Shown here piece after piece: positions 1-64,000 of a stretch of DNA of 64,000 bases. Source of the stretch: Moritella marina ATCC 15381. Lineage in GTDB: Bacteria > Pseudomonadota > Gammaproteobacteria > Enterobacterales > Moritellaceae. The notes under the pieces are model-generated. The model was not told the origin of the DNA. It did not search any database and saw nothing but the letters and a program-made list of their open reading frames with translations. The position numbers were made by a program, and so were the translations under genes. Every line of letters begins with the position of its first letter. The stretch's first letter is position 1. The stretch is from contig NZ_CP044399.1 of assembly GCF_008931805.1 (NCBI RefSeq), positions 1,860,001 to 1,924,000 of the forward strand, written 5' to 3'.

Positions 1-163
1 CGGTAGCATTTTCTGGACACGGTATTTCGACAATCGCTTTGGCCGTTTCCATCGATACCATTAACTGGTCAGCAACAACCACATCTCCAGGTTTAACAAA
101 CCATTCAACAATCTCGGCTTCGGGTAAACCTTCCCCTAAATCAGGTAATTTGAATATATGCAT
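1..163 (-). CDS. bkdB: Branched-chain 2-oxoacid dehydrogenase E2 (dihydrolipoamide acyltransferase), N-terminal fragment
   Basis: Only the first 54 residues lie in the window; the gene runs off the left edge. They form the start of a lipoyl domain: the chain opens MHIFKLPDLGEGLPEAEIVE and contains METAKAIVEIP, in which the lysine of ETAKA is the expected lipoylation site. E2 takes the acyl group made by E1 onto its lipoyl arm and transfers it to CoA. The ATG overlaps the stop of the E1beta gene by one base (TAATG), so translation is probably coupled. A pyruvate dehydrogenase E2 would look the same over this stretch; the branched-chain assignment comes from the upstream leucine dehydrogenase. 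Confidence 0.85.
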   Translation of the reverse strand, partial: MHIFKLPDLGEGLPEAEIVEWFVKPGDVVVADQLMVSMETAKAIVEIPCPENAT

Positions 164-1140
164 TAGAACTCCATGACATTATTAACGGCGGTAACAATTC
201 GCTCCACACTGGGCATATAGTATTTTTCCATTTTAGCCAACGGCATGATGGTATCGTAGCCGCTTACCCGCATGACAGGGGCTAATAATGTCATCAGCCC
301 TTCCTCTGCAATAATGGCAGCTATTTCGGATGCAACCCCACCACTACGCGGCGCTTCTGAGACAATGACGCAACGACCCGTTTTCGCTATCGAGCTCAAT
401 ATCGTGGTTTTATCTATCGGTTTTATACAAGCAAGATCAATTACTTCTGCAGATATATTACGTTCAGCCAATTGTTCTGCTGCTTGCAAGGTTTCATATA
501 ACATCGCCCCCCAGCTGACTAGCGTGACATCGCTACCCTCACGCAAGGTAAAGCAAACATCTAACGGTAAGGCTTGGCCATTATTGTCAACGGATTCAGT
601 CTGCAAACGATAAATGCGTTTCGGTTCTAAAAACACCACAGGATCAGGATCGCGGATAGCAGCAAGTAGCAAGCCATAAGCGCGAGCTGGAGAAGAAGGG
701 ATGACAACACGTATACCAGGTATATGAGCAAAAATAGCTTCGGTACTTTCGCTATGATGTTCCGGTGCATGAATACCACCACCGTATGGAGCACGCAGTA
801 CCATAGGGCAGGTTAAACGGCCACGGGTACGATTACGCATCCGTCCTGCGTGACATAAGAACTGATCGAAAGCGGCATAAATAAACCCCATAAATTGAAT
901 TTCGACCACAGGCTTCATACCTTGAGCTGCTAACCCAATAGCCATACCGCTTATCAGTGATTCAGCCAATGGTGTATCAATCACCCGATCACGACCAAAT
1001 TCAGCCTGTAATCCTTCTGTCGCGCGGAAAACACCGCCATTAGCACCCACATCCTCACCCAGCACTATCACGTCTTTATCTTCAGTCATGGCATCAAACA
1101 AAGCATGATTGACCCCATCAATAAGTGTCATGTCCTTCAT
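163..1140 (-). CDS. bkdA2: 2-oxoisovalerate (branched-chain 2-oxoacid) dehydrogenase E1 beta subunit
   Basis: This 325-residue protein matches the transketolase-like pyrimidine-binding plus C-terminal domain layout of E1beta subunits. Visible signatures are VLGEDVGANGGVFRAT near residue 30, DTPLAESLISGMAIGLA near 55-70, and VVFLEPKRIYR near 170. With E1alpha it forms the ThDP-dependent alpha2beta2 decarboxylase that acts on the oxoacids of leucine, isoleucine and valine. Its ATG overlaps the E1alpha stop by four bases (ATGA), and its own stop overlaps the E2 start. Some databases would label such proteins pyruvate dehydrogenase E1beta; leucine dehydrogenase as first gene of the operon favours branched-chain substrates. 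Confidence 0.88.
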   Translation of the reverse strand: MKDMTLIDGVNHALFDAMTEDKDVIVLGEDVGANGGVFRATEGLQAEFGRDRVIDTPLAESLISGMAIGLAAQGMKPVVEIQFMGFIYAAFDQFLCHAGRMRNRTRGRLTCPMVLRAPYGGGIHAPEHHSESTEAIFAHIPGIRVVIPSSPARAYGLLLAAIRDPDPVVFLEPKRIYRLQTESVDNNGQALPLDVCFTLREGSDVTLVSWGAMLYETLQAAEQLAERNISAEVIDLACIKPIDKTTILSSIAKTGRCVIVSEAPRSGGVASEIAAIIAEEGLMTLLAPVMRVSGYDTIMPLAKMEKYYMPSVERIVTAVNNVMEF

Positions 1141-2243
1141 TTTTCACCTTCCTGTAATATCGTATTTTGCACTTGCGCTAATTGATCCAAATAATGATCA
1201 GGCAAGGTTTCATACAAATACTCAAACATGGTCGCTGGTGATGCCGGCGGAATAGCAAGATAACGAGCTACCGCAGCATCAATTTCATCACTACACGCTT
1301 TTTCGAGCTGTTCGATACCCGCGTTATCAATGATCATTTCATTCAAGAGCAAACTGCGCAGTCGTGCCATAGGCTCTTTTTGCCAAGCCTCACCCACATT
1401 ATCCACATCGCGATAACGAGAAGCATCATCAGCAGTAGTATGGTCGGATAAACGATAAGAAATAGTTTCAATAAGGTGAGGACCTTTCCCTTCCCTTGCT
1501 CGGTCGATGGCGGCTTTAATTTTGAGGTAACATGCAATCACGTCATTACCGTCTACTTGCTCGCAACTAACCCCACCAGCGATAGCTTTTTGCGCTAAGG
1601 TTTCACAGCTTGATTGTTCATCACGTGGTAAAGAAATAGCCCACTGATTATTATTGATAATGAATACCAAGGGCAGTTCCCATACACCTGCCGCATTAAC
1701 GGATTCATAAAAATCACCTTTTGATGTTGCACCATCACCGCACACCACCACTGCAACACGCGGTTCACGGCGTAATTTCATGGCATAGCTGATTCCCACT
1801 GCATGACAACACTGACTCGCGATAGGAATAGTACAAGGCATGTCTTCACGCGGCCCTTGAAAGTCCATTCCGCGTTCATCGCCACCCCAATACATCAAGA
1901 TCTCTTCAGGTTTGACCCCGCGAATAAGTACCGCAGCCGTTTCTCGGTAAGCCTGAATAAAGACATCTTCTTCCCGCATAGCTTTACCAATCGCCGCTCC
2001 AACGGCCTCTTGACCAAGACAAGACGCATAAGTACCAAGACGACCAGTACGTTGCAGCGCAATCGCCTTACAATCAAAAGTACGGGTGAATAGCATCCAG
2101 CGATAAAATTCAACTAGTAATTCGCTACTCACCCCCGCAACAGAAAAGTGCTTTAAAGATTCAGATAATCGACCTGTTTCATCCAGATATTGGGTATAAC
2201 CAACACGGAAGGTATTTTCAGCTTGCTGTTTATTTATGCTCAT
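1137..2243 (-). CDS. bkdA1: 2-oxoisovalerate (branched-chain 2-oxoacid) dehydrogenase E1 alpha subunit
   Basis: This is a ThDP-binding E1alpha subunit of about 368 residues. The ThDP/Mg motif is visible as GDGATSKGDFYE near residue 170, followed about 25 residues later by NNNQWAIS; the phosphorylation-loop-like region YRLSDHTTADDASRYR lies near 265-280. Two in-frame ATGs exist, at 2249 and 2243. A GGAG sequence abuts the first with no spacing but sits six bases before the second, so I choose 2243. With either start the gene overlaps the leucine dehydrogenase reading frame by about 14-20 bases. It works with E1beta and E2 in the branched-chain dehydrogenase complex. Confidence 0.88.
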   Translation of the reverse strand: MSINKQQAENTFRVGYTQYLDETGRLSESLKHFSVAGVSSELLVEFYRWMLFTRTFDCKAIALQRTGRLGTYASCLGQEAVGAAIGKAMREEDVFIQAYRETAAVLIRGVKPEEILMYWGGDERGMDFQGPREDMPCTIPIASQCCHAVGISYAMKLRREPRVAVVVCGDGATSKGDFYESVNAAGVWELPLVFIINNNQWAISLPRDEQSSCETLAQKAIAGGVSCEQVDGNDVIACYLKIKAAIDRAREGKGPHLIETISYRLSDHTTADDASRYRDVDNVGEAWQKEPMARLRSLLLNEMIIDNAGIEQLEKACSDEIDAAVARYLAIPPASPATMFEYLYETLPDHYLDQLAQVQNTILQEGEK

Positions 2244-3345
2244 ACTCATCTCCGGAAAGTGGTTCCATCAATATCTGTTCAGCCAAAGCATTCGCAACAT
2301 CAACTGTTGAACGATTTTGTTGCTCTGCTTGCCTAAATATAGCCAATAATGTGTCATACAATGCCGCCAATTTATGTTGCACAACATCTGGTTTGTTCAG
2401 ATAGGATATTTGTAATACACCGCCTGAGTTGATGACATAATCAGGTGCGTAGAGGATATTTTTAGCCGCTAATGTAGCAGCCAGGTCAAGACTCTGAAGC
2501 TGGTTATTAGCAGAACCGGCAATAATAGACGTATTTAGCCGTGCGATAGTATTCGGATTTATAACTTGGCCTAAAGCACAGGGTGAAAATACATCGCAAT
2601 CGACCGCATAAAGATCATCTCCAGTGACAATATCTGCACCAAATTCTGCAACAAGTCGTTGCGTTGCTTGCATATTAGGATCTGCAGCCGTTAGTTTAGC
2701 GCCATCATGATGTAGTAACTTAGCTAACGCATACCCCACGTTGCCGACCCCTTGGATCGCAATATGTAAACCAGTAAGTGAGTCTCGTTGCAGCTTAAAT
2801 TTTACCGCGGCTTTAATGCCGTAATAGACCCCCTTCGCTGTATGCGGAGATGGATCACCGGAGGCCAACCCAGCGGTCGTTGTACACATCACATGGTCAG
2901 TTTGACTGGCTATCACATCCATATCTGCAATCGTCGTACCACTATCCATCGCGGTGATATAGCGTCCATTGAGACTCTCGACAAACCGACCAAACGAGGC
3001 AAACAGCGCCTTACGATCTGTTAAGTGTTTAGGCTTTAAGATAACAGCTTTACCGCCGCCAAAGGGTAATTTATTAATGGCTGTTTTATAACTCATCCCG
3101 GCCGCTAAACAGCAGGCATCCTTAACAGCAGCATATGTAGAGGGGTAATCAATTATTCGACAACCACCAATAGCGGGCCCTAACTTGGTACTGTGGATAG
3201 CGATAATTGCTTGTAATTGCGTTTCTGGGTCTCGCCAAAAGTGTACATCGCTGAATGGGTACTGCTCAGCCATGTCAAATAGATCTATCGACTCTTGCGA
3301 TTTTTCCGACGCTTGCGATTTTTCAGAATCTATATAGCTTGCCAT
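2230..3345 (-). CDS. ldh: Leucine (branched-chain amino acid) dehydrogenase, Glu/Leu/Phe/Val dehydrogenase family
   Basis: NAD-dependent oxidative deaminase that turns leucine, valine or isoleucine into the 2-oxoacids used by the dehydrogenase encoded just downstream. The LGPAIGGCRI segment, the catalytic-lysine motif KLPFGGGKAVI near residue 90 and the Rossmann motif IQGVGNVGYALAKLL near 195-210 fit the leucine dehydrogenase branch. The 371-residue protein has about 20 extra N-terminal residues compared with Bacillus-type enzymes, carrying a SEKSQA/SEKSQE duplication made by an 18-bp tandem repeat. A GGAG sits eight bases before the ATG at 3345. It is the first gene of the operon and its end overlaps E1alpha. 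Confidence 0.9.
   Translation of the reverse strand: MASYIDSEKSQASEKSQESIDLFDMAEQYPFSDVHFWRDPETQLQAIIAIHSTKLGPAIGGCRIIDYPSTYAAVKDACCLAAGMSYKTAINKLPFGGGKAVILKPKHLTDRKALFASFGRFVESLNGRYITAMDSGTTIADMDVIASQTDHVMCTTTAGLASGDPSPHTAKGVYYGIKAAVKFKLQRDSLTGLHIAIQGVGNVGYALAKLLHHDGAKLTAADPNMQATQRLVAEFGADIVTGDDLYAVDCDVFSPCALGQVINPNTIARLNTSIIAGSANNQLQSLDLAATLAAKNILYAPDYVINSGGVLQISYLNKPDVVQHKLAALYDTLLAIFRQAEQQNRSTVDVANALAEQILMEPLSGDEYEHK
3294..3329. repeat. 18-bp tandem repeat inside the leucine dehydrogenase N-terminus
   Basis: Two adjacent 18-base copies (3294-3311 and 3312-3329) share CTTGCGATTTTTC and keep the reading frame. They encode a duplicated SEKSQ block in the N-terminal extension of leucine dehydrogenase. 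A copy-number change would add or remove six residues without a frameshift. Confidence 0.8.
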
Positions 3346-3391
3346 GAACGATTCTCCAACCTTAGGTTGTGAATACCCTGAAGACGCACAG

Positions 3392-3655
3392 TTAATTAGA
3401 TTTTAAGTCGTTGGGTATACAGGAGGTTACTCTATGAATAACTATAGACACGATACACAACAGTGCCCATGACCAGATAGGCGATATTGACGAATAGAGA
3501 AAAAATAATAAGAAATAGAGACCTATATTCAATAAACTGAACGCAATCTCGTGCCATAGCTGAATGGATTGATATATCGAGAACTCAGGAGGACTTGGAG
3601 ATAGTGAGATAGGAATGATTAAATAGAAAAAAGCAAAGAGTCGAAAATAAATCAA
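3392..3655 (-). CDS. Doubtful small hydrophobic protein
   Basis: An open frame of 87 codons ends 46 bases upstream of leucine dehydrogenase on the same strand. The product would be rich in Phe, Leu, Ile and Ser with two or three hydrophobic stretches. I recognise no family. There is no convincing SD before the ATG and the frame lies in an AT-rich spacer where such frames arise by chance, so I regard it as unlikely to be a gene. Confidence 0.15.
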   Translation of the reverse strand: MIYFRLFAFFYLIIPISLSPSPPEFSIYQSIQLWHEIAFSLLNIGLYFLLFFLYSSISPIWSWALLCIVSIVIHRVTSCIPNDLKSN

Positions 3656-3774
3656 AAAGTCACATTAATGCAATTTAATACACCAAAATTTAACACCTTA
3701 ATGAACATTTACGCTGCAATATACGTATTTTGATTAAATAACAAACTAACAATGGTAATACAAACAAAATATAC

Positions 3775-3789
3775 GCCCTTCGGGCTTTT
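3775..3789 (+). terminator. Short orphan hairpin followed by T-run
   Basis: GCCC at 3775-3778 and GGGC at 3782-3785 form a tight stem with a TTC loop, followed by TTTTA. No plus-strand gene ends nearby, so it could end a small leader RNA upstream of the transporter or be a chance hairpin. The stem is only four GC pairs. Confidence 0.3.
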
Positions 3790-3850
3790 AATAATACGAT
3801 AAAACTGTTCTACTTGTCACCAATCTCATTAAAATCTAATTTTAGCTATG

Positions 3851-3868
3851 TGTACACATAAGTTTACA
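3851..3868 (+). promoter_or_regulatory. TyrR-like box overlapping the probable promoter of the NSS transporter
   Basis: TGTACA, six bases, TTTACA matches the TyrR consensus TGTAAA-N6-TTTACA at 11 of 12 positions, including the key G and C. Downstream, TG-G-TATATG at 3881-3889 looks like an extended -10, which puts the box over the -35 region, the position expected for repression by tyrosine-loaded TyrR. The box begins inside a 14-bp perfect palindrome, TATGTGTACACATA (3847-3860). Confidence 0.55.
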
Positions 3869-3939
3869 CCCTCTTATGTCTGGTATATGTTCAGCAAAAT
3901 TATTCACTAACTCGACAAGATATACGTTGGAAATAAATA

Positions 3940-5274
3940 ATGGCAACAGGTTCAAGAGCACAGTTTTCGTCTAAATTCGGCTTCATCATGGCTGCAGCAG
4001 GTTCTGCAGTTGGTGTAGGTAATATTTGGGGTTTCCCAACACAAGCAGCAAGTAATGGCGGCGCAGTCTTTTTACTTGTTTATCTATTAATGGTATTTGT
4101 TTTAGCCTATCCATTATTGGTTGCTGAATTAACCATTGGTCGTCATGGTCAAGCAAACCCGATCAAATCAATCCAGTCTATTTGGCCAAAACAAAAAATT
4201 GCTGCTGCGGGCTTAGGTATCGCGGGCATGGTTGCGGTATCGTTAATCTTAAGCTTCTACGGTATTGTTGCGGGTTGGTTGTTAGGTTCATTATTTGCCC
4301 CTATTTTCTCATTACTTGGTCTTGAAAGTGCAGCGACTTGGGTTGAATCATTCAGTACAGAACGTAACTTAGTGATGATGGTATTGTTCATGCTCATCAC
4401 GATACGCGTAGTGAGAAGTGGCGTTACTGATGGTATCGAACGCTGGTCATCACGCTTAATGCCGATGTTATTCGTATTATTTGGCCTAATGACTGCTTAC
4501 ATCTTAACGCAAGACGGCGCAAGTGATGGTCTGGCTATGTACCTTATCCCTGATTTTTCACACTTAAGTTCAGACTTAGTGATCAGCGCGATGGGTCAAG
4601 CATTCTTCTCATTATCTTTGGGTGTATGCTCAATGATGGTTTACGGTTCATACCTAAGCAAGAATACCAACATTCCAAAAACAGCGGCACAAGTTGCGTT
4701 AATTGATACCGGTGTTGCATTCGCTGCAGGCCTATTAATTCTACCAGCTATGTTCGTTGCTCAACATAACGGTGTTGAGATCTATGATGCTTCAGGCGCG
4801 TTATTAAGCTCTGATACGTTAGTATTCACAGTATTACCTGCCATGTTCGATACGATGGGTAGCACAGGTATTATCATTAGCATCTTATTCTTCGTACTTA
4901 TGGTTATTGCGGCATTAACATCATCGATCTCGATGTTAGAAGTACCAGTATCATGTGCAATGGAAGAATTAAACAAAGAACGTAACACGGTTGTTTGGTG
5001 GATTGGCGGTATCATCACGTTAGTATCTGCAATCATCGTATTTAACTTCGGCGACTTGTTTGGTTTAGTCATTACAGCTACAACTGTTTATGCACAGCCT
5101 ATCTTAGCGTTAATCTTTGCATTACTTGTAGGTTGGGTATGGCGTCGTGATCAACTGCTTACTGAAATTAAGCAAGGTAACCCAGAACTTGAACAAGGGT
5201 TATTCTGGAAAATCTGGCCTTGGTATGTTCGTGTTGTATGTCCTGCACTCATCATCTTAGTATTAGCGTCATAA
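3940..5274 (+). CDS. Na+-dependent transporter, neurotransmitter:sodium symporter (NSS/SNF) family
   Basis: The 444-residue inner-membrane protein shows the NSS hallmark in its first helix region, with GSAVGVGNIWGFP at about residues 21-33 (unwound TM1 with Na+ and substrate sites), followed by ten or eleven further hydrophobic helices. ELTIGRHGQANP after TM2 is also typical. Bacterial members such as TnaT, Tyt1 and MhsT import aromatic or hydrophobic amino acids with Na+. A TyrR-like box 70 bases upstream suggests an aromatic amino acid, probably tyrosine or tryptophan, as substrate; that is inference. It is a single-gene unit closed by a strong hairpin terminator. Confidence 0.9.
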   Translation: MATGSRAQFSSKFGFIMAAAGSAVGVGNIWGFPTQAASNGGAVFLLVYLLMVFVLAYPLLVAELTIGRHGQANPIKSIQSIWPKQKIAAAGLGIAGMVAVSLILSFYGIVAGWLLGSLFAPIFSLLGLESAATWVESFSTERNLVMMVLFMLITIRVVRSGVTDGIERWSSRLMPMLFVLFGLMTAYILTQDGASDGLAMYLIPDFSHLSSDLVISAMGQAFFSLSLGVCSMMVYGSYLSKNTNIPKTAAQVALIDTGVAFAAGLLILPAMFVAQHNGVEIYDASGALLSSDTLVFTVLPAMFDTMGSTGIIISILFFVLMVIAALTSSISMLEVPVSCAMEELNKERNTVVWWIGGIITLVSAIIVFNFGDLFGLVITATTVYAQPILALIFALLVGWVWRRDQLLTEIKQGNPELEQGLFWKIWPWYVRVVCPALIILVLAS

Positions 5275-5317
5275 TCTAGCGTTAAGCTGGTATTACGAAA
5301 AGTATTATAAAACGTAT

Positions 5318-5364
5318 GAAAAAAGGCAGCTACTGGATATATTCCACTCGCTGCCTTTTTATTA
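5318..5364. terminator. Rho-independent terminator between convergent genes
   Basis: GGCAGC at 5325-5330 pairs with GCTGCC at 5350-5355, flanked by A-run and T-run, so it can act in both directions. It lies between the NSS transporter and the oppositely transcribed CBS-protein gene. Confidence 0.85.
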
Positions 5365-5399
5365 TCTTCATTCAGTTTTATTATCTACAATTCATGCCT

Positions 5400-5789
5400 T
5401 TACAGTTCGTGTAAAACTAATTCTTTATAACCAATTAAACCCAGAATATCTTCATTCTCAATCACTGGTGCATGAGATAAACTAAAGCGCTCAAACAAAC
5501 GAGCACAATAGCGAATGTCCATTTCTGGCGGAACCGATACAATTGGCTTAGCCATGATTTCATAAATGTTAACGCGATCAGGTGAACGGTCTTTGGCTAA
5601 TACTTGTTTGGCGATATCTGACAGTACCAAAATACCGTATGCGTCATGCTGGTCACGCTTGTTAACAATAATAACCTTAGTATCATGTTCTTTCATTGCT
5701 GTAATAGCTTCACGAACCGTTTGCATTCCGTCCATGCAAATATAGTTTTGTGTCATTACCGCATTGGCTTTAATTACGACTTTACTCAC
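5400..5789 (-). CDS. Two-CBS-domain protein, last gene of the DUF1538/PII module
   Basis: The 129-residue protein is little more than a tandem CBS pair: ANAVMTQNYICMDGMQTVREAI opens the first motif and YEIMAKPIVSVPPEMDIRYCA the second, each followed by the usual IVN/VSD and GLIGYKEL strands. CBS pairs bind adenosyl ligands such as AMP, ATP or SAM and often gate transporters. The start is GTG, and it overlaps the stop of the PII-like gene by four bases (GTGA), with GGAG eight bases upstream, so the two products are translationally coupled. This suggests a stoichiometric sensor pair acting on the membrane proteins encoded upstream. No enzymatic domain is present. Confidence 0.85.
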   Translation of the reverse strand: MSKVVIKANAVMTQNYICMDGMQTVREAITAMKEHDTKVIIVNKRDQHDAYGILVLSDIAKQVLAKDRSPDRVNIYEIMAKPIVSVPPEMDIRYCARLFERFSLSHAPVIENEDILGLIGYKELVLHEL

Positions 5790-6136
5790 AGTTCGTTCTC
5801 CACAGTTTTAGTTAATTGACTGATCTGATGATTAACACCAACAGCATCTTCTACATCGATTTGTACTGCAATACCTGAGCCCGGCTTTTCATCAAACTGA
5901 CCGACTTTGTTAATTTCTTCTAAAATATGTCGACTTAAGTGCTCTTCAACAATAAAGAGTAAAACATCACGCTGCGTTTCTAGCGTTAAACCAAAGAAGG
6001 TTTTCGATTGCTTAAGGCCTTCACCTCGCGCGTTATTAATAATAGTGGCGCCTGTTGCTCCCGCACTGCGCGCTGCATCCATGATACCGTCAGTAATGCC
6101 AGCCTCAACAAAGGCAACGATTAATTTAAAATGCAT
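5786..6136 (-). CDS. PII-like signalling protein (GlnB/GlnK-like fold) of the DUF1538 module
   Basis: This 116-residue protein has the PII pattern: N-terminal strand FKLIVAFVEAGITDGIMDAARSAGATGATI with the TGATI strand before the T-loop, and GSGIAVQIDVEDAVGV where classic PII has the GDGKIFV strand. The segment corresponding to the T-loop (INNARGEGLKQSKTFFG) lacks the canonical Tyr51 context, and the classical C-terminal PROSITE signature is degenerate, so it belongs to the divergent PII-like group rather than being GlnB or GlnK. Known PII proteins bind ATP, ADP, 2-oxoglutarate or cAMP and dock on transporters (AmtB-GlnK, SbtA-SbtB). A TTGGAG SD precedes the ATG. Confidence 0.8.
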   Translation of the reverse strand: MHFKLIVAFVEAGITDGIMDAARSAGATGATIINNARGEGLKQSKTFFGLTLETQRDVLLFIVEEHLSRHILEEINKVGQFDEKPGSGIAVQIDVEDAVGVNHQISQLTKTVENEL

Positions 6137-6221
6137 TTAATTCTCCAACAATTCAAAATTTTACTGTGATTTTTTATTACTATTACGATCGTTACAGTTA
6201 TAACTCGTCACTGCTTACAAG

Positions 6222-7031
6222 TTAATCTGTTGCCACTTTTTTATCTCGCGTACTGATCCACTGTGATATTTGTGCGTACGCCATCACCGACATGATCGGG
6301 AATAAACTCGCAAAAGCAATAAGACCAAAACCATCGATAATAGGATTACGCCCAGGTACCGTTTCAGCTAATCCAAGTCCCAACGCCGCAACTAAAGGAA
6401 CCGTTACCGTCGAGGTTGTCACACCACCTGAATCGTAAGCCAAAGGAATAATTAATTTAGGCGCAACAAGCGTTTGCAAAACAACGACGACATAACCCGC
6501 CATGATGTACCAATGAATTGGATCACCAACAACAATCCGATAACAACCGAGTGAAATACCGATAGCTACGCCAAGCGCAACAGATAAACGTAAACCCCAA
6601 ATACCAATTGAGCCACCTGATACTTCATTCGCTTTAATCGCCACGGCAATCAAAGACGGCTCTGCAATCGTAGTAGCAAAACCAATGAGGAAGGCAAATA
6701 GATATACCCAATAATAATCAGTCCAAACAAGTTCACGGACACTTTCCGTCACGACTTCGACGCTATTAACACTCGCCAGAAAAGTAGGATCTGTTAATTG
6801 CTGCGCCATCAAACGACCCAGCGGAAATAGCGCCCACTCCAAGCCAATTAAAAACAGCGATAAACCGACTAATACCCACAAAAAACCCATTAGTACCCGA
6901 CCTAAATTAGGTAATGGCTTGCGAATAACTGCAAATTGAAAACCAAATAAGATCGCCGCAATCGGTAGTACATCGTGAAATGTAGTGACAATAGTCGAAC
7001 CAATTTGCGCTAACATATCAATAAAGGTCAT
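6222..7031 (-). CDS. DUF1538-type integral membrane protein, second paralogue
   Basis: A very hydrophobic 269-residue protein with about seven membrane segments. Two motif blocks are shared with the paralogue just upstream: [18 protein letters not shown] (about residues 115-132) and [20 protein letters not shown] (about 198-217), then [19 protein letters not shown]. The resemblance between the TTxAEPxLI and GGVTTSTxTVP segments hints at an internal inverted repeat as in secondary transporters, which is my inference. The ATG overlaps the upstream stop by four bases (ATGA). The family has no established function that I know of. A transport role gated by the downstream PII-like and CBS proteins is the simplest reading. 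Confidence 0.8.
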
Positions 7032-7768
7032 AGCATCACCATTCCATAAGCCATTACAAAGATCATCGGATTAAGCGACGCTAACGCGATAAGACCAAAA
7101 CCATCAATCATCGGGTTTCGACCTTTGATAGAAGATGCCAGACCAACACCAAGTGCAGTCACTAACGGCACTGTGATCGTCGATGTGGTAACACCGCCCG
7201 AATCATAAGCAATACCAATAATCTCAGGCGGAGCAAACACCGTCATGATCACCACCAGCACATACCCGCCAATGATGAACCACTGTAATGGCCAGCCTTT
7301 GATAATACGCAATACGCCCAGTGCGATAGCAATACCAACACTCAGCGCAACACTCATTCTTAAGCCTTGAGCATAGTCATCCATCGCGACTTGCGTTGTG
7401 CCAATAAGATCACCACTGGCTGCGACTCTCGCCGCTTCCGCTGCCACCGCAATTAATGCTGGTTCGGCCACCGTAGTACCAAAACCAAGACAAAATGCAA
7501 AAATCAATAACCAGCCAACGCTACCTTTACGCGCAAACGCATGCGCCATTGATTCACCAATAGGAAATAACCCTTGTTCTAGGCCATGAATAAAGAAGGT
7601 GAGTCCTAACAGTACAAACAGCACACCAATAAGCAGCTGGCTGACATTCGGCAATGGTTGTTGAATAACCACTAACTGGAAGAATAAGATCACAATAATA
7701 ATGGGAGCAAGATCCCTGATACTGCCCAACATAAATTTTAGTAGGGTTTTAAACGTGTTAACCAACAT
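7028..7768 (-). CDS. DUF1538-type integral membrane protein, first paralogue and first gene of module
   Basis: Paralogue of the next gene, with the same ordered motifs: [61 protein letters not shown] and [19 protein letters not shown]. The longest open frame starts at a GTG (7792), but the ATG at 7768 is preceded directly by AAGGAGG, so I start there (246 residues). That also fits the predicted transcription start at about 7790 downstream of the FNR-type box. The two paralogues probably form a heterodimeric or pseudosymmetric membrane unit, since their reading frames overlap by four bases. Confidence 0.8.
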
Positions 7769-7796
7769 AGCCTCCTTGATTATATTAATCACGCGG

Positions 7797-7838
7797 ATAC
7801 TAGCCTACTGAAAAAACTAAAAAATTGATCTAAATCAA
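7797..7838 (-). promoter_or_regulatory. FNR-type anaerobic promoter in front of the DUF1538/PII/CBS module
   Basis: TTGAT-CTAA-ATCAA at 7825-7838 is a perfect match to the FNR/ANR consensus TTGAT-N4-ATCAA. On the minus strand a TAGTAT hexamer at 7802-7797 resembles a -10 element. A start seven bases further, at 7790, would place the dyad centre (7831.5) at -41.5, exactly the class II activator position of FNR. The start codon at 7768 then leaves a 22-base leader that includes the SD. Confidence 0.7.
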
Positions 7839-7945
7839 TGAGATTGGAACTAACCCCATAGAGGTGCACTTAACCTTAATAAAACCTTTGGTTAACCTTG
7901 ACATAACAATACAAAACAATAAACATCAATAAAACAGCTGAAGAG

Positions 7946-9598
7946 CTATTCATTAAATCTTACGTGGGTATAAATTTCATCTAATTCAGCCACGCTACAT
8001 TGCTGCCAATGCGGCGGTAACTCACACCCTAAGCATTGTTCTAACTCTACGGATAAATAAACAAAAGATAATGAATCAGCATTTAAACTATGGAAGGTTT
8101 TATCGGGGGACAGTTCAGTTAAATTTAATGCATCAATAAATAAGTGGCTAATACTCTCCCACTCCCTCTCATTTAATTCTAAAATATTTGAAATAGAACA
8201 TAATGTACGCTTAAAAAACCCAACGCTCGGCTTTTTATAGGCATGATTTGCAATCGTCATAAAATCATATTTACCATTAGAGAGTAATGGAATGTCATCA
8301 AATAGAGTGATGATGAATTTATCACGTGGTAATGAATAATAGTCGCTTAGTCGAGTGAGTAACTGCCCTTTATCAATATCACCGTGACTGGATTCCAAGG
8401 CAATAACAATCGCTTTATCGTTACCTGTGACTGCACTTTGCGGATAATCTGTTTTAACGACACTTTGCACATCATCGAGATTAATGCGTAACCCAAATAA
8501 TTTTACAAATCGTTTCGTACGGCCAACTAAATAGAAAAGATCATGCTGCGTTCGACAAGCAATATCACCAGTAAATAATACCTCCGGTGTCTCATCTTCA
8601 GCGAGTCCAGCAATTGAGTTAGCATAACCCATCATCACGTTCTTACCACGATAAACAAGTTCACCAGATTTATCTAGCGCTTTAATCTCGTGACCTTCGT
8701 CATCAACTATTGAGAGTTCACCCTGCGGAATAGCACGACCGATGGAATTTGGAAAGTCAATCGCCAGGTGTGGAGGCAAATAAGAAATCCTCGGCGAGGC
8801 TTCTGTTTGACCATACATGACAAAAAAATCAATCCCATTAGCTTGCGCTTGTAATGCATATTCTTTGACTAAAAAACCTTCAAGTTTACCGCCTGCTTGT
8901 GTGATATAACGTAGACTCGGGTAAGCTTTAAAATCAAACTTAGTTTTAAGCAAAGCTTCAAAAGTATAAGGAACACCAGCAAAACTGGTCGCTGAATAGG
9001 TCACTAAATCATGCCAAAAACTTGCATCTAGTACACCGTGTGCCGTAAATACAGTACATGCGCCGGCTTGTAAGTGGGAGTGTAAAACAGATAAACCATA
9101 TGCATAATGTAATTTTAGGTGAGCCAGAGCAATATCATTTTCAGTCAAATTCAAATATTCGACAATCGATTCTGTATTTGACTGGATATTCGTCGCACTT
9201 AGCTTGACGAATTTAGGGGTTCCCGTCGTACCAGACGTCGACAATAACAGCGTTAAATCAGGATGTAGCTGATAAGTACACTGTGAGTGCTGCGTAATTT
9301 TACCAAAGCCATTTATCAGCAGATTAGGATTATAACGATTAATAAGTTCTATCGACTTATCACTACTAAAGTTATCCATAAGGTAGACAACCTTATTACT
9401 TCTTAAACAAGCTACATAACTAACCACCGACAAAATAGAATTTTTTGATTCAATAAATACTAATTCTTTATTATTTCCGAGTTGCACGGATAGCACATTG
9501 GCTTGATGCTCGAGGTCCATGTAGGTTATACGCTCACCGCTGACTGCATCAATGACTGCAATATTATCTTGAAACCGGTCTAAGCCATTAAAGAACAT
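7946..9598 (-). CDS. Acyl/aminoacyl-AMP ligase with C-terminal carrier-protein domain
   Basis: A 550-residue didomain protein. The adenylation part has the P-loop LLSTSGTTGTPKFVK near residue 122, YGQTEASPR near 260, LFTGDIA near 340, GRTKRFVKLFGLRINLDDVQ near 360 and the end-loop lysine in LLSNGKYD near 435. The last 80 residues form an acyl/peptidyl carrier domain with attachment serine in LNADSLSFVYLSVELE (about S509). It therefore activates an acid as an adenylate and loads it on its own phosphopantetheine arm. ATG at 9598 follows AGGGG at a normal distance; the longer frame from GTG 9604 does not. No condensation or thioesterase domain is present. The acyltransferase gene 30 bases upstream is the likely recipient partner. 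Substrate unknown. Confidence 0.8.
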   Translation of the reverse strand: MFFNGLDRFQDNIAVIDAVSGERITYMDLEHQANVLSVQLGNNKELVFIESKNSILSVVSYVACLRSNKVVYLMDNFSSDKSIELINRYNPNLLINGFGKITQHSQCTYQLHPDLTLLLSTSGTTGTPKFVKLSATNIQSNTESIVEYLNLTENDIALAHLKLHYAYGLSVLHSHLQAGACTVFTAHGVLDASFWHDLVTYSATSFAGVPYTFEALLKTKFDFKAYPSLRYITQAGGKLEGFLVKEYALQAQANGIDFFVMYGQTEASPRISYLPPHLAIDFPNSIGRAIPQGELSIVDDEGHEIKALDKSGELVYRGKNVMMGYANSIAGLAEDETPEVLFTGDIACRTQHDLFYLVGRTKRFVKLFGLRINLDDVQSVVKTDYPQSAVTGNDKAIVIALESSHGDIDKGQLLTRLSDYYSLPRDKFIITLFDDIPLLSNGKYDFMTIANHAYKKPSVGFFKRTLCSISNILELNEREWESISHLFIDALNLTELSPDKTFHSLNADSLSFVYLSVELEQCLGCELPPHWQQCSVAELDEIYTHVRFNE

Positions 9599-9627
9599 AT
9601 ACACCCCTACTTCTAAAAATAATTAGT

Positions 9628-10614
9628 TCATAATCCGATAAATAATTTAGACCTCTGCTTTAAAATCATCTTAATGACCACAAATGAAGATAACGACAGA
9701 AATAGTGTGATTGTAAAGCTTACTGATGCGGCAAGTAATCCCGTCATTTCAACATTAAGGTATTGGTTATATATAATCCGGATGATCGATATAAAATAGC
9801 CATGCACAAAATATAAATAAAAACTTAAACGCGCAAACATATTGAGACATTTATTTTTCTTAGATAAATAGCGTTTTGTAAATGCGATTAAGATCACCGA
9901 CAACGCCATTTTCCACAGTAAATCGACTGATGTATTAAATTCGCCATCCCATGACAATGAAAGATAAATCACGATATAACCGACTAATAGTACGCCACTA
10001 TGCTTTGTTAGCATTTCATAAATATTCGGGCGCTGCCAAAGTAACATCCCCAATAAATAAGTTGGCAAAAAATACACAGTCCAAATAACATTATTAACAC
10101 TAAAATCAGGACGTCCAAACCACAATGCAGGTATTAATGACAATATAAAGAAAATACCTAATAACTGCTTGTTTTTAAGATATAAAAAACTAGGACTAAA
10201 AAGATAAAGTGGAATGATCATGGGGATAAACCACAGCGTGACGAGATGTGCCCCTGACAACATAAAGTATAAATATTGATATACAGGCCCTAAACTATGT
10301 AACCAATTAATATCAAGCCAAAAATGGGTGTTTTTAAGCCCCGACATATAAATAAAAATAGCCGGTATTGAAACAAAAAAATAAGGAATAATAACAATTT
10401 TAAATTTATGTTTTAAGTAATCAAGATAGTTAAAATTGGTCGATAATGATGAAAATAAATAACCAGCAACAACGACAAATAATATAGTGGTGTTATCAAG
10501 TAATAATTCAAGAGCATGCAACACGGTCGAACCATCATTATTAATCGTGCCAATCGCATGAATCAACATAATCAATAGAATTGCAATCCCTCTAAAATTA
10601 TTTATAAATTGCAT
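9628..10614 (-). CDS. Acyltransferase 3 (OafA/WecH-like) integral membrane protein
   Basis: A multi-pass membrane protein of about 328 residues opening MQFINNFRGIAILLIMLIHAIG, the FRGIAILLI...H signature of acyltransferase family 3, which moves acyl groups across or at the inner membrane onto sugars, glycans or lipids. About ten hydrophobic helices follow, with YFFVSIPAIFIY, LWFIPMIIPLYL and the late FYLYFVHGYFISI motif. The longest frame starts 18 codons earlier, but ATG 10614 has AGGTAGGGA close upstream and matches family length. It forms a two-gene operon with the adenylation-carrier protein, which suggests that the carrier-bound acyl group is its donor. Confidence 0.8.
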   Translation of the reverse strand: MQFINNFRGIAILLIMLIHAIGTINNDGSTVLHALELLLDNTTILFVVVAGYLFSSLSTNFNYLDYLKHKFKIVIIPYFFVSIPAIFIYMSGLKNTHFWLDINWLHSLGPVYQYLYFMLSGAHLVTLWFIPMIIPLYLFSPSFLYLKNKQLLGIFFILSLIPALWFGRPDFSVNNVIWTVYFLPTYLLGMLLWQRPNIYEMLTKHSGVLLVGYIVIYLSLSWDGEFNTSVDLLWKMALSVILIAFTKRYLSKKNKCLNMFARLSFYLYFVHGYFISIIRIIYNQYLNVEMTGLLAASVSFTITLFLSLSSFVVIKMILKQRSKLFIGL

Positions 10615-10946
10615 CGTATCCCTACCTTCAACTTGTACCGCGACAACCAGTTCCCACTCATTTATCACTATAGAAGTATGGTAGAAATAACTTCAATTTC
10701 ATGGCGCAGTTAGGTAAAAAGTAAGAGAATATAATACCTTACTTTATGGAATATAATTATATGCCAATATCTATAAAATGGCCAAAACCCAGATAAAAGA
10801 AAAGGTTAAAAACCACCTAGCAGCAATGATAAATGAAAGTAATTATATTCACTTATTATTGCATAAGAAAGTATCAGGTGATGTTGAAATATTGAGATAT
10901 CAGTAAGCGTTTTAGTCAGGCGCTATATTTAGCTTTAATGACTTCG
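10615..10946. other. AT-rich spacer between lipoprotein and acyltransferase genes
   Basis: Holds the upstream region of the acyltransferase operon and the end of the lipoprotein gene. A 12-bp perfect palindrome, ATATAATTATAT, lies at 10751-10762, about 140 bases before the acyltransferase start. No coding frame or clear terminator is visible. Confidence 0.5.
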
Positions 10947-11372
10947 TTACTCACTTAACCGGCATTCAACGTTCAGCTCTTTACAGATCCTAAATACACC
11001 ATCAAGAACGCGGCTGTTGGCATTATCTTCACCTCCGTCAGTACTACTATCCGCACTAATCGTTAATTGAGAAAGGCCATTACTCACTTTCGCAATCTTA
11101 ATCGAAGCAGCGGTATCAGCTTGGTTAATATCTAACAACATAGCGGCATCATCTTGCTTTACTAGATCGACATTTTCATTACTGTTTACAATTTTAAGCG
11201 CGGTCTGGTAAACATTACTCGCAGGTGCTTTTATATCGACTGTTGCCACTTCATGACTTTGACTTTTGTAGTACATCACAGCACCGACGGTTGCAGCACC
11301 AAGACCTGCACAACCAGATAACAATGCCGTAGAAAATGCAGTAGAAAATAAAATAATGAGATTTTTCTTCAT
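10947..11372 (-). CDS. Small outer-membrane-type lipoprotein, DUF3568-like
   Basis: 141 residues starting MKKNLIILFSTAFSTALLSGCAG: basic start, hydrophobic core and the lipobox LLSGC with cysteine at residue 21, so it should be lipidated after signal peptidase II cleavage. The residue after the cysteine is Ala, compatible with outer-membrane sorting. The mature part has a GAATVGAVMYYKSQ segment followed by a domain alternating strands and helices (APASNVYQTALKIVNSN, AASIKIAKVSNGLSQLTI) as in DUF3568 lipoproteins. Function unknown. It appears to be monocistronic. Confidence 0.75.
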   Translation of the reverse strand: MKKNLIILFSTAFSTALLSGCAGLGAATVGAVMYYKSQSHEVATVDIKAPASNVYQTALKIVNSNENVDLVKQDDAAMLLDINQADTAASIKIAKVSNGLSQLTISADSSTDGGEDNANSRVLDGVFRICKELNVECRLSE

Positions 11373-11608
11373 AGTAAAGACCTTGTTATATTTTAAGTAT
11401 GCTCAAACCTATAAACAATTATATATTATTATTCTGATAAAATATGACACATACGAATTAACTTTACTTTTCAATAACAACTTGAATACAATCCGCCCTG
11501 TAAATATCAAGGGAATACTTAACTAATCATTAATATACAATAATTTATATAACATTAACGAAGTATTTTATTATCTAATTTTTCTATTTTAAAGGGATTA
11601 AAATCAAG

Positions 11609-12526
11609 ATGGATATTCCGACTATTAACCTACTTAATTTAACGCTAGGCGGGTTCAATGTTTCTGATATTGCCACGGGCGCGTTAATTCTCATGATGAC
11701 AACAATGGGGTTAACACTCAAACTCAGTGACTTCTCGCGTATTATGACGCAACCACTTCCCGTCATCACCGGACTACTGATTCAATTACTGGCTTTACCT
11801 GCTATCGCATTTTTACTTATTGCAGTTTATGACCCTGCGTTCCCCATTGCGATTGGCATGATCATTTTGGCTTGTTGCCCGAGTGCTGCAACCTCTAATT
11901 TTTTCACCCACATCGCTAAAGGTGATGTAGCACTATCGGTTACGATGACAGCAATAAGCGGTATTATTGTCGTGTTTACCACCCCACTATTTATTAACTT
12001 AGGCTTTATGAATTTAACCGGTGAAGGTCAAACGATTTACTTACCCCTGCTACCATCAATGCTGCAAATTTTAAAGCTGATCATCTTACCTGTTGCCGTT
12101 GGCATGACTCTTCGCCATTTTGCATCATCGTTGGCACAAAAAATCGAGCCATACGCGACTAAATTGTCCTTTGCGTCCATCTTATTAGTGATGGCTATCT
12201 TGTTCTCCGAAGTTTACCCAAGCTTAGACATCATTATTGAGTTGGCTTTAGCCCCCGTGCTGACACTGAATATTGTCATGATGGTGCTTGGTGTAACTAT
12301 TGCAAAAGTACTCAAACTCAATACTCAACAAGCTCGCTCTATTTGTGTGGAAATTGGTATTCAGAATTATGTACTCGCCGTGGTCATTGCCATTGCGATA
12401 TTAAAACAACCTGAATTTGCGATCGCAGCGATTGTTTATTTATTCACTATGTACGTGTGCGTATTTGCCTTTATTGCGTATTGCCGCTTCCAGGATATGA
12501 CGATGAATAAAACAGTGCGTAATTAG
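11609..12526 (+). CDS. Bile acid:Na+ symporter (BASS) family transporter
   Basis: The 305-residue membrane protein has about ten helices and the BASS motifs: ALILMMTTMGLTLKLSDFSRI near residues 23-45 and ILACCPSAATSNFFTHIAKGDVALSVTMTAISGI near 90-125, where the broken helices bind Na+. ARSICVEIGIQNYVLAVVIAI near 250 is the second crossover region (family EIGxQN). Bacterial members carry organic acids, pantothenate or sterol-like acids with Na+; the substrate here is not predictable from sequence. AAGGGATTAAAATCAAG precedes the ATG. It is a single gene, convergent with the nucleoside transporter. Confidence 0.85.
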   Translation: MDIPTINLLNLTLGGFNVSDIATGALILMMTTMGLTLKLSDFSRIMTQPLPVITGLLIQLLALPAIAFLLIAVYDPAFPIAIGMIILACCPSAATSNFFTHIAKGDVALSVTMTAISGIIVVFTTPLFINLGFMNLTGEGQTIYLPLLPSMLQILKLIILPVAVGMTLRHFASSLAQKIEPYATKLSFASILLVMAILFSEVYPSLDIIIELALAPVLTLNIVMMVLGVTIAKVLKLNTQQARSICVEIGIQNYVLAVVIAIAILKQPEFAIAAIVYLFTMYVCVFAFIAYCRFQDMTMNKTVRN

Positions 12527-12579
12527 CTCTATTGTTCATAAACAGTAAGTAATTTTGTTTTTCATAAACCGTCAATAGC

Positions 12580-12625
12580 AAAAAGGCCCACTTCAACAGT
12601 GCGTTAAAGTGGGCCTTTCATTTTA
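12580..12625. terminator. Bidirectional rho-independent terminator
   Basis: AAAGGCCCACTT and AAGTGGGCCTTT form an 11-12 bp stem at about 12583-12617 with A and T runs on the two sides. It separates the BASS transporter gene from the convergent nucleoside transporter gene. Confidence 0.9.
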
Positions 12626-12657
12626 TTACTCAGCTTACTGCGTTATTTTAAAAACCA

Positions 12658-13866
12658 TTATAGGCTAATGAAAATACCCGCTAATGCCGCACTCATTAAG
12701 TTAGCCAGTGTTGCCGCTAATACCGCTTTAAAGCCTAAGCTTGCAACATCTGAACGACGCTCTGGCGCCATCACACCGATAGAACCGATTTGAATTGCAA
12801 TAGAACCAATGTTAGCAAAACCACACAATGCAAATGTAATGATGACTTGGCTGTGCTCTGAGATAGTCTCTTTCACTGCCGCAAAGTCCATGAAAGCAAC
12901 GAATTCATTTAGGATCATTTTCTGACCAATGAACGAACCTGCAATAAGCATTTCATGTTCAGGTACACCAATCATATAAGCGAGTGGCGAGAAGATATAA
13001 CCCAATACACTTTGCAGTGTTAAGTTATCAATACTTACCCAGTGACCAATTGTTTCTAAACCAGCGTTTGCCATGGCGATAACACTCACAAAAGCAATTA
13101 GCATAGTACCGATAGCAACAGCGACTTTCATACCATTCATCGCACCAGCAGCCAGTGCGTCAATCGCATTACTGTGTTCGCTTTTTGCCATTTCGATATT
13201 AGTATCTTCAGTCACTGTTTCTTGCTCTGGCACTAATAATTTAGCCATCAACAAGCTACCCGGTGCAGCCATGAAACTTGCAGCGATAAGGTATTTAAGC
13301 TCGACACCTAAACCTGCATAACCGCCTAGAACGCTACCCGCAACCGATGCCATGCCACCCGTCATTACTGCGAACAATTCTGAGCGCGTCATTTTTGGTA
13401 AAAAAGGTTTCACTAATAATGGTGATTCACCTTGAGATAGGAAAATGTTACCCGTTGCCGCTAATGATTCCACACGACTGGTACCAAGAAATTTCTGGAT
13501 TCCCCCGCCAATCACTTTAATCACCCACTGCATTACACCTATGTAATAAAGTAGTGAGATAAGCGCACTAATAAAGATAACTAACGGCAATACGCGGATC
13601 GCGAAGATAAAGCCTTCCGTCGCTAAATCACCAAATAAAAATTGAATACCCACATCGGCAAAACCTAGAATGCTCGCAACACCACTACTCATCGCGCCTA
13701 ACATGCTTTGGCCAAGTGAAGAGTAAAGTACAATCGCAGCAAAACCCGCTTGTAAAAATAGTGCACCACCGACGGTACGCCAATTAATTGCTTTACGATT
13801 TTCTGACAGTGCGCATGCACATAAAATAAGTACTAAAATACCAACTAAACTAATTAACAACTGCAT
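12658..13866 (-). CDS. nupC: Concentrative nucleoside transporter (CNT family, NupC-like)
   Basis: This 402-residue inner-membrane protein has CNT hallmarks: an N-terminal three-helix part, GNIFLSQGESPLLVKPFL at about residues 135-152 (the nucleoside-binding HP1 region, family GQxExP), MTGGMASVAGSVLGGY near 170, and SFIGQKMILNEFVAF near 310 in the second hairpin half. CNT proteins import nucleosides with H+ or Na+. Ordinary length for bacterial NupC. It is transcribed alone from the long structured spacer upstream. Confidence 0.92.
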   Translation of the reverse strand: MQLLISLVGILVLILCACALSENRKAINWRTVGGALFLQAGFAAIVLYSSLGQSMLGAMSSGVASILGFADVGIQFLFGDLATEGFIFAIRVLPLVIFISALISLLYYIGVMQWVIKVIGGGIQKFLGTSRVESLAATGNIFLSQGESPLLVKPFLPKMTRSELFAVMTGGMASVAGSVLGGYAGLGVELKYLIAASFMAAPGSLLMAKLLVPEQETVTEDTNIEMAKSEHSNAIDALAAGAMNGMKVAVAIGTMLIAFVSVIAMANAGLETIGHWVSIDNLTLQSVLGYIFSPLAYMIGVPEHEMLIAGSFIGQKMILNEFVAFMDFAAVKETISEHSQVIITFALCGFANIGSIAIQIGSIGVMAPERRSDVASLGFKAVLAATLANLMSAALAGIFISL

Positions 13867-13912
13867 TATTTCATCCTGTTCTTAAAAATAGATGTATAAA
13901 AATGAAGGTGTG

Positions 13913-14034
13913 ATACCAATTGGAATAAAATTTAGATGGCAGTAAACGCAGGAAAAATTAACACCCACTGGGATTAATTTAGACCTGATTAGTGATCAGT
14001 ATTTTATTGCAATGGGTATTACGTGTATTGGTAT
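13913..14034. repeat. Imperfect long inverted repeat with ATACCAAT ends (MITE- or palindrome-like)
   Basis: The left arm ATACCAATTGGAATAAAAT (13913-13931) is matched in reverse complement by ATTTTATTGCAAT (14001-14013) and ATTGGTAT (14027-14034), with a 13-base insertion between the two parts of the right arm. ATACCAAT-ended palindromic repeats are common intergenic elements in marine gammaproteobacteria in my experience, but I find no second copy in this window. Confidence 0.45.
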
Positions 14035-14100
14035 ATGAGGAGAGGACAACCCGTATTTTAGAAGTAAAATAACATGGTCAATCCGCCCAATAACAACATA

Positions 14101-14199
14101 CGAGTCACCTTGATAGCAAGCTACAGTCACGCTGGTCCAAAATCCTTGGGTCGTTCACATTTCCTTGGTGACGGCTTGTAACTAAGGTGGCTAAACTCG
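14101..14199. other. Structured 99-bp nested palindrome upstream of nupC and liuA (possible RNA element)
   Basis: Four nested helices can form in register: CGAGT (14101-14105) with ACTCG (14195-14199), CACCTT (14106-14111) with AAGGTG (14184-14189), CAAGC (14117-14121) with GCTTG (14174-14178), and GTCAC (14126-14130) with GTGAC (14168-14172), enclosing a small CCAA/TTGG hairpin. It could fold on either strand, so it may lie in the leader of nupC (minus) or liuA (plus). I do not recognise it as a known riboswitch class. It might also be a transposable palindrome. Confidence 0.5.
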
Positions 14200-14509
14200 A
14201 TGGTTCTGGCCGGAACGGAATTATATAGAGATCTGCATCACATTAATAACATTATTTATCACTTTATTATTAAATTTAAAATAATGCTTACAAATTAAAC
14301 TTTATAGATGTTTTTTCAACTAAATTAACAATAACAAACCACACTATCACGCTAGCGTTTTATCCATAATCATATTGGCAACCCAGTCGTTAACTACCAT
14401 ACTCAAGTTAATGCATAGCTAAATGGATGAAAGACAAGATTAATTCACTCATTAAGTCGTGATATTTAGTTACCACAATCCACCTCACTTCCCGAATAAA
14501 GGAACGAAG

Positions 14510-15682
14510 ATGCCAAACGCCTACTCGTCACTTAACTTCGCCCTCGGTGAAACTATCGATCTGTTACGCGACAGTGTTGCCGCGTTTGCCAATGATGAGA
14601 TAGCCCCACGGGCAGCGCAAATCGACCAAGACAATTTATTTCCTGCAGATATGTGGCGCAAATTTGGCGACATGGGGTTATTGGGTATCACCATCAGTGA
14701 GGAATATGGCGGCGTTGAGATGAACTACCTTGCGCATGTCATTGCCATGCAAGAAATAAGTCGCGCTTCAGCGTCGGTTGGGCTGAGCTATGGTGCCCAT
14801 TCTAATCTGTGTGTTAATCAAATATTTCGCCATGGTAACACCCAACAAAAATCCACATACCTGCCTAAATTAATTAGTGGCGAACATGTCGGAGCATTAG
14901 CAATGACAGAACCCAATGCGGGCTCTGACGTGGTATCAATGAAGCTAAGTGCAGTATTGGACGGCGATGATTATGTGCTTAATGGTAATAAAATGTGGAT
15001 CACTAATGGACCTGAAGCCAGTACGTATATCGTTTACGCCAAAACCGCCGCTGAATTAAGCAGTCATGGTATTACCGCCTTTATCGTTGAACGCGGTTTT
15101 TCTGGATTTAGCCAAGCGCAAAAACTAGATAAACTCGGTATGCGTGGTTCCAATACCTGTGAACTCGTATTCCAACACTGCCGCGTTCCCAAAGACAATA
15201 TCCTTGGCCAGCTCAACCAAGGTGTGCAAGTACTAATGAGTGGTCTTGATTACGAACGTCTGGTATTAACGGGTGGCCCATTAGGCATTATGGATGCTTG
15301 TATGGATCTTGTTGTCCCCTACATCCACCAGCGACAACAGTTCGGTAAAGCCATTGGTGAGTTTCAACTGGTACAAGCTAAAATAGCGGATATGTATAGC
15401 CAGATGAATGCCGCCAAATGTTATACCTACACAGTGGCTCGCGCTTGTGATAACCGCGAAGCAAGTCGTAAAGATTGCGCAGGGGTGATCTTATATTGCG
15501 CTGAATTAGCGACTAAAATGGCACTTGATACTATCCAATTATTAGGCGGAAATGGTTACAGTAATGAATATCCCGCAGGCCGTTTACTGCGTGACGCCAA
15601 GCTTTATGAAATTGGCGCAGGCACATCAGAAATGCGTCGCATGCTAATTGGCCGAGAAATCTTTAACGAATCAAAAGGATAG
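14510..15682 (+). CDS. liuA: Isovaleryl-CoA dehydrogenase
   Basis: FAD enzyme that oxidises isovaleryl-CoA to 3-methylcrotonyl-CoA and passes electrons to ETF. The 390-residue acyl-CoA dehydrogenase has [16 protein letters not shown] near residue 130, [10 protein letters not shown] near 160, the [16 protein letters not shown] segment near 245 with the glutamate expected as the catalytic base of isovaleryl-CoA dehydrogenases, and [22 protein letters not shown] near 343-364. An upstream GTG at 14459 gives a longer frame, but ATG 14510 has AAAGGAACG at the right spacing and fits family length. It opens a tight six-gene cluster. The liuR-type MerR regulator often found in front is absent here. 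Confidence 0.93.
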
Positions 15683-15687
15683 CGATT

Positions 15688-17295
15688 ATGGCTAAAATAG
15701 GCACTTCGCTAAACATCAAGCAGCCTCTGTTTATGGCCAAGCAACAGGCAATGCTAGGACTTGTCCAACAACTCGAAAATAATGTGGAAAAAGTCAAAAA
15801 AGGCGGTGGTGAAATAGCCCAACAACGTCACTTAGCCCGTGGAAAAATGCTTGCCCGTGACCGTATTGATACATTATTGGATCCTGGCTCGCCATTACTC
15901 GAACTCGGGCAATTTGCCGCTTGGCAGTATTATGATGATGAAGTACCCGCAGCGGGTGTCATCGCGGGCATTGGCCGAGTCAAGGGTATCGAATGCATGA
16001 TTATCGCCAATGATGCCACCGTTAAAGGCGGGACCTATTACCCTCTCACGGTGAAGAAGCATTTACGCGCCCAAGAAATTGCCGAACGCTGCTGCCTGCC
16101 CTGCATCTACTTAGTTGACTCTGGTGGTGCTTTTTTGCCCCGCCAAGATGAAGTATTTCCCGACCGTGACCACTTTGGCCGCATCTTCTTTAATCAAGCT
16201 AATATGTCTGCCAAAGGCATTCCACAAATAGCGTCCGTAATGGGCTTATGTACGGCAGGGGGGGCTTATGTTCCAGCAATGGCTGATGAAGCTATTATTG
16301 TAAAACAGCAAGGTACTATCTTCCTAGCTGGACCGCCCTTAGTAAAAGCTGCAACAGGAGAAGAAGTCACAGCGGAAGAACTCGGTGGCGCAGATGTGCA
16401 CTGTAAAATATCAGGTGTTGCAGATCATTACGCCGAAAATGATGCCCACGCATTAAAACTCGTACGCCAAGCTATCGATAATATCAATCATGTAAAAAAA
16501 CCGAGTTTAACTGTTCATCCCAGCAGCCCACCACGCTTTGACAGCCTAGAGTTATATGGCATTGTCGGCACCGATTTAAAAAAGCAATTCGATGTCAAAG
16601 AAGTTATTGCGCGCATTGTAGATAACTCTGAATTAGATGAATTTAAGCAATATTATGGTTCTACATTAGTTTGTGGATTTGCGCGTATTCATGGCTACCC
16701 TGTCGGTATCATTGCCAATAATGGCGTATTATTTTCCGAATCAGCGCAAAAAGGCGCGCATTTTATACAGCTATGTTGTAAACGCAAGATCCCATTAGTC
16801 TTCCTGCAAAATATTACTGGATTTATGGTCGGAAAAAAGTATGAAGCTGAGGGTATTGCAAAGCACGGTGCGAAAATGGTGACCGCGGTATCTTGCGCAC
16901 AAGTGCCTAAATTTACGGTCATTATTGGCGGTAGTTACGGCGCAGGTAATTATGGTATGTGTGGCCGAGCTTACGACCCGACACTGTTGTGGATATGGCC
17001 AAATGCTAGGATCTCGGTTATGGGTGGCGAACAAGCCGCTAGCGTGCTTAGTCAAGTCAAAAAAGACGGTTTAGCCCGTAGTAATAAAACTATGACAGAG
17101 GCTGAAGAAGCCGATTTTAAAGCCCCGATCATTAAGCAATATGAAACCCAAGGCGATCCTTACTATGCCAGTGCACGCTTATGGGATGACGGTATTATCG
17201 ACCCAGTTCAGACCAGGCAAGTATTAGGGTTAGCAATATCAGCAGCATTAAACGCCCCCATTGCCGATACCCAATTTGGTATTTTCAGAATGTAG
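15688..17295 (+). CDS. liuB: 3-methylcrotonyl-CoA carboxylase, carboxyltransferase (beta) subunit
   Basis: The 535-residue protein is a biotin-dependent carboxyltransferase. It has [20 protein letters not shown] near residue 112, [30 protein letters not shown] near 150, and FAGPP-type [23 protein letters not shown] near 212. The C-terminal half carries [18 protein letters not shown] near 410 and [14 protein letters not shown] near 438, the acyl-CoA and carboxybiotin-handling oxyanion sites. It transfers CO2 from the biotin on the alpha subunit to 3-methylcrotonyl-CoA. It starts six bases after liuA; AAAGGATAGCG, overlapping the end of liuA, supplies its SD. Confidence 0.93.
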
Positions 17296-17339
17296 CTAAC
17301 TTAATGTCACTTACTTAACCCCCCCGCTAGGATCTATGA

Positions 17340-18155
17340 ATGACAAAACAATCCGAACAGTTAAACATCATCAATGCAGCTCACTTCCACACGACGATTG
17401 ATGATCGCGGTATCGCCACTATAACCTTGACTCGACCCAAGGTACGTAATGCTTTTAATGCAGAAACCATTCATCACCTGCTAACTACACTGGCCGTATT
17501 AAAACATGATCCAGCTGTACATATCTTACTATTAAGAGCCCAAGGACAGCACTTCTCGGCTGGTGCCGATATAAACTGGATGAAAGATGTCGCCAAATTA
17601 GGTTACCAAGAAAACCTTGCTGACGCGGCGCAATTAGCCAAACTGATGGACAAATTAAATCAATTCCCTAAACCAACATTAGCCCTACTACAAGGAGCTT
17701 GCTTTGGTGGGGCTGTTGGTCTAGTAGCATGCTGTGATATTGCGCTGGCGACATCAACAACATCATTTTGCTTAAGTGAAGTGAAAATAGGCCTTATTCC
17801 AGCGGTAATAAGCCCTTATGTCGTTACCGCGATGGGAGTAAGGCAAGCTCGTCGCTATTGCCTGACAGGTGAATTATTTAGCGCGCCCCAAGCTTTAGAA
17901 TATGGTTTACTCCACGAGATTGGGGATGATTTAGATTCACTCGCCGCGCCATTTATCGATAACCTACTTCGTAACAGCCCCGCTGCAATGCAAGCCGTTA
18001 AATCCCTCATTCATGATATTAATAACCATGCCATCAACGACACATTGATTGCCGATACCAGTCAACGTATCGCCGCAATTCGGGTAACGATCGAAGCACA
18101 GGAAGGGTTAGATGCATTTCTGAATAAACGCCAACCCGACTGGACTAAGGGCTAG
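17340..18155 (+). CDS. liuC: Methylglutaconyl-CoA hydratase (enoyl-CoA hydratase family)
   Basis: A 271-residue crotonase-fold enzyme. LRAQGQHFSAGADINWMKD at about residues 62-80 includes the first oxyanion-hole strand (HFSAGADI), and LLQGACFGGAVGLVACCDIALA near 115-135 the second. The glutamate in FCLSEVKIGLIPAVISPYV near 143 is the expected catalytic acid. Between the carboxylase subunits and next to HMG-CoA lyase, hydration of 3-methylglutaconyl-CoA to HMG-CoA is the obvious role. AGGA lies seven bases before the ATG. Confidence 0.9.
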   Translation: MTKQSEQLNIINAAHFHTTIDDRGIATITLTRPKVRNAFNAETIHHLLTTLAVLKHDPAVHILLLRAQGQHFSAGADINWMKDVAKLGYQENLADAAQLAKLMDKLNQFPKPTLALLQGACFGGAVGLVACCDIALATSTTSFCLSEVKIGLIPAVISPYVVTAMGVRQARRYCLTGELFSAPQALEYGLLHEIGDDLDSLAAPFIDNLLRNSPAAMQAVKSLIHDINNHAINDTLIADTSQRIAAIRVTIEAQEGLDAFLNKRQPDWTKG

Positions 18156-18184
18156 AAGTAATAAATAAAATAAGGAATAAGTCT

Positions 18185-20335
18185 ATGCCGCACCAAGGTT
18201 CAGCACCATCACTTCTTAGTAGACTATTTAATAAAGTACTTATCGCTAATCGCGGCGAAATTGCCTGTCGTATTATCGAGACTGCGCAGCGTCTTGGCAT
18301 AACGTGTGTGGCGATATACTCTGCGGCAGATGCCAACGCGCGGCATGTAAAAATGGCGGATGAAGCCTTTTATCTCGGGCCTGCCCCAGCGACAGAATCT
18401 TATCTGAATAGCCAACGTATACTTGACATAGCGCAACAAGCCAATGTTCAAGCTATCCACCCCGGTTATGGGTTTTTATCCGAAAATGCAGCATTCGCCC
18501 AAGCCTGTGCAGATCAAGGATTCATCTTCATCGGCCCAAGTGTCGACGCCATTACCACTATGGGTAGTAAGAGTGCTGCAAAAGTAATAATGACTGCTGC
18601 CAATGTGCCACTTGTGCCGGGTTATCATGGTAAAGCGCAAGATGAACCGACATTACAACAACAATCACAAGACATCGGTTATCCGCAACTGCTCAAGGCG
18701 GTATATGGTGGCGGCGGTAAAGGCATGCGCATCGTTTATAATGCTGAAGAGTTTAGCCAAGCACTCGCCACCACCAAACATGAGGCAATGGCCAGCTTTG
18801 GCAATGACGATATGCTGATAGAGCGCTACTTAACCAAGACCCGCCATGTTGAAATTCAAATATTTAGCGATAGTCACGGCAACTGTATTTACTTATCTCA
18901 GCGTGATTGTTCAATTCAACGTCGCCATCAAAAAGTGCTCGAAGAAGCCCCAGCTCCCGCACTCCCTCAAGCAATCCAAGTCGCTATGGGGGAAACTGCC
19001 GTCGCAGCGGCCCAAGCCATTAATTATCAAGGTGCTGGCACCGTTGAATTCTTATATGACGAACAAGGTCAATTCTACTTCATGGAGATGAATACCCGCC
19101 TGCAAGTAGAACACCCCGTCACCGAGATGATCACCGGATTAGATTTAGTCGAATGGCAGTTATATATTGCGAATGGTGCGCCCTTACCGCTGACTCAAAC
19201 ACAAGTTAAAATTACCGGCCATGCTATCGAAGTGCGTATCTACGCCGAAGACACCGACAAGGATTTTATCCCCGCCAGTGGTCGCATTGCTTTTTTAAAT
19301 CAACCATCAGCATCTCGACATGTGCGTATTGATACCGGCGTTGTTGCAAGCGATGAAATAAGCCCCTATTACGATCCCATGATTGCCAAATTAATAGTCT
19401 GGGATCATACTCGCGACTTGGCTATTGTGCGCCTCCAAACCGCCTTAGCAAACTATAAGATCGCTGGTATTAAAACCAATATTGGTTTCCTTACACAGTT
19501 GTCACATGTACCAGCACTACAAAAAGCTGAACTCAATACGGACTTCCTGCAAACCCATGCTGCACTATTATCAGTAGTACCAGAGAATATTAATTATGCG
19601 TTACTCTTCGCAGCCCTCGCCTTGCAACTGCAAGCGAAGCAGTCTAAATCAGATACCTATACACTTGATAACGCAATTAATAACAGCATCAAGGATAGTA
19701 ATTCCCCTTGGGCCCAAACGACAGGCTGGCGTTTGAATCAACTCGCCATCAACACAATTAAATTAGCGACAGCGCATAACGAGCAAAATAAAGAGCAAGA
19801 ACAGCACCAATACAGCCTAGATGTGACAACACTCACTCAAGGTTATCAAATTAAACTGCATAGCTATGCTAATGAACCACAAGAATACCAGGTTCACTGT
19901 GAACTCTTAGGTAATGAACTAACCGCATTTATTGATGGTCATAGAGTACAGGCAACCGTGGTGGTATCCGCATTACAGGTCACCATCTTTTACGCCGGAA
20001 ACACTTGTTTGCTATTTCGCAAAACAGCTAAACAAATTACGCCGCAACCTGTTATGCAAAACAGGACCTCAACAACTAATATTAATACTGCAGTAGACAC
20101 AAAAATCACTGCACCAATGAATGGCGTTATCGTCAGTGTGCTTTGCCAACCGAAGCAAGTCGTCGAGGCTGGCGAGCCGTTAGTCGTGATGGAAGCGATG
20201 AAGATGGAATGCAACATAACCGCACCAACAGCTGGCACAATAACAGCAGTGTGTTATCAAGATGGTGACATGGTTGAAGATGGTGCTGAATTAATACAGT
20301 TAACCCCTTCTCCCATACTTGATAACAAGGAATAA
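18185..20335 (+). CDS. liuD: 3-methylcrotonyl-CoA carboxylase, biotin-containing (alpha) subunit
   Basis: This 716-residue protein joins biotin carboxylase, BT linker and biotin carrier domains. The N-terminal carboxylase half opens [18 protein letters not shown], has the ATP-grasp loop [11 protein letters not shown] near residue 178, and [19 protein letters not shown] near 300. The carrier domain at the end has the biotinylation motif [15 protein letters not shown] near 667-680. A 140-residue linker rich in Gln, Asn and Lys precedes it. ATP and bicarbonate drive biotin carboxylation for the beta subunit. AAGGAATAAGTCT is the SD. Confidence 0.93.
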
Positions 20336-20340
20336 GCCTG

Positions 20341-21309
20341 ATGGCAATACTACCGATGAACACGCCTAACCAGCCCTCTAACAATCAATACCAACTGCCT
20401 GAACGCGTCAAAATTGTCGAGGTTGGGCCCCGCGACGGCCTGCAAAGTGAAGTAGCGATCAGTCTCAATGATAAAATATCACTGGTTAATATGCTCAGTC
20501 ATACCGGATTAAGCATGATTGAGTCAGGAAGTTTTGTATCCCCCAAATGGATCCCCCAAATGGCCAATAGTGGTGAGTTATTTAGACGTATTAAGCGCAC
20601 TAAAGGTGTCACTTACTCGGCATTGACCCCTAACTTAATCGGTTTAAATGCTGCAATTGCCGCCAACGTCGATGAAATAGCCATATTTGGCTCTGCATCT
20701 GAAAGCTTTAGCCGTAAGAATATCAACTGTTCTATAACCGATTCGCTACGCCAATTTTCCCCTGTGGTAAAACAAGCTCTCGCTGCTGGTTTGCCTGTGC
20801 GAGGTTACATATCTTGCACCCTTGGCTGTCCATACGAAGGTTATATCAGCATTAATAAAGTCGCTAAAGTCGCCCAGCAATTACAGCAAATGGGCTGCTA
20901 TCAAATAAGCCTTGGCGATACAGTCGGAGTCGGCACGCCGGAAGCCACTAAAGCCATGATAAACGCCGTGAGTCAGTATGTATCTGTCGATAAGTTAGCT
21001 GTTCATTTTCATGATACTTACGGCCAAGCACTGGCAAATATTTATGCCGCATTACAATTAGGGGTAAGCGTTATCGACAGTGCAGTTGCTGGATTGGGCG
21101 GCTGTCCTTATGCTCAAGGGGCTTCAGGTAATGTTGCCAGTGAAGATGTGGTGTATATGCTCAATGGATTAGGGATTGAATCTGGCGTCGATCTAAGCGA
21201 ATTAATCGCCGTCGGTAATTTTATTAGTGAACGCTTAAAACGCAGCAATGGTTCGAAAGTCGCTCAGGCCTATCCTGCAGCTCAAGCCCTGTTTCAATCA
21301 TTAATATGA
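20341..21309 (+). CDS. liuE: Hydroxymethylglutaryl-CoA lyase
   Basis: The 322-residue TIM-barrel lyase cleaves HMG-CoA into acetoacetate and acetyl-CoA, the last specific step of leucine breakdown. [14 protein letters not shown] near residues 24-37 holds the metal/catalytic Arg-Asp pair, [20 protein letters not shown] near 220 the two metal-binding histidines, and [24 protein letters not shown] near 257-280 the signature loop with its active-site cysteine. It starts six bases after liuD, with AAGGAATAAGCCTG as SD. Confidence 0.93.
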
Positions 21310-21316
21310 GGTGAGA

Positions 21317-23503
21317 ATGACAGCGCAGTCAAGCATGCCAATTTGGACACCAAGCCAAGCGCGTATTGATGGCAGTAACATCACCCGTTACCAGCAGTTT
21401 CTACGCGATGAATACAGCCTTACGTTTAGCCATTACCAGCAATTACATCAATGGAGTATCGACAATACAGCTGTATTTTGGGGTTCGTTAGTGCGTTTTT
21501 TTCAGCTTAAAGGTCACTTTAATCTTGAGCGTATATTTGTCGAAGATGACTGTTTTTATCACTGCCAATGGTTTCCTGATTCAACGCTAAATTTTGCCGA
21601 AAACCTACTGTATCCTAAAAATATAGCCGATCTCAATACCGTAATTAATAGTAACGTTAGTAATAATAAGAATAATAATAACGACAATAAATTAGCCATC
21701 ATCAGTCACGGCGAAGATGGTCGCCGCAGTCAACTCAGCTATAAGCAATTACGTGATGAAGTTACTCGCGTTGCAGGCGCTATACGAGAACTCGGTATTG
21801 TAAAAGGCGATCGCGTTGCCGCTATATTACCCAACTGCAGTGAAGCCATTGTGGCGATGCTTGCCACGACGAGCATTGGTGCTATTTGGTCATCTTGTTC
21901 ACCTGATTTTGGTCATCAAGGAGTATTGGATAGGTTTACCCAGATCCAACCTAAATTATTGTTCGCCTGTAACGGTTATCACTACGCTGGTAAAGCAATT
22001 AACATCACTACTAAAGTGACCGCCATTACCCACGCATTACCTGAGTTACGCCAACTCATCATCGTGCCATATCTCACAGCTGAGCAAATACAAAAATCAA
22101 CTCCACCTGACCTTGCCGCTGCTAATGTCAATGCCACAGATAATCCTGCAGTTAAACACTGTCTGTGGCAATATTTTAGCGCGGCTATTCCTCGTTCATT
22201 AAGCTTTGCAGCGGTCAAATTTTCGGATCCGCTTTATATTCTCTACTCGTCTGGCACAACTGGTATGCCCAAATGCATTGTCCACAGTGTTGGCGGCACC
22301 TTATTGCAACATGTGAAAGAGCTTGCCTTACACACTGACGTTCAAGTCGATGATCGTATTTTTTATTACACTACATGTGGTTGGATGATGTGGAATTGGT
22401 TAGTCAGCAGCTTGTCTCAAGGCGCCACATTAGTGTTATTTGACGGTTCACCATTTCATCCACACAAACAGATACTGTTTGAACTCGCAGACACAGATAA
22501 AGTGTCCATATTTGGTGCCAGCGCTAAGTATTATTCCGCATGCGACAAAGCGGCATTACGACCCGTTAATGACTATGACTTGCGTCATTTAAAGACTTTA
22601 TTATCCACCGGTTCGCCTTTGTCACACGAGAGCTTTGATTATATTTATCAATATATTAAAAAAGACTTATGCGTGTCGAGTATCAGCGGTGGCACTGACA
22701 TTATCTCTTGCTTCACGCTCGGTATGCCAATACTGCCGGTTTATCGCGGTGAGCTACAATGTTTAGGTTTAGGTATGGATGTCGCCTTCATGCATAGCGA
22801 AGGCTCAAAACAAGTAGCAGAAGGTAAAGGGGAACTGGTTTGTCGCCAAGCCTTCCCGTCAATGCCAACCGGGTTTTGGCAAGACCCAGGTGATCGTAAA
22901 TATCACCACGCTTATTTCAGTCGTTTTGATAATATCTGGGCGCATGGTGATTATGGTGAACTTATTTATCATTATATTCATCCCCAAGAAACGCTAGCCA
23001 AATCCATTCTCAGTCAAGCTGGATCGACAGTAGCTAGTGATATTACTGAAGTTACGGGTAGTACAGAGGGCAATATTGAGCAAATAGGCGTCATTATTCA
23101 CGGTCGTTCGGATGCCGTATTAAACCCCGGCGGCGTGCGTATTGGCACCGCAGAAATATACCGCCAAGTAGAGAAGTTACCGGAAATACAAGAATCTATC
23201 GCGATTGGGCAACAATGGCAGGATGATGTGCGAGTGATCTTGTTTGTACGTTTATCCAAGGAGGTTACCTTAGGTAGTCAATTAATCCGTAAAATTAAAC
23301 ATGTGATCCGCAGCAATACCAGCCCAAGACATGTACCGGCTAAAATAATCGCGGTGGCTGATATTCCCAAAACCATCAGTGGCAAGATCGTCGAACTCGC
23401 AGTGCGTAATGTGGTGCACGGTATTGCCGTGACCAATAAAGATGCCCTCGCCAATCCTGAAGCTCTCGCCTTGTTTGCTAATTTAGCTGAACTACAATAT
23501 TGA
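21317..23503 (+). CDS. Acetoacetyl-CoA synthetase (acetoacetate-CoA ligase)
   Basis: An ANL-superfamily ligase of 728 residues. SGTTGMPKCIVHSVGG near residue 310 is the AMP-binding loop; FYYTTCGWMMWNWLVSSL, ISGGTDIISCF and GRSDAVLNPGGVRIGTAEIY are typical of acetoacetyl-CoA synthetase, and the catalytic lysine is in IPKTISGKIVELAVR near the end. It re-activates the acetoacetate made by HMG-CoA lyase, replacing the CoA-transferase found in some liu clusters. The family is usually about 650 residues; the excess includes an Asn-rich insert near residue 110-125 (AAT-rich bases 21641-21690) and extra loops. I use ATG 21317 with GAGGTGAGA as SD, not GTG 21311. Confidence 0.9.
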   Translation: MTAQSSMPIWTPSQARIDGSNITRYQQFLRDEYSLTFSHYQQLHQWSIDNTAVFWGSLVRFFQLKGHFNLERIFVEDDCFYHCQWFPDSTLNFAENLLYPKNIADLNTVINSNVSNNKNNNNDNKLAIISHGEDGRRSQLSYKQLRDEVTRVAGAIRELGIVKGDRVAAILPNCSEAIVAMLATTSIGAIWSSCSPDFGHQGVLDRFTQIQPKLLFACNGYHYAGKAINITTKVTAITHALPELRQLIIVPYLTAEQIQKSTPPDLAAANVNATDNPAVKHCLWQYFSAAIPRSLSFAAVKFSDPLYILYSSGTTGMPKCIVHSVGGTLLQHVKELALHTDVQVDDRIFYYTTCGWMMWNWLVSSLSQGATLVLFDGSPFHPHKQILFELADTDKVSIFGASAKYYSACDKAALRPVNDYDLRHLKTLLSTGSPLSHESFDYIYQYIKKDLCVSSISGGTDIISCFTLGMPILPVYRGELQCLGLGMDVAFMHSEGSKQVAEGKGELVCRQAFPSMPTGFWQDPGDRKYHHAYFSRFDNIWAHGDYGELIYHYIHPQETLAKSILSQAGSTVASDITEVTGSTEGNIEQIGVIIHGRSDAVLNPGGVRIGTAEIYRQVEKLPEIQESIAIGQQWQDDVRVILFVRLSKEVTLGSQLIRKIKHVIRSNTSPRHVPAKIIAVADIPKTISGKIVELAVRNVVHGIAVTNKDALANPEALALFANLAELQY

Positions 23504-23523
23504 AATTTTTATATTACCGCTTG

Positions 23524-23552
23524 AATATCGTATATTATGAATGTACGATATT
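23524..23552. promoter_or_regulatory. BigR/SqrR-type operator upstream of the sulfur-transport operon
   Basis: AATATCGTA (23524-23532) and TACGATATT (23544-23552) form a perfect 9-bp inverted repeat with an 11-base spacer and half-site centres 20 bp apart. It lies 50-80 bases before the first YeeE/YedE gene. AT-rich dyads of this kind are bound by the ArsR-type sulfide sensors BigR and YgaV, and the third gene of the operon encodes such a protein, so autoregulation is likely. Confidence 0.7.
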
Positions 23553-23602
23553 AGTTATACAGAAAAGGCTAGTGATATATACCACAACACGAGACTAAAT
23601 AA

Positions 23603-24031
23603 ATGACGCAGTTAACCCTATTAGATTCAATCTTCGGCGGTCTGATTTTATCCATTGCCGCTTTATTCATGCTCTTTGGTATCGGTAAGCTGAGTGGTAT
23701 TTCCGGTATATTTTACAATTTAAAAAACAGTAAATCGCCCAGTGAACATTGGCGAATAGTATTTATCCTCGGTCTAGTGATAAGTCCTTTCTTCGCACAC
23801 TTTTTAGGATTTTCACTACCCAGTAGTATTGATGTAAGTTGGCCTGCGATTATCATTGGCGGCTTGCTTGTAGGGTTCGGTACTCGCATGGGTTCAGGCT
23901 GTACCAGTGGCCACGGTATCTGTGGTATAGGTCGACTTTCAATGCGATCAGTGGTCGCGACTATCATCTTTATGAGCACAGGCCTGATTACCGTGTTTAT
24001 CGTTAATAACCTTTTGTCATCAACAGTATAA
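23603..24031 (+). CDS. pmpA: YeeE/YedE-family sulfur transport membrane protein, first half (PmpA-like)
   Basis: 142 residues with four predicted helices and the signature GFGTRMGSGCTSGHGICGIGRLS at about residues 92-114, whose cysteines are the conserved thiols of YeeE/YedE proteins (thiosulfate or sulfur-compound uptake). E. coli YeeE has both halves in one chain; here, as in PmpA/PmpB of Agrobacterium and Xylella, two half-proteins are encoded in tandem. The gene for an ArsR sulfur sensor follows in the same operon. Confidence 0.85.
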   Translation: MTQLTLLDSIFGGLILSIAALFMLFGIGKLSGISGIFYNLKNSKSPSEHWRIVFILGLVISPFFAHFLGFSLPSSIDVSWPAIIIGGLLVGFGTRMGSGCTSGHGICGIGRLSMRSVVATIIFMSTGLITVFIVNNLLSSTV

Positions 24032-24044
24032 GTTAGGATAAAAA

Positions 24045-24476
24045 ATGAAATTATTCATCGCCTTGTTCAGTGGTATCTTGTTTGGTATTGGCTTAATTAT
24101 TGCGCAAATGGTCAATCCAAATAAGATATTCAATTTTCTTGATATTAGCGGTGATTGGGATCCAAGTTTAGCCTTCGTCATGGGGTCGGCGTTATTACTC
24201 TTTATCCCTGCTTATAAGCTATTAAAGAAAAAATTACAGCAGCCTTTATTTGCAGATGAATTCAGTCTACCTACAGCCAAGTTAATCGACCGCCGCTTGA
24301 TCATTGGCGCTGGACTGTTTGGTGTCGGTTGGGGGATTTCAGGTATTTGTCCCGGCCCTGCATTAGTAAATATAGCAGGTGGAGAACCGAAGATTTTCGT
24401 CTTTATATTTGCAATGATGCTGGGGATGTCTATTTCTAACTATGTTAATATGGTGATATCAAAGCCAAAAGATTGA
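24045..24476 (+). CDS. pmpB: YeeE/YedE-family sulfur transport membrane protein, second half (PmpB-like)
   Basis: 143 residues with about four membrane segments: FSGILFGIGLIIAQMVNPNKIFNFLDISG at the start and GLFGVGWGISGICPGPALVNIAGG at about residues 94-117, with the family cysteine in GICPGPA. It pairs with the half-protein encoded 13 bases upstream to make the transporter. AGGATAAAAA is the SD. Confidence 0.85.
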   Translation: MKLFIALFSGILFGIGLIIAQMVNPNKIFNFLDISGDWDPSLAFVMGSALLLFIPAYKLLKKKLQQPLFADEFSLPTAKLIDRRLIIGAGLFGVGWGISGICPGPALVNIAGGEPKIFVFIFAMMLGMSISNYVNMVISKPKD

Positions 24477-24482
24477 TTAACT

Positions 24483-24788
24483 ATGACAGAACAAATAAGC
24501 ATTGAGCGATTAGAGAAAAATGCCGCTAAAGCTGAATCACTTATGAAAGCATTAAGTAATAAACATCGCTTGATGATATTGTGCATGTTACAGCAAGGTG
24601 AACTGTCTGTATCAGCGCTGAATGAATTAATCCCGATCCCGCAATCGACGTTATCACAACATCTTGCTTGGTTAAGACGTGAGAAATACGTAAAAACTCG
24701 CCGCGAAGCACAGACTATCTACTACCAATTGGATGATAGCAACGTGACAAAAGTGATTAACGTATTACACGACATCTTTTGTGACTAA
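24483..24788 (+). CDS. bigR: ArsR-family transcriptional repressor, BigR/SqrR-like persulfide sensor
   Basis: A 101-residue winged-helix ArsR protein: MKALSNKHRLMILCMLQQGELSVSALNELIPIPQSTLSQHLAWLRREKYVKTRR contains the recognition helix around residues 53-65. Two cysteines, C34 and C100, are exactly 66 residues apart, the same spacing as the regulatory pair of BigR (C42/C108) and SqrR (C41/C107), which form a disulfide or polysulfide bridge on exposure to sulfane sulfur. The metal-box cysteines of ArsR/SmtB are absent. It is the last gene of the sulfur-transport operon, six bases after pmpB, and probably represses it via the dyad at 23524-23552. Confidence 0.85.
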   Translation: MTEQISIERLEKNAAKAESLMKALSNKHRLMILCMLQQGELSVSALNELIPIPQSTLSQHLAWLRREKYVKTRREAQTIYYQLDDSNVTKVINVLHDIFCD

Positions 24789-24854
24789 GCTTTTGTCATT
24801 AAGCTTTTGAGACTGTAGTTTGGTACAAACTTTGTCCTACAAGCTAATAACACT

Positions 24855-24886
24855 AAAAAAGGGTGCAAATATAGGCACCCTTTTTA
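24855..24886. terminator. Bidirectional rho-independent terminator
   Basis: AAAAAGGGTGC pairs with GCACCCTTTTT around an eight-base loop, GC core at 24861-24866 and 24875-24880. It closes the sulfur operon and, in the other direction, the catalase gene. Confidence 0.92.
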
Positions 24887-24921
24887 CTAACTAAATTTTG
24901 CTGTTATAACCAGCCTAACCC

Positions 24922-26373
24922 CTAGTTTTTATATTTACTTGCATCAATGCCTAACAGCTTAGCAATACCGTGGGCATAAGCTGGGTCTGCTTTAAAGCAA
25001 TGACGTAAATGACGAAGTTGAATTTCTTCAGGTACGCCACCGATATTACGTGCAGTATTATCAAATAATACTGCTTGCTTCTCTGGTGTCATCAAACGGA
25101 ATAAATCCCCTGGCTGGCTAAAGTAATCATCATCTTCACGGTGATCCCAATGTGCAGCTGCGCCATCTAAACTTAACGGTGGCTCAGAGAAGTCTGGTTG
25201 TTCAGCCCATTCACCTTGATCATTTGGTTCATAACCAACCGTACCACCATGATTACCATCAACACGCATCGCACCATCTCGATGATAACTGTGTACAGGG
25301 CAACGTGGAGCATTCACCGGAATACTGTGGTGATTGACACCTAAACGATAACGCTGCGCATCACCATACGAGAACAAGCGACCTTGTAACATTTTATCCG
25401 GAGAGAAACTGATACCAGGTACCACACTTGCTGGGTTAAATGCAGACTGCTCAACTTCAGCAAAGAAATTTTCAGGATTACGGTTTAGTTCTAACTCACC
25501 CACTTCAATCAAAGGATAATCGCTGTGCGGCCATACTTTGGTTAAATCAAACGGGTTGTAAGGTACTTTCGACGCATCATCTTCTGGCATGATTTGGATT
25601 TGCATCGTCCACTTAGGGAAATCTTGATTATCAATACTTTCCAGTAGATCGCGATGATGACTTTCTCGGTCTTTACCAATCAAAATTTCTGATTCAGCAT
25701 CGGTTAAATTCTTAATACCTTGCTGTGATTTGAAGTGGAACTTAACCCAAAAACGTTCATTATTGCTGTTGATAAAACTAAAGGTATGACTACCAAATCC
25801 GTGCATGTGACGGTAAGTTGCTGGGATACCACGATCACTCATTACAATTGTGATTTGATGTAATGCTTCAGGTAATGACGTCCAAAAATCCCAGTTGTTC
25901 TTAGCACTACGCATATTGGTGCGTGGATCGCGTTTTACGGCATGATTAAGATCTGGAAACTTAAGTGGATCACGTAAAAAGAACACAGGCGTATTATTAC
26001 CGACTAAATCCCAGTTACCCTCTTCGGTATAAAACTTCATCGCAAAACCACGAATATCACGTTCTGCATCTGCAGCCCCACGCTCACCAGCAACAGTAGT
26101 GAAGCGAGTGAACAACTCGGTCTTTTTACCGATCTCAGAGAATATCTTAGCTTTGGTAAATTGAGTAATATCATGCGTAACAGTAAAGGTACCATACGCG
26201 CCAGAACCTTTAGCGTGCATACGACGCTCTGGGATCACTTCACGGTCGAAATGAGCCAGTTTTTCCAAAAACCACACGTCTTGAAGCAATTGTGGGCCTC
26301 TTTTACCTGCAGTTTGTACATTTTGGTTATGGGCAACAGGACAGCCTGCTGCAGTCGTTAATTTTTTACTCAT
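24922..26373 (-). CDS. katA: Monofunctional haem catalase (small-subunit clade)
   Basis: H2O2 dismutase of about 483 residues. The distal histidine region is [22 protein letters not shown] near residue 50-70, the distal Asn site [23 protein letters not shown] near 125, and the proximal haem tyrosine lies in [17 protein letters not shown] near 340. Length and absence of a C-terminal flavodoxin-like domain place it in the small clade. The longer frame from 26418 adds 15 unlikely residues; ATG 26373 follows AAGGAATTAGTG. It is transcribed separately from the patatin gene 118 bases upstream, and no OxyR site could be assigned by eye. Confidence 0.95.
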
Positions 26374-26490
26374 CACTAATTCCTTATCTATACTAGATAT
26401 AACTGTAGAAACGAACATGTATTACTTTTTTATTATTGTTTTTATTTATTGCTTGCCTTTCTTTTACTGCACTTTTCTTTCACTTAGATC

Positions 26491-27330
26491 TCAACTTCCA
26501 CTAAAAATATTTTCCATATGTGTTTGGCCCGCTTGCTTGCCAATCAAATAACCTTTACTCAAGGCTGCTTTATTCATTGTTAATCTTTTAACGCTAAATT
26601 CTTCGGGTGGCGCTATCACTCGAATGGTTAGATCGCTCGGTGGATTTTTTATAAATTCGAGAGATTCGTTATAATTCTTTGCTCTTACCATCATCGATTT
26701 GGCGATATTTGGATGCTGAGAAAATAATTTTTTAACCAACCATGGATACTTAATTGTTTGTTTTTCATAACTAAGCGGATGAGAAAGGACGACGGTGATA
26801 TCACGCGCACCCAGTCTATATGCTTTGCGAACGGGTATCGAGTCAGCAACACCTCCATCAGTATAGCAGCCACCTGAAAAGCAAGGCGTGTCACGATAAG
26901 CAATCGGTAATGCTGTCGTCGCTTCAAGCACATTCGCTAATGTGTCTGGCTGAATACGATGGTAATCAGCATGCCCTGTATCTATATCCGTGACTGCGGC
27001 ATACATAGGAATATTGTTAAACAATCTGTCATGATCAATCGGGTAACGTTCTATTGACGATTCCCATAGCCATTTAACATCAACTAAATTTCCGCCTTTA
27101 GCAAAACGAATAGGATTAAAAAAGGCTTTATCTGTGGCCATCGTCGTGATCACATTAAAGCTACGTTGTGGTGCATCCGCTAAATAACCAATTAAGTTAG
27201 ATGCACCCGCCGAGACACCAATCGCAAAGTCATAAGGCAAATAGTGTTGTTCCATAAAAGCATCCAATACACCACTGGCAAAAATACCGCGCATACTACC
27301 ACCTTCAACTATTATCGCTCTTTTTTGCAT
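26491..27330 (-). CDS. Patatin-like phospholipase (YjjU-like)
   Basis: A serine hydrolase of about 279 residues with the patatin Ser-Asp dyad. RAIIVEGGSMRGIFASGVLDAF at residues 4-25 contains the oxyanion loop GGxMRG, IGVSAGASNLIGY near 40 the GxSxG nucleophile, and CYTDGGVADSIPVRKA near 155 the DGG aspartate. No signal peptide is seen, so a cytoplasmic lipid or thioester hydrolase is likely. ATG 27330 follows AAAGGGGATGAGCCA; the longer frame from 27381 lacks an SD. It is divergent from glgC. Confidence 0.85.
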   Translation of the reverse strand: MQKRAIIVEGGSMRGIFASGVLDAFMEQHYLPYDFAIGVSAGASNLIGYLADAPQRSFNVITTMATDKAFFNPIRFAKGGNLVDVKWLWESSIERYPIDHDRLFNNIPMYAAVTDIDTGHADYHRIQPDTLANVLEATTALPIAYRDTPCFSGGCYTDGGVADSIPVRKAYRLGARDITVVLSHPLSYEKQTIKYPWLVKKLFSQHPNIAKSMMVRAKNYNESLEFIKNPPSDLTIRVIAPPEEFSVKRLTMNKAALSKGYLIGKQAGQTHMENIFSGS

Positions 27331-27639
27331 TGGCTCATCCCCTTTCAAATCAATATATAAAGAATATAGTGTTTTCACCATAAAGAAAAAGTGGTTAAAC
27401 CGAAAAGAACAATAGTCAAAAACTATTAAAAATATGATTACATACTAAATGATTAATTAAAGATACACCGCACTAACTTGGTGCTTTTAGCATTAAATAC
27501 CGCTTTACTATGGTGATAAAACATATACCCACTTATAAATACATTTAGCTTTCAAATAGTTAACATTTGGCCCAGTTTTTGATATAAATACAGCTTACAG
27601 ACTCGTGACTTTTTAAATTAATTAGGGAGTGATATAAAT
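27331..27639. other. Divergent spacer between patatin and glgC genes
   Basis: AT-rich bases without a coding frame, repeat or hairpin that I can support. Promoters for both flanking genes should lie here. AGGGAG stands about 12 bases before the glgC ATG as SD. Confidence 0.5.
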
Positions 27640-28857
27640 ATGCAAGACACACTAACGGTCGTACTCGCAGGTGGAATGGGCGCACGTCTTTCGCCACTCA
27701 CAGATAATAGAGCAAAACCAGCTGTACCCTTCGGTGGCAAATACCGCATTATTGACTTTACCCTAACCAACTGCCTTCACTCAGGTTTAAGGCGCATTCT
27801 AGTACTGACTCAATATAAATCTCACTCACTGCAAAAACACCTACGTGATGGCTGGTCTATTTTTAATCCTGAACTCGGAGAATACGTAACAGTCGTCCCA
27901 CCACAAATGCGTAAGGGAGACAAGTGGTATAGCGGCACTGCGGATGCTATTTATCAGAACCTCTGGCTACTCTCACGCAGCGAAGCTAAATATGTTGTAG
28001 TGCTTTCAGGCGATCATATCTATCGAATGGATTACGCGCCGATGCTAGAGCGCCACAAAATAAATGAAGCTGACTTAACTATCGCGTGCATGGAAGTCCC
28101 TGCTATAGAAGCAACTGGTTTTGGTGTGATGGCAATTGACGAAAACCAAAAAATAATCGAATTTGCAGAAAAACCCGAGCAACCAGCAACATTGCCTCAT
28201 GATCCTGAACGCAGCCTTGCGTCTATGGGCATCTATATATTTACTACTGATGCGCTCATTGAAGCATTAGAGAAAGATGCAGATAATCCATACTCCAACC
28301 ATGATTTTGGCAAAGATATTATTCCCAAATTGATTGATAAAGAAAAAGTATACGCGCATCAATTTGCAGGTAGTTCAGGGCGTGTATCTAAAGATGCTTA
28401 CTGGCGTGATGTCGGCACTATCGATTCCTTATATCAAGCCAATATGGATCTATTAAAACATTTATCACCCATTGATTTATACCAGCGTGACTGGGGAATT
28501 AGAACCTACGAACCACAACTGCCACCAGCAAGAACAACAGCATCTGAAAGTGGCAATGAGGGCATATTTATCAACTCTCTTATTTCCAATGGCGTGCTTA
28601 TCACCGGTGGCTCGGTACAAAACTCAGTGCTGTCATCTAATGTGAAAATCAATGATGGAGCGACTGTGTCTGCGAGTATCCTCTTTGATGACGTTGAAGT
28701 GGGTGAATACTGTCAGTTACAGAATTGCATTATCGATAAACACGTTAAGATCCCAGCAAGAACTCAAATTGGTATAAACAAAGCTGAAGACGCTGCACGG
28801 TTCACGATTTCAGAGCTTGGCGTCGTTGTCGTACCTGGCGATTATAAATTCGGCTAA
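27640..28857 (+). CDS. glgC: Glucose-1-phosphate adenylyltransferase (ADP-glucose pyrophosphorylase)
   Basis: Makes ADP-glucose, the glycogen precursor, from glucose-1-phosphate and ATP. The 405-residue protein opens with the nucleotidyltransferase loop VVLAGGMGARLSPLTDNRAKPAVPFGGKYRIIDF (residues 7-40, including the allosteric/catalytic basic residues), has WYSGTADAIYQN near 107, IYRMDY near 127 and GFGVMAIDE near 158, and ends with a left-handed beta-helix domain. Length is normal. No other glycogen gene lies next to it, so it is an isolated copy, closed by a strong terminator. Confidence 0.93.
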   Translation: MQDTLTVVLAGGMGARLSPLTDNRAKPAVPFGGKYRIIDFTLTNCLHSGLRRILVLTQYKSHSLQKHLRDGWSIFNPELGEYVTVVPPQMRKGDKWYSGTADAIYQNLWLLSRSEAKYVVVLSGDHIYRMDYAPMLERHKINEADLTIACMEVPAIEATGFGVMAIDENQKIIEFAEKPEQPATLPHDPERSLASMGIYIFTTDALIEALEKDADNPYSNHDFGKDIIPKLIDKEKVYAHQFAGSSGRVSKDAYWRDVGTIDSLYQANMDLLKHLSPIDLYQRDWGIRTYEPQLPPARTTASESGNEGIFINSLISNGVLITGGSVQNSVLSSNVKINDGATVSASILFDDVEVGEYCQLQNCIIDKHVKIPARTQIGINKAEDAARFTISELGVVVVPGDYKFG

Positions 28858-28908
28858 TCGACTTTATAACCGCACTCATCTCTAATAAAAATGCATTAAT
28901 CATCGACG

Positions 28909-28947
28909 AAAAGCAGCTATTATTTATTAAAATAATAGCTGCTTTTC
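28909..28947. terminator. Bidirectional rho-independent terminator
   Basis: AAAAGCAGCTATTATTT and its reverse complement form a stem of about 16 pairs around a few bases, ending in TTTT on each strand. It separates glgC from the convergent etfBA operon. Confidence 0.88.
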
Positions 28948-29018
28948 AGTTTCAATATAAGCGTTAATGCGGCTAAAAAACCAATGATAAACCCTATGAT
29001 TAAATCTGCCAGCAAAAG

Positions 29019-30047
29019 CTATCTAGATTTTAATACTTGTGTTAATTCAGGCAATACATCCAATAAGTCGGCCACTAAACCATAATCGGCCACATCAAAA
29101 ATAGGCGCATCAGCATCACTATTAATAGCCACGATAACTTTGCTACCAGTGATCCCTGCAATGTGCTGGATTGCACCTGATATACCCACAGCAATATACA
29201 GATCTGGCGCAACGATCTTACCCGTTTGTCCAATCTGTAAATCATTAGCAACAAATCCAGCATCAACAGCAGCACGACTGGCACCCACTGCTGCGTTTAA
29301 CTGATCGGCCAAGCTATCTAACAATACAAAGTTATCTGCATTTTGTAGGCCGCGACCACCAGCGATGACCACTTTAGCCGTGGTTAAATCCGGCCGTAAT
29401 GATTGGGTTAATTCCGCACTAATAAACGCAGTTTTACCACCATCCGCTTGTGCAGCTAATTCAACTACAGCGACTTCATTGCCATTGTCTAACGACGAAG
29501 AGTTTAATGGCACAGGTTCGAACGCGCTGCTACGTACAGTGATAACTTGAATTACATCACTCGATCGCACCGTTGCAATCGCATTACCAGCATAGATAGG
29601 TCGTTTAAAAGTATCCGCCGATTCTACGCTGATGATGTCCGATATCTGTGCGACGTCTAATAGCGCCGCGATCCTCGGTTGATAGTCCTTCCCGGTTGTG
29701 CTTGCAGAGGTCATAATATGACTATAGTGAATTTGAAATGGGGCTTGCTTGGCATCTTGAATTTGCTTGAGTTCTTGATTTGTATCTTCAACGAGCGATA
29801 CCACTAACGGGGCTATATTCTCTGCTAACGAATATTGATATAGAAGATCATCCGCAATTAGTATTTTGCTTAACCCCACAACACCCTGCGCCATATCTAC
29901 AACAGCCTGACAGTCACACCCGATGATAAGTAAATGTAATTCGCTATCACTATCATAGTTCGCTATCTCAGCCGCGGCAGCTAGCACACTTAACGTAGCG
30001 ACTTGCAATGTATTGTTATCATGCTCAGCTATTATCAATATCGCCAT
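29019..30047 (-). CDS. etfA: Electron transfer flavoprotein, alpha subunit
   Basis: FAD-binding subunit of the ETF heterodimer, which collects electrons from acyl-CoA dehydrogenases such as isovaleryl-CoA dehydrogenase. The C-terminal FAD domain is clear: [15 protein letters not shown] near residue 225-240, [44 protein letters not shown] near 262-305. At 342 residues it is about 30 longer than most bacterial EtfA, mainly from an insert around residues 95-125. The start codon follows the etfB stop directly (TAAATG), so the subunits are co-translated. Confidence 0.92.
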
Positions 30048-30797
30048 TTAGATCACCTTTGCCTGTTGTAGTTTATCTACCAATTCAGCAACATCAGCTA
30101 CTTTAACACCCGCTTGACGCACAGGTGGCGGTTCAACTTTAAGCGTGGTGAGTCGCGGCGATAAACTAAACTTCATCGCCTCAGGAGAAGTAACGGTGAT
30201 AATTTTCCGCTTGGCTTTCATGATATTTGGTAGCGAGGTATAACGAGGAGTATTTAAACGTAAATCAACAGTAACAACGGCAGGTAAACTTAAAACAAAT
30301 GTCACCAATCCACCATCGATTTCACGGGTGACTTTAATTTTATTTGGCACAATGAAAACGATATCAGAGGCAAAAGTACCTTGCGGCATATCGGTGAGCG
30401 CCGCCAACATTTGCCCTGTTTGATTGTTGTCTGTATCAATGGCTTGTTTACCGAGTAATACTAAATCGGGTAGTTCTTCTTGCACTATTATTTGCAGTAA
30501 CTTTGCCACATCAAGCGACTGTACTTCTTCATCAACTTTAATCAGAATTGCGCGGTCTGCGCCTAAAGCTAACCCTGCGCGTAACTGCACTTCGGCATCT
30601 TTTGCGCCAATACAAACCAAAACAACTTCATCAGCTGTGCCTTGTTCTTTAAAACGTACAGCTTGCTCAATAGCAATTTCGCAAAAGGGATTAATGGCCA
30701 TCTTGACATTCGCTGTATCAATGCCCATTTTATCTGTATTCACCCTGACGTTTACCCTGTGATCAACAACTCGCTTCATTGCGACTAATATTTTCAT
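30048..30797 (-). CDS. etfB: Electron transfer flavoprotein, beta subunit
   Basis: A 249-residue AMP-binding ETF subunit. It opens MKILVAMKRVVDHRVNVRV and has MAINPFCEIAIEQAVRFKE near residue 33, LLGKQAIDTDNNQTGQMLAALTDMPQGTFAS near 115-145 and the recognition-loop-like VDLRLNTPRYTSLPNIMKAKRK near 178-200, all typical of group I EtfB. First gene of the etfBA operon. The electrons then go to the ETF-quinone oxidoreductase encoded 24 kb to the right. Confidence 0.93.
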   Translation of the reverse strand: MKILVAMKRVVDHRVNVRVNTDKMGIDTANVKMAINPFCEIAIEQAVRFKEQGTADEVVLVCIGAKDAEVQLRAGLALGADRAILIKVDEEVQSLDVAKLLQIIVQEELPDLVLLGKQAIDTDNNQTGQMLAALTDMPQGTFASDIVFIVPNKIKVTREIDGGLVTFVLSLPAVVTVDLRLNTPRYTSLPNIMKAKRKIITVTSPEAMKFSLSPRLTTLKVEPPPVRQAGVKVADVAELVDKLQQAKVI

Positions 30798-31036
30798 AGT
30801 ATCCCCAAGACGTTTTTATTTAATTAGTCAACTTATTTGTGTTTATTCAATCAAGTGATTATGCATTAAGAATAGTGGTGTTATGAGGTATGGCAAATTT
30901 GAAGAATGATAATTAAGCAGTTAAGATTAAACGACAACAAAGGTTTAATTAATCACTTATAATCTGTAAAGTACGCTGCATATTATAACGACTGACTTAG
31001 CTCCCTCTGAGCAAGTAGCAACAAAGAGTATACAAG

Positions 31037-31285
31037 ATGAATAACGAACATGATGCTATTGATAACCTGGCTGACTTAGAAAGCTTCCTAGTAAGCGTTG
31101 AAAACGGTGGCTTTGGCCTACAAGGTGTTGCAGGTATTGGCATGGCAACAAATACCAAAGATGGTCGTCACTTTATCGCTGTATTTGATGATAACCAAAG
31201 CCTGCTATTAGCCCGTTACGTCACTGATGAAGTTTACGAAAACGGCAAAGAAATGGTACGTAACGGCGTGCAAACAAAACACTAA
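31037..31285 (+). CDS. Conserved-looking small protein of unknown function
   Basis: An acidic, soluble-looking 82-residue protein. The N-terminus is rich in Asp and Glu (NNEHDAIDNLADLESFL) and the centre is a likely beta-sheet (GRHFIAVFDDNQSLLLARYVTDEVYENGKEMV). No signal peptide or membrane segment. I do not recognise the family. Codon use looks like its neighbours, an AAAGAG lies upstream of the ATG, and a strong hairpin follows the stop, so I regard it as a real monocistronic gene. Confidence 0.7.
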   Translation: MNNEHDAIDNLADLESFLVSVENGGFGLQGVAGIGMATNTKDGRHFIAVFDDNQSLLLARYVTDEVYENGKEMVRNGVQTKH

Positions 31286-31321
31286 TTGCTTACTGTTCAA
31301 AGTATAGCTATTTATGCATCC

Positions 31322-31363
31322 TACTATCGGGGTTTAAACATCCGTATGTGAACCTCGATAGTC
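31322..31363. terminator. Hairpin terminator between convergent genes
   Basis: ACTATCGGGGTT pairs with AACCTCGATAGT (one mismatch) around a loop, at about 31322-31363. It lies between the small unknown gene and the convergent UDG-fold gene. There is no long T-run, so efficiency is uncertain. Confidence 0.6.
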
Positions 31364-31383
31364 GTTCTTACGCTATCGACCAA

Positions 31384-31983
31384 TCAGCTTAACAACTGCT
31401 TCACCCTCTCGTGTAAATGCGGGATCACTTCTTGTTGAAACCACGGGTTTTTCTTTAGCCAAATGTTGTTACGTGGACTCGGATGCGGCAGCGGTAATCG
31501 TTCAGGCCAATTTTTTGGCCCATAGTCTTGCCAATGCCTCACAATTTCAGTGAGGTTTTTCTGCTTTACATCACCCATATGCCATTTCTGCGCATAAACA
31601 CCAATCACCAGTATCAACTCAATATTTGGCATTACCGCGAGTATTTCCGCTCGCCACGTTTTAGCGCACTCCGGTCTTGGTGGTAGATCGCCCGACTTAC
31701 CCGTCCCCGGATAACAGAATCCCATCGGTAGTATGGCTATTTTAGTGCCATCATAAAAGGTGTCGTAATCAATCCCCATCCATTGCCGTAAACGGTCACC
31801 ACTTGGGTCGCTAAAGGGGATACCCGATTCATGTACACGAATACCAGGCGCTTGCCCTGCTATCAGTATTTTTGCTTGTGTATCGACTTGCAATACAGGC
31901 CTAGCTCCCAATGGCAACTCAGGTTCACACAAGGTGCATTTACGGACATCAGTGACAATAATATCTAGGGTACCTTGGTTCAT
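31384..31983 (-). CDS. Uracil-DNA glycosylase superfamily protein
   Basis: 199 residues with UDG-fold motifs: the water-activating region ILIAGQAPGIRVHESGIPFSDPSGDRLRQWMG at about 39-70 and the DNA-intercalation region LPLPHPSPRNNIWLKKNPWF near 165-184. Cysteines in RKCTLCEP near the start resemble half of the Fe-S set of family 4 enzymes, with further cysteines at GFCYPG and PECAKT. I would call it a UDG-like protein of uncertain base specificity. The long frame begins at GTG 31989; ATG 31983 is preferred. Confidence 0.75.
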   Translation of the reverse strand: MNQGTLDIIVTDVRKCTLCEPELPLGARPVLQVDTQAKILIAGQAPGIRVHESGIPFSDPSGDRLRQWMGIDYDTFYDGTKIAILPMGFCYPGTGKSGDLPPRPECAKTWRAEILAVMPNIELILVIGVYAQKWHMGDVKQKNLTEIVRHWQDYGPKNWPERLPLPHPSPRNNIWLKKNPWFQQEVIPHLHERVKQLLS

Positions 31984-32082
31984 ACACACTATCCAAAATG
32001 GTTCTGTTTATACGGAAAAATAGGCTTTATCTTCCCGTATTCAAATTCATACTCACCTGAAGTATAACGATTATATTGCTTA

Positions 32083-32949
32083 TTAAACTCGCTTAAAAAT
32101 AGCATCACATGCTTCTGTTAAATACTCAGCTAAAAACTTAGTTTGATTTGACTGCTGCGGAGCAACGTGCAGTAATAATTCCAGTGGCGGAACATCTAGC
32201 AGCCCATCATCAATACCTAAAATATGATGCTTTGGACTCACGAGCCTTTTAGGTAATAGCGAAATGCCTAATCCCGCCTCTACAGCGTAGCTAACACCGG
32301 ATAAGCTAGTAGTAATGTAAGCCATTCGCCATTTTTTATCTAACATATCAAATGTATGAGCCATTTCAGTGCGGTATAGTCCAGCGCTTGGTAAACCGAC
32401 CAGCGGCACCGTCGATTGTTGCAAATTATCACAGTGTTTACCATCAACCCAACATAAAGGTTCTGGCCAACTTGCAATGCCTTTCGCGTGCCCTAACCTG
32501 TGCTTAATTAATGCAAGGTCTAAGTCATTATTTTGAAACTGAGTCCACATCTCACTGCATAAACCACTTTTAACCTCTAGCCGTACATCCGGAAAAACTT
32601 TGGCAAATCGCGATAAGGTCGGCATTAATTCATGAGTGGCAAAATCTTCTGGCACACCAAGACGAATGGGTCGTTGCTCTGCACTCGTAGCGGTTTGTGA
32701 TATCGCATCTTCCATCATTGCCAAAATACGTCTTGCAGAGGTGACAATGCGCTCCCCTTCAAGTGTGGCTGTGGTATAACGCTTTGTTCGGACTAACAGA
32801 GCACAACCCAATTGCGCTTCTAACTTACGGATCTGCTGGCTAATTGTAGACTGTGTTAAATGGGCACTTTCTGCTGCTCGCGTGAAGCTGCCTGTATCCA
32901 CGACAGCCACAAGACTGCGTAATAAAACGGGGTCTAATATCTGATGCAT
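32083..32949 (-). CDS. LysR-family transcriptional regulator, divergent from the ureidoglycine aminohydrolase gene
   Basis: A 288-residue LysR protein. The HTH is LLRSLVAVVDTGSFTRAAESAHLTQSTISQQIRKLEAQLGCALLVRTKR near residues 9-58. The effector domain starts with PIRLGVPEDFATHELMPTLSRF. It faces the bicupin gene and probably controls it. ATG 32949 is favoured over 32964 because TTGGGATAC sits upstream and family members start this close to the HTH. A CAGTGG-N5-CCACTG inverted repeat lies directly upstream of the start. Confidence 0.85.
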   Translation of the reverse strand: MHQILDPVLLRSLVAVVDTGSFTRAAESAHLTQSTISQQIRKLEAQLGCALLVRTKRYTTATLEGERIVTSARRILAMMEDAISQTATSAEQRPIRLGVPEDFATHELMPTLSRFAKVFPDVRLEVKSGLCSEMWTQFQNNDLDLALIKHRLGHAKGIASWPEPLCWVDGKHCDNLQQSTVPLVGLPSAGLYRTEMAHTFDMLDKKWRMAYITTSLSGVSYAVEAGLGISLLPKRLVSPKHHILGIDDGLLDVPPLELLLHVAPQQSNQTKFLAEYLTEACDAIFKRV

Positions 32950-32966
32950 AATGTATCCCAACATTC

Positions 32967-32983
32967 CAGTGGGTTAACCACTG
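32967..32983. promoter_or_regulatory. Inverted repeat in LysR/aminohydrolase divergent promoter
   Basis: CAGTGG (32967-32972) and CCACTG (32978-32983) are a perfect 6-bp inverted repeat separated by five bases, 18-34 bases before the lysR ATG. It could be the operator for LysR autorepression and divergent control, but the spacing is not the usual T-N11-A pattern. Confidence 0.35.
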
Positions 32984-33125
32984 ATAACCAGTTAATTATT
33001 TAATTTCCCAATGTTAACAGGTTGATGCATAATTGGGTGAAACTTATTAATCTACCTTATGCGCTCTAGGCGACATAAGTATGCCAACAACTCAAGGCCA
33101 GCCTCTTGTCGAAGGATCACAAGTA

Positions 33126-33962
33126 ATGACAGAAAAACATACGTATTATTCACCCCAAGGTGGTCTGCCACCGCAAACACAGCTACTTTCTGATCGTGCA
33201 GTTCTAACAGATGCCTACGCAATTATCCCTAAACGTGTCATGACTGATATCGTTACAAGCTTTTTACCATTTTGGGAAAACATGCGTATGTGGGTTATTG
33301 CTCGCCCATTAAGTGGTTTCTCTGAAACGTTTTCACAATATATTGTTGAGATTGCCCCTCAAGGTGGATCAGATAAACCAGAGCTTGATCCGAATGCTGA
33401 AGGTGTTTTGTTTGTCGTCGCGGGCGAGATGGATATTACCATTGAAGGTGAACCGCACCATATGACAGAAGGTGGTTATGCTTTCATTCCACCGGGCTGT
33501 AATTGGACTGTTCATAACAACAATGACCAACCTGTACGTTTTCATTGGGTGCGTAAAGCATATCAAGCGGTTGAAGGTTTAGCTTTACCAGAAGCATTTG
33601 TTACTAACGAAAACGATCTAGACCCTATCTATATGCCTGATACAAATGACGGCTGGGCAACAACGCGTTTTGTTGATGGCACCGATATGCGTCATGACAT
33701 GCATGTAAACATCGTGACTTTCCAACCTGGTACTGTTATTCCATTTGATGAAACGCATGTAATGGAACATGGTTTGTATGTATTGGAAGGTAAAGCTGTT
33801 TATCACTTAAACCAAAATTGGGTAGAAGTTGAAGCGGGTGACTTTATGTGGCTACGCGCCTTTTGCCCACAGTCATGTTACGCCGGAGGCCCTGGTCCAT
33901 TTCGTTACTTGCTATATAAAGACGTTAACCGTCATATGCCTTTTATTCGTCCAACGAATTAA
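33126..33962 (+). CDS. allE: (S)-ureidoglycine aminohydrolase (bicupin, AllE/YlbA-like)
   Basis: Bicupin that releases ammonia from (S)-ureidoglycine, giving ureidoglycolate in allantoin breakdown. The second cupin has the Mn-ligand pattern ETHVMEHGLYVLEG near residue 200 (Glu-x-His-x3-His) and the later PQSCYAGG Gln, matching E. coli AllE (ETHVQEHG, LQAGYG). The first cupin holds LFVVAGEMDITIEGE. I prefer ATG 33126, with AAGGATCACAAGTA upstream, over ATG 33081; this gives 278 residues. No allantoinase or allantoate amidohydrolase gene is near, so it is a stand-alone gene or has another substrate. Confidence 0.8.
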   Translation: MTEKHTYYSPQGGLPPQTQLLSDRAVLTDAYAIIPKRVMTDIVTSFLPFWENMRMWVIARPLSGFSETFSQYIVEIAPQGGSDKPELDPNAEGVLFVVAGEMDITIEGEPHHMTEGGYAFIPPGCNWTVHNNNDQPVRFHWVRKAYQAVEGLALPEAFVTNENDLDPIYMPDTNDGWATTRFVDGTDMRHDMHVNIVTFQPGTVIPFDETHVMEHGLYVLEGKAVYHLNQNWVEVEAGDFMWLRAFCPQSCYAGGPGPFRYLLYKDVNRHMPFIRPTN

Positions 33963-34076
33963 TTGCTTCAAGTAGCACAAATAACAGTTGGCTTTTATCC
34001 GTTTGTCGCTTATTTTAACGCTCAATGATTGCCTCAGACTGAGGTATTACGCTTTAAATAAAAAAACACGGATAAC

Positions 34077-34442
34077 ATGTTTGAATTAAAAACTATCGCA
34101 CTATTTTTCGTTACCGCTCTGGCTGAAATCATTGGCTGTTATTTGCCTTATCTTTGGCTTAAACAAGACAAGAGTATATTACTATTGATCCCAGCTGCAG
34201 CAAGCCTTGCCTTATTTGCATGGTTATTGTCACTGCATCCTGACGCCGCTGGTCGTGTTTATGCCGCATACGGTGGCGTATACATCTTTGTAGCCATACT
34301 CTGGCTTTGGGGCGTCGATGGGATCAAACCGACCATGTGGGATATGATTGGCGCCTCAGTAGCACTTGTTGGTATGGCGATTATTATGTTTGCGCCAAGG
34401 GGGCATAAGCACTGTTTAAGTCATGACAGATTGTTGTGGTGA
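34077..34442 (+). CDS. ynfA: YnfA-family (UPF0060) small membrane protein
   Basis: 121 residues with four helices: [71 protein letters not shown] and [19 protein letters not shown]. This is the ordered YnfA pattern ([13 protein letters not shown], [12 protein letters not shown], DxIGxxxxLxGMxxI). It is related to the small multidrug resistance fold, and export activity has been reported for some homologues. The C-terminal tail of about 12 residues is longer than usual. Confidence 0.9.
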
Positions 34443-34446
34443 TGAC

Positions 34447-35166
34447 CTACTCGCGTTTCGCGACAGTCTGCTTTAAAAACATCAACAGCCACTGGGCAAT
34501 CAGTTTATCATCGGGTTGATGATTTAATGACGTCATCGCAGCATTGATTGTATCAACAGGGATAATATCGCGACGCTGTTCCATCAATGCCGCAGAATAT
34601 GACCGAGTAAACTCAGGGTGTCCTTGTAAACCCAGAAAGTGTTCGCCCACTTGGAACATGCTATAACGGCAGAAATCATTACTCAGTAATATGCTAGCAT
34701 CAGCGGGTAATTTACAGACTTGATCTTGATGGCAAACCACCAGCGCAATATTGTCTTGCTTTGGCTGCATCCAGCTGTGCTCGACAAGCATATCAGCATG
34801 GGCAATGCCGACGCCCCACCCTCGGGGGCTTCTTTCCACTTGTCCACCTAACGCTTTCGCAATCATTTGATGACCAAAACAAATACCCACCAAGCCCTTC
34901 TTTGCATCATAGAGAACCCGGGTAAAATCAGCTAACTGGCGGATCCAAAGATCGTCATCATTCACTCCCCATTTACTGCCACTGCAAATATAAGCGTCAC
35001 ATTCATCCACATGCTGTGGAAAATGACCATCAATCACCCGATAAAAATGCAGTTCTAATGTGCTGTCGACTTGTTGAAGCAAGGTCTCAAACATAGCGGC
35101 ATAATTACCAAAATCAGCGTGTAAACTAGCCCGTACATCATCACATTGCAGAATACCAAGTTTCAT
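34447..35166 (-). CDS. Class I glutamine amidotransferase-like hydrolase, last gene of the gamma-glutamylation cluster
   Basis: This 239-residue protein is a free-standing GATase1 domain: nucleophile cysteine in GLVGICFGHQMIAKALGG near residue 95, histidine in FLGLQGHPEFTRSY near 185 and a downstream acidic residue for the triad. It resembles the hydrolases that cut gamma-glutamyl amides (functionally like PuuD or IpuF) more than a synthase subunit, since no acceptor subunit is encoded nearby. In this operon (ligase, aldehyde dehydrogenase, alcohol dehydrogenase, amidotransferase) its likely job is to release glutamate from an oxidised gamma-glutamyl product. AAGG lies just before the ATG. 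Confidence 0.75.
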   Translation of the reverse strand: MKLGILQCDDVRASLHADFGNYAAMFETLLQQVDSTLELHFYRVIDGHFPQHVDECDAYICSGSKWGVNDDDLWIRQLADFTRVLYDAKKGLVGICFGHQMIAKALGGQVERSPRGWGVGIAHADMLVEHSWMQPKQDNIALVVCHQDQVCKLPADASILLSNDFCRYSMFQVGEHFLGLQGHPEFTRSYSAALMEQRRDIIPVDTINAAMTSLNHQPDDKLIAQWLLMFLKQTVAKRE

Positions 35167-35200
35167 CGCCTTACCCCCACCTTATAATGAGTACTTCCGT

Positions 35201-36373
35201 TTATAGGTCGCCATGCACCGCAGATAAACAAATATCAGCATACTGCTGCGCATTAAGTATTATCGGATTACCGCTAGCAGAAGGATCTTGCTCCGCCATT
35301 GCAGCGATTTCCACGACACGCTCAGCATCAATACCGATCTCACCAAGGGAGTGAGGAATATCGAGTTGCTTACGTAACGTTAATATCCACTCTAGAAAGC
35401 TATCAAAGTCCGTATCTTCCAGTTCTAAATAACGGCTCAAACGAATTAGTTTCATCTCAATGGCACTGCGATTCGCCTTCAATACATACGGCATCAAGAT
35501 GGCGTTTAATAACCCATGATGACTATCATAAAGCGCGCCAATAGGATGAGCAAGTGCATGCATGCCACCAAGTCCACGTTGGAAAGCTGTTGAGCCCATT
35601 GTTGAAGCGGTCATCATGTATGCTCTTGCCTCAAGATCATGACCATCTTCAACTGCACGTGGTAGGTAGTCTTTAATCAATCGAATGGATTCCAATGCGA
35701 TGCCTTCTGCCATAGGGTGATAACCCGTAGCACAATAGGCTTCCAAAGCGTGGGACAAGGCATCCATCCCCGTCGCCGCAGTGAGTTGAGCAGGTAACTC
35801 GACACTCAATTGGGGATCTAAAATCACAATAGCAGGCAACATGTTCGGATGAAAAATAATGCGTTTGACATGATGTTCGCTGTCCGTAATCACCGAAGCA
35901 CGCCCTACTTCTGATCCCGTACCCGATGTGGTCGGTACAGCAACAACCGGCGCCATGCCTTGGATATTAACATGCGACCAGTTGTCAGCGACATCTTCAA
36001 AATCCCAAATAGGTCGTTCTTGTCCTACCATCAAGGCCACCGCTTTACCGGCATCCAATGCCGAACCGCCACCAAAAGCGATAACACCATCATGCTCACC
36101 ACGCTTATAGGCACCCACCCCAGCACAAATATTCTCTCCCGTTGGATTGCCTTTAATCTGTGAAAAAATACCACATCTTAATCCTACTTGTTGGCAATGC
36201 TCGATAGCAGATTTGACCATGGATAAGTCTGCAAGCCCGGGATCGGTGATCAGTAATGGCGATGTCATACCCAATTCAATACAGGTATTCGGCAGGTCTT
36301 GGATACGACCAATACCGACGCGAATCGCTGTGGGATAGTGCCAATTAGCTGTAAATTGATTGAGTTCTATCAT
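35201..36373 (-). CDS. Iron-containing (group III) alcohol dehydrogenase
   Basis: 390 residues. NAD binding: GVIAFGGGSALDAGKAVALM near residue 97-116 and VPTTSGTGSEVGRASVITD near 147. Metal ligands: DALSHALEAY near 204-214 (Asp and His) and GMHALAHPIGALYDSHHGLLNAIL near 268-290 (two His). Family members oxidise or reduce primary alcohols, including 4-hydroxybutyrate and propanediols. Next to an aldehyde dehydrogenase and a glutamine-synthetase-like ligase, an omega-hydroxyl on a glutamylated amine is a plausible substrate. SD AAAGGTAGG before the ATG. Confidence 0.88.
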   Translation of the reverse strand: MIELNQFTANWHYPTAIRVGIGRIQDLPNTCIELGMTSPLLITDPGLADLSMVKSAIEHCQQVGLRCGIFSQIKGNPTGENICAGVGAYKRGEHDGVIAFGGGSALDAGKAVALMVGQERPIWDFEDVADNWSHVNIQGMAPVVAVPTTSGTGSEVGRASVITDSEHHVKRIIFHPNMLPAIVILDPQLSVELPAQLTAATGMDALSHALEAYCATGYHPMAEGIALESIRLIKDYLPRAVEDGHDLEARAYMMTASTMGSTAFQRGLGGMHALAHPIGALYDSHHGLLNAILMPYVLKANRSAIEMKLIRLSRYLELEDTDFDSFLEWILTLRKQLDIPHSLGEIGIDAERVVEIAAMAEQDPSASGNPIILNAQQYADICLSAVHGDL

Positions 36374-36397
36374 GACGCCTACCTTTTACAATTTATG

Positions 36398-37792
36398 CTA
36401 AAGCTTAATGTGGAATGATTTTGGCCGTGTTAGCGACTCATAACCTAATGCAGATAAAGTACAGCCGCGCCCTGAGTGCTTAACCCCAGTCCACGCTAAG
36501 CCAGGGTCGAGATAATCACAGCGATTGACAAAAAAAGTACCGGTATCGAGTTGCTCACCCAGGGTAATGGCCGCCTCTATATCTTGTGTAAATACCACCG
36601 CTGTAAGACCAAATGCCGAATCATTCATCAGCGCAATGGCTTGTTCATCATTGTCGACTTTCATCACACCAACCACAGGACCAAAACTTTCTTCGGTCAT
36701 TACCCGCATTTGATGATTAACCTGCGTTAATAGCTGTGGCGCAAGATACGCGGTACCGATTTCATCAAGTGGAAAGTCTTTTGCATCAATGTGCGCAGTC
36801 GCCCCTTTAGACAGAGCATCTTGGATCTGCGAACGAACCAGAGCAGCCCCAGACGCTGTCACCAAAGGGCCTAATGTTGTATTGATATCATCAGGACGTC
36901 CGAGTTTATACTTATTGACCAGCTCGACAGCCTTGCTAATAAATTCGTCAAATACACAACTATTAACATAGATGCGCTCAATGCCACAGCAAGATTGACC
37001 AGAGTTGAAAAAGGCACCATCAATGCAAGTGGCAACAGCGTGGTCAATATCGGCATCAGCGCGAACATACGCAGGATCTTTACCGCCGAGTTCTAAACCT
37101 ACCCCAATAAAACGTCCACTAGCAGCTTGCTCAATCATGTCACCACCAGCAACCGAGCCAGTAAACGCCACATAATCAATGCGACTGTCCTTTATGACTG
37201 TTTGAGTATCGACATGACTTAAGTGTAGATACTGGAACACACCTTCGGGTAGCTCAGCTTGTTCAAACGCCTTAAACAACTGCTCTGCGCATAATGGCGT
37301 TTGTTTAGAATGCTTTAATACCACACTATTACCAGCCATGATGGCCGGAATGATAGTGTTTATCGAAGTCAGGTAAGGATAATTCCACGGCGCAATAACA
37401 AAGGCAGTACCGAGTGGTTCACGCTTTATATAGCGAATAAATCCACTTAATTCTGGTAGATTAACTGGTGCTAAAGCCTCTGCTGCCACATCAATCATAT
37501 ATCGCGCCCGCTCTGCTAGACCTACAACTTCACCGCTGGCATATTGAATTGGCCGTCCCATCATCCAACATAATTCAGTGGCGATCTCATCTGTATTTGC
37601 CACCAAAGCATCGACCATTTTATGGCAGATCGCTGCACGTTCTTTTAGCGCCACCTTACGCCAATGTGCTTGCGCGATGACCGAGGCTCGTAAGCTATTT
37701 TGAATGTCTTCACTGCTTGCTAGATCGCGTTCTACGTAAACGGAATTATCTATGGGTGAACGCGTTTGCTGTATCGGCTTGTTGCTCGTCAT
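36398..37792 (-). CDS. NAD(P)-dependent aldehyde dehydrogenase of the gamma-glutamylation cluster
   Basis: A 464-residue ALDH. Cofactor segment APWNYPYLTSINTIIPAIMAGNSVVLKHS at about 143-171, catalytic Glu in GLELGGKDPAYV near 241, catalytic Cys in FFNSGQSCCGIERIYV near 275, and MTEESFGPVVGVM near 365. Closest in style to succinate-semialdehyde or gamma-glutamyl-aminobutyraldehyde dehydrogenases. It starts 14 bases after the ligase gene, and TAGGGAG serves as SD. It would oxidise the aldehyde made by the neighbouring alcohol dehydrogenase. Confidence 0.88.
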   Translation of the reverse strand: MTSNKPIQQTRSPIDNSVYVERDLASSEDIQNSLRASVIAQAHWRKVALKERAAICHKMVDALVANTDEIATELCWMMGRPIQYASGEVVGLAERARYMIDVAAEALAPVNLPELSGFIRYIKREPLGTAFVIAPWNYPYLTSINTIIPAIMAGNSVVLKHSKQTPLCAEQLFKAFEQAELPEGVFQYLHLSHVDTQTVIKDSRIDYVAFTGSVAGGDMIEQAASGRFIGVGLELGGKDPAYVRADADIDHAVATCIDGAFFNSGQSCCGIERIYVNSCVFDEFISKAVELVNKYKLGRPDDINTTLGPLVTASGAALVRSQIQDALSKGATAHIDAKDFPLDEIGTAYLAPQLLTQVNHQMRVMTEESFGPVVGVMKVDNDEQAIALMNDSAFGLTAVVFTQDIEAAITLGEQLDTGTFFVNRCDYLDPGLAWTGVKHSGRGCTLSALGYESLTRPKSFHIKL

Positions 37793-37806
37793 GGATAAGG
37801 TACTCC

Positions 37807-39177
37807 CTAGATAATTTCAAAGTAACGTTCTAATTCCCAATCAGTTACCTGTTTTCTAAATTCGCGTTCTTCCCACTCACGGGTAGCAGCATAGTGCGCA
37901 ACAAACTCTTGTCCGAACAACTCTTTGGCTGCTTCAGAACGTTTCAATTTACGCGCTGCGTCAAACAAGGTGCGTGGTAAAGATAAGGCTTCAGGATGAT
38001 CTTGCTCATAAGCATTACCAGTCACTTGCGCATAAGGTTCTAATTGCTGCTCTATACCCATCAGACCGGATGCTAATGCCGCAGCAAGCGCCAGGTAAGG
38101 ATTTGCATCAGCAGAACCAAGACGGTATTCAATGCGCTGAGATTTAGCCGACCCTGGGATCACCCGCAATGCTGTGGTGCGGTTTTCAACCCCCCAAGTG
38201 GCATCAAGCGGTGCCCATAATCCGGGCACCATACGGCTATAACTGTTTACCGTAGGCGCAATCATCGCTAAAAATTCCGGCATGTATTTTTGCTGGCCAG
38301 CAAGGAAGTGACGCTGAGTGTCGCTCATATTGTATTTATTATTAGGTTCATGAAAGAGCGATTTACCGCTTTTATCGGTTAACGAAATATGAATGTGACC
38401 ACTTTGCCCAGGCCAGTCGCTTGACCACTTCGCCATAAAAGTCGCCATTAAATTATTACGCTGTGCCCAGACTTTAATGAAGGTTTTAAATAGCGCCGCT
38501 TTATCCGCAGCCGCTTGCGCATCATCATAAGCGATTGCGGCTTCTAATACGCCAGGGCCTGTTTCGGTATGTAAACTTTCTAGTGGGAAGTCCATGGCTT
38601 CACCAAGCCCCATAATTTGATGATGTAGTTCGGCATGTACTGAGTTACGGAGCATTGAATAACCAAAGAAATCGGGCGTCAGTGGTGTTAAGTTTTTATA
38701 ACCTTTGTCACGAACCGACTCTGGGGTTTCCTTAAACATGAAGAATTCATACTCAAATGCAGCGCTAACCACAAAGCCCATACGCTCTGCGCGTGCGAGT
38801 ACCCGACGTAATGTGCCACGAGGACAGACGGCTTCGGCATGGTCACAGAACTCAGCAATGAACAGCAACATATTACCTTCGTCAGGTAATTCACGACAAG
38901 TATCAGGTAAGATCCGCACTGGAGCATCGGGGTAGCCCGTATGCCAGCCTGTGTATTCAACATTATCGTAAAGTTGATCTTTGGCATCCCAGCCTAAAAC
39001 CACATCACAAAACGAAAAACCACTGTCGAGAGAGCAAAAGAATTTTTCCTTGCTCATGTACTTGCCACGCATGATACCATCGGCATCAAACAAACCGACT
39101 TTGATATGAGTTAAACCACGTTGCTCGATAATTTGCTTGGCATCGTTAACGGTTTTTACTGCTCTGGGACTAAACAT
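37807..39177 (-). CDS. Glutamine synthetase-like gamma-glutamyl-amine ligase (PuuA/IpuC-like)
   Basis: 456 residues with the catalytic GS fold: AAFEYEFFMFKE near 137, TETGPGVLEAA near 205, GQSGHIHISLT near 257, NSYSRMVPGLWAP near 315, NRTTALRVIP near 333 and RIEYRLGSADANPYLA near 350. The C-terminal adenylylation motif of GlnA-I is missing. Such proteins (PuuA, IpuC, GlnA3/4) link glutamate to amines such as putrescine, isopropylamine, alaninol or ethanolamine at ATP cost. AAGGATG precedes the ATG. Upstream of it on the same strand are MerR and EamA genes, probably regulator and transporter of the pathway. Confidence 0.85.
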   Translation of the reverse strand: MFSPRAVKTVNDAKQIIEQRGLTHIKVGLFDADGIMRGKYMSKEKFFCSLDSGFSFCDVVLGWDAKDQLYDNVEYTGWHTGYPDAPVRILPDTCRELPDEGNMLLFIAEFCDHAEAVCPRGTLRRVLARAERMGFVVSAAFEYEFFMFKETPESVRDKGYKNLTPLTPDFFGYSMLRNSVHAELHHQIMGLGEAMDFPLESLHTETGPGVLEAAIAYDDAQAAADKAALFKTFIKVWAQRNNLMATFMAKWSSDWPGQSGHIHISLTDKSGKSLFHEPNNKYNMSDTQRHFLAGQQKYMPEFLAMIAPTVNSYSRMVPGLWAPLDATWGVENRTTALRVIPGSAKSQRIEYRLGSADANPYLALAAALASGLMGIEQQLEPYAQVTGNAYEQDHPEALSLPRTLFDAARKLKRSEAAKELFGQEFVAHYAATREWEEREFRKQVTDWELERYFEII

Positions 39178-39290
39178 AATACATCCTTATATTACTGAAC
39201 CGATTAAGGTTTCGTTTAATAATCAGTGATCGCATTATTCTTAGTATAGGGAGAGTAATTCTATTGTGTCGGCTAAAGTCCATAAACCCG

Positions 39291-39806
39291 TTAAATTAGT
39301 CGCCGAATTTTAGCCACTTCTTCCGCATCAATGTTTAACGACTCTAGAAACTCTTTATGTGCATCAGGCTCCATCAATTCAAACTGCTTGTGCCAATTGG
39401 TCATCGCTGCGTCATCAAATCCAGCACTTTTCATGATGCCAACCCAACGCGCTTTCGTCAGCTGGTTCTTGGCTAACAATGTAGGCTGTTCCAGTAGCAT
39501 CACAATGGCCTTTTGTTGTTGGCGTAATGATTGGATCTCTTTTTCTAGTGCATTAAATTGGTTATGTAACGTTTGTTCTTGCTTAATGTCATCATCACGC
39601 TCGAGCAGAGGAATAATATCTTTAATCGACAAGCCAAACGAACGATAAGACATAATAGATTCTAAGCGCTTTTGTTCTTTGTCACCGTACCAGCGATAAC
39701 CATTGTCACTGCGGCAGCTCGGTAATAACAAACCGGCACGTTCGTAATAAAGTATCGTAGTACGCGATACATGATAAGCCTTTGCCAATTGAGTCACTGT
39801 TAACAT
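39291..39806 (-). CDS. MerR-family transcriptional regulator
   Basis: 171 residues. The winged HTH is LTVTQLAKAYHVSRTTILYYERAGLLLPSCRSDNGYRWY at the N-terminus, followed by a coiled-coil dimer helix (KQEQTLHNQFNALEKEIQSLRQQQKAIVMLLE) and a helical C-terminal domain with SAGFDDAAMTNWHKQFE. No MerR metal cysteines, so an organic ligand is likely. It overlaps the EamA reading frame by seven bases and precedes the ligase-dehydrogenase genes by 113 bases, which fits local regulation of both. GAGGGGTCT is the SD. Confidence 0.85.
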   Translation of the reverse strand: MLTVTQLAKAYHVSRTTILYYERAGLLLPSCRSDNGYRWYGDKEQKRLESIMSYRSFGLSIKDIIPLLERDDDIKQEQTLHNQFNALEKEIQSLRQQQKAIVMLLEQPTLLAKNQLTKARWVGIMKSAGFDDAAMTNWHKQFELMEPDAHKEFLESLNIDAEEVAKIRRLI

Positions 39807-40699
39807 AGACCCCTCTTCTGCTTTTGTTTAGCACGTCGGTTCACCCATAAAGGGATCACAGCACTTAATAAAATAATGACCACCCCACATAACGCCATTG
39901 TGTTTGGTTGTTCAGCAAACAACCAGTAACCAAATAATAATGAATAGATTATTTTGGCATACTCGACATTCGCAATCACATTCGCTTCAGCTAATTTATA
40001 AGCGCTGATACCTATCCACTGTGCAATCGAAGATATGACCCCAACAAGGATAAGCAACAATAACGTTTCCCCGTTTGGCCACTGCCACGACATCAAGCTT
40101 GGCATTAATGAAATTAAACCAACAAACACGGCTTGATACGATAGAAGAACGACTTTTGGCACGGTTTTAGACATTTTTCTCACACAGACAACTGCGGTCG
40201 CCGCTCCTAACGCCCCCGTTAAACCGAGTAATACGTACTTAAAACTGCCTTGCTCAAAACTCGGTTGTACGACGAGCATGACACCAAAAAAGCCCACCAA
40301 GATAGTGATAAGACGTATTGTTCCAACTTTTTCAGATAGAAACAGGTTGGAAATAAAAGCAACAAACAATACTTGTGTGAACCCTAACGCAGTCGCATCT
40401 GCAAAAGGGATATTACTCAAGGTGAGAAAACCACAGTACAGCGCAAAGAACGCCCCCAATATCCTAAATAAATGTAGTTTAATACATGTAGGCTGGCGTA
40501 ATAGCTCGCTATTTTTAACAATGGCAGGCAGTAATAGAAGAATAAAAACAAGTTGCCTGAAAAATAATATCTGAAATACATCAATTGATTCATTCAATAT
40601 ACGCACAAGCACGCCAACAAAAACGAATAACGCTGTGGATATCAATGCCAGCGATATGCCTTTCACGCGCGGCGATAGCTGATTTAAAGTATTCTGCAT
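39800..40699 (-). CDS. EamA/DMT-superfamily membrane transporter
   Basis: A 299-residue transporter with ten predicted helices arranged as two EamA repeats: GISLALISTALFVFVGVLVRI to NLFLSEKVGTIRLITILVGFFGVMLVVQP, and ALGAATAVVCVRKMSKTVP to YWLFAEQPNTMALCGVVIILLSAV. Such proteins move amino acids, nucleobase derivatives or drugs. Its frame runs into the MerR gene (7-bp overlap), so the two are co-transcribed. Role in the amine cluster is inferred from this. Confidence 0.85.
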   Translation of the reverse strand: MQNTLNQLSPRVKGISLALISTALFVFVGVLVRILNESIDVFQILFFRQLVFILLLLPAIVKNSELLRQPTCIKLHLFRILGAFFALYCGFLTLSNIPFADATALGFTQVLFVAFISNLFLSEKVGTIRLITILVGFFGVMLVVQPSFEQGSFKYVLLGLTGALGAATAVVCVRKMSKTVPKVVLLSYQAVFVGLISLMPSLMSWQWPNGETLLLLILVGVISSIAQWIGISAYKLAEANVIANVEYAKIIYSLLFGYWLFAEQPNTMALCGVVIILLSAVIPLWVNRRAKQKQKRGLC

Positions 40700-40824
40700 G
40701 ATGACGGCTCATATTCATTGTTAATTAGCGTATCAGAATAAAGCCTACACCTGTAGACGGGTAAAGCAGAAATTTATGGATAGTCTTAATGGTTATGCAG
40801 GGGCTGTATTTTTAATCAGGCAAA

Positions 40825-40860
40825 AAAAAATGGTAACCCTATAAGGCTTACCATTCTTTA
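40825..40860 (-). terminator. Rho-independent terminator of the cold shock gene
   Basis: On the minus strand AATGGTAA pairs with TTACCATT around a short GC-containing loop, followed by nine T residues. It lies 45-70 bases after the cold shock protein stop codon. Confidence 0.9.
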
Positions 40861-40899
40861 TATTTATTCAGCTCTGAATCAGAGCCAAATACATAGCAA

Positions 40900-41106
40900 T
40901 TAAAGTGCTACGATGTTTTCAGCGTTAGGACCTTTTTGACCTTCGCCTACTGTGAATTCTACTTTCTGGCCTTCAGTAAGGGTACGGAAACCTTCACTTG
41001 AGATAGCGCTGAAATGTGCGAATACATCTGGACCATTTTCTTGCTCGATGAAACCAAAACCTTTAGCTTCGTTAAACCACTTAACTGTACCTTGAACTTT
41101 AGACAT
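40900..41106 (-). CDS. cspA: CspA-family cold shock protein
   Basis: A 68-residue single-stranded nucleic acid-binding OB-fold protein. RNP1 is KGFGFIEQ and RNP2 is DVFAHFSAI, with the usual KWFNEAKG start and NVxAL-type end. It acts as an RNA chaperone. Gene and length are typical. The spacer upstream is long, as in cold-shock genes with extended leaders. AGGATATTATT precedes the ATG. It has its own terminator. Confidence 0.95.
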
Positions 41107-41509
41107 AATAATATCCTGTAATCTTAATGTTGAATTGCCTTAATAGGCTTGGATAGCGTACAAATTTTGGAACTTAAAAACTACAGAGCGAGGTATTATG
41201 AATAAAACAACGAAATGGAGAATGTAAACAAAAGTTTTCTTGCTGAGGAACACTTTATAGATTCTTTAAAAAAAGTCAAAGCTATTCATGAAATAAAAGC
41301 GTCCTACCAGCCACTAAAACATCATGAAAAGTTAAGTTAAACATTAGTATCATACACTTAACTTAAGAAACCAACTCGGATTTTATTTTCTATTGATTTA
41401 TTAACCCTGCCGAAAAAATACCCATTAATGTCTAATACTCACACTTGCGTTGCAACAACACTGAGGTTATTCTGCTCTTATATTATGGATAACAGACTAA
41501 AATACCAGT
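41107..41509. other. Divergent spacer between cspA and homocysteine methyltransferase gene
   Basis: Holds the probable long leader of cspA. GCCT-TAAT-AGGC at 41133-41144 or thereabouts can form a small hairpin near the gene. I could not find the classic cold-box sequence. No coding frame is supported. The promoter of the downstream plus-strand gene should lie within the last 100 bases. Confidence 0.45.
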
Positions 41510-42418
41510 ATGACAGTAGCATTTACATTACCTATCATCCTTGATGGTGGCATGGGCCGTGAGCTTCAAAGCGTTGGCGCCCCCTTTCAACAGCCGGAAT
41601 GGTCAGCTCAAGCCTTAATTGAAGCGCCTCACTTTATCTCGCAAGTACATGCTAGCTTTATAGAAGCCGGCGCAGAGGTTATCACCACCAATACTTACGC
41701 ATTAGTCCCCTTTCATATTGGTGAAAAGCGTTTTAATGAAGAAGGTGCAAACTTAATGAAGCTTGCAGCTCAGCTAGCACGACAGAGTGTCGCAGATCAT
41801 CCAGGCTTGCTAGTCGCAGGTTGCATCCCTCCAGTACTAGGCTCTTACCGACCAGATTTGTTTACGCTAGAAAAAGCCAAACCTTTACTTGAGATCGTGA
41901 TCAACAGCCAACTGGCTGACGCCGACATATGGTTAGCAGAAACAATCTCCTCAATTGCAGAAGCAGACATGATCAAAGCGCGCACTGCAACCACAGATAA
42001 ACCAACTTGGATTGCATTTACGGTTAAAGATGAAATAACAACAGCGCCTGCTCTGCGTTCTGGTGAATTAATTTATGATGCCGTAAGTCAAATAGCTGGA
42101 CAGCATGTGTCCGCCATCTTATTTAATTGCAGCTGCGCCGAAGTCATGGAAACAGCGCTTACCGTCTCTAAACAAGCGTTATTCGATCTCGGTATTGCAG
42201 ACGAAGTACAGCTAGGCATATACGCAAATAACTTCCCTCCTATTGGCGACTTGCACGAAGCCAATAATGCCGTTAAAGGAATAAGAAAGGATATCACTCC
42301 ACAAAGATACCGTGAATTTGCAGCAACCTGGATCAAAGCTGGCGCATCCATCGTCGGTGGTTGTTGTGGAGTCTCGCCTGCACACATCAAGGCTCTAGCC
42401 GAGCTTAAAAATACATAG
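41510..42418 (+). CDS. Homocysteine S-methyltransferase family protein
   Basis: A 302-residue TIM-barrel enzyme of the Zn-dependent methyltransferase family (MmuM/BHMT type). It opens ILDGGMGRELQSVGAP and has AGAEVITTNTYA near residue 53. The zinc ligands are in ILFNCSCAEVME near 205 and IVGGCCGVSPAHIKAL near 285. It probably moves a methyl group from S-methylmethionine, SAM or a betaine to homocysteine. It is a single gene with a strong terminator. Confidence 0.85.
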   Translation: MTVAFTLPIILDGGMGRELQSVGAPFQQPEWSAQALIEAPHFISQVHASFIEAGAEVITTNTYALVPFHIGEKRFNEEGANLMKLAAQLARQSVADHPGLLVAGCIPPVLGSYRPDLFTLEKAKPLLEIVINSQLADADIWLAETISSIAEADMIKARTATTDKPTWIAFTVKDEITTAPALRSGELIYDAVSQIAGQHVSAILFNCSCAEVMETALTVSKQALFDLGIADEVQLGIYANNFPPIGDLHEANNAVKGIRKDITPQRYREFAATWIKAGASIVGGCCGVSPAHIKALAELKNT

Positions 42419-42427
42419 TCATCGCTA

Positions 42428-42476
42428 GATTAATGGTGCTTTCTTCTTGTCAGTGCCATTAATCGTATCTCTTTTT
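42428..42476 (+). terminator. Rho-independent terminator
   Basis: GATTAATGG (42428-42436) pairs perfectly with CCATTAATC (42456-42464), followed by a T-rich run CTCTTTTT. It closes the homocysteine methyltransferase gene. Confidence 0.8.
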
Positions 42477-42600
42477 CTGGTAAATGCGTTCTCAATAACA
42501 TTAAATTTATTGATATTTATTGAATTTATAATTTTTACGTGGTCCAACCAAGAATCCTGTGCTTTAGTAATAACCAGTCATGTTGATAAAAAGGCTTCCT

Positions 42601-43296
42601 ATGCATATCACCCCCGCGTTACGTACTATTTTGGTTGTTGATGATATAGCCGATAACATCCAAACTTTAAATGGTGTTCTTAACGCTGAATATAAGATAC
42701 AAGCGGCAACAAACGGTCATAAAGCATTAGCGATTGCACAACAAAGTCCTCAACCGGATATGATTTTGCTTGATGTTATGATGCCTGAAATGGACGGGTT
42801 TGAAGTTTGTCGATTATTAAAAATAAACCCTGCCACTAAGCATATCCCGGTCATTTTTGTCACCGCAAAAAGCGCTCCCGTGGACGAATCATTAGGGTTT
42901 GAGTTAGGTGCAGTTGACTACATAACGAAGCCTTATCACCCTGACATAGTAAAAACACGCGTAAAAGCCCAATTCTCTTTATCTGTTCAAAATCATCACC
43001 TTGCAGACTTAACAAAGATGAACAGCGACAACATCATTAGTGATGAAGAGATGATAGCCTTAAATAACATATTTCTGGGTGGCGCTAGCTGTAGAAATAC
43101 GCTCGATGTATTCCAAAGTTATGCAAGCAACAATAACACCAAAATAAACGATGATGTCGCCTCTATCATGCAACGTTTTACATCATTGAATGATGCAGAT
43201 AAAGAACAAGTCACTCAGTTAATAGAAACGCTAAACATTGGTGATGAAGATGAAAAACACAAAATATCGGCATTTTTCGATTTAGACGATAACTAA
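42601..43296 (+). CDS. Response regulator with receiver domain and short unknown C-terminal helix region
   Basis: 231 residues. The N-terminal receiver domain is clear: acidic pair ILVVDDIADNIQ near 14-15, phospho-acceptor Asp at about residue 58 in MILLDVMMPEMDGFEVCR, and lysine in YITKPYHPD. The last 100 residues (EEMIALNNIFLGGASCRNTLDVFQSY onward) are predicted helical and match no output domain I know; it lacks HTH and GGDEF. The ATG at 42601 follows AAAAGGCTTCCT; the ATG at 42580 has no SD. The hybrid kinase gene starts 57 bases later, so both act in one pathway. Confidence 0.85.
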   Translation: MHITPALRTILVVDDIADNIQTLNGVLNAEYKIQAATNGHKALAIAQQSPQPDMILLDVMMPEMDGFEVCRLLKINPATKHIPVIFVTAKSAPVDESLGFELGAVDYITKPYHPDIVKTRVKAQFSLSVQNHHLADLTKMNSDNIISDEEMIALNNIFLGGASCRNTLDVFQSYASNNNTKINDDVASIMQRFTSLNDADKEQVTQLIETLNIGDEDEKHKISAFFDLDDN

Positions 43297-43352
43297 AGCG
43301 TTCATTATTATAAAAAATTGAATTTATAACATACATATGAGAGATGATGACA

Positions 43353-46300
43353 ATGCCTAAATTATTAATTGAATCAAATAATAAGCGCATCATGCTCGGC
43401 TTTTTCATTGCTATTTTTCTACTTGTTACTATTGCTTTAGCGAGCATGTTCCATTTTACTAAATTAACTCATGCCATTGATCGGTATACACAAGCAGGAC
43501 AATTATTGATTGCCCTTGATAGCGCTCGTATTGCAGAACTCGTTTATACCCGAGATGGTTTAGATCAAGATGCAAAAACAGCGACCGCTCATCTTGAAAC
43601 CGTACAACCATTAATTGAAGAATTCATCAATAACGCTGACCGGGTATACGTTGAAAAGTTATTAATTATATCAGATCAATATCGAGCAGCTTTTGAACAT
43701 TACGTATTACTGACTGGTAAAATACGTCAAAAATACAAAGACATGAACAATTCAGTCATATTAGCAAATGACAATGCCGAAGCCCTAAGATCATTGAGAA
43801 AAAAGGACATCGATAACGAGAAGCTGAAAGTGAAGCATTTTAGGGTAGAAGTGGATGAAAGAACCGAAAATATAGAAAGTGTTTATCAACTAGAGAACGC
43901 TATTGAAGACGTTATCACTATTAAAAAAAATATATTGATCTCACATAAACAGCGTGACCTTAAACCTCTCTCGGCATACTTTCATAAAATTACTGAGCTA
44001 ACAAAAACTTTAAAACGATCTATTACCCATCCTGAAGGCGTCAATATACTGATGCAGTTGGAGCCCGAAGTTAAAACGTTGAAAACCCTTTTCAAGCAAT
44101 TTGAAAATATAAACAACTATGCAGTTCTCACCATCAACACTCCCTTAGTTGTCGCTATAGAGACACATGCTCTAAGACTTGTAGATCTAACGGCCGATTT
44201 ACGAACTAGCGAACAAAACCTGTTGAATGCAATCTCTAAACTTCGCGATATATCTCAAAAAATCATGCTACGCAGGTTAGAGTTTTATGAACAACTCGAT
44301 ATTTTGTTAGATAATATAAATGCTGCGCGACAATTTAATCGGGAGTTTTCATCAGCACAAGACCACAGAACTCGATACTTATCATTAAGTCAAATTCAGC
44401 AGCTGTTAACTTTAACAAAAACTGAAGTTAACGTTATTTCATCTTTATTTACAGAAAAAGATGACCGAAATGCTTTCAATGAACTGTTACCTAACATCGA
44501 ACTTTACTTCAATGATTTTTTGGCATTAGCTAATTTAACAACACAGAGGTTCGAAATTAGAAATAAAATGAATGAGTCGGCCGTTATTGCCGACGATATT
44601 TTGTCTAATTTTCGAGAGTTTAGATTTAAAGAAATGGCCCAGTCACGTAATTTAGTTCAAACAATGTCTATTCTGTCTATTTTCTTTTTAATTAGTATCG
44701 TATTACTTGGCTATGTTATGCGTCGTTCGCAAATATCGCTTACAAATTTAAGCCTACAATTGGGCATTGCCGCAGAAAAAGCAAAAAAAGCAGAACAAGC
44801 AAAGTCCGATTTTTTAGCCAATATGAGCCATGAAATCAGAACCCCAATGAATGCCATTATCGGCATGAGTTATTTAGTACTAGAAACAGAGTTAAACCCT
44901 AAACAGAAAAATTATATTAGTAAAGTTAACGGCTCTGCCAATGCGTTACTTAGGATCATTAATGACATCCTCGACTTCTCTAAAATAGAGGCTGGTAAGT
45001 TAACCATTGAAAAAATTGACTTCAAGATTGCGGACGTTTTAGATGAAGTCGCAGACACCATTGGCTTAAAGGCACAAGAGCGGGGCTTAGCATTACACTT
45101 TGAGATAGATAGCAGCCTGCCAATCAATTTTATTGGCGATCCTTTAAGGCTAAAACAAATACTCGTCAATCTAGGTGACAATGCGGTGAAATTCACGAAA
45201 GCAGGAAAAGTGACATTCAGTTTCACCTGCAACATGAACAAGAACAATAATGTCGTACTCGTTTGTCATGTACGCGATACCGGTATTGGTATGACACCTG
45301 ATCAAGTAAACAACCTCTTTTCTGCATTTTCTCAAGCTGATACCTCAACCACTCGGAAATATGGTGGCACAGGTTTGGGCTTGGCTATTTGTAAACAACT
45401 GACACAGCTAATGCAAGGTGACATATCAGTAACCAGTGATCTTGGCGCTGGCAGCTGTTTTTCATTTTACGTCACTCTGGCACATTTAAAATCATCACCA
45501 AATGTCCTAGCTGCAAAGCAAACTGTCTATTCAGCAAGTACTCTGACGCAAGCATCTCAACAAGACGATATTAAGGTAGATACCATTTCCGTTGCACAAC
45601 ACTTGATAGGTGCTCATTTTTTATTAGTCGAAGATAACAAAATTAATCAAGAACTTATCTATGAGATATTAACAAGTAAAGGCATTAACGTAACGATTGC
45701 TAACCAGGGGCAAGAAGCGATTGAATACCTCAATCATCGCACTTTTGATTGTGTGCTGATGGATTGCCACATGCCTATAATGGATGGCTATAAAGCGTCA
45801 AAAATAATAAGAACAGATCCACGTTTGCAAGGGTTACCGATTATAGCAATGACCGCAAATATCATGGAACAAGATTTAAATAAGGCAAAAAAATGTGGCA
45901 TGAATGACGTTATTGGCAAACCAATCAATATTGCTAAAATGATGAAGACACTGGCTAGGTGGGTCAAGATAAAACCAGCGCACACATTCAAACAATTTGA
46001 ACTTACCCCTAGTACTGCGCTGAAAATTGATCACATGGAAAACATAGAAAACAGCCTTAACATTGAAGGGCTTGATCAAGCGATGGGGTTATCTTGTGCT
46101 AACAATGATATTACGCTTTATTATAAGTTACTGGCTCGATTTTCAAAACAATATGCTCAAACCTCCCCTCCTTTAATATTAGGAGAGTTAGATTCACGCC
46201 AGCAACAGCACTTTATTCACACTTTAAAAGGTCTTGCAGGTAACTTAGGTTTTTCAGCTATTTATCAGCGTTGTAATACAATTGAAAAAGGCATTGGGGA

Positions 46301-46616
46301 AACATCAAGAAATGACCAACTGCAAACCCTTGAGCAAATGTTAGCAAGCGCATGTACCGCACTAGCACACTATTTTAAAGACAACGGGGAGCAGTTTACA
46401 GGTAAAGCAAGCCATCAGGCAAAGCACTCGGCTATTAATACATTGATGATAGACCAACTTACAAAAGCGCTAAAACATTCAGATACCATTGCTATCGAAC
46501 TAGCCGAAAAGTATGTAGCCAGTGAATTGGGCTTATCTATATCGGATCACCAGAGGCTAATAGAGTATGTGAATAATTTTGATTTTGATACCGCATTAAT
46601 ACTTTTTGATGGCTAA
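43353..46616 (+). CDS. Hybrid sensor histidine kinase with receiver and HPt domains
   Basis: About 1087 residues. One membrane helix near 14-34 and one near 434-457 frame a long helical periplasmic sensor of about 400 residues of the coiled-coil TorS/BarA type. Then come HisKA with the phospho-histidine in [20 protein letters not shown] (about 492), HATPase ([24 protein letters not shown]), a receiver domain with Asp in [14 protein letters not shown] (about 802), and a C-terminal HPt with His in [14 protein letters not shown] (about 956). It thus carries a full phosphorelay. Three close ATGs exist (43344, 43347, 43353); GAGAGATGATGAC favours the last. Confidence 0.9.
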
Positions 46617-46635
46617 GCTACCCAAATCAACAATA

Positions 46636-47520
46636 TTAATGCGTGCTGCTTTTGGGCGTCATATTAAAATGACGCTTAAATTCACGACTAAATTGTGAAG
46701 AACTTGAATAACCCACCAGCCTTGCCGCATCATTCACGCGCAAACCTTCAAGTTGGATCAATTCTTTGGCTTTATTTAACCGCACTTTCTTTAAATACTG
46801 CAATGGTGATTCTAACGTCACCTTACGAAACGCCAAATGAAACGCAGAAACGCTCATGTTAGCCTCCTCAGCTAGGTATTGAACCGTCAATGCTTCAGAA
46901 TAAGACTGGTGCATTTTAGTCAGCACTTTCGCCACCCTCGCATATTGTCCGTCGTGCTGGGCTAAATCAAACAACACATGCCCTTCTGACCCGACAAGTG
47001 CTCGATAGACGATCTCCATGACCAAGGATTCACCCAACATTTTACTTTCTAAATCCGAATGTAATGCCAGCATTAACCGCTTGCAACTCTCTAACATCGG
47101 CGCCGCCATTTTCACCGAGCTTAATCCACACGTCTCTTGGTTACAGCGTGATGTGTAATCAAAAGAACTTGATGCCAATTCGTTGACTAAACGATGTAAC
47201 AAGGTCGGATCAACATTGATGGTAAGACCTAACAAAGGTACGCCATTCTCCGGGAAAGCTTCACACTCTAGCGGCATCGGCACACCAACTACCAGATAGT
47301 CTTCAGGGCCATAATGCACAGGCTGATTACCTACATGTATATGCTTACGTCCCTGTCCCATCACGATAATGCCCGATTCGTACACAAAGGGTTTACGCCG
47401 ATTACCTTGGCTACTACGATAAAACCACACACCTGGGATAGCGGTTTCTTTAATGCCTTCAAGATCATTTAGATCGTACGCATCCGCATATGTTTGCATT
47501 AAATCGCCTAGAGAATTCAT
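46636..47520 (-). CDS. yqhC: AraC-family regulator, YqhC-like, divergent from yqhD
   Basis: 294 residues. The N-terminal cupin-like domain contains YESGIIVMGQGRKHIHVG, GPEDYLVVGVPMPLECEA and related YqhC/GadX-like strands. The C-terminal double HTH is YSEALTVQYLAEEANMSVSAFHLAFRKVTLESPLQYLKKVRLNKAKELI and VNDAARLVGYSSSSQFSREFKRHFNMTPKS. YqhC activates yqhD in response to electrophilic aldehydes. ATG 47520 with AAGGGTGACG is favoured over GTG 47526. Confidence 0.85.
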   Translation of the reverse strand: MNSLGDLMQTYADAYDLNDLEGIKETAIPGVWFYRSSQGNRRKPFVYESGIIVMGQGRKHIHVGNQPVHYGPEDYLVVGVPMPLECEAFPENGVPLLGLTINVDPTLLHRLVNELASSSFDYTSRCNQETCGLSSVKMAAPMLESCKRLMLALHSDLESKMLGESLVMEIVYRALVGSEGHVLFDLAQHDGQYARVAKVLTKMHQSYSEALTVQYLAEEANMSVSAFHLAFRKVTLESPLQYLKKVRLNKAKELIQLEGLRVNDAARLVGYSSSSQFSREFKRHFNMTPKSSTH

Positions 47521-47668
47521 CGTCACCCTTAAAGATTAGTCATTACGTCTATACTAAAATACTCACAAAAATAGGAATAGGCAACTAAAATGGAGAATAC
47601 CGCCTTTTTAAAGTGTGCATTAAATAGTAATATGCAATTATTGAATAAATCAAAATAAAGGACATACA

Positions 47669-48817
47669 ATGAAATTCTCTTATGTTAACCCGACTCAAAT
47701 CCATTTTGGCCAAGGTCAAATTTCAACTGTCGCAACCTCTATTCCAAAAGATAAAAAAGTATTGGTAATTTACGGTGGTGGTTCTATTAAGAAAAATGGC
47801 GTTTATGACCAAGTTTCAGCCGCACTTGCAGAGCATACATGGACAGAATTTTCAGGTGTTGAAGCAAACCCAACAGTTGAAACCCTAGACAAAGCTGTGA
47901 TTATCGCTAAAGAACAAGCTATTGATTACATTCTTGCTGTTGGTGGTGGTTCAGTTATTGATGGCTCAAAATATGTTGCTGCTGCAGCGATGTACGAAGG
48001 CAATGGTTGGGATATTTTGATTGGTAAGCATCAAGTAACTGAAGCAATCGCGATTGGTGCTATTTTGACACTACCAGCAACCGGTTCTGAATCAAATTCA
48101 GGCTCTGTTATTACCCAAAAATCAACGCAAACTAAACTGCCGTTTATGGCTGATGCAGTGCAACCTAAATTTGCGGTACTTGATCCTGATTCAATGAAAA
48201 CATTACCAGAGCGTCAATTAGTAAACGGTCTTGTTGATGCTTGGGTACACGTTTGCGAGCAGTACTTAACAACTGCTACAGGCACTATGGTTCAAGACGG
48301 TTACGCTGAAGTATTACTTAAAAACTTACTGACGTTAGCTGAACAATACGATGCACGTGATAACAACGAATGGCGTTCAAACCTAATGTGGACAGCAAAC
48401 CAAGCGCTTAATGGCTTAATTGGTTCTGGCGTAACACATGACTGGGCAACGCACATGATTGGCCATGAATTAACAGCGCTATACCATGTTGATCATGCAC
48501 GTTCATTATCGATTATCCAACCGTCTTTATTGCGTAACCAAATTGAAGCGAAACGCGCTAAATTGGAACAGCTAGGTAAAAATGTATTTGGTTTTACCGC
48601 TTCTGCAGATTTAGCTGAACGCACTATTGTTGCTATCGAAGCTTTCTACCATGACGTTAAAGTACCAACGCAATTAACGGAACACGGTGATGATAAAGTG
48701 GCTGCGATTGATACTATTATCAAGCAACTTGAAGCACATGGTATGGTTGCATTAGGTGAAAGCCAAGCGATCACGCTGGATGTTACTCGTCAAATTTTAG
48801 AAGACGCTGTAGCGTAA
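47669..48817 (+). CDS. yqhD: NADPH-dependent aldehyde reductase (Fe/Zn alcohol dehydrogenase family), YqhD-like
   Basis: 382 residues. YGGGSIKKNGVYDQV near residue 32 is typical of YqhD, with AVGGGSVIDGSKYVAAA near 91 for cofactor, ATGSESNSGSVIT near 137, and metal ligands in LVDAWVHVCEQYL near 190-202 and GVTHDWATHMIGHELTALYHVDHARSLSII near 250-280. YqhD reduces short aldehydes with NADPH and protects against lipid-peroxidation aldehydes and methylglyoxal. It is divergent from its AraC-type regulator and monocistronic. Confidence 0.93.
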   Translation: MKFSYVNPTQIHFGQGQISTVATSIPKDKKVLVIYGGGSIKKNGVYDQVSAALAEHTWTEFSGVEANPTVETLDKAVIIAKEQAIDYILAVGGGSVIDGSKYVAAAAMYEGNGWDILIGKHQVTEAIAIGAILTLPATGSESNSGSVITQKSTQTKLPFMADAVQPKFAVLDPDSMKTLPERQLVNGLVDAWVHVCEQYLTTATGTMVQDGYAEVLLKNLLTLAEQYDARDNNEWRSNLMWTANQALNGLIGSGVTHDWATHMIGHELTALYHVDHARSLSIIQPSLLRNQIEAKRAKLEQLGKNVFGFTASADLAERTIVAIEAFYHDVKVPTQLTEHGDDKVAAIDTIIKQLEAHGMVALGESQAITLDVTRQILEDAVA

Positions 48818-48871
48818 TATCGAGATAAAAACGCACTAAACACGAGTCGTTTTACTTGCGAACATTAAATA

Positions 48872-48911
48872 CTAAAAGCCAATACTGTTAATCCGGTATT
48901 GGCTTTTTTTA
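48872..48911 (+). terminator. Rho-independent terminator of yqhD
   Basis: AAAAGCCAATAC pairs with GTATTGGCTTTT around a short loop and is followed by seven T residues. Also usable in the other direction for the convergent lysR gene. Confidence 0.9.
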
Positions 48912-48955
48912 TTGATAACACAAGGTTCCATTTCCCCTACCGCTGCTACTTCTAC

Positions 48956-49879
48956 TTAATCCGATTCAATGACAAGTAGCTTCTGTTTCATGAAATCGAT
49001 AAACACGCGATTTTTATTCGGCATGTATTTACTTTGCACATACTGCAAACAAATATCACCGTGATAATTTCCCTGTAATTGCCAATCTTGCAATAGTGGC
49101 ACGAGCGTCCCCGCAGCAATACCCTGCTGCGCAATATAATCTGGCAAGCCACCAACCCCAAAACCTTGTTCAATGGCATCACAACGCATTTCACTGTGGT
49201 TAAGTAAATATGATCCCGTCACATGCACGGTCGCCTGTTGATTTTCGTTGCTAAATCGCCAGCGGTTATCGGCCATGTTTTCACCTAAGCACAGGCATGG
49301 TAAAAACTTTAAATCATCAGGATGTGTTGGCAAAGCATGGTTCGCGAGGAAATCAGGGCTGGCACATAACACCTGTTCAACGCGACCGATTTTAACGTTG
49401 ACCAATGCTTCAATGGGATTGTCATTTATATGGATCAGAAAATCGACACCATCATGAATCGGATCTAAAACACGGTCGGTCACTTTTAAATGTAACTGAA
49501 TATCTGGATAACATTTTAAAAACTCAGTGAAAAGTGGTCTTAATACCCGACTCGCTAACGATTTTGGCGCCGCTACTCTCAATAACCCACTCACAGTTGA
49601 TGTCGCAGAGGTACTTGCATTAACCGCTTGCTCTGCTGACTCAACCATCTGTTTACAATAATCGAACGTTATTTTACCTGACTCGGTTAACGCCAATTGT
49701 CGCGTAGTACGTGCTAGCAGTTTAATGCCTAAGGCATCTTCTAACCGACTAATTTGACGACTCACCGCAGAGGGCGTTATACCGAGTTTTCTGGCGGCTT
49801 TGCTAAAGTTCCCTTGCTCAACCACAGTGACCAAAATCGCCATGTCAGGCAACAAAGGGATCAGTTTATTTGTGTCCAT
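48956..49879 (-). CDS. LysR-family transcriptional regulator, divergent from a LysE-type exporter
   Basis: 307 residues. HTH at LLPDMAILVTVVEQGNFSKAARKLGITPSAVSRQISRLEDALGIKLLARTTRQLALTESG, residues 8-66. The effector domain begins LLRVAAPKSLASRVLRPLFTEFLKCYPDIQLHLKVTDR, as in the CrgA/DsdC-like group. It faces the LysE-type gene and probably controls it. The longer frame begins at TTG 49888; ATG 49879 is preceded by AAAGGAC. Confidence 0.85.
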   Translation of the reverse strand: MDTNKLIPLLPDMAILVTVVEQGNFSKAARKLGITPSAVSRQISRLEDALGIKLLARTTRQLALTESGKITFDYCKQMVESAEQAVNASTSATSTVSGLLRVAAPKSLASRVLRPLFTEFLKCYPDIQLHLKVTDRVLDPIHDGVDFLIHINDNPIEALVNVKIGRVEQVLCASPDFLANHALPTHPDDLKFLPCLCLGENMADNRWRFSNENQQATVHVTGSYLLNHSEMRCDAIEQGFGVGGLPDYIAQQGIAAGTLVPLLQDWQLQGNYHGDICLQYVQSKYMPNKNRVFIDFMKQKLLVIESD

Positions 49880-49994
49880 GAAGCACAAGTCCTTTTACAA
49901 ATAGGCGTATTGTTTAAATATCCTCATAAATTAACATGGTTGTAGCGTAATAAATACGTTGTTGTGAGCCTATTTTAAATCATGAGAGGTAAAT

Positions 49995-50636
49995 ATGGAG
50001 TTGTTAATAAATACGTATATGGCAGAAATTATTGCGGTGACTACCATTGCTATTTTTATGGTGGTGTTACCGGGGGCTGACTTTGTGATGGTGACCCGTA
50101 CGAGTATTCACCATGGTCGTTTAGCTGGCTTATATACTAGCTTAGGCATGTGTTTATCTGTTTGTATACATGCTAGTTATTCAATTGCAGGGTTAGCCGT
50201 CATAATTGCAAAGTCGGCCTGGTTATTCAATTTAATTAAATACTTAGGAGCCGCTTATCTTATTTATATTGCTTGGCAATTATTAACAATACGCGCTCAG
50301 TTAAATACAGATCAAAATAATCAAATGGTTGAGATGTCACCCTTTGCCGCGATACGTTTAGGTTTTACCTGCAATATATTAAACCCTAAAACATCTATCT
50401 TTTTCTTAAGTATTTTTACCCAAGTGGTATCGATCGACACGCCGCTAGTCATGCAGATAGGATATGGCTTGATCATTATGTTGGCACATTTTATCTGGTA
50501 CATCGGGGTTGTGTTACTGTTATCTCACCCAAATATATTGCCTCGCTTCAATCGCCATAAACAAAAAATTGATAAAGGGGCTGGATTTATATTAATGCTG
50601 ATTGCGATCAAACTTAGCTTAATGAACTCCATATAA
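49995..50636 (+). CDS. LysE/RhtB-family amino acid exporter
   Basis: A 213-residue inner-membrane protein with six helices. VVLPGADFVMVTRTSIHHGRLAGLYTSLGM at about residues 25-55 is the LysE/RhtB motif (PGPxxxxxxxxxxxxGxxxGxxxxxG), and FTCNILNPKTSIFFLSIFTQVV near 128 is the second family block (NPKxxxFF). Exports amino acids or homoserine-lactone-like compounds. GAGAGGTAAAT is the SD. Substrate unknown. Confidence 0.88.
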   Translation: MELLINTYMAEIIAVTTIAIFMVVLPGADFVMVTRTSIHHGRLAGLYTSLGMCLSVCIHASYSIAGLAVIIAKSAWLFNLIKYLGAAYLIYIAWQLLTIRAQLNTDQNNQMVEMSPFAAIRLGFTCNILNPKTSIFFLSIFTQVVSIDTPLVMQIGYGLIIMLAHFIWYIGVVLLLSHPNILPRFNRHKQKIDKGAGFILMLIAIKLSLMNSI

Positions 50637-50646
50637 GCCATTTAAA

Positions 50647-50661
50647 TGAGAATCATTTTCA
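50647..50661. promoter_or_regulatory. Fur-like box upstream of the MOP-family gene
   Basis: TGAGAATCATTTTCA matches the Fur core TGATAATnATTATCA at 13 of 15 positions and keeps the 7-1-7 dyad arrangement. It starts 68 bases before the start codon of the flippase-like gene and 11 bases after the LysE stop. Confidence 0.5.
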
Positions 50662-50714
50662 AGTAGGATGTGCTTTCATACACAACACTATCCTAGTTAG
50701 GCATCATCCATCAT

Positions 50715-51992
50715 ATGCAAAGCGAATCATTAGAACGTCTTAAGAAAGCATTCATCTCTGGTATTTGGGCTACGCTGGCCAGCATTAGTGTGGGTTTCGC
50801 CTTTAAAATTTGGCTGACACAATGGGTGGCGAAAGGCGATCTAGCTTTGTATCACACCGTCGTTGATATCATCTCACTATCATTAATTTTAATGACAGGT
50901 TTTCGATCTTCGATGGTGGTTACTTACTCTCAAACACACAACGACCGTGATATTATCAATATCTTCCGTTTCAGTTTAATTGCGATTGTACTGATTACTT
51001 GGGGTACCATCATTCCCTATATTAAACATTCACTTAATATTAATGTTGGCTACTTACAGATGGTTGGTATCATCTTCGGCATGGGCTTAAAGATCTACTT
51101 TACCAACCTTATCGCCATGTATCGTTTATACGAGGTGTCCAATAAAGTCACCTGGCTCGAGCCTATCAGTAATGTGGTTGTGTTTGTGTTCTGTTATTAT
51201 TTCTTAGGGCTAGATACACTCGCCTCCCTATTCTACGGGCTCACGCTATCTTCACTTTCTATTGCGATTTATATGTATGTGCGTCGTAAAAAGTCAATAA
51301 CTACACTTCCCTTAGCTCTGGTACACCTTGACCCGCCGCTTATCAGTTACGTGAAGAAAAGTTTTACCGCGTCTCTAGAAGCCGGAGCCAGTATCTTAAT
51401 GATTTATATCACCGTACTCTTGACGATCACGCATTTTAGCGTCGATGAACTCGGAGATTTCCAAGTGGTCGTTCGCCCTATCTTTACCTATATGACGATG
51501 TTATTTGTTTTCCCTATTTATCGCTTTGTTCTACCTGAGTTAGCGGTGAATATACGTAACGCCGATCATAAACAAGTGAAGCAAATACGCCGATGGGTAT
51601 TTAAATTATCCGCTGGCGTTGGCATAGCATTTTTCTCAATCATGTATTTTGGCGGAGCGTCGATCATTGCGTTGGTATTCCCACCTGAATATAGTGGCGC
51701 GCTACCGGTATTACTCCACTTCTCGATCTTCTTTGTATTTATGATGCTGAATGCTTATCAGCTTGCCTATATAAAAGCGCACGGACGATTTACCCTCAGT
51801 CTGTTAATCCGAATCATGGGCATTGTTACTTTAGTTACTGCGTACCATCTATTGTCAAAAATGACCGACAATGTCGTCGCTATCATTACCGCCCTATGTG
51901 CTGGGTATGTCGTCATGTTCATCCTATCAAGTATCGCAGAACGCCGAATTTTAAATGAACAGACCAATAAACTCGTGTCCATTGCAATTTAA
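50715..51992 (+). CDS. MOP-superfamily (polysaccharide flippase-like) membrane protein
   Basis: 425 residues with about 12 hydrophobic helices, beginning RLKKAFISGIWATLASISVGFAFKIWLTQWVAKGDLALYHTV, the typical opening of Wzx/MurJ-like and MATE-like transporters. Late helices LLIRIMGIVTLVTAYHLLS and VVAIITALCAGYVVMFILSSI fit the same fold. No glycosyltransferase or capsule gene lies nearby, so the polysaccharide link is only by fold. A Fur-like box precedes it. The next gene begins 98 bases after its stop. Confidence 0.7.
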   Translation: MQSESLERLKKAFISGIWATLASISVGFAFKIWLTQWVAKGDLALYHTVVDIISLSLILMTGFRSSMVVTYSQTHNDRDIINIFRFSLIAIVLITWGTIIPYIKHSLNINVGYLQMVGIIFGMGLKIYFTNLIAMYRLYEVSNKVTWLEPISNVVVFVFCYYFLGLDTLASLFYGLTLSSLSIAIYMYVRRKKSITTLPLALVHLDPPLISYVKKSFTASLEAGASILMIYITVLLTITHFSVDELGDFQVVVRPIFTYMTMLFVFPIYRFVLPELAVNIRNADHKQVKQIRRWVFKLSAGVGIAFFSIMYFGGASIIALVFPPEYSGALPVLLHFSIFFVFMMLNAYQLAYIKAHGRFTLSLLIRIMGIVTLVTAYHLLSKMTDNVVAIITALCAGYVVMFILSSIAERRILNEQTNKLVSIAI

Positions 51993-52089
51993 TCAAACAT
52001 CAAATCGAGCGAGTGCTAGCCCCAACCTTGTGATCCCCAAAGAAATAACTAGACTCAAATATGTACGCCCAACATATAAGGAAAAGTGC

Positions 52090-52512
52090 ATGGGACATTG
52101 CCATAACACCATAAATATCGACGCACCTATCGATAAAATCTGGGAAACAATCTGTAACTTCCATGATTTATCATGGGCTGCAGGTGTCATCACCTCTTTA
52201 CGTATCGTTGGTACGCAACAAGGTCACGAAATTGGCGCAAGGCGGGTATTAAACGACGCTTTTCATGAAACTTTAACGGCAGTAAATGCCGAGCAGCACA
52301 CTTTTTCATACAGCATTGATGACGGTCCAGGTCCAGTGGCCAAAGATGCAGTCGATAACTATATTGGTGTGGTGAAACTGGTCGAAACAAGTGAAGGTAC
52401 TTTAGTAAAATGGGATTCAAGCTTCGAATCAGCCAATAGCCAAGAAGTGAGTGAATTTTGTGATCCGATTTATCAAGCTCTACTATCAGCCCTGAAAGAA
52501 AGTTTAACCTAG
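52090..52512 (+). CDS. SRPBCC (START/Bet v 1-like) ligand-binding protein
   Basis: A 140-residue protein opening MGHCHNTINIDAPIDKIWETICNFHDLSWAAGVITSLRIVG, the usual start of polyketide-cyclase/SRPBCC proteins, with a central strand pair (TFSYSIDDGPGPV, VVKLVETSEGTLVKWDSSFE) and a long C-terminal helix (EFCDPIYQALLSALKESL). It binds a hydrophobic ligand, identity unknown. The long frame from 51955 overlaps the flippase-like gene, but ATG 52090 has AAGGAAAAGTGC and matches family length. It ends at a compact terminator. Confidence 0.8.
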   Translation: MGHCHNTINIDAPIDKIWETICNFHDLSWAAGVITSLRIVGTQQGHEIGARRVLNDAFHETLTAVNAEQHTFSYSIDDGPGPVAKDAVDNYIGVVKLVETSEGTLVKWDSSFESANSQEVSEFCDPIYQALLSALKESLT

Positions 52513-52534
52513 TCGGATAAACGGTAATATTTAC

Positions 52535-52560
52535 AAAGGAAGCACTCGGCTTCCTTTTTA
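52535..52560 (+). terminator. Rho-independent terminator
   Basis: AAAGGAAGC and GCTTCCTTT form a compact stem with a four to five base loop, followed by TTTTTA. It closes the SRPBCC gene and can serve the convergent binding-protein gene. Confidence 0.85.
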
Positions 52561-52598
52561 AATCAATTAACTGTCACCTCTGTTTGACCTGGGGTGAA

Positions 52599-53618
52599 TT
52601 ACAAATCAGCTAACGCAGTTTCAATCTTTTTAGCCACGTCTTTCGGTACCCACTGACTCCACTTATCTTTATTATTTAATAAGAAGTGTTCAGCAGCATA
52701 ATCACCGTCTGCTTGTTCTTCATCTATCCACGCTAACTGCTGGTTCATTTCATCATTGCTGAATGAACGTTTCCCAAGGTACTCCATCACCGCAGGCTCT
52801 CGTTTAGAAAAATCAGTCGTCACAATACTCTGCACTGGCGCTGCTGGATAATCGGTTACTTTCGGGTTTTCACAATCTTCCACAATGGTACAATTTTCAA
52901 ATTCATCACGATCAAAACCAGTCCCGAAATCAACACGCACCATGTCGTATTTATCCATGATGGCCGTTGGTGACCAATAATAGCCAAACCACGCATCTTT
53001 ATTTTCATAGGCTTTAGCCATCGAACCAGATAAACCAGCGCCGGAACCAGGATCAACTAAATCAAATCCGTAATCAGCAAGATCCATTGCATTGAATAAG
53101 TTCGTCGTTGAGATCTGACAAGTCCAACCCGCAGGGCATGCCATGAAAGCAGAGCGCGTTGGGTCTTCAGGGTGTTTAAATAGCTTAGCATTGGCCTTAA
53201 TACCTGCTAGCGTTGCTAAAGACGGATCTTTTTCAACCATATATTTAGGTACCCAAAAACCAGAAACTGCGCCGTCAGACAGTAAATCACCAGCCACAAC
53301 AATACGCCCTTCTTCACCGCCTTTCGCCAGTGTCACTCTAATCTGGTTAGTCCAGAATTCAGGGGCTATATCAGGGGTGTTTTTTTCAATCATCGACGTT
53401 GCTGTGATGGTTGAATTACCAGGCACAATTTCAACGTCACAAGCATAGCCATGTTCTAGAATAAACGCATCAATATTAGCAACTAAGGTTGCGCTGCCTA
53501 AGTTCATATCCGCAATAGTCACTGAGCCGCATTCAGCTGAAAATGCACTGTTTACAGCAAATAAATTGTAAGACGCCATGGTCAACAGCAATGCTAAGGG
53601 TGCTTTTTTAAGCATCAT
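52599..53618 (-). CDS. Periplasmic substrate-binding protein of glycine betaine/choline-type ABC transporter (OpuAC family)
   Basis: 339 residues. Residues 1-28 form a signal peptide (MLKKAPLALLLTMASYNLFAVNSAFSA) with cleavage before ECGSV. The mature part has VTIADMNLGSATLVANIDAFILEHGYACDVEIVPG and EFWTNQIR, as in OpuAC/ProX-type proteins; conserved aromatic residues (FWVPKYM, WFGYYWSP) could form a cage for a quaternary amine. No permease or ATPase gene is adjacent, so it is an orphan binding protein. Two ATGs (53618, 53615) follow GAGGTTTT. Confidence 0.85.
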   Translation of the reverse strand: MMLKKAPLALLLTMASYNLFAVNSAFSAECGSVTIADMNLGSATLVANIDAFILEHGYACDVEIVPGNSTITATSMIEKNTPDIAPEFWTNQIRVTLAKGGEEGRIVVAGDLLSDGAVSGFWVPKYMVEKDPSLATLAGIKANAKLFKHPEDPTRSAFMACPAGWTCQISTTNLFNAMDLADYGFDLVDPGSGAGLSGSMAKAYENKDAWFGYYWSPTAIMDKYDMVRVDFGTGFDRDEFENCTIVEDCENPKVTDYPAAPVQSIVTTDFSKREPAVMEYLGKRSFSNDEMNQQLAWIDEEQADGDYAAEHFLLNNKDKWSQWVPKDVAKKIETALADL

Positions 53619-53813
53619 AAAACCTCAAATTAAACTGGGTGTATTAAATATAGATAACGTCATTGTACTGCACTATTTTAGCCCCAGTTTAATCTTTAGT
53701 TAAAAATGTTAACTTGTGGCTAAAATTCAGTTAGTTAATTACTAATAATATCGTTGGCGCTTATTCAAACATACACAATACTTAAAATAGTTACATGAAT
53801 AAGGAGGCTAAGT

Positions 53814-55511
53814 GTGAAGCGAGACTCAATGGAATTTGATGTTGTCATTGTCGGAGCTGGACCTGCCGGATTATCTGCAGCCTGTCGCTTACGTCAACTT
53901 GCACTAGACACTGAAACCGAACTCAGTGTTTGCGTCCTCGAAAAAGCCGCTGATATTGGCGGGCATACCCTTGCGGGGACTATCTTTGAGCCTCGAGCAT
54001 TAGACGAACTCTTTCCAGACTGGAAAAACTTAGATTCTCCTGTTACCTGCCAGGTGAAACGCGATGAAACTTGGCTCCTAAAAAACGCCACGACAGCCCG
54101 CCGAGTCCCGAGTATGTTAGTGCCATCAAGCTTAGATAATAAGCACAACTATATAATCAGCCTCGGCGACTTGTGTATTTGGTTAGCCAAACAAGCTGAA
54201 CAACTGGGCGTCGAAATATTCACTGGTTTTGCCGCAAACGAATTCACATTTGCCGACGATGGTAGCGTTAAAGGCGTGATCACCGGAGACATGGGACGTG
54301 ATAAAAACGGAGTAGAAAAAGACAACTTTATGCCAGGAATAGAAATCATTGGCAAGTATACCTTGGTCACCGAAGGTTCACGTGGTCATTTAGGCAAACA
54401 GTTAATCGAAAAATACCAGCTAGACAAAGACGCAGATCCGCAACATTACGGACTCGGTATTAAAGAGCTGTGGCAAATAGACCCCGACCTCCACCAGCCC
54501 GGATTAGTCATTCACAGTATTGGTTGGCCATTAGCAGAACACGGCGCGACTGGCGGTGCGTTTCTATATCACATAGGAAAAGATCAAGCTTATGTCGGTC
54601 TCATCACCGACTTGAATTATCAAAATCCTTACCTCAGCCCTTTCGAAGAATTCCAACGACTTAAATTACACCCTGCAGTGAACCGCTATTTAAAAGGCGG
54701 AAAACGCCTTGCTTATGGCGCGAGGACTGTCACTAAAGGCGGCTATAATTGTTTACCGAAAATGGTATTTCCCGGCGGATTATTACTTGGTTGTGATGCT
54801 GGTACATTAAACGTGGCAAAATTAAAAGGCACGCATACCGCCATGAAAACAGGTATGCTCGGTGCTGAAGCTGTCTTTGCTGCAATGGCATTAACACGTT
54901 ATCAAGCAAACGAGGACATTAAGAAAGTAACAGAGCAAGTTTCAAAACAATGTCCAGAACAATGCCTAGAACATTTCACCTTATTGTATGAAGCGTCTTG
55001 GGTGTATCAAGAATTATATCAATCCCGTAATTTTGCGCCTATCACCCACAGATGCAATACCATGTTAGCAGTGACATGGTTTGAACAGAATATACTGCAC
55101 AAAAGTTTACCCTTTACCCTACACGATTCAAAGCCCGATCATTGTCAGTTACAAAAAGTTACCCGTTCAACTGTCATCACCTACCCAAAACCCGACAATG
55201 TATTAACGTTTGACCGTTTAAGTTCAGTGTTTCTAGCTAATATCCAGCATGATGCAGATCAGCCGAATCACCTTAAACTAACAGATCCTAATGTGCCTAT
55301 GTGTACTAACCTGCCCCGCTTTGCAGAGCCAGCACAACGCTACTGCCCTGCTGCTGTCTATGAAATTGTCACGGTCGGTCAAGAAGTCAAATTCCAAATA
55401 AATGCGCAAAACTGTATCCACTGTAAAGCCTGTGATATCAAAGACCCATCACAGAATATCGTTTGGACACCACCTGAAGGCGGTAGCGGCCCCAATTATT
55501 CAGGCATGTAG
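53814..55511 (+). CDS. Electron transfer flavoprotein-ubiquinone oxidoreductase (ETF-QO)
   Basis: 565 residues. The FAD-binding start is FDVVIVGAGPAGLSAACRL, with VCVLEKAADIGGHTLAGTIFEPRAL after it, VTEGSRGHLGKQLIEKYQL near 182 and the FAD GD-like segment LLLGCDAGTLNVAKLKGTHTAMKTGMLGAEA near 323. The C-terminal ferredoxin-like part carries the 4Fe-4S cysteines in YCPAAVYE and NCIHCKACDIKDPSQNI. It passes ETF electrons to quinone. GTG 53814 follows AAGGAGG at six bases, so I keep it over ATG 53829. Monocistronic and far from etfBA. Confidence 0.93.
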   Translation: MKRDSMEFDVVIVGAGPAGLSAACRLRQLALDTETELSVCVLEKAADIGGHTLAGTIFEPRALDELFPDWKNLDSPVTCQVKRDETWLLKNATTARRVPSMLVPSSLDNKHNYIISLGDLCIWLAKQAEQLGVEIFTGFAANEFTFADDGSVKGVITGDMGRDKNGVEKDNFMPGIEIIGKYTLVTEGSRGHLGKQLIEKYQLDKDADPQHYGLGIKELWQIDPDLHQPGLVIHSIGWPLAEHGATGGAFLYHIGKDQAYVGLITDLNYQNPYLSPFEEFQRLKLHPAVNRYLKGGKRLAYGARTVTKGGYNCLPKMVFPGGLLLGCDAGTLNVAKLKGTHTAMKTGMLGAEAVFAAMALTRYQANEDIKKVTEQVSKQCPEQCLEHFTLLYEASWVYQELYQSRNFAPITHRCNTMLAVTWFEQNILHKSLPFTLHDSKPDHCQLQKVTRSTVITYPKPDNVLTFDRLSSVFLANIQHDADQPNHLKLTDPNVPMCTNLPRFAEPAQRYCPAAVYEIVTVGQEVKFQINAQNCIHCKACDIKDPSQNIVWTPPEGGSGPNYSGM

Positions 55512-55568
55512 CTTCGATGCTGAAGGCACGGCTAAGATACGCTCTCAAGAACAGCTGCATGACAGCAA

Positions 55569-55606
55569 CAAAAAAGCGCCGCTAATCAGTGATTAGCGGC
55601 GCTTTA
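55569..55606. terminator. Bidirectional rho-independent terminator
   Basis: AAAGCGCCGCTAAT and ATTAGCGGCGCTTT make a GC-rich stem of about 15 pairs around a few bases. It separates the ETF-QO gene from the convergent glpD. Confidence 0.93.
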
Positions 55607-55642
55607 GTATGAGTTGATTAATGAGCGTAGTGAGTTACGCCA

Positions 55643-57232
55643 TTAACCAACTTTATCTAGCTTTACCGAATTTAGCTTTATGGCTTGTGCAGCAATGATC
55701 TGCGCATCCATGTAGTCTGCAACAGCCGCTTGTTGTGCTTTATTTAAGTACAAACCAAGCTTAGTACGACGCCATAATACATCTTCTGCTTTCTTAGCAA
55801 ACTCTGTTTCAATCAAGTAATCAAGTTCGCGGCTGTAAACACCGTGACCAAAGTGAATACCAAAATCAGCCTCAGATTTACAATCAGCGAATAATTTCCA
55901 AGTATCTGTACCAAATTGGTTCACATAACGCTTCGCTGTTTCAGGGTTTAGCCATAAATGCTGTGAACAAATGTTAGCAACTAACTGCGTACGTGGGTAG
56001 CTAAAATCACCGCCTGGTAATGGCGTATCGGCTGTCCACGAATTACCTAACTTATCAAAGTACGGTGAAATCAGTGTCATTGCTGACTCAGCAAGTTTAC
56101 GGTAAGTAGTTAATTTTCCACCAAAAATAGATAACAATGGCGCTTGTGTGCCTTCTTGCTCAAGTTCCAATGTGTAATCACGTGTGATGGCTTGTGGTGA
56201 TGAAGATTCGTCATCACACAATGGACGTACGCCACTGTAAGTCCAAACGACATCACTCGGTGCAAGCTGTTTCACAAAATGTTCGTTTACCACATCAATC
56301 AGGTATTCTACTTCGTCATCAGAGATCGCAACTTTACGTGGGTCACCAACGTATTCAACGTCAGTTGTACCTATGATTGAAAAGTCTTCCATGTAAGGAA
56401 TAACGAACACAATTCGATTATCTTTGTTTTGGAGAATGTAAGCTTGTTCTTCATCATGAATACGTGGTACTACTATGTGTGAACCTTTGACCAAACGAAT
56501 GTTACGTGGTGATTCTTCTTCCATGCTGTCATCGAAGAATTGCTTCACCCAAGGACCAGCCGCATTCACTAATGCACGTGCAGTACGCTCGAAACGCACG
56601 TTTGTTTGATCATTTACAATCGTTACTTGCCATAAGCCATCTTTACGCACAGCTTTTTCTACACGGCAATAGTTCTCAACTTCAGCACCGTTACGTTGTG
56701 CTGCCATCGCATTTAGAATAACTAAACGCGCATCATCAACCCAACAATCTGAATATTCAAAACCTTTGGTAATTTCTTTTTTAAGTAAACCTGATTTTGC
56801 TAAGTTCACTTGGTTACTACCTGGTAACGTTGTACGCTTACCCAAGTTGTCATACAGGAATAAACCTGCACGAATTAATAACGCAGGACGTAAGAAAGGA
56901 CGGTGCGGTAAACGGAAACGCATCGGTTTAACAATGTGTGGGGCTTTCTTGAGTAATACTTCGCGCTCTGCAAGTGATTCAGACACTAAACGAAATTCGT
57001 AATGTTCAAGGTAACGTAAGCCACCATGAACAAGTTTAGAACTTGCTGATGATGTAGCTGAAGCAAAATCGGCTGCTTCATATAATCCGACAGTTAGGCC
57101 TCGACCAGCAGCGTCCGCTGCAATACCTGCGCCATTAATACCACCACCTACAACGATCAGGTCTAGTACTTCATTGTTTGCTTTATTATCAGTCACATTA
57201 TTGGCCATTACTTTCTGGTTTCCATTATTCAT
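55643..57232 (-). CDS. glpD: Aerobic glycerol-3-phosphate dehydrogenase
   Basis: FAD enzyme at the inner membrane that oxidises glycerol-3-phosphate to DHAP and reduces quinone. The 529-residue protein shows LDLIVVGGGINGAGIAADAAGRGL near residue 23-46, ASSKLVHGGLRYLEHYEFRLV near 64, and FSIIGTTDVEYVGDP near 283, all typical of GlpD. It is about 25 residues longer than E. coli GlpD, mainly at the N-terminus, where a second Met (MANNVT) is an alternative start. Upstream lie several GlpR-like half-sites. Confidence 0.93.
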   Translation of the reverse strand: MNNGNQKVMANNVTDNKANNEVLDLIVVGGGINGAGIAADAAGRGLTVGLYEAADFASATSSASSKLVHGGLRYLEHYEFRLVSESLAEREVLLKKAPHIVKPMRFRLPHRPFLRPALLIRAGLFLYDNLGKRTTLPGSNQVNLAKSGLLKKEITKGFEYSDCWVDDARLVILNAMAAQRNGAEVENYCRVEKAVRKDGLWQVTIVNDQTNVRFERTARALVNAAGPWVKQFFDDSMEEESPRNIRLVKGSHIVVPRIHDEEQAYILQNKDNRIVFVIPYMEDFSIIGTTDVEYVGDPRKVAISDDEVEYLIDVVNEHFVKQLAPSDVVWTYSGVRPLCDDESSSPQAITRDYTLELEQEGTQAPLLSIFGGKLTTYRKLAESAMTLISPYFDKLGNSWTADTPLPGGDFSYPRTQLVANICSQHLWLNPETAKRYVNQFGTDTWKLFADCKSEADFGIHFGHGVYSRELDYLIETEFAKKAEDVLWRRTKLGLYLNKAQQAAVADYMDAQIIAAQAIKLNSVKLDKVG

Positions 57233-57594
57233 ACTTAACTCACTTTAATACATTCTTGTCTGAGCGAACGACCGCTTTCGAACATCTGCAACTAATATAG
57301 AACACTTTGCTATTAAAATCATCATTTACTTTCGAATTCGCGCATTTATTTTTACATAGCGAACATTAATGACGAAAGTAAACACGATAATAATGTTCGA
57401 ATGGCTATTAAGCCTCACAAATATGTCAAGTTGATGACAAAAATAGACTACTTTGTTGAAGATGCCCAACCTACCAAAAATAAACTCAAAAAAAGCCCAA
57501 AAAAAAGCACCACTATATCAATATAATGATGCTCTTCTAATTCGACTAAGGTGATTACCTATTGGCAATCAATCCTAAGCACTAGTTATATAAC
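57233..57594. other. Spacer between glpK and glpD
   Basis: 362 AT-rich bases with the GlpR-like half-sites at 57276-57400 and A-rich runs. AGTTATATAACT at 57584-57595 is a 12-bp perfect palindrome touching the glpK stop codon. No coding frame is supported, and no GC-rich terminator was seen. Confidence 0.5.
57276..57400 (-). promoter_or_regulatory. GlpR-like operator half-sites upstream of glpD
   Basis: Three half-sites related to the GlpR consensus (WATGTTCGWT / AWCGAACATW) are visible: TTTCGAACAT at 57276-57285, GCGAACATTA at 57359-57368 and TAATGTTCGA at 57391-57400. Multiple tandem sites are the usual arrangement in glp promoters. The spacing between the last two would allow DNA looping or two dimers. 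Confidence 0.6.
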
Positions 57595-59127
57595 TCATAG
57601 CAAGTCGTCTTCTTCATCATGGCCTTCAGCCCATGATTGCGCCGCTTTCACTGCACGTTTCCAACCACGGTAACGACGTTGACGTTTAACATCATCATCA
57701 TGTGGCATAAATGATTTTTCAATCACAGCTTTATCAGATAATTCATCTAGGCCATCCCAGAAACCAACAGCCAAACCCGCAAGGTATGCCGCACCAAGTG
57801 CCGTTACTTCTGTAACAGCAGGGCGTAATACCGTCGTATTGAGCACGTCAGATTGGAATTGCATTAAGAAGTTATTCGCGACAGCACCGCCATCGACACG
57901 TAGTTCAGCCAATTTAATGCCGGAATCAGCTTGCATCGCATCAAGTACGTCACGTGTTTGATACGCAATACTTTCTAATGTGGCACGAATAATATGGTTT
58001 GCACCAACACCACGCGTTAGACCAACAATCGTACCACGTGCATAAGCATCCCAGTACGGTGCGCCTAGACCAGTAAACGCAGGAACAACATACACACCGT
58101 TTGACGAATCTACTTTGGTTGCAAAATATTCAGAATCTTTTGCATCAGCAAGCAATTTCATTTCGTCACGCAACCATTGGATAGAAGCACCACCCATGAA
58201 TACCGCGCCTTCGAGTGCGTATGCGACTTCACCACGTGGACCACATGCCAAGGTAGTAAGTAGACCATTCTGCGATGTTACTTTTTCTTTACCCGTGTTC
58301 ATTAACAAGAAACAACCCGTACCGTAGGTGTTTTTCGCTTGGCCTTGTTCTACACACATTTGACCATAAAGTGCAGCTTGTTGATCACCAGCAATACCAG
58401 CGATTGGGGTACGCGTACCGCCTTTACCACCTAAGTTCATTTGACCGTAAACTTCTGAAGAAGATTTCACTTCAGCCATCATTGATAATGGAATATCAAG
58501 GATCTTAAGTAGTTTCTCATCCCACTGCAGTGTATTGATGTTAAATAACATAGTACGTGATGCGTTAGTGTGATCAGTTACATGTACGCGTCCTTGGGTC
58601 ATTTTCCAAACTAACCAAGTATCAACAGTACCGAATAATAGTTTACCGGCTTCAGCGTCTTCACGTGCACCCTCAACATTATCAAGGATCCATTTAATTT
58701 TTGTACCAGAGAAGTACGGGTCAACAACCAAACCTGTGTTCTCACGTACGTATTCTTCAAAGCTTGCATCTTGTGCTTTTAATTTGTCACAGATATCAGC
58801 AGTACGACGACATTGCCATACGATCGCGTTATAAACCGGTTTACCTGTTTCTTTGTTCCAAACAATCGTTGTTTCACGTTGGTTAGTAATGCCGATACCG
58901 GCAATTTCATCACTAGTGATGCCAGTCTTGGCTAATGTTTCAACTAATACTGAGCTCTGAGTTGCGTAGATTTCAAGTGGATCATGCTCAACCCAACCCG
59001 CTTGCGGATAGATCTGCGTGAATTCACGTTGAGATACACTAACAATATTTGCATCGTGGTCAAGAATAACGGCACGAGAACTTGTTGTACCTTGGTCTAA
59101 AGCAATAATGTATTTTTTCTCAGTCAT
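57595..59127 (-). CDS. glpK: Glycerol kinase
   Basis: 510 residues of the FGGY kinase family: [31 protein letters not shown] at the start (phosphate-binding loop), [15 protein letters not shown] near 103, [15 protein letters not shown] near 135, [15 protein letters not shown] near 243 and [23 protein letters not shown] near 335. It traps glycerol as glycerol-3-phosphate. AAAGGACTTCGTA is the SD. Slightly longer than the 502 residues of E. coli GlpK, mainly at the acidic C-terminal end. Confidence 0.95.
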
Positions 59128-59302
59128 TACGAAGTCCTTTTAATTTCATAGAGTACTTATGTTTAATTATATACCCAAGCGATACTTTGATGTTAACTAT
59201 TGATTTACTTGTTTATTTATTTTTTGTTTTAACAATACAATAATCAAAGTCGCTTAGATGGCATTCAAAATTTATGCGATGTTACTTTTCAATATCGCGA
59301 AC

Positions 59303-60160
59303 TTATACTTCAGCTGTTTTAGCTTCAACAGATACTTCATCACACTGGTTTGGAATAGTGCAACCATGACCTGCAGATGGTAAATATTGACCAATCACTT
59401 TTGGATATAACCAACCACCGAAACATGCGCCTACAATTGGGCCTAAGATAGGAACGATGAAGTAAGGAATATCTTTAGCGCCTGTTAATGCAAACTCCCA
59501 ACCCGCGAAATAAGCGAACAGTTTAGGACCAAAGTCACGTGCTGGATTCATCGCAAAACCAGTTAGTGGACCTAAAGAACCACCGATTACCGCGATTAGT
59601 ACACCGATAAGTACAGGGTTCATTGCGCCACGCGGCTCGCCGTTACTTTCATCGCCTAATGCTAAGATAGCGAACATTAATACCGCGGTGATCACAAACT
59701 CAACCGCAAATGCGCCGATGAATGTTAATGATGGGTGTGGGTAAGTAGAAAAGATACCAGCTGTGGATAATGCCGCTTCACTGTTACGCAAGAAGCCGTT
59801 AGCTATTTCGTAGTCAGTAAATAAGTTGCTATATAGTCCATATACTAACGCTGCAGAACAAAAAGCACCTGCGAGTTGCGAGAATATATAAGGTAGTACT
59901 TTGCTTTTATCAAATCCGTGAAACGCTGCAAGTGCAATCGTCACGGCAGGATTAATATGCGCGCCAGAAACACCCGCGGTACAGTAAATAGCAATTGCTA
60001 CACCCATACCCCAAATAATACTAATTTCCCACTGACCAAAACTTGCCCCCGTTAATACCAGTGCAGCTACACAGCCGACACCAAAAAATATTAACAGTCC
60101 AGTTCCAATAAACTCAGCCAGGCATTCGCCCATCAGAGTATGTTGTTTATTGCTAGCCAT
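59303..60160 (-). CDS. glpF: Glycerol facilitator (aquaglyceroporin)
   Basis: A 285-residue MIP-family channel with the two NPA-type boxes, SGAHINPAVTIALAA near residues 64-78 and GFAMNPARDFGPKLFAYFAGWE near 202-223, and the aromatic/arginine filter (Arg in NPARD). Asp after the second box marks a glycerol-conducting member. First gene of glpF-glpK-glpD, 175 bases from glpK. AAAGGAATGAATC precedes the ATG. Confidence 0.95.
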   Translation of the reverse strand: MASNKQHTLMGECLAEFIGTGLLIFFGVGCVAALVLTGASFGQWEISIIWGMGVAIAIYCTAGVSGAHINPAVTIALAAFHGFDKSKVLPYIFSQLAGAFCSAALVYGLYSNLFTDYEIANGFLRNSEAALSTAGIFSTYPHPSLTFIGAFAVEFVITAVLMFAILALGDESNGEPRGAMNPVLIGVLIAVIGGSLGPLTGFAMNPARDFGPKLFAYFAGWEFALTGAKDIPYFIVPILGPIVGACFGGWLYPKVIGQYLPSAGHGCTIPNQCDEVSVEAKTAEV

Positions 60161-60196
60161 GATTCATTCCTTTGTTTTATTTATGTAGGGTATACA

Positions 60197-60224
60197 CAAT
60201 GTTCGTGTGAATTTTAATTTACAC
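60197..60224 (-). promoter_or_regulatory. GlpR-like half-site and CRP-like dyad upstream of glpF
   Basis: CAATGTTCG at 60197-60205 is a GlpR-like half-site. It adjoins a 20-bp imperfect dyad, GTGTGAATTTTAATTTACAC (60205-60224), which matches itself in eight of ten half-site positions and could be a CRP-type site. Both lie 37-64 bases upstream of the glpF start. A further GCGAACAT lies at 60499-60506. Confidence 0.5.
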
Positions 60225-60259
60225 TTTTTATACATAATTAAAACAAACAAGGAATAAAA

Positions 60260-60370
60260 ATGAGCGTTCGAGCACATAAACGCATTCAAACGAGACATGT
60301 TGAAATATATTTAGCTATAAAACACGCTATATCGAACGGGGTTGATCGAGATCAGTGCATATATGACTAA
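60260..60370 (+). CDS. Possible 36-residue small protein, divergent from glpF
   Basis: ATG at 60260 follows AAGGAA at a five-base spacing and opens a 36-codon frame (MSVRAHKRIQTRHVEIYLAI...), basic at the N-terminus and ending IYD. No family is known to me. Only the SD supports it, and frames of this size arise by chance. Confidence 0.2.
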   Translation: MSVRAHKRIQTRHVEIYLAIKHAISNGVDRDQCIYD

Positions 60371-60535
60371 GCGCTACACGATAGTTAGCAACAATATTTA
60401 ACACTTTATTAGTATTAAAATGGTAATTACTGCGCATATAGCTTATTAACAAGCATGAACGTAAGGGAAGTTAAGGTGAGCAGGCTAAATGTAACAAAGC
60501 GAACATCTGTAAGGTGAAATTATTAAAACGAACAA

Positions 60536-60570
60536 AACACGGTTAAGCCATTTGTAGGCTTAACCGTGTT
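60536..60570 (-). terminator. Rho-independent terminator of the MFS gene
   Basis: AACACGGTTAAGCC and GGCTTAACCGTGTT form a perfect 14-bp stem with a seven-base loop, followed on the minus strand by TTTTG and a second T-run. It lies about 50 bases past the MFS stop codon. Confidence 0.85.
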
Positions 60571-60619
60571 AATAGCAACACCACAAGGTCTGCGTATTGT
60601 AACAGCCCCCTCTGAAACC

Positions 60620-61789
60620 CTATTGCGGGATTGCAGAGTGATCGCTTGGTTTTGATGTCGCACTTTTGATTAGCATGTAAATACACATAGTCAGCATGCA
60701 AACACCAAGGTACATAATCAAGCCATTGTTGTAGTGCTTAAAGCTCTGCGCCACGACAGGTCCTGCCACAGAGCCAGCGCTATAACTAAGCAACATGATC
60801 TCGGTCGCCGCAACAATTTTACTCACGCCTAAACTGTCACACGCTAACGAGATAGCAACGGGATAGAGTGAAAATACACTCGCACCCAACAACATGTAGC
60901 TTGAGCTCAGCAATACTGAGTCATGCGTCGTTAATATACCAATGACGCCCAGTACACCCAATAAACAAAATAGTGACATTAATAATGTCTTACTCATTTT
61001 CGGTGACAAGTAGCTAACGATTGGTTGCACTAACATGCCGCCCAAAATAATAATCGCCATTAGCATACCCGTTTGCTCTGCACTGCCTGTTTGTGCTTTA
61101 AGGTACAAAGGCATTAACCCATAAATAGGCGCCATTAACATACCAGAAACTAAACATCCTAAAATGGCAGGACGGCTTAGTGTTTTTAGTTCAGCAAACT
61201 TGATCTTTTGGTGCCCAGTGCAATCAGGCTGCCCCACCTTGATTAATAACGGCGGTAAAATAGCAACCAACAATACACCTATCACTATGCTGTAAGGAAA
61301 GATCCCAACAGCCCCTATAGGAACAAGTGCTAACTGGCCTAATGCATTACCACCGTATAAAGAGGTCATGTATAAACCTAAACGTTTAGCGCGTTGTTTT
61401 GCGGTGTCGGCCATTAATAACCAAGACTCAACAACAACAAATACCCCTGCTACGGCAACACCGGCAATAAAACGAGCCGCTAACCAGGTTGCTGCACTTG
61501 GTAATGCGATCATCAAAAAGATCGATAACAGCAGTACACTTAAAAACAAAATAAACGCAAGGCGGTGCCCCATTCTTGCGACGACACTTTCTATCTGTAA
61601 TGACCCGATTAATAGTCCCAGATAAAAGATACTTGCCAACCAAGGTGTTAATGTAAGACTTAGTCCAAAAGATTGCAAAGATAACGGAATTAGGCTCATT
61701 AAAAAGCCCGATGCAATAGCAAAAAATGACAAACCGACAACAGGTACAAATGTGCTGTTTTTTGGGTTTGTGCAGGCGAATGTTCCCAC
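60620..61789 (-). CDS. MFS transporter, YcaD-like
   Basis: 389 residues with 12 predicted helices. The chain VVGLSFFAIASGFLMSLIPLSLQSFGLSLTLTPWLASIFYLGLLIGSL, the MGHRLAF loop after helix 2 and the RFIAGVAVAGVFVVVESWLL segment near 112-130 are features of YcaD-type MFS proteins. Substrate unknown. The start is GTG 61789 preceded by GAGGATACAAG; no ATG precedes the first helix. The conserved ends lie just before the palindrome-containing spacer. Confidence 0.85.
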   Translation of the reverse strand: MGTFACTNPKNSTFVPVVGLSFFAIASGFLMSLIPLSLQSFGLSLTLTPWLASIFYLGLLIGSLQIESVVARMGHRLAFILFLSVLLLSIFLMIALPSAATWLAARFIAGVAVAGVFVVVESWLLMADTAKQRAKRLGLYMTSLYGGNALGQLALVPIGAVGIFPYSIVIGVLLVAILPPLLIKVGQPDCTGHQKIKFAELKTLSRPAILGCLVSGMLMAPIYGLMPLYLKAQTGSAEQTGMLMAIIILGGMLVQPIVSYLSPKMSKTLLMSLFCLLGVLGVIGILTTHDSVLLSSSYMLLGASVFSLYPVAISLACDSLGVSKIVAATEIMLLSYSAGSVAGPVVAQSFKHYNNGLIMYLGVCMLTMCIYMLIKSATSKPSDHSAIPQ

Positions 61790-62271
61790 CTTGTATCCTC
61801 AAGTTAAATTGTTTAAATATAGGTTAAGCCGCTATATGTGTACCAGTCACTGGTTACTGCATATTTCGGCGAGACTTTAATCCTAATTTAATGTGATGTA
61901 AAGTTTATTTTCAATAAAACATAAAATAATTTAAAAGGAAATAAACTGCGCTTAAGTACCGCATGTCAACAGGTTACATCCATGTTAACATTTAATGCCA
62001 TCACACTTTCGATACGTTAACCAAAACGAAACGCCTTGATTAACACGTGAATACCAAAGTGCTGTTTACACAAGGTTAAATCACTTTAACGGTAACCTAA
62101 GAGTAAATTAACTACTGTTAATAGAGGTTTTAAATATTAATTTAAAATGCATTTTAAAGTCATTGTTAATTCTATGATGAACGATGATCAGAGAGGTAAA
62201 AAAGCGCACTTAATAACGTATGTAATGAGGGTTTTGAGGTGATAGCAATGTAAGATAACAGTTATTGTTAA
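61790..62271. other. Spacer between diguanylate cyclase and MFS transporter, with an 18-bp palindrome
   Basis: About 480 AT-rich bases without a supported gene. TTTAAAATGCATTTTAAA at 62141-62158 is a perfect 18-bp palindrome, 350 bases before the MFS start and 110 past the end of the cyclase gene. It could be a regulator site or an AT-rich hairpin. Confidence 0.5.
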
Positions 62272-63744
62272 CTACATATTGAGTGGTTCATTATTGCTTA
62301 AATCTGCATAAAGTATACGATTCTTACCCGCGATTTTAGCCGCATATAAACGTTCATCGGCTTGTTTAATGACACTTTTTATTGATTTAATTTGCTCAAT
62401 CGAAGACGTAGTAACCACACCACCAGACATAGTCACGTGAAACTCGGTGTCGTCACTATAATGCGGGACATTAGCAACGCTTTCACAGATGCGTTCAAAC
62501 ACATCAATCTGTTTATTATCTTTGTTATATGCAATTAGCAAGCCGAATTCTTCACCGCCAAGGCGTAATAATATGTCATTTTCACGAATTTGCTGTTTAA
62601 TAACGGTCGTCACTCGGATCAGCACTTCATCACCGATAGGGTGCCCATAAGTATCATTCACATGCTTAAAATTATCTAAATCGATGATCATAAAAGAGTA
62701 AAACCGGTGATGTTGAATATTTTCGAGTTCTGCCATAAAACCACGACGGTTTAACAGTCCAGTCAAAGGATCATGGCATGACTCAGACGCCAATACCTTC
62801 GACACAAAACGTAATTTCAACGTATATAACACCCAAGCTGCAATCACAATGGCCACAAAATAAAACGCGATATCGGTAATGCTATTCTTAAATAAGTAAG
62901 TCATTTGGTCACTGATTGAATTCGGCATTACCATACGTAAATTGGTAATATTGCCATCAAAGCTTAGCGGCTCACTAAGTATACCCAAGTTAGATGCGGG
63001 CTTGGAATCATTAATGAGGTAAAAGTCCGAGTCTATAACCGACAATATTTCATGCCATAAAATATCACTATTAAGTACTCCATAGAAACGGCCATCCATA
63101 TAAATAGCAATGGAAAAAGTCATTATTTGATTGTTTGCGTATAAGTCATCATAAGGACCTGAAATAAAGACCTTGTTACTCATCCCCTCCGTGCTGGTAT
63201 TTAACACTTTACGCATATAAGGACGTTTAAACAGGGTTTTTTCAAAGTTCAGCGGATTAATCAATAACGCATTAATTTTTGGCGATACAATGACGAATTT
63301 ATGCTGTGAAATAAAATAAAGACTATTCACGTGATCTGTTCTACCAGCTAAGAATGTCATCATAGGTGTGATCTTAATCGCCTCGGTAATTTTATGATGT
63401 AAACCGGTATCCTTTGCACAACCAGGTTTACCACTCACCACCAAAAAATCATTCTCGAAGTCGTACATTTGGCTACTGCTGCGGTATTTGGATGTATAAC
63501 AGGTGTCAGCTTCGGTTAACTCAAAATTTAGTGCCGTTTTATTTTCGGTCGAATGCGAGAGCGTTAATTGTGATAAGCCATATTGGATAGCTTGAAGCTG
63601 GTAGACCAACTCGCCGAAGTGCCTTTCTAATACTTGAAATGATTGTTGAAATTTATCGAACTGTTTAACTTCAGAACGATTTATCTGATACGTGATAATA
63701 ACACTAATAATAACGGCAAGATAAACAGCAATTCTAATTTTCAA
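62272..63744 (-). CDS. Membrane-bound diguanylate cyclase (GGDEF) with periplasmic sensor
   Basis: 490 residues. Membrane helix at about 3-22, periplasmic sensor to about 285 (a Cache-like region with FLVVSGKPGCAKD, YFISQHKFVIVSPKIN, MTFSIAIYMDGRFYGVLNSDILWHEI), second helix DIAFYFVAIVIAAWVLYTLKL, then a GGDEF domain starting HDPLTGLLNRRGFM. The active site is GGEEF at 396-400, so catalysis is expected, and the product-inhibition site RxxD is present as REND at 387-390. It makes cyclic di-GMP. The apparent start is TTG (63744), with no ATG before the first helix. Confidence 0.9.
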   Translation of the reverse strand: MKIRIAVYLAVIISVIITYQINRSEVKQFDKFQQSFQVLERHFGELVYQLQAIQYGLSQLTLSHSTENKTALNFELTEADTCYTSKYRSSSQMYDFENDFLVVSGKPGCAKDTGLHHKITEAIKITPMMTFLAGRTDHVNSLYFISQHKFVIVSPKINALLINPLNFEKTLFKRPYMRKVLNTSTEGMSNKVFISGPYDDLYANNQIMTFSIAIYMDGRFYGVLNSDILWHEILSVIDSDFYLINDSKPASNLGILSEPLSFDGNITNLRMVMPNSISDQMTYLFKNSITDIAFYFVAIVIAAWVLYTLKLRFVSKVLASESCHDPLTGLLNRRGFMAELENIQHHRFYSFMIIDLDNFKHVNDTYGHPIGDEVLIRVTTVIKQQIRENDILLRLGGEEFGLLIAYNKDNKQIDVFERICESVANVPHYSDDTEFHVTMSGGVVTTSSIEQIKSIKSVIKQADERLYAAKIAGKNRILYADLSNNEPLNM

Positions 63745-63936
63745 GGGCCACCCGTATCCAATTTAACTATAACATGACAATTTATATTTAGTATAATATC
63801 AATGTTAAACATCACATTACGATGATATCAACTATATTGTTAAGACATAGCTAGCATCATATTAGCATTAAATATCATATAATCAGCTGAACATCACATT
63901 ATATGCAATACTAGTAATTCCCAAGAAAATAAAAAC

Positions 63937-63965
63937 AAAAAAGGCCGCTATTAAGCGACCTTTTC
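63937..63965. terminator. Hairpin terminator at the right edge
   Basis: AAAAGG-C-CGCT pairs with AGCG-A-CCTTTT around ATTA with one mismatch, and on the minus strand is followed by a run of six T. It probably ends a minus-strand gene that lies beyond the window. Confidence 0.6.
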
Positions 63966-64000
63966 ATTGTTTACTAAAGCATAAATAACACGTTATTAAC

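Follow-up and report, generated by a model that had tools for sequence, protein, structure and literature searches.

Gamma-glutamylation of ethanolamine has already been published for Chromohalobacter, Streptomyces and Phaeobacter (PMC6529630, PMC9397018, PMC10132767). The ligase GlnA4 makes gamma-glutamylethanolamide in vitro (PMC6529630); for the steps after ligation the published work offers predictions or inference from proteomic data (PMC6529630, PMC9397018, PMC10132767). By protein family, the pathway of C. salexigens and S. coelicolor consists of PF00120, PF00465, PF00171 and PF05013 (PMC9397018). The operon of Phaeobacter sp. MED193 is laid out as GGAH, EtoVWX, ETAGA, GAADDH and GETADH; its EtoX binds ethanolamine (Kd 7.9 uM), as does the C. 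salexigens homologue, and proteomics records induction of the operon by phosphoethanolamine (PMC10132767).

Within a 64,000-nucleotide stretch of Moritella DNA (the window), we find a four-gene cassette at 34447-39177 on the minus strand that is, in our judgement, highly probably a cobalamin-independent ethanolamine catabolic operon working through gamma-glutamyl intermediates. Its genes are transcribed in the order ligase, ALDH, Fe-ADH, GATase1 with gaps of 14, 24 and 34 bases, and the region as a whole reads EamA, MerR (the two genes overlapping by 7 bases), a 113-base gap, and then the cassette. The features are as follows:

34447-35166, minus strand: GATase1, a free class-I GATase (PF00117), predicted gamma-glutamylglycine hydrolase
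35201-36373, minus strand: Fe-ADH (PF00465 and PF25137), predicted gamma-glutamylethanolamide dehydrogenase
36398-37792, minus strand: ALDH (PF00171, 399 bits), predicted gamma-glutamylacetaldehyde dehydrogenase
37807-39177, minus strand: glutamine-synthetase-like ligase, 'type A' (PF00120, 343 bits), predicted gamma-glutamylethanolamide synthetase
39178-39290, minus strand: predicted cassette promoter/leader between MerR and ligase, with a conserved block and CCGACA-18-TATACT
39291-39806, minus strand: MerR-family regulator (PF13411), probable EamA regulator
39800-40699, minus strand: EamA-family transporter (PF00892), a neighbour that is probably a separate module
40735-40765, minus strand: predicted MerR-type promoter/operator of EamA-MerR, consisting of TTTACC, a 19-base spacer holding CTACAGGTGTAG, and TATTCT

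The catalytic residues that were checked are intact by alignment in all four cassette enzymes. The ligase is 92% identical to an M. dasanensis protein and is, with glnA, one of only two Gln-synt_C genes in the host genome (2 contigs, 4.76 Mb). It falls short of the cut-offs that NCBIfam sets for GlnA, for type III GS and for gamma-glutamylputrescine synthetase, so that at 216 bits against a cut-off of 429 for TIGR00653 it does not class as a canonical glutamine synthetase, and at 194 bits against 650 it lies outside the gamma-glutamylputrescine synthetase equivalog NF045547. In the alignment the metal, glutamate and ATP residues are kept with the exception of the N264 position, as in other amine ligases; W321 occupies the position of the GlnA flap residue E327, GlnA Y179 is without a counterpart, and an Asp aligns with GlnA D50 in a part where the alignment is uncertain. 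Like changes at E327/Y179 in GlnA4 and PauA7, neither of which uses ammonia, are described as making room for amines (PMC6529630), and we count W321 and the loss of Y179 in favour of the ethanolamine reading. The cassette hence contains a PF00120 ligase without the ammonia-specific pocket, as the ethanolamine gamma-glutamylation pathway would have it. A structure model (pLDDT 79, pTM 0.86) recovers the GS fold only, with pLDDT below 50 in the flap region 309-321 and in residues 58-81. Identity is 40% to IpuC, 31% to Csal_0679 and 30% to the E. coli Puu ligase, and because that to Csal_0679 is only about 31%, a shared substrate with this enzyme is argued from context, a point against the ethanolamine reading.

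This context begins with the dehydrogenases. Around ADHs of the window type and the TRAP binding protein EtoX we distinguish two kinds of operon, type A being the kind seen in the window and type B having, when complete, the order FGase, EtoX or permease, ligase, ALDH, ADH. The type-B ligases are about 58-74% identical to Csal_0679 (PDB 5dm3) or to its relative 11zs, both of which are 31-32% identical to the window ligase. Type B corresponds to the published layout of Phaeobacter MED193 and, by family, to the C. salexigens and S. coelicolor pathways. In operons of this layout the Fe-ADH and ALDH are 49-59% identical to those of the cassette: the cassette Fe-ADH, whose metal ligands D204, H208, H272 and H286 align with FucO, is 49-58% identical to type-B ADHs and 29-32% to FucO and EutG, and the ALDH, whose catalytic Cys268 aligns with PuuC Cys302, is 50-59% identical to the ALDHs of type-B ethanolamine operons and 31% to PuuC. 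Both the PF00465 and the PF00171 enzyme thus fall with the clades of EtoX operons, the ALDH being placed by identity alone. In quick trees with long outgroup branches and weak deep joins, type-A and type-B ADHs group together against FucO and EutG, and the ligases of the two types stand apart on long branches, type A with IpuC (SH-aLRT 81). A survey of 398 Pseudomonadota genomes, with ADH relatives counted at E<=1e-90, found EtoX in 26 and the window-type ADH in 53. Of 54 ADH matches, 44 have EtoX or a ligase of one of the two types nearby (for 34 a ligase or EtoX already identified, for 10 more a type-B ligase), seven adjoin the ALDH, one accompanies a permease and the ALDH, and two are alone; conversely, 20 of the 26 EtoX genes have a window-type ADH within 12 kb. 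As judged from these neighbourhoods, the ADH clade is nearly confined to such operons.

The hydrolase sets the cassette apart. Where the published pathway has a PF05013 (FGase) gamma-glutamylglycine amidohydrolase, the cassette has a PF00117 GATase in its place, which makes it a variant of the pathway, not a plain member. The GATase carries the triad motifs Cys96/His183/Glu185, matches generic amidotransferase families only in NCBIfam, below cut-off, and has no similarity to PuuD detectable by BLAST. Among solved structures it comes closest to gamma-glutamyl peptidase 1 (E 7e-27, GMP synthetase subunits following at 3e-9), and closeness to the former and not to GMP synthetase fits hydrolysis of a gamma-glutamyl bond. 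The same four reactions, predicted for the cassette, are those of C. salexigens (Csal_0678/0679) and Phaeobacter sp. MED193, but there the hydrolase is an FGase and the ligase falls in a separate clade. The S. coelicolor GlnA4 pathway (SCO1611-SCO1615) is alike in its ligase, dehydrogenase, aldehyde dehydrogenase and amidohydrolase steps and in its altered ammonium pocket, but differs in using the FGase-family hydrolase SCO1615 and the regulator EpuRI.

A scan of GTDB genomes gave 80 related loci, many of which end at contig ends; the ADH is found in 74 of these, the ALDH in 72, ligase, ALDH and ADH together in 69 and all four genes in 45. The loci belong chiefly to Gammaproteobacteria, with some Desulfobulbales, and all 11 Moritella genomes keep ligase, ALDH, ADH and GATase in the same order. 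Recurrence of the ligase-ALDH-ADH(-GATase) order is far above chance clustering and, with the short intergenic gaps, upholds the operon proposed in the initial annotation. That annotation had also remarked on the lack of a Puu-type amine oxidase or transaminase, and the remark extends to the relatives, since neither a PuuB oxidase nor a PuuE-like transaminase is present in the window cassette and none of the 80 loci has a homologue of PuuB, PuuD, PuuE or PuuP within 9 kb of its ligase. Some ligase relatives keep the ALDH but have it next to a class III aminotransferase, as in L151, or, as in L152, a GMC oxidoreductase; these pairings count against the ethanolamine reading in that the ligase-ALDH pair by itself leaves the substrate unfixed.

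In 41 of the 80 loci the type-A ligase has an Eat ethanolamine permease or EtoX within 9 kb, an APC permease homologous to that of Moritella PE36 in 19 and EtoX in 23, the latter family being shared with the Phaeobacter and Chromohalobacter operons. In Moritella PE36 the permease is immediately upstream of the ligase and, at 559 bits against a cut-off of 382, is a member of TIGR00908, the equivalog of ethanolamine permeases. An EtoX representative has 4uab/4xf5 as its sole close solved relative (E 2e-156, next best 3e-18), 4uab being, as we take it, Csal_0678 with bound ethanolamine; a structure model of EtoX built from four sequences reached pLDDT 36, too low to be of use. Because two unrelated ethanolamine transporter families adjoin about half of the relatives' cassettes, we narrow the amino-alcohol substrate to ethanolamine. 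In the host genome there is no Eat permease (best family match 43 bits) and no recognisable EtoX or EtoVWX, so that a transporter beside the operon is seen in relatives, including Moritella PE36, but not in the window genome; this is a point against ethanolamine. The host genome also has no EutB, which a control search does recover in E. coli, and the Eut pathway (EutBC), of the same probable substrate, is thereby missing its EutB. Ethanolamine could be supplied to the host by diffusion, by EutH, by EamA or by internal lipid turnover.

The model we favour runs as follows. The ligase would use ATP to couple glutamate to the amine of ethanolamine, giving gamma-glutamylethanolamide, whose hydroxyl the Fe-ADH would turn into an aldehyde (gamma-glutamylacetaldehyde). 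The ALDH would convert this to gamma-glutamylglycine, and the class-I GATase would then cleave the gamma-glutamyl bond, so that glycine is set free and glutamate can be used again. We infer all of these Moritella reactions, and ethanolamine itself, from the gene set, the catalytic residues, the gene order, the dehydrogenase clades and the transporter association. On this footing there is good support for an amino alcohol as the substrate, with ethanolamine the likeliest, and gamma-glutamylation of an amino alcohol, as first suggested from the window, remains the best reading, with ethanolamine transporters beside relatives and an ADH/ALDH pair common to operons of the published layout. The three substrates then listed do not fare equally: the transporters favour ethanolamine, leaving alaninol and 3-aminopropanol as an unlikely rival.

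That rival retains the chemistry and makes L-alaninol, 1-amino-2-propanol or 3-aminopropanol the main substrate, yielding gamma-glutamylalanine or a similar product. We regard it as unlikely: the relatives' transporters belong to ethanolamine families, even if the host is without Eat and EtoX and its ligase is closer to IpuC, which in Paenarthrobacter is the synthetase for gamma-glutamylisopropylamide, than to Csal_0679. The isopropylamine locus of P. aurescens TC1 (pTC2), home of this nearest named ligase, also has W at the E327 position and holds a class-I GATase, but it acts on a different substrate and carries a P450, ferredoxin and SDR, none of them found among the window genes, where the cassette has its Fe-ADH and ALDH pair. 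A polyamine pathway of the Puu kind, with its oxidase or transaminase encoded elsewhere and the Fe-ADH incidental, is very improbable given an ADH in 74 of 80 loci against PuuB/PuuE in none, an ADH clade nearly confined to such operons, and a ligase far under the gamma-glutamylputrescine synthetase cut-off; it draws some support from Rhodobacteraceae M382, in which a class III aminotransferase lies beside relatives of the ligase (53%) and ALDH (56%), together with an ABC transporter for polyamines. The E. coli Puu pathway does share the logic of ligase, oxidation, ALDH and gamma-glutamyl hydrolase, but it employs the amine oxidase PuuB in place of an ADH, and its ligase and ALDH are 30% and 31% identical to those of the cassette. 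Fe-ADH and ALDH families have a broad substrate range and the GATase finds only generic amidotransferase families below cut-off, from which one might suppose that the two dehydrogenases take alcohols and aldehydes in free form, beside an unrelated, glutamine-type pair of ligase and GATase. The tight co-conservation of all the genes over many taxa, together with ethanolamine transporters, and the phosphoethanolamine induction of the homologous Phaeobacter operon (PMC10132767) make this the least probable of the alternatives.

The MerR and EamA genes noted upstream of the operon are indeed there in the window, though the locus does not always include them. Close orthologues of EamA (74%) and MerR (81%) occur in one other of the 11 Moritella genomes (G006), so that the pair is present in 2 of 11 and on opposite sides of the cassette, upstream in the window and after the GATase in G006; MerR relatives in other genera are mostly alone or beside EamA, without the cassette. 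The operator motif precedes most of these MerR/EamA genes in relatives, and its hexamers are 19 bases apart in both Moritella. When up to 3 mismatches are allowed, TTGACCYGTCTAYANNTRTAGGSTT matches the host genome at 40735-40765 only (a control pattern gave 0), and the whole-genome scan of G006 gave one site, before EamA, and none with the control. The ligase is preceded by CCGACA-18-TATACT at 39272-39243 and by a block, TCACAAC...CTCCCTATACTAAGAATAATGC, that nine of the 11 Moritella genomes conserve, among them that of the window. Because the sole operator precedes EamA and the ligase keeps its own conserved promoter block, MerR most likely controls EamA and itself, and EamA-MerR is probably a separate, self-regulated module. 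We considered MerR and EamA as regulator and transporter of the cassette and rejected this as unproven, in view of their presence in 2 of 11 Moritella, their opposite sides, the only operator being before EamA, and, in genome G611, an operator-type site before an EamA homologue far from MerR. Only in the window could transcription read through from EamA-MerR into the cassette. A functional link may exist, as each of the two genomes with the pair has it next to the cassette, though not at the same end.

The concept of this pathway is already in print, and the novelty lies in a variant whose ligase lineage and hydrolase both differ. The cassette would be the published pathway equipped with an IpuC-side ligase and a hydrolase of another fold family. 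We found no description of a type-A cassette and no assay of a type-A enzyme in the open-licence literature, and in the plasmid records seen the type-A ligases are annotated merely as glutamine synthetase. Tentatively, and with more doubt than confidence, we suggest that ethanolamine gamma-glutamylation came together around one shared dehydrogenase pair, to which two ligases and two hydrolases, each of its own origin, were added, and that in two Moritella species a self-regulated MerR-EamA unit has joined the cassette, at a different end in each, to stand in for the missing permease as a carrier of the amine or to act as its overflow valve. Membrane lipids make ethanolamine widely available as a source of nitrogen, and its use is tracked by EtoX (PMC10132767) or EutBC markers. 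Searches based on EtoX only or on Csal_0679 would partly miss the type-A ligase lineage, which is found in relatives among Moritella, Colwellia, Shewanella, Pseudomonas, Halomonadaceae, Legionella and Desulfobulbales. The type-A and type-B ligases also offer a clean pair for asking how substrate choice evolves within this family.

On a common core of ligase and aldehyde dehydrogenase (ALDH), the first oxidation step seems to be exchangeable, as judged from the gene set of a Rhodobacteraceae M382 plasmid locus (L151, 4783-15004): the pair encoded there, 53% and 56% identical to the window's proteins, respectively, is accompanied by a class III aminotransferase, an N-formylglutamate-amidohydrolase-type hydrolase (FGase) and a polyamine ABC transporter. 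A Rhizobium leguminosarum plasmid (L152, 2561-9741) carries a similar pair (ligase 55%, ALDH 54%), accompanied in its vicinity by a GMC oxidoreductase, a gamma-glutamyl-GABA hydrolase and an aminoethylphosphonate transaminase. At a further locus (L246 of genome G169, 6226-9064) the ligase (61%) and alcohol dehydrogenase (ADH, 53%) have a class III aminotransferase-like ORF upstream, and no ALDH was found. In Moritella sp. PE36 (L127 / L004) the cassette closes with two tandem copies of the GATase gene.

Two other window genes lie around the cassette:

33081-33962, plus strand, (S)-ureidoglycine aminohydrolase gene (531 bits, cut-off 338)
40900-41106, minus strand, small ORF (68 aa) resembling a cold-shock protein, flanked by EamA and the homocysteine methyltransferase gene

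The former adjoins the cassette, and a terminator-like hairpin is located 3' of the latter. In L327 (G611:C2:1017732), an EamA homologue (59%) that is remote from the MerR gene has a MerR-type operator in front of it, an arrangement that suggests a MerR-EamA regulon among relatives.

A Brucella melitensis structure solved as 'glutamine synthetase' (PDB 11zs) clusters with the type-B ligases, those close to Csal_0679 (also L302/L303), and is 74% identical to the ligases of FGase-ligase-ALDH-ADH operons. On this sequence relationship, 11zs may be a gamma-glutamylethanolamide synthetase instead of a glutamine synthetase.
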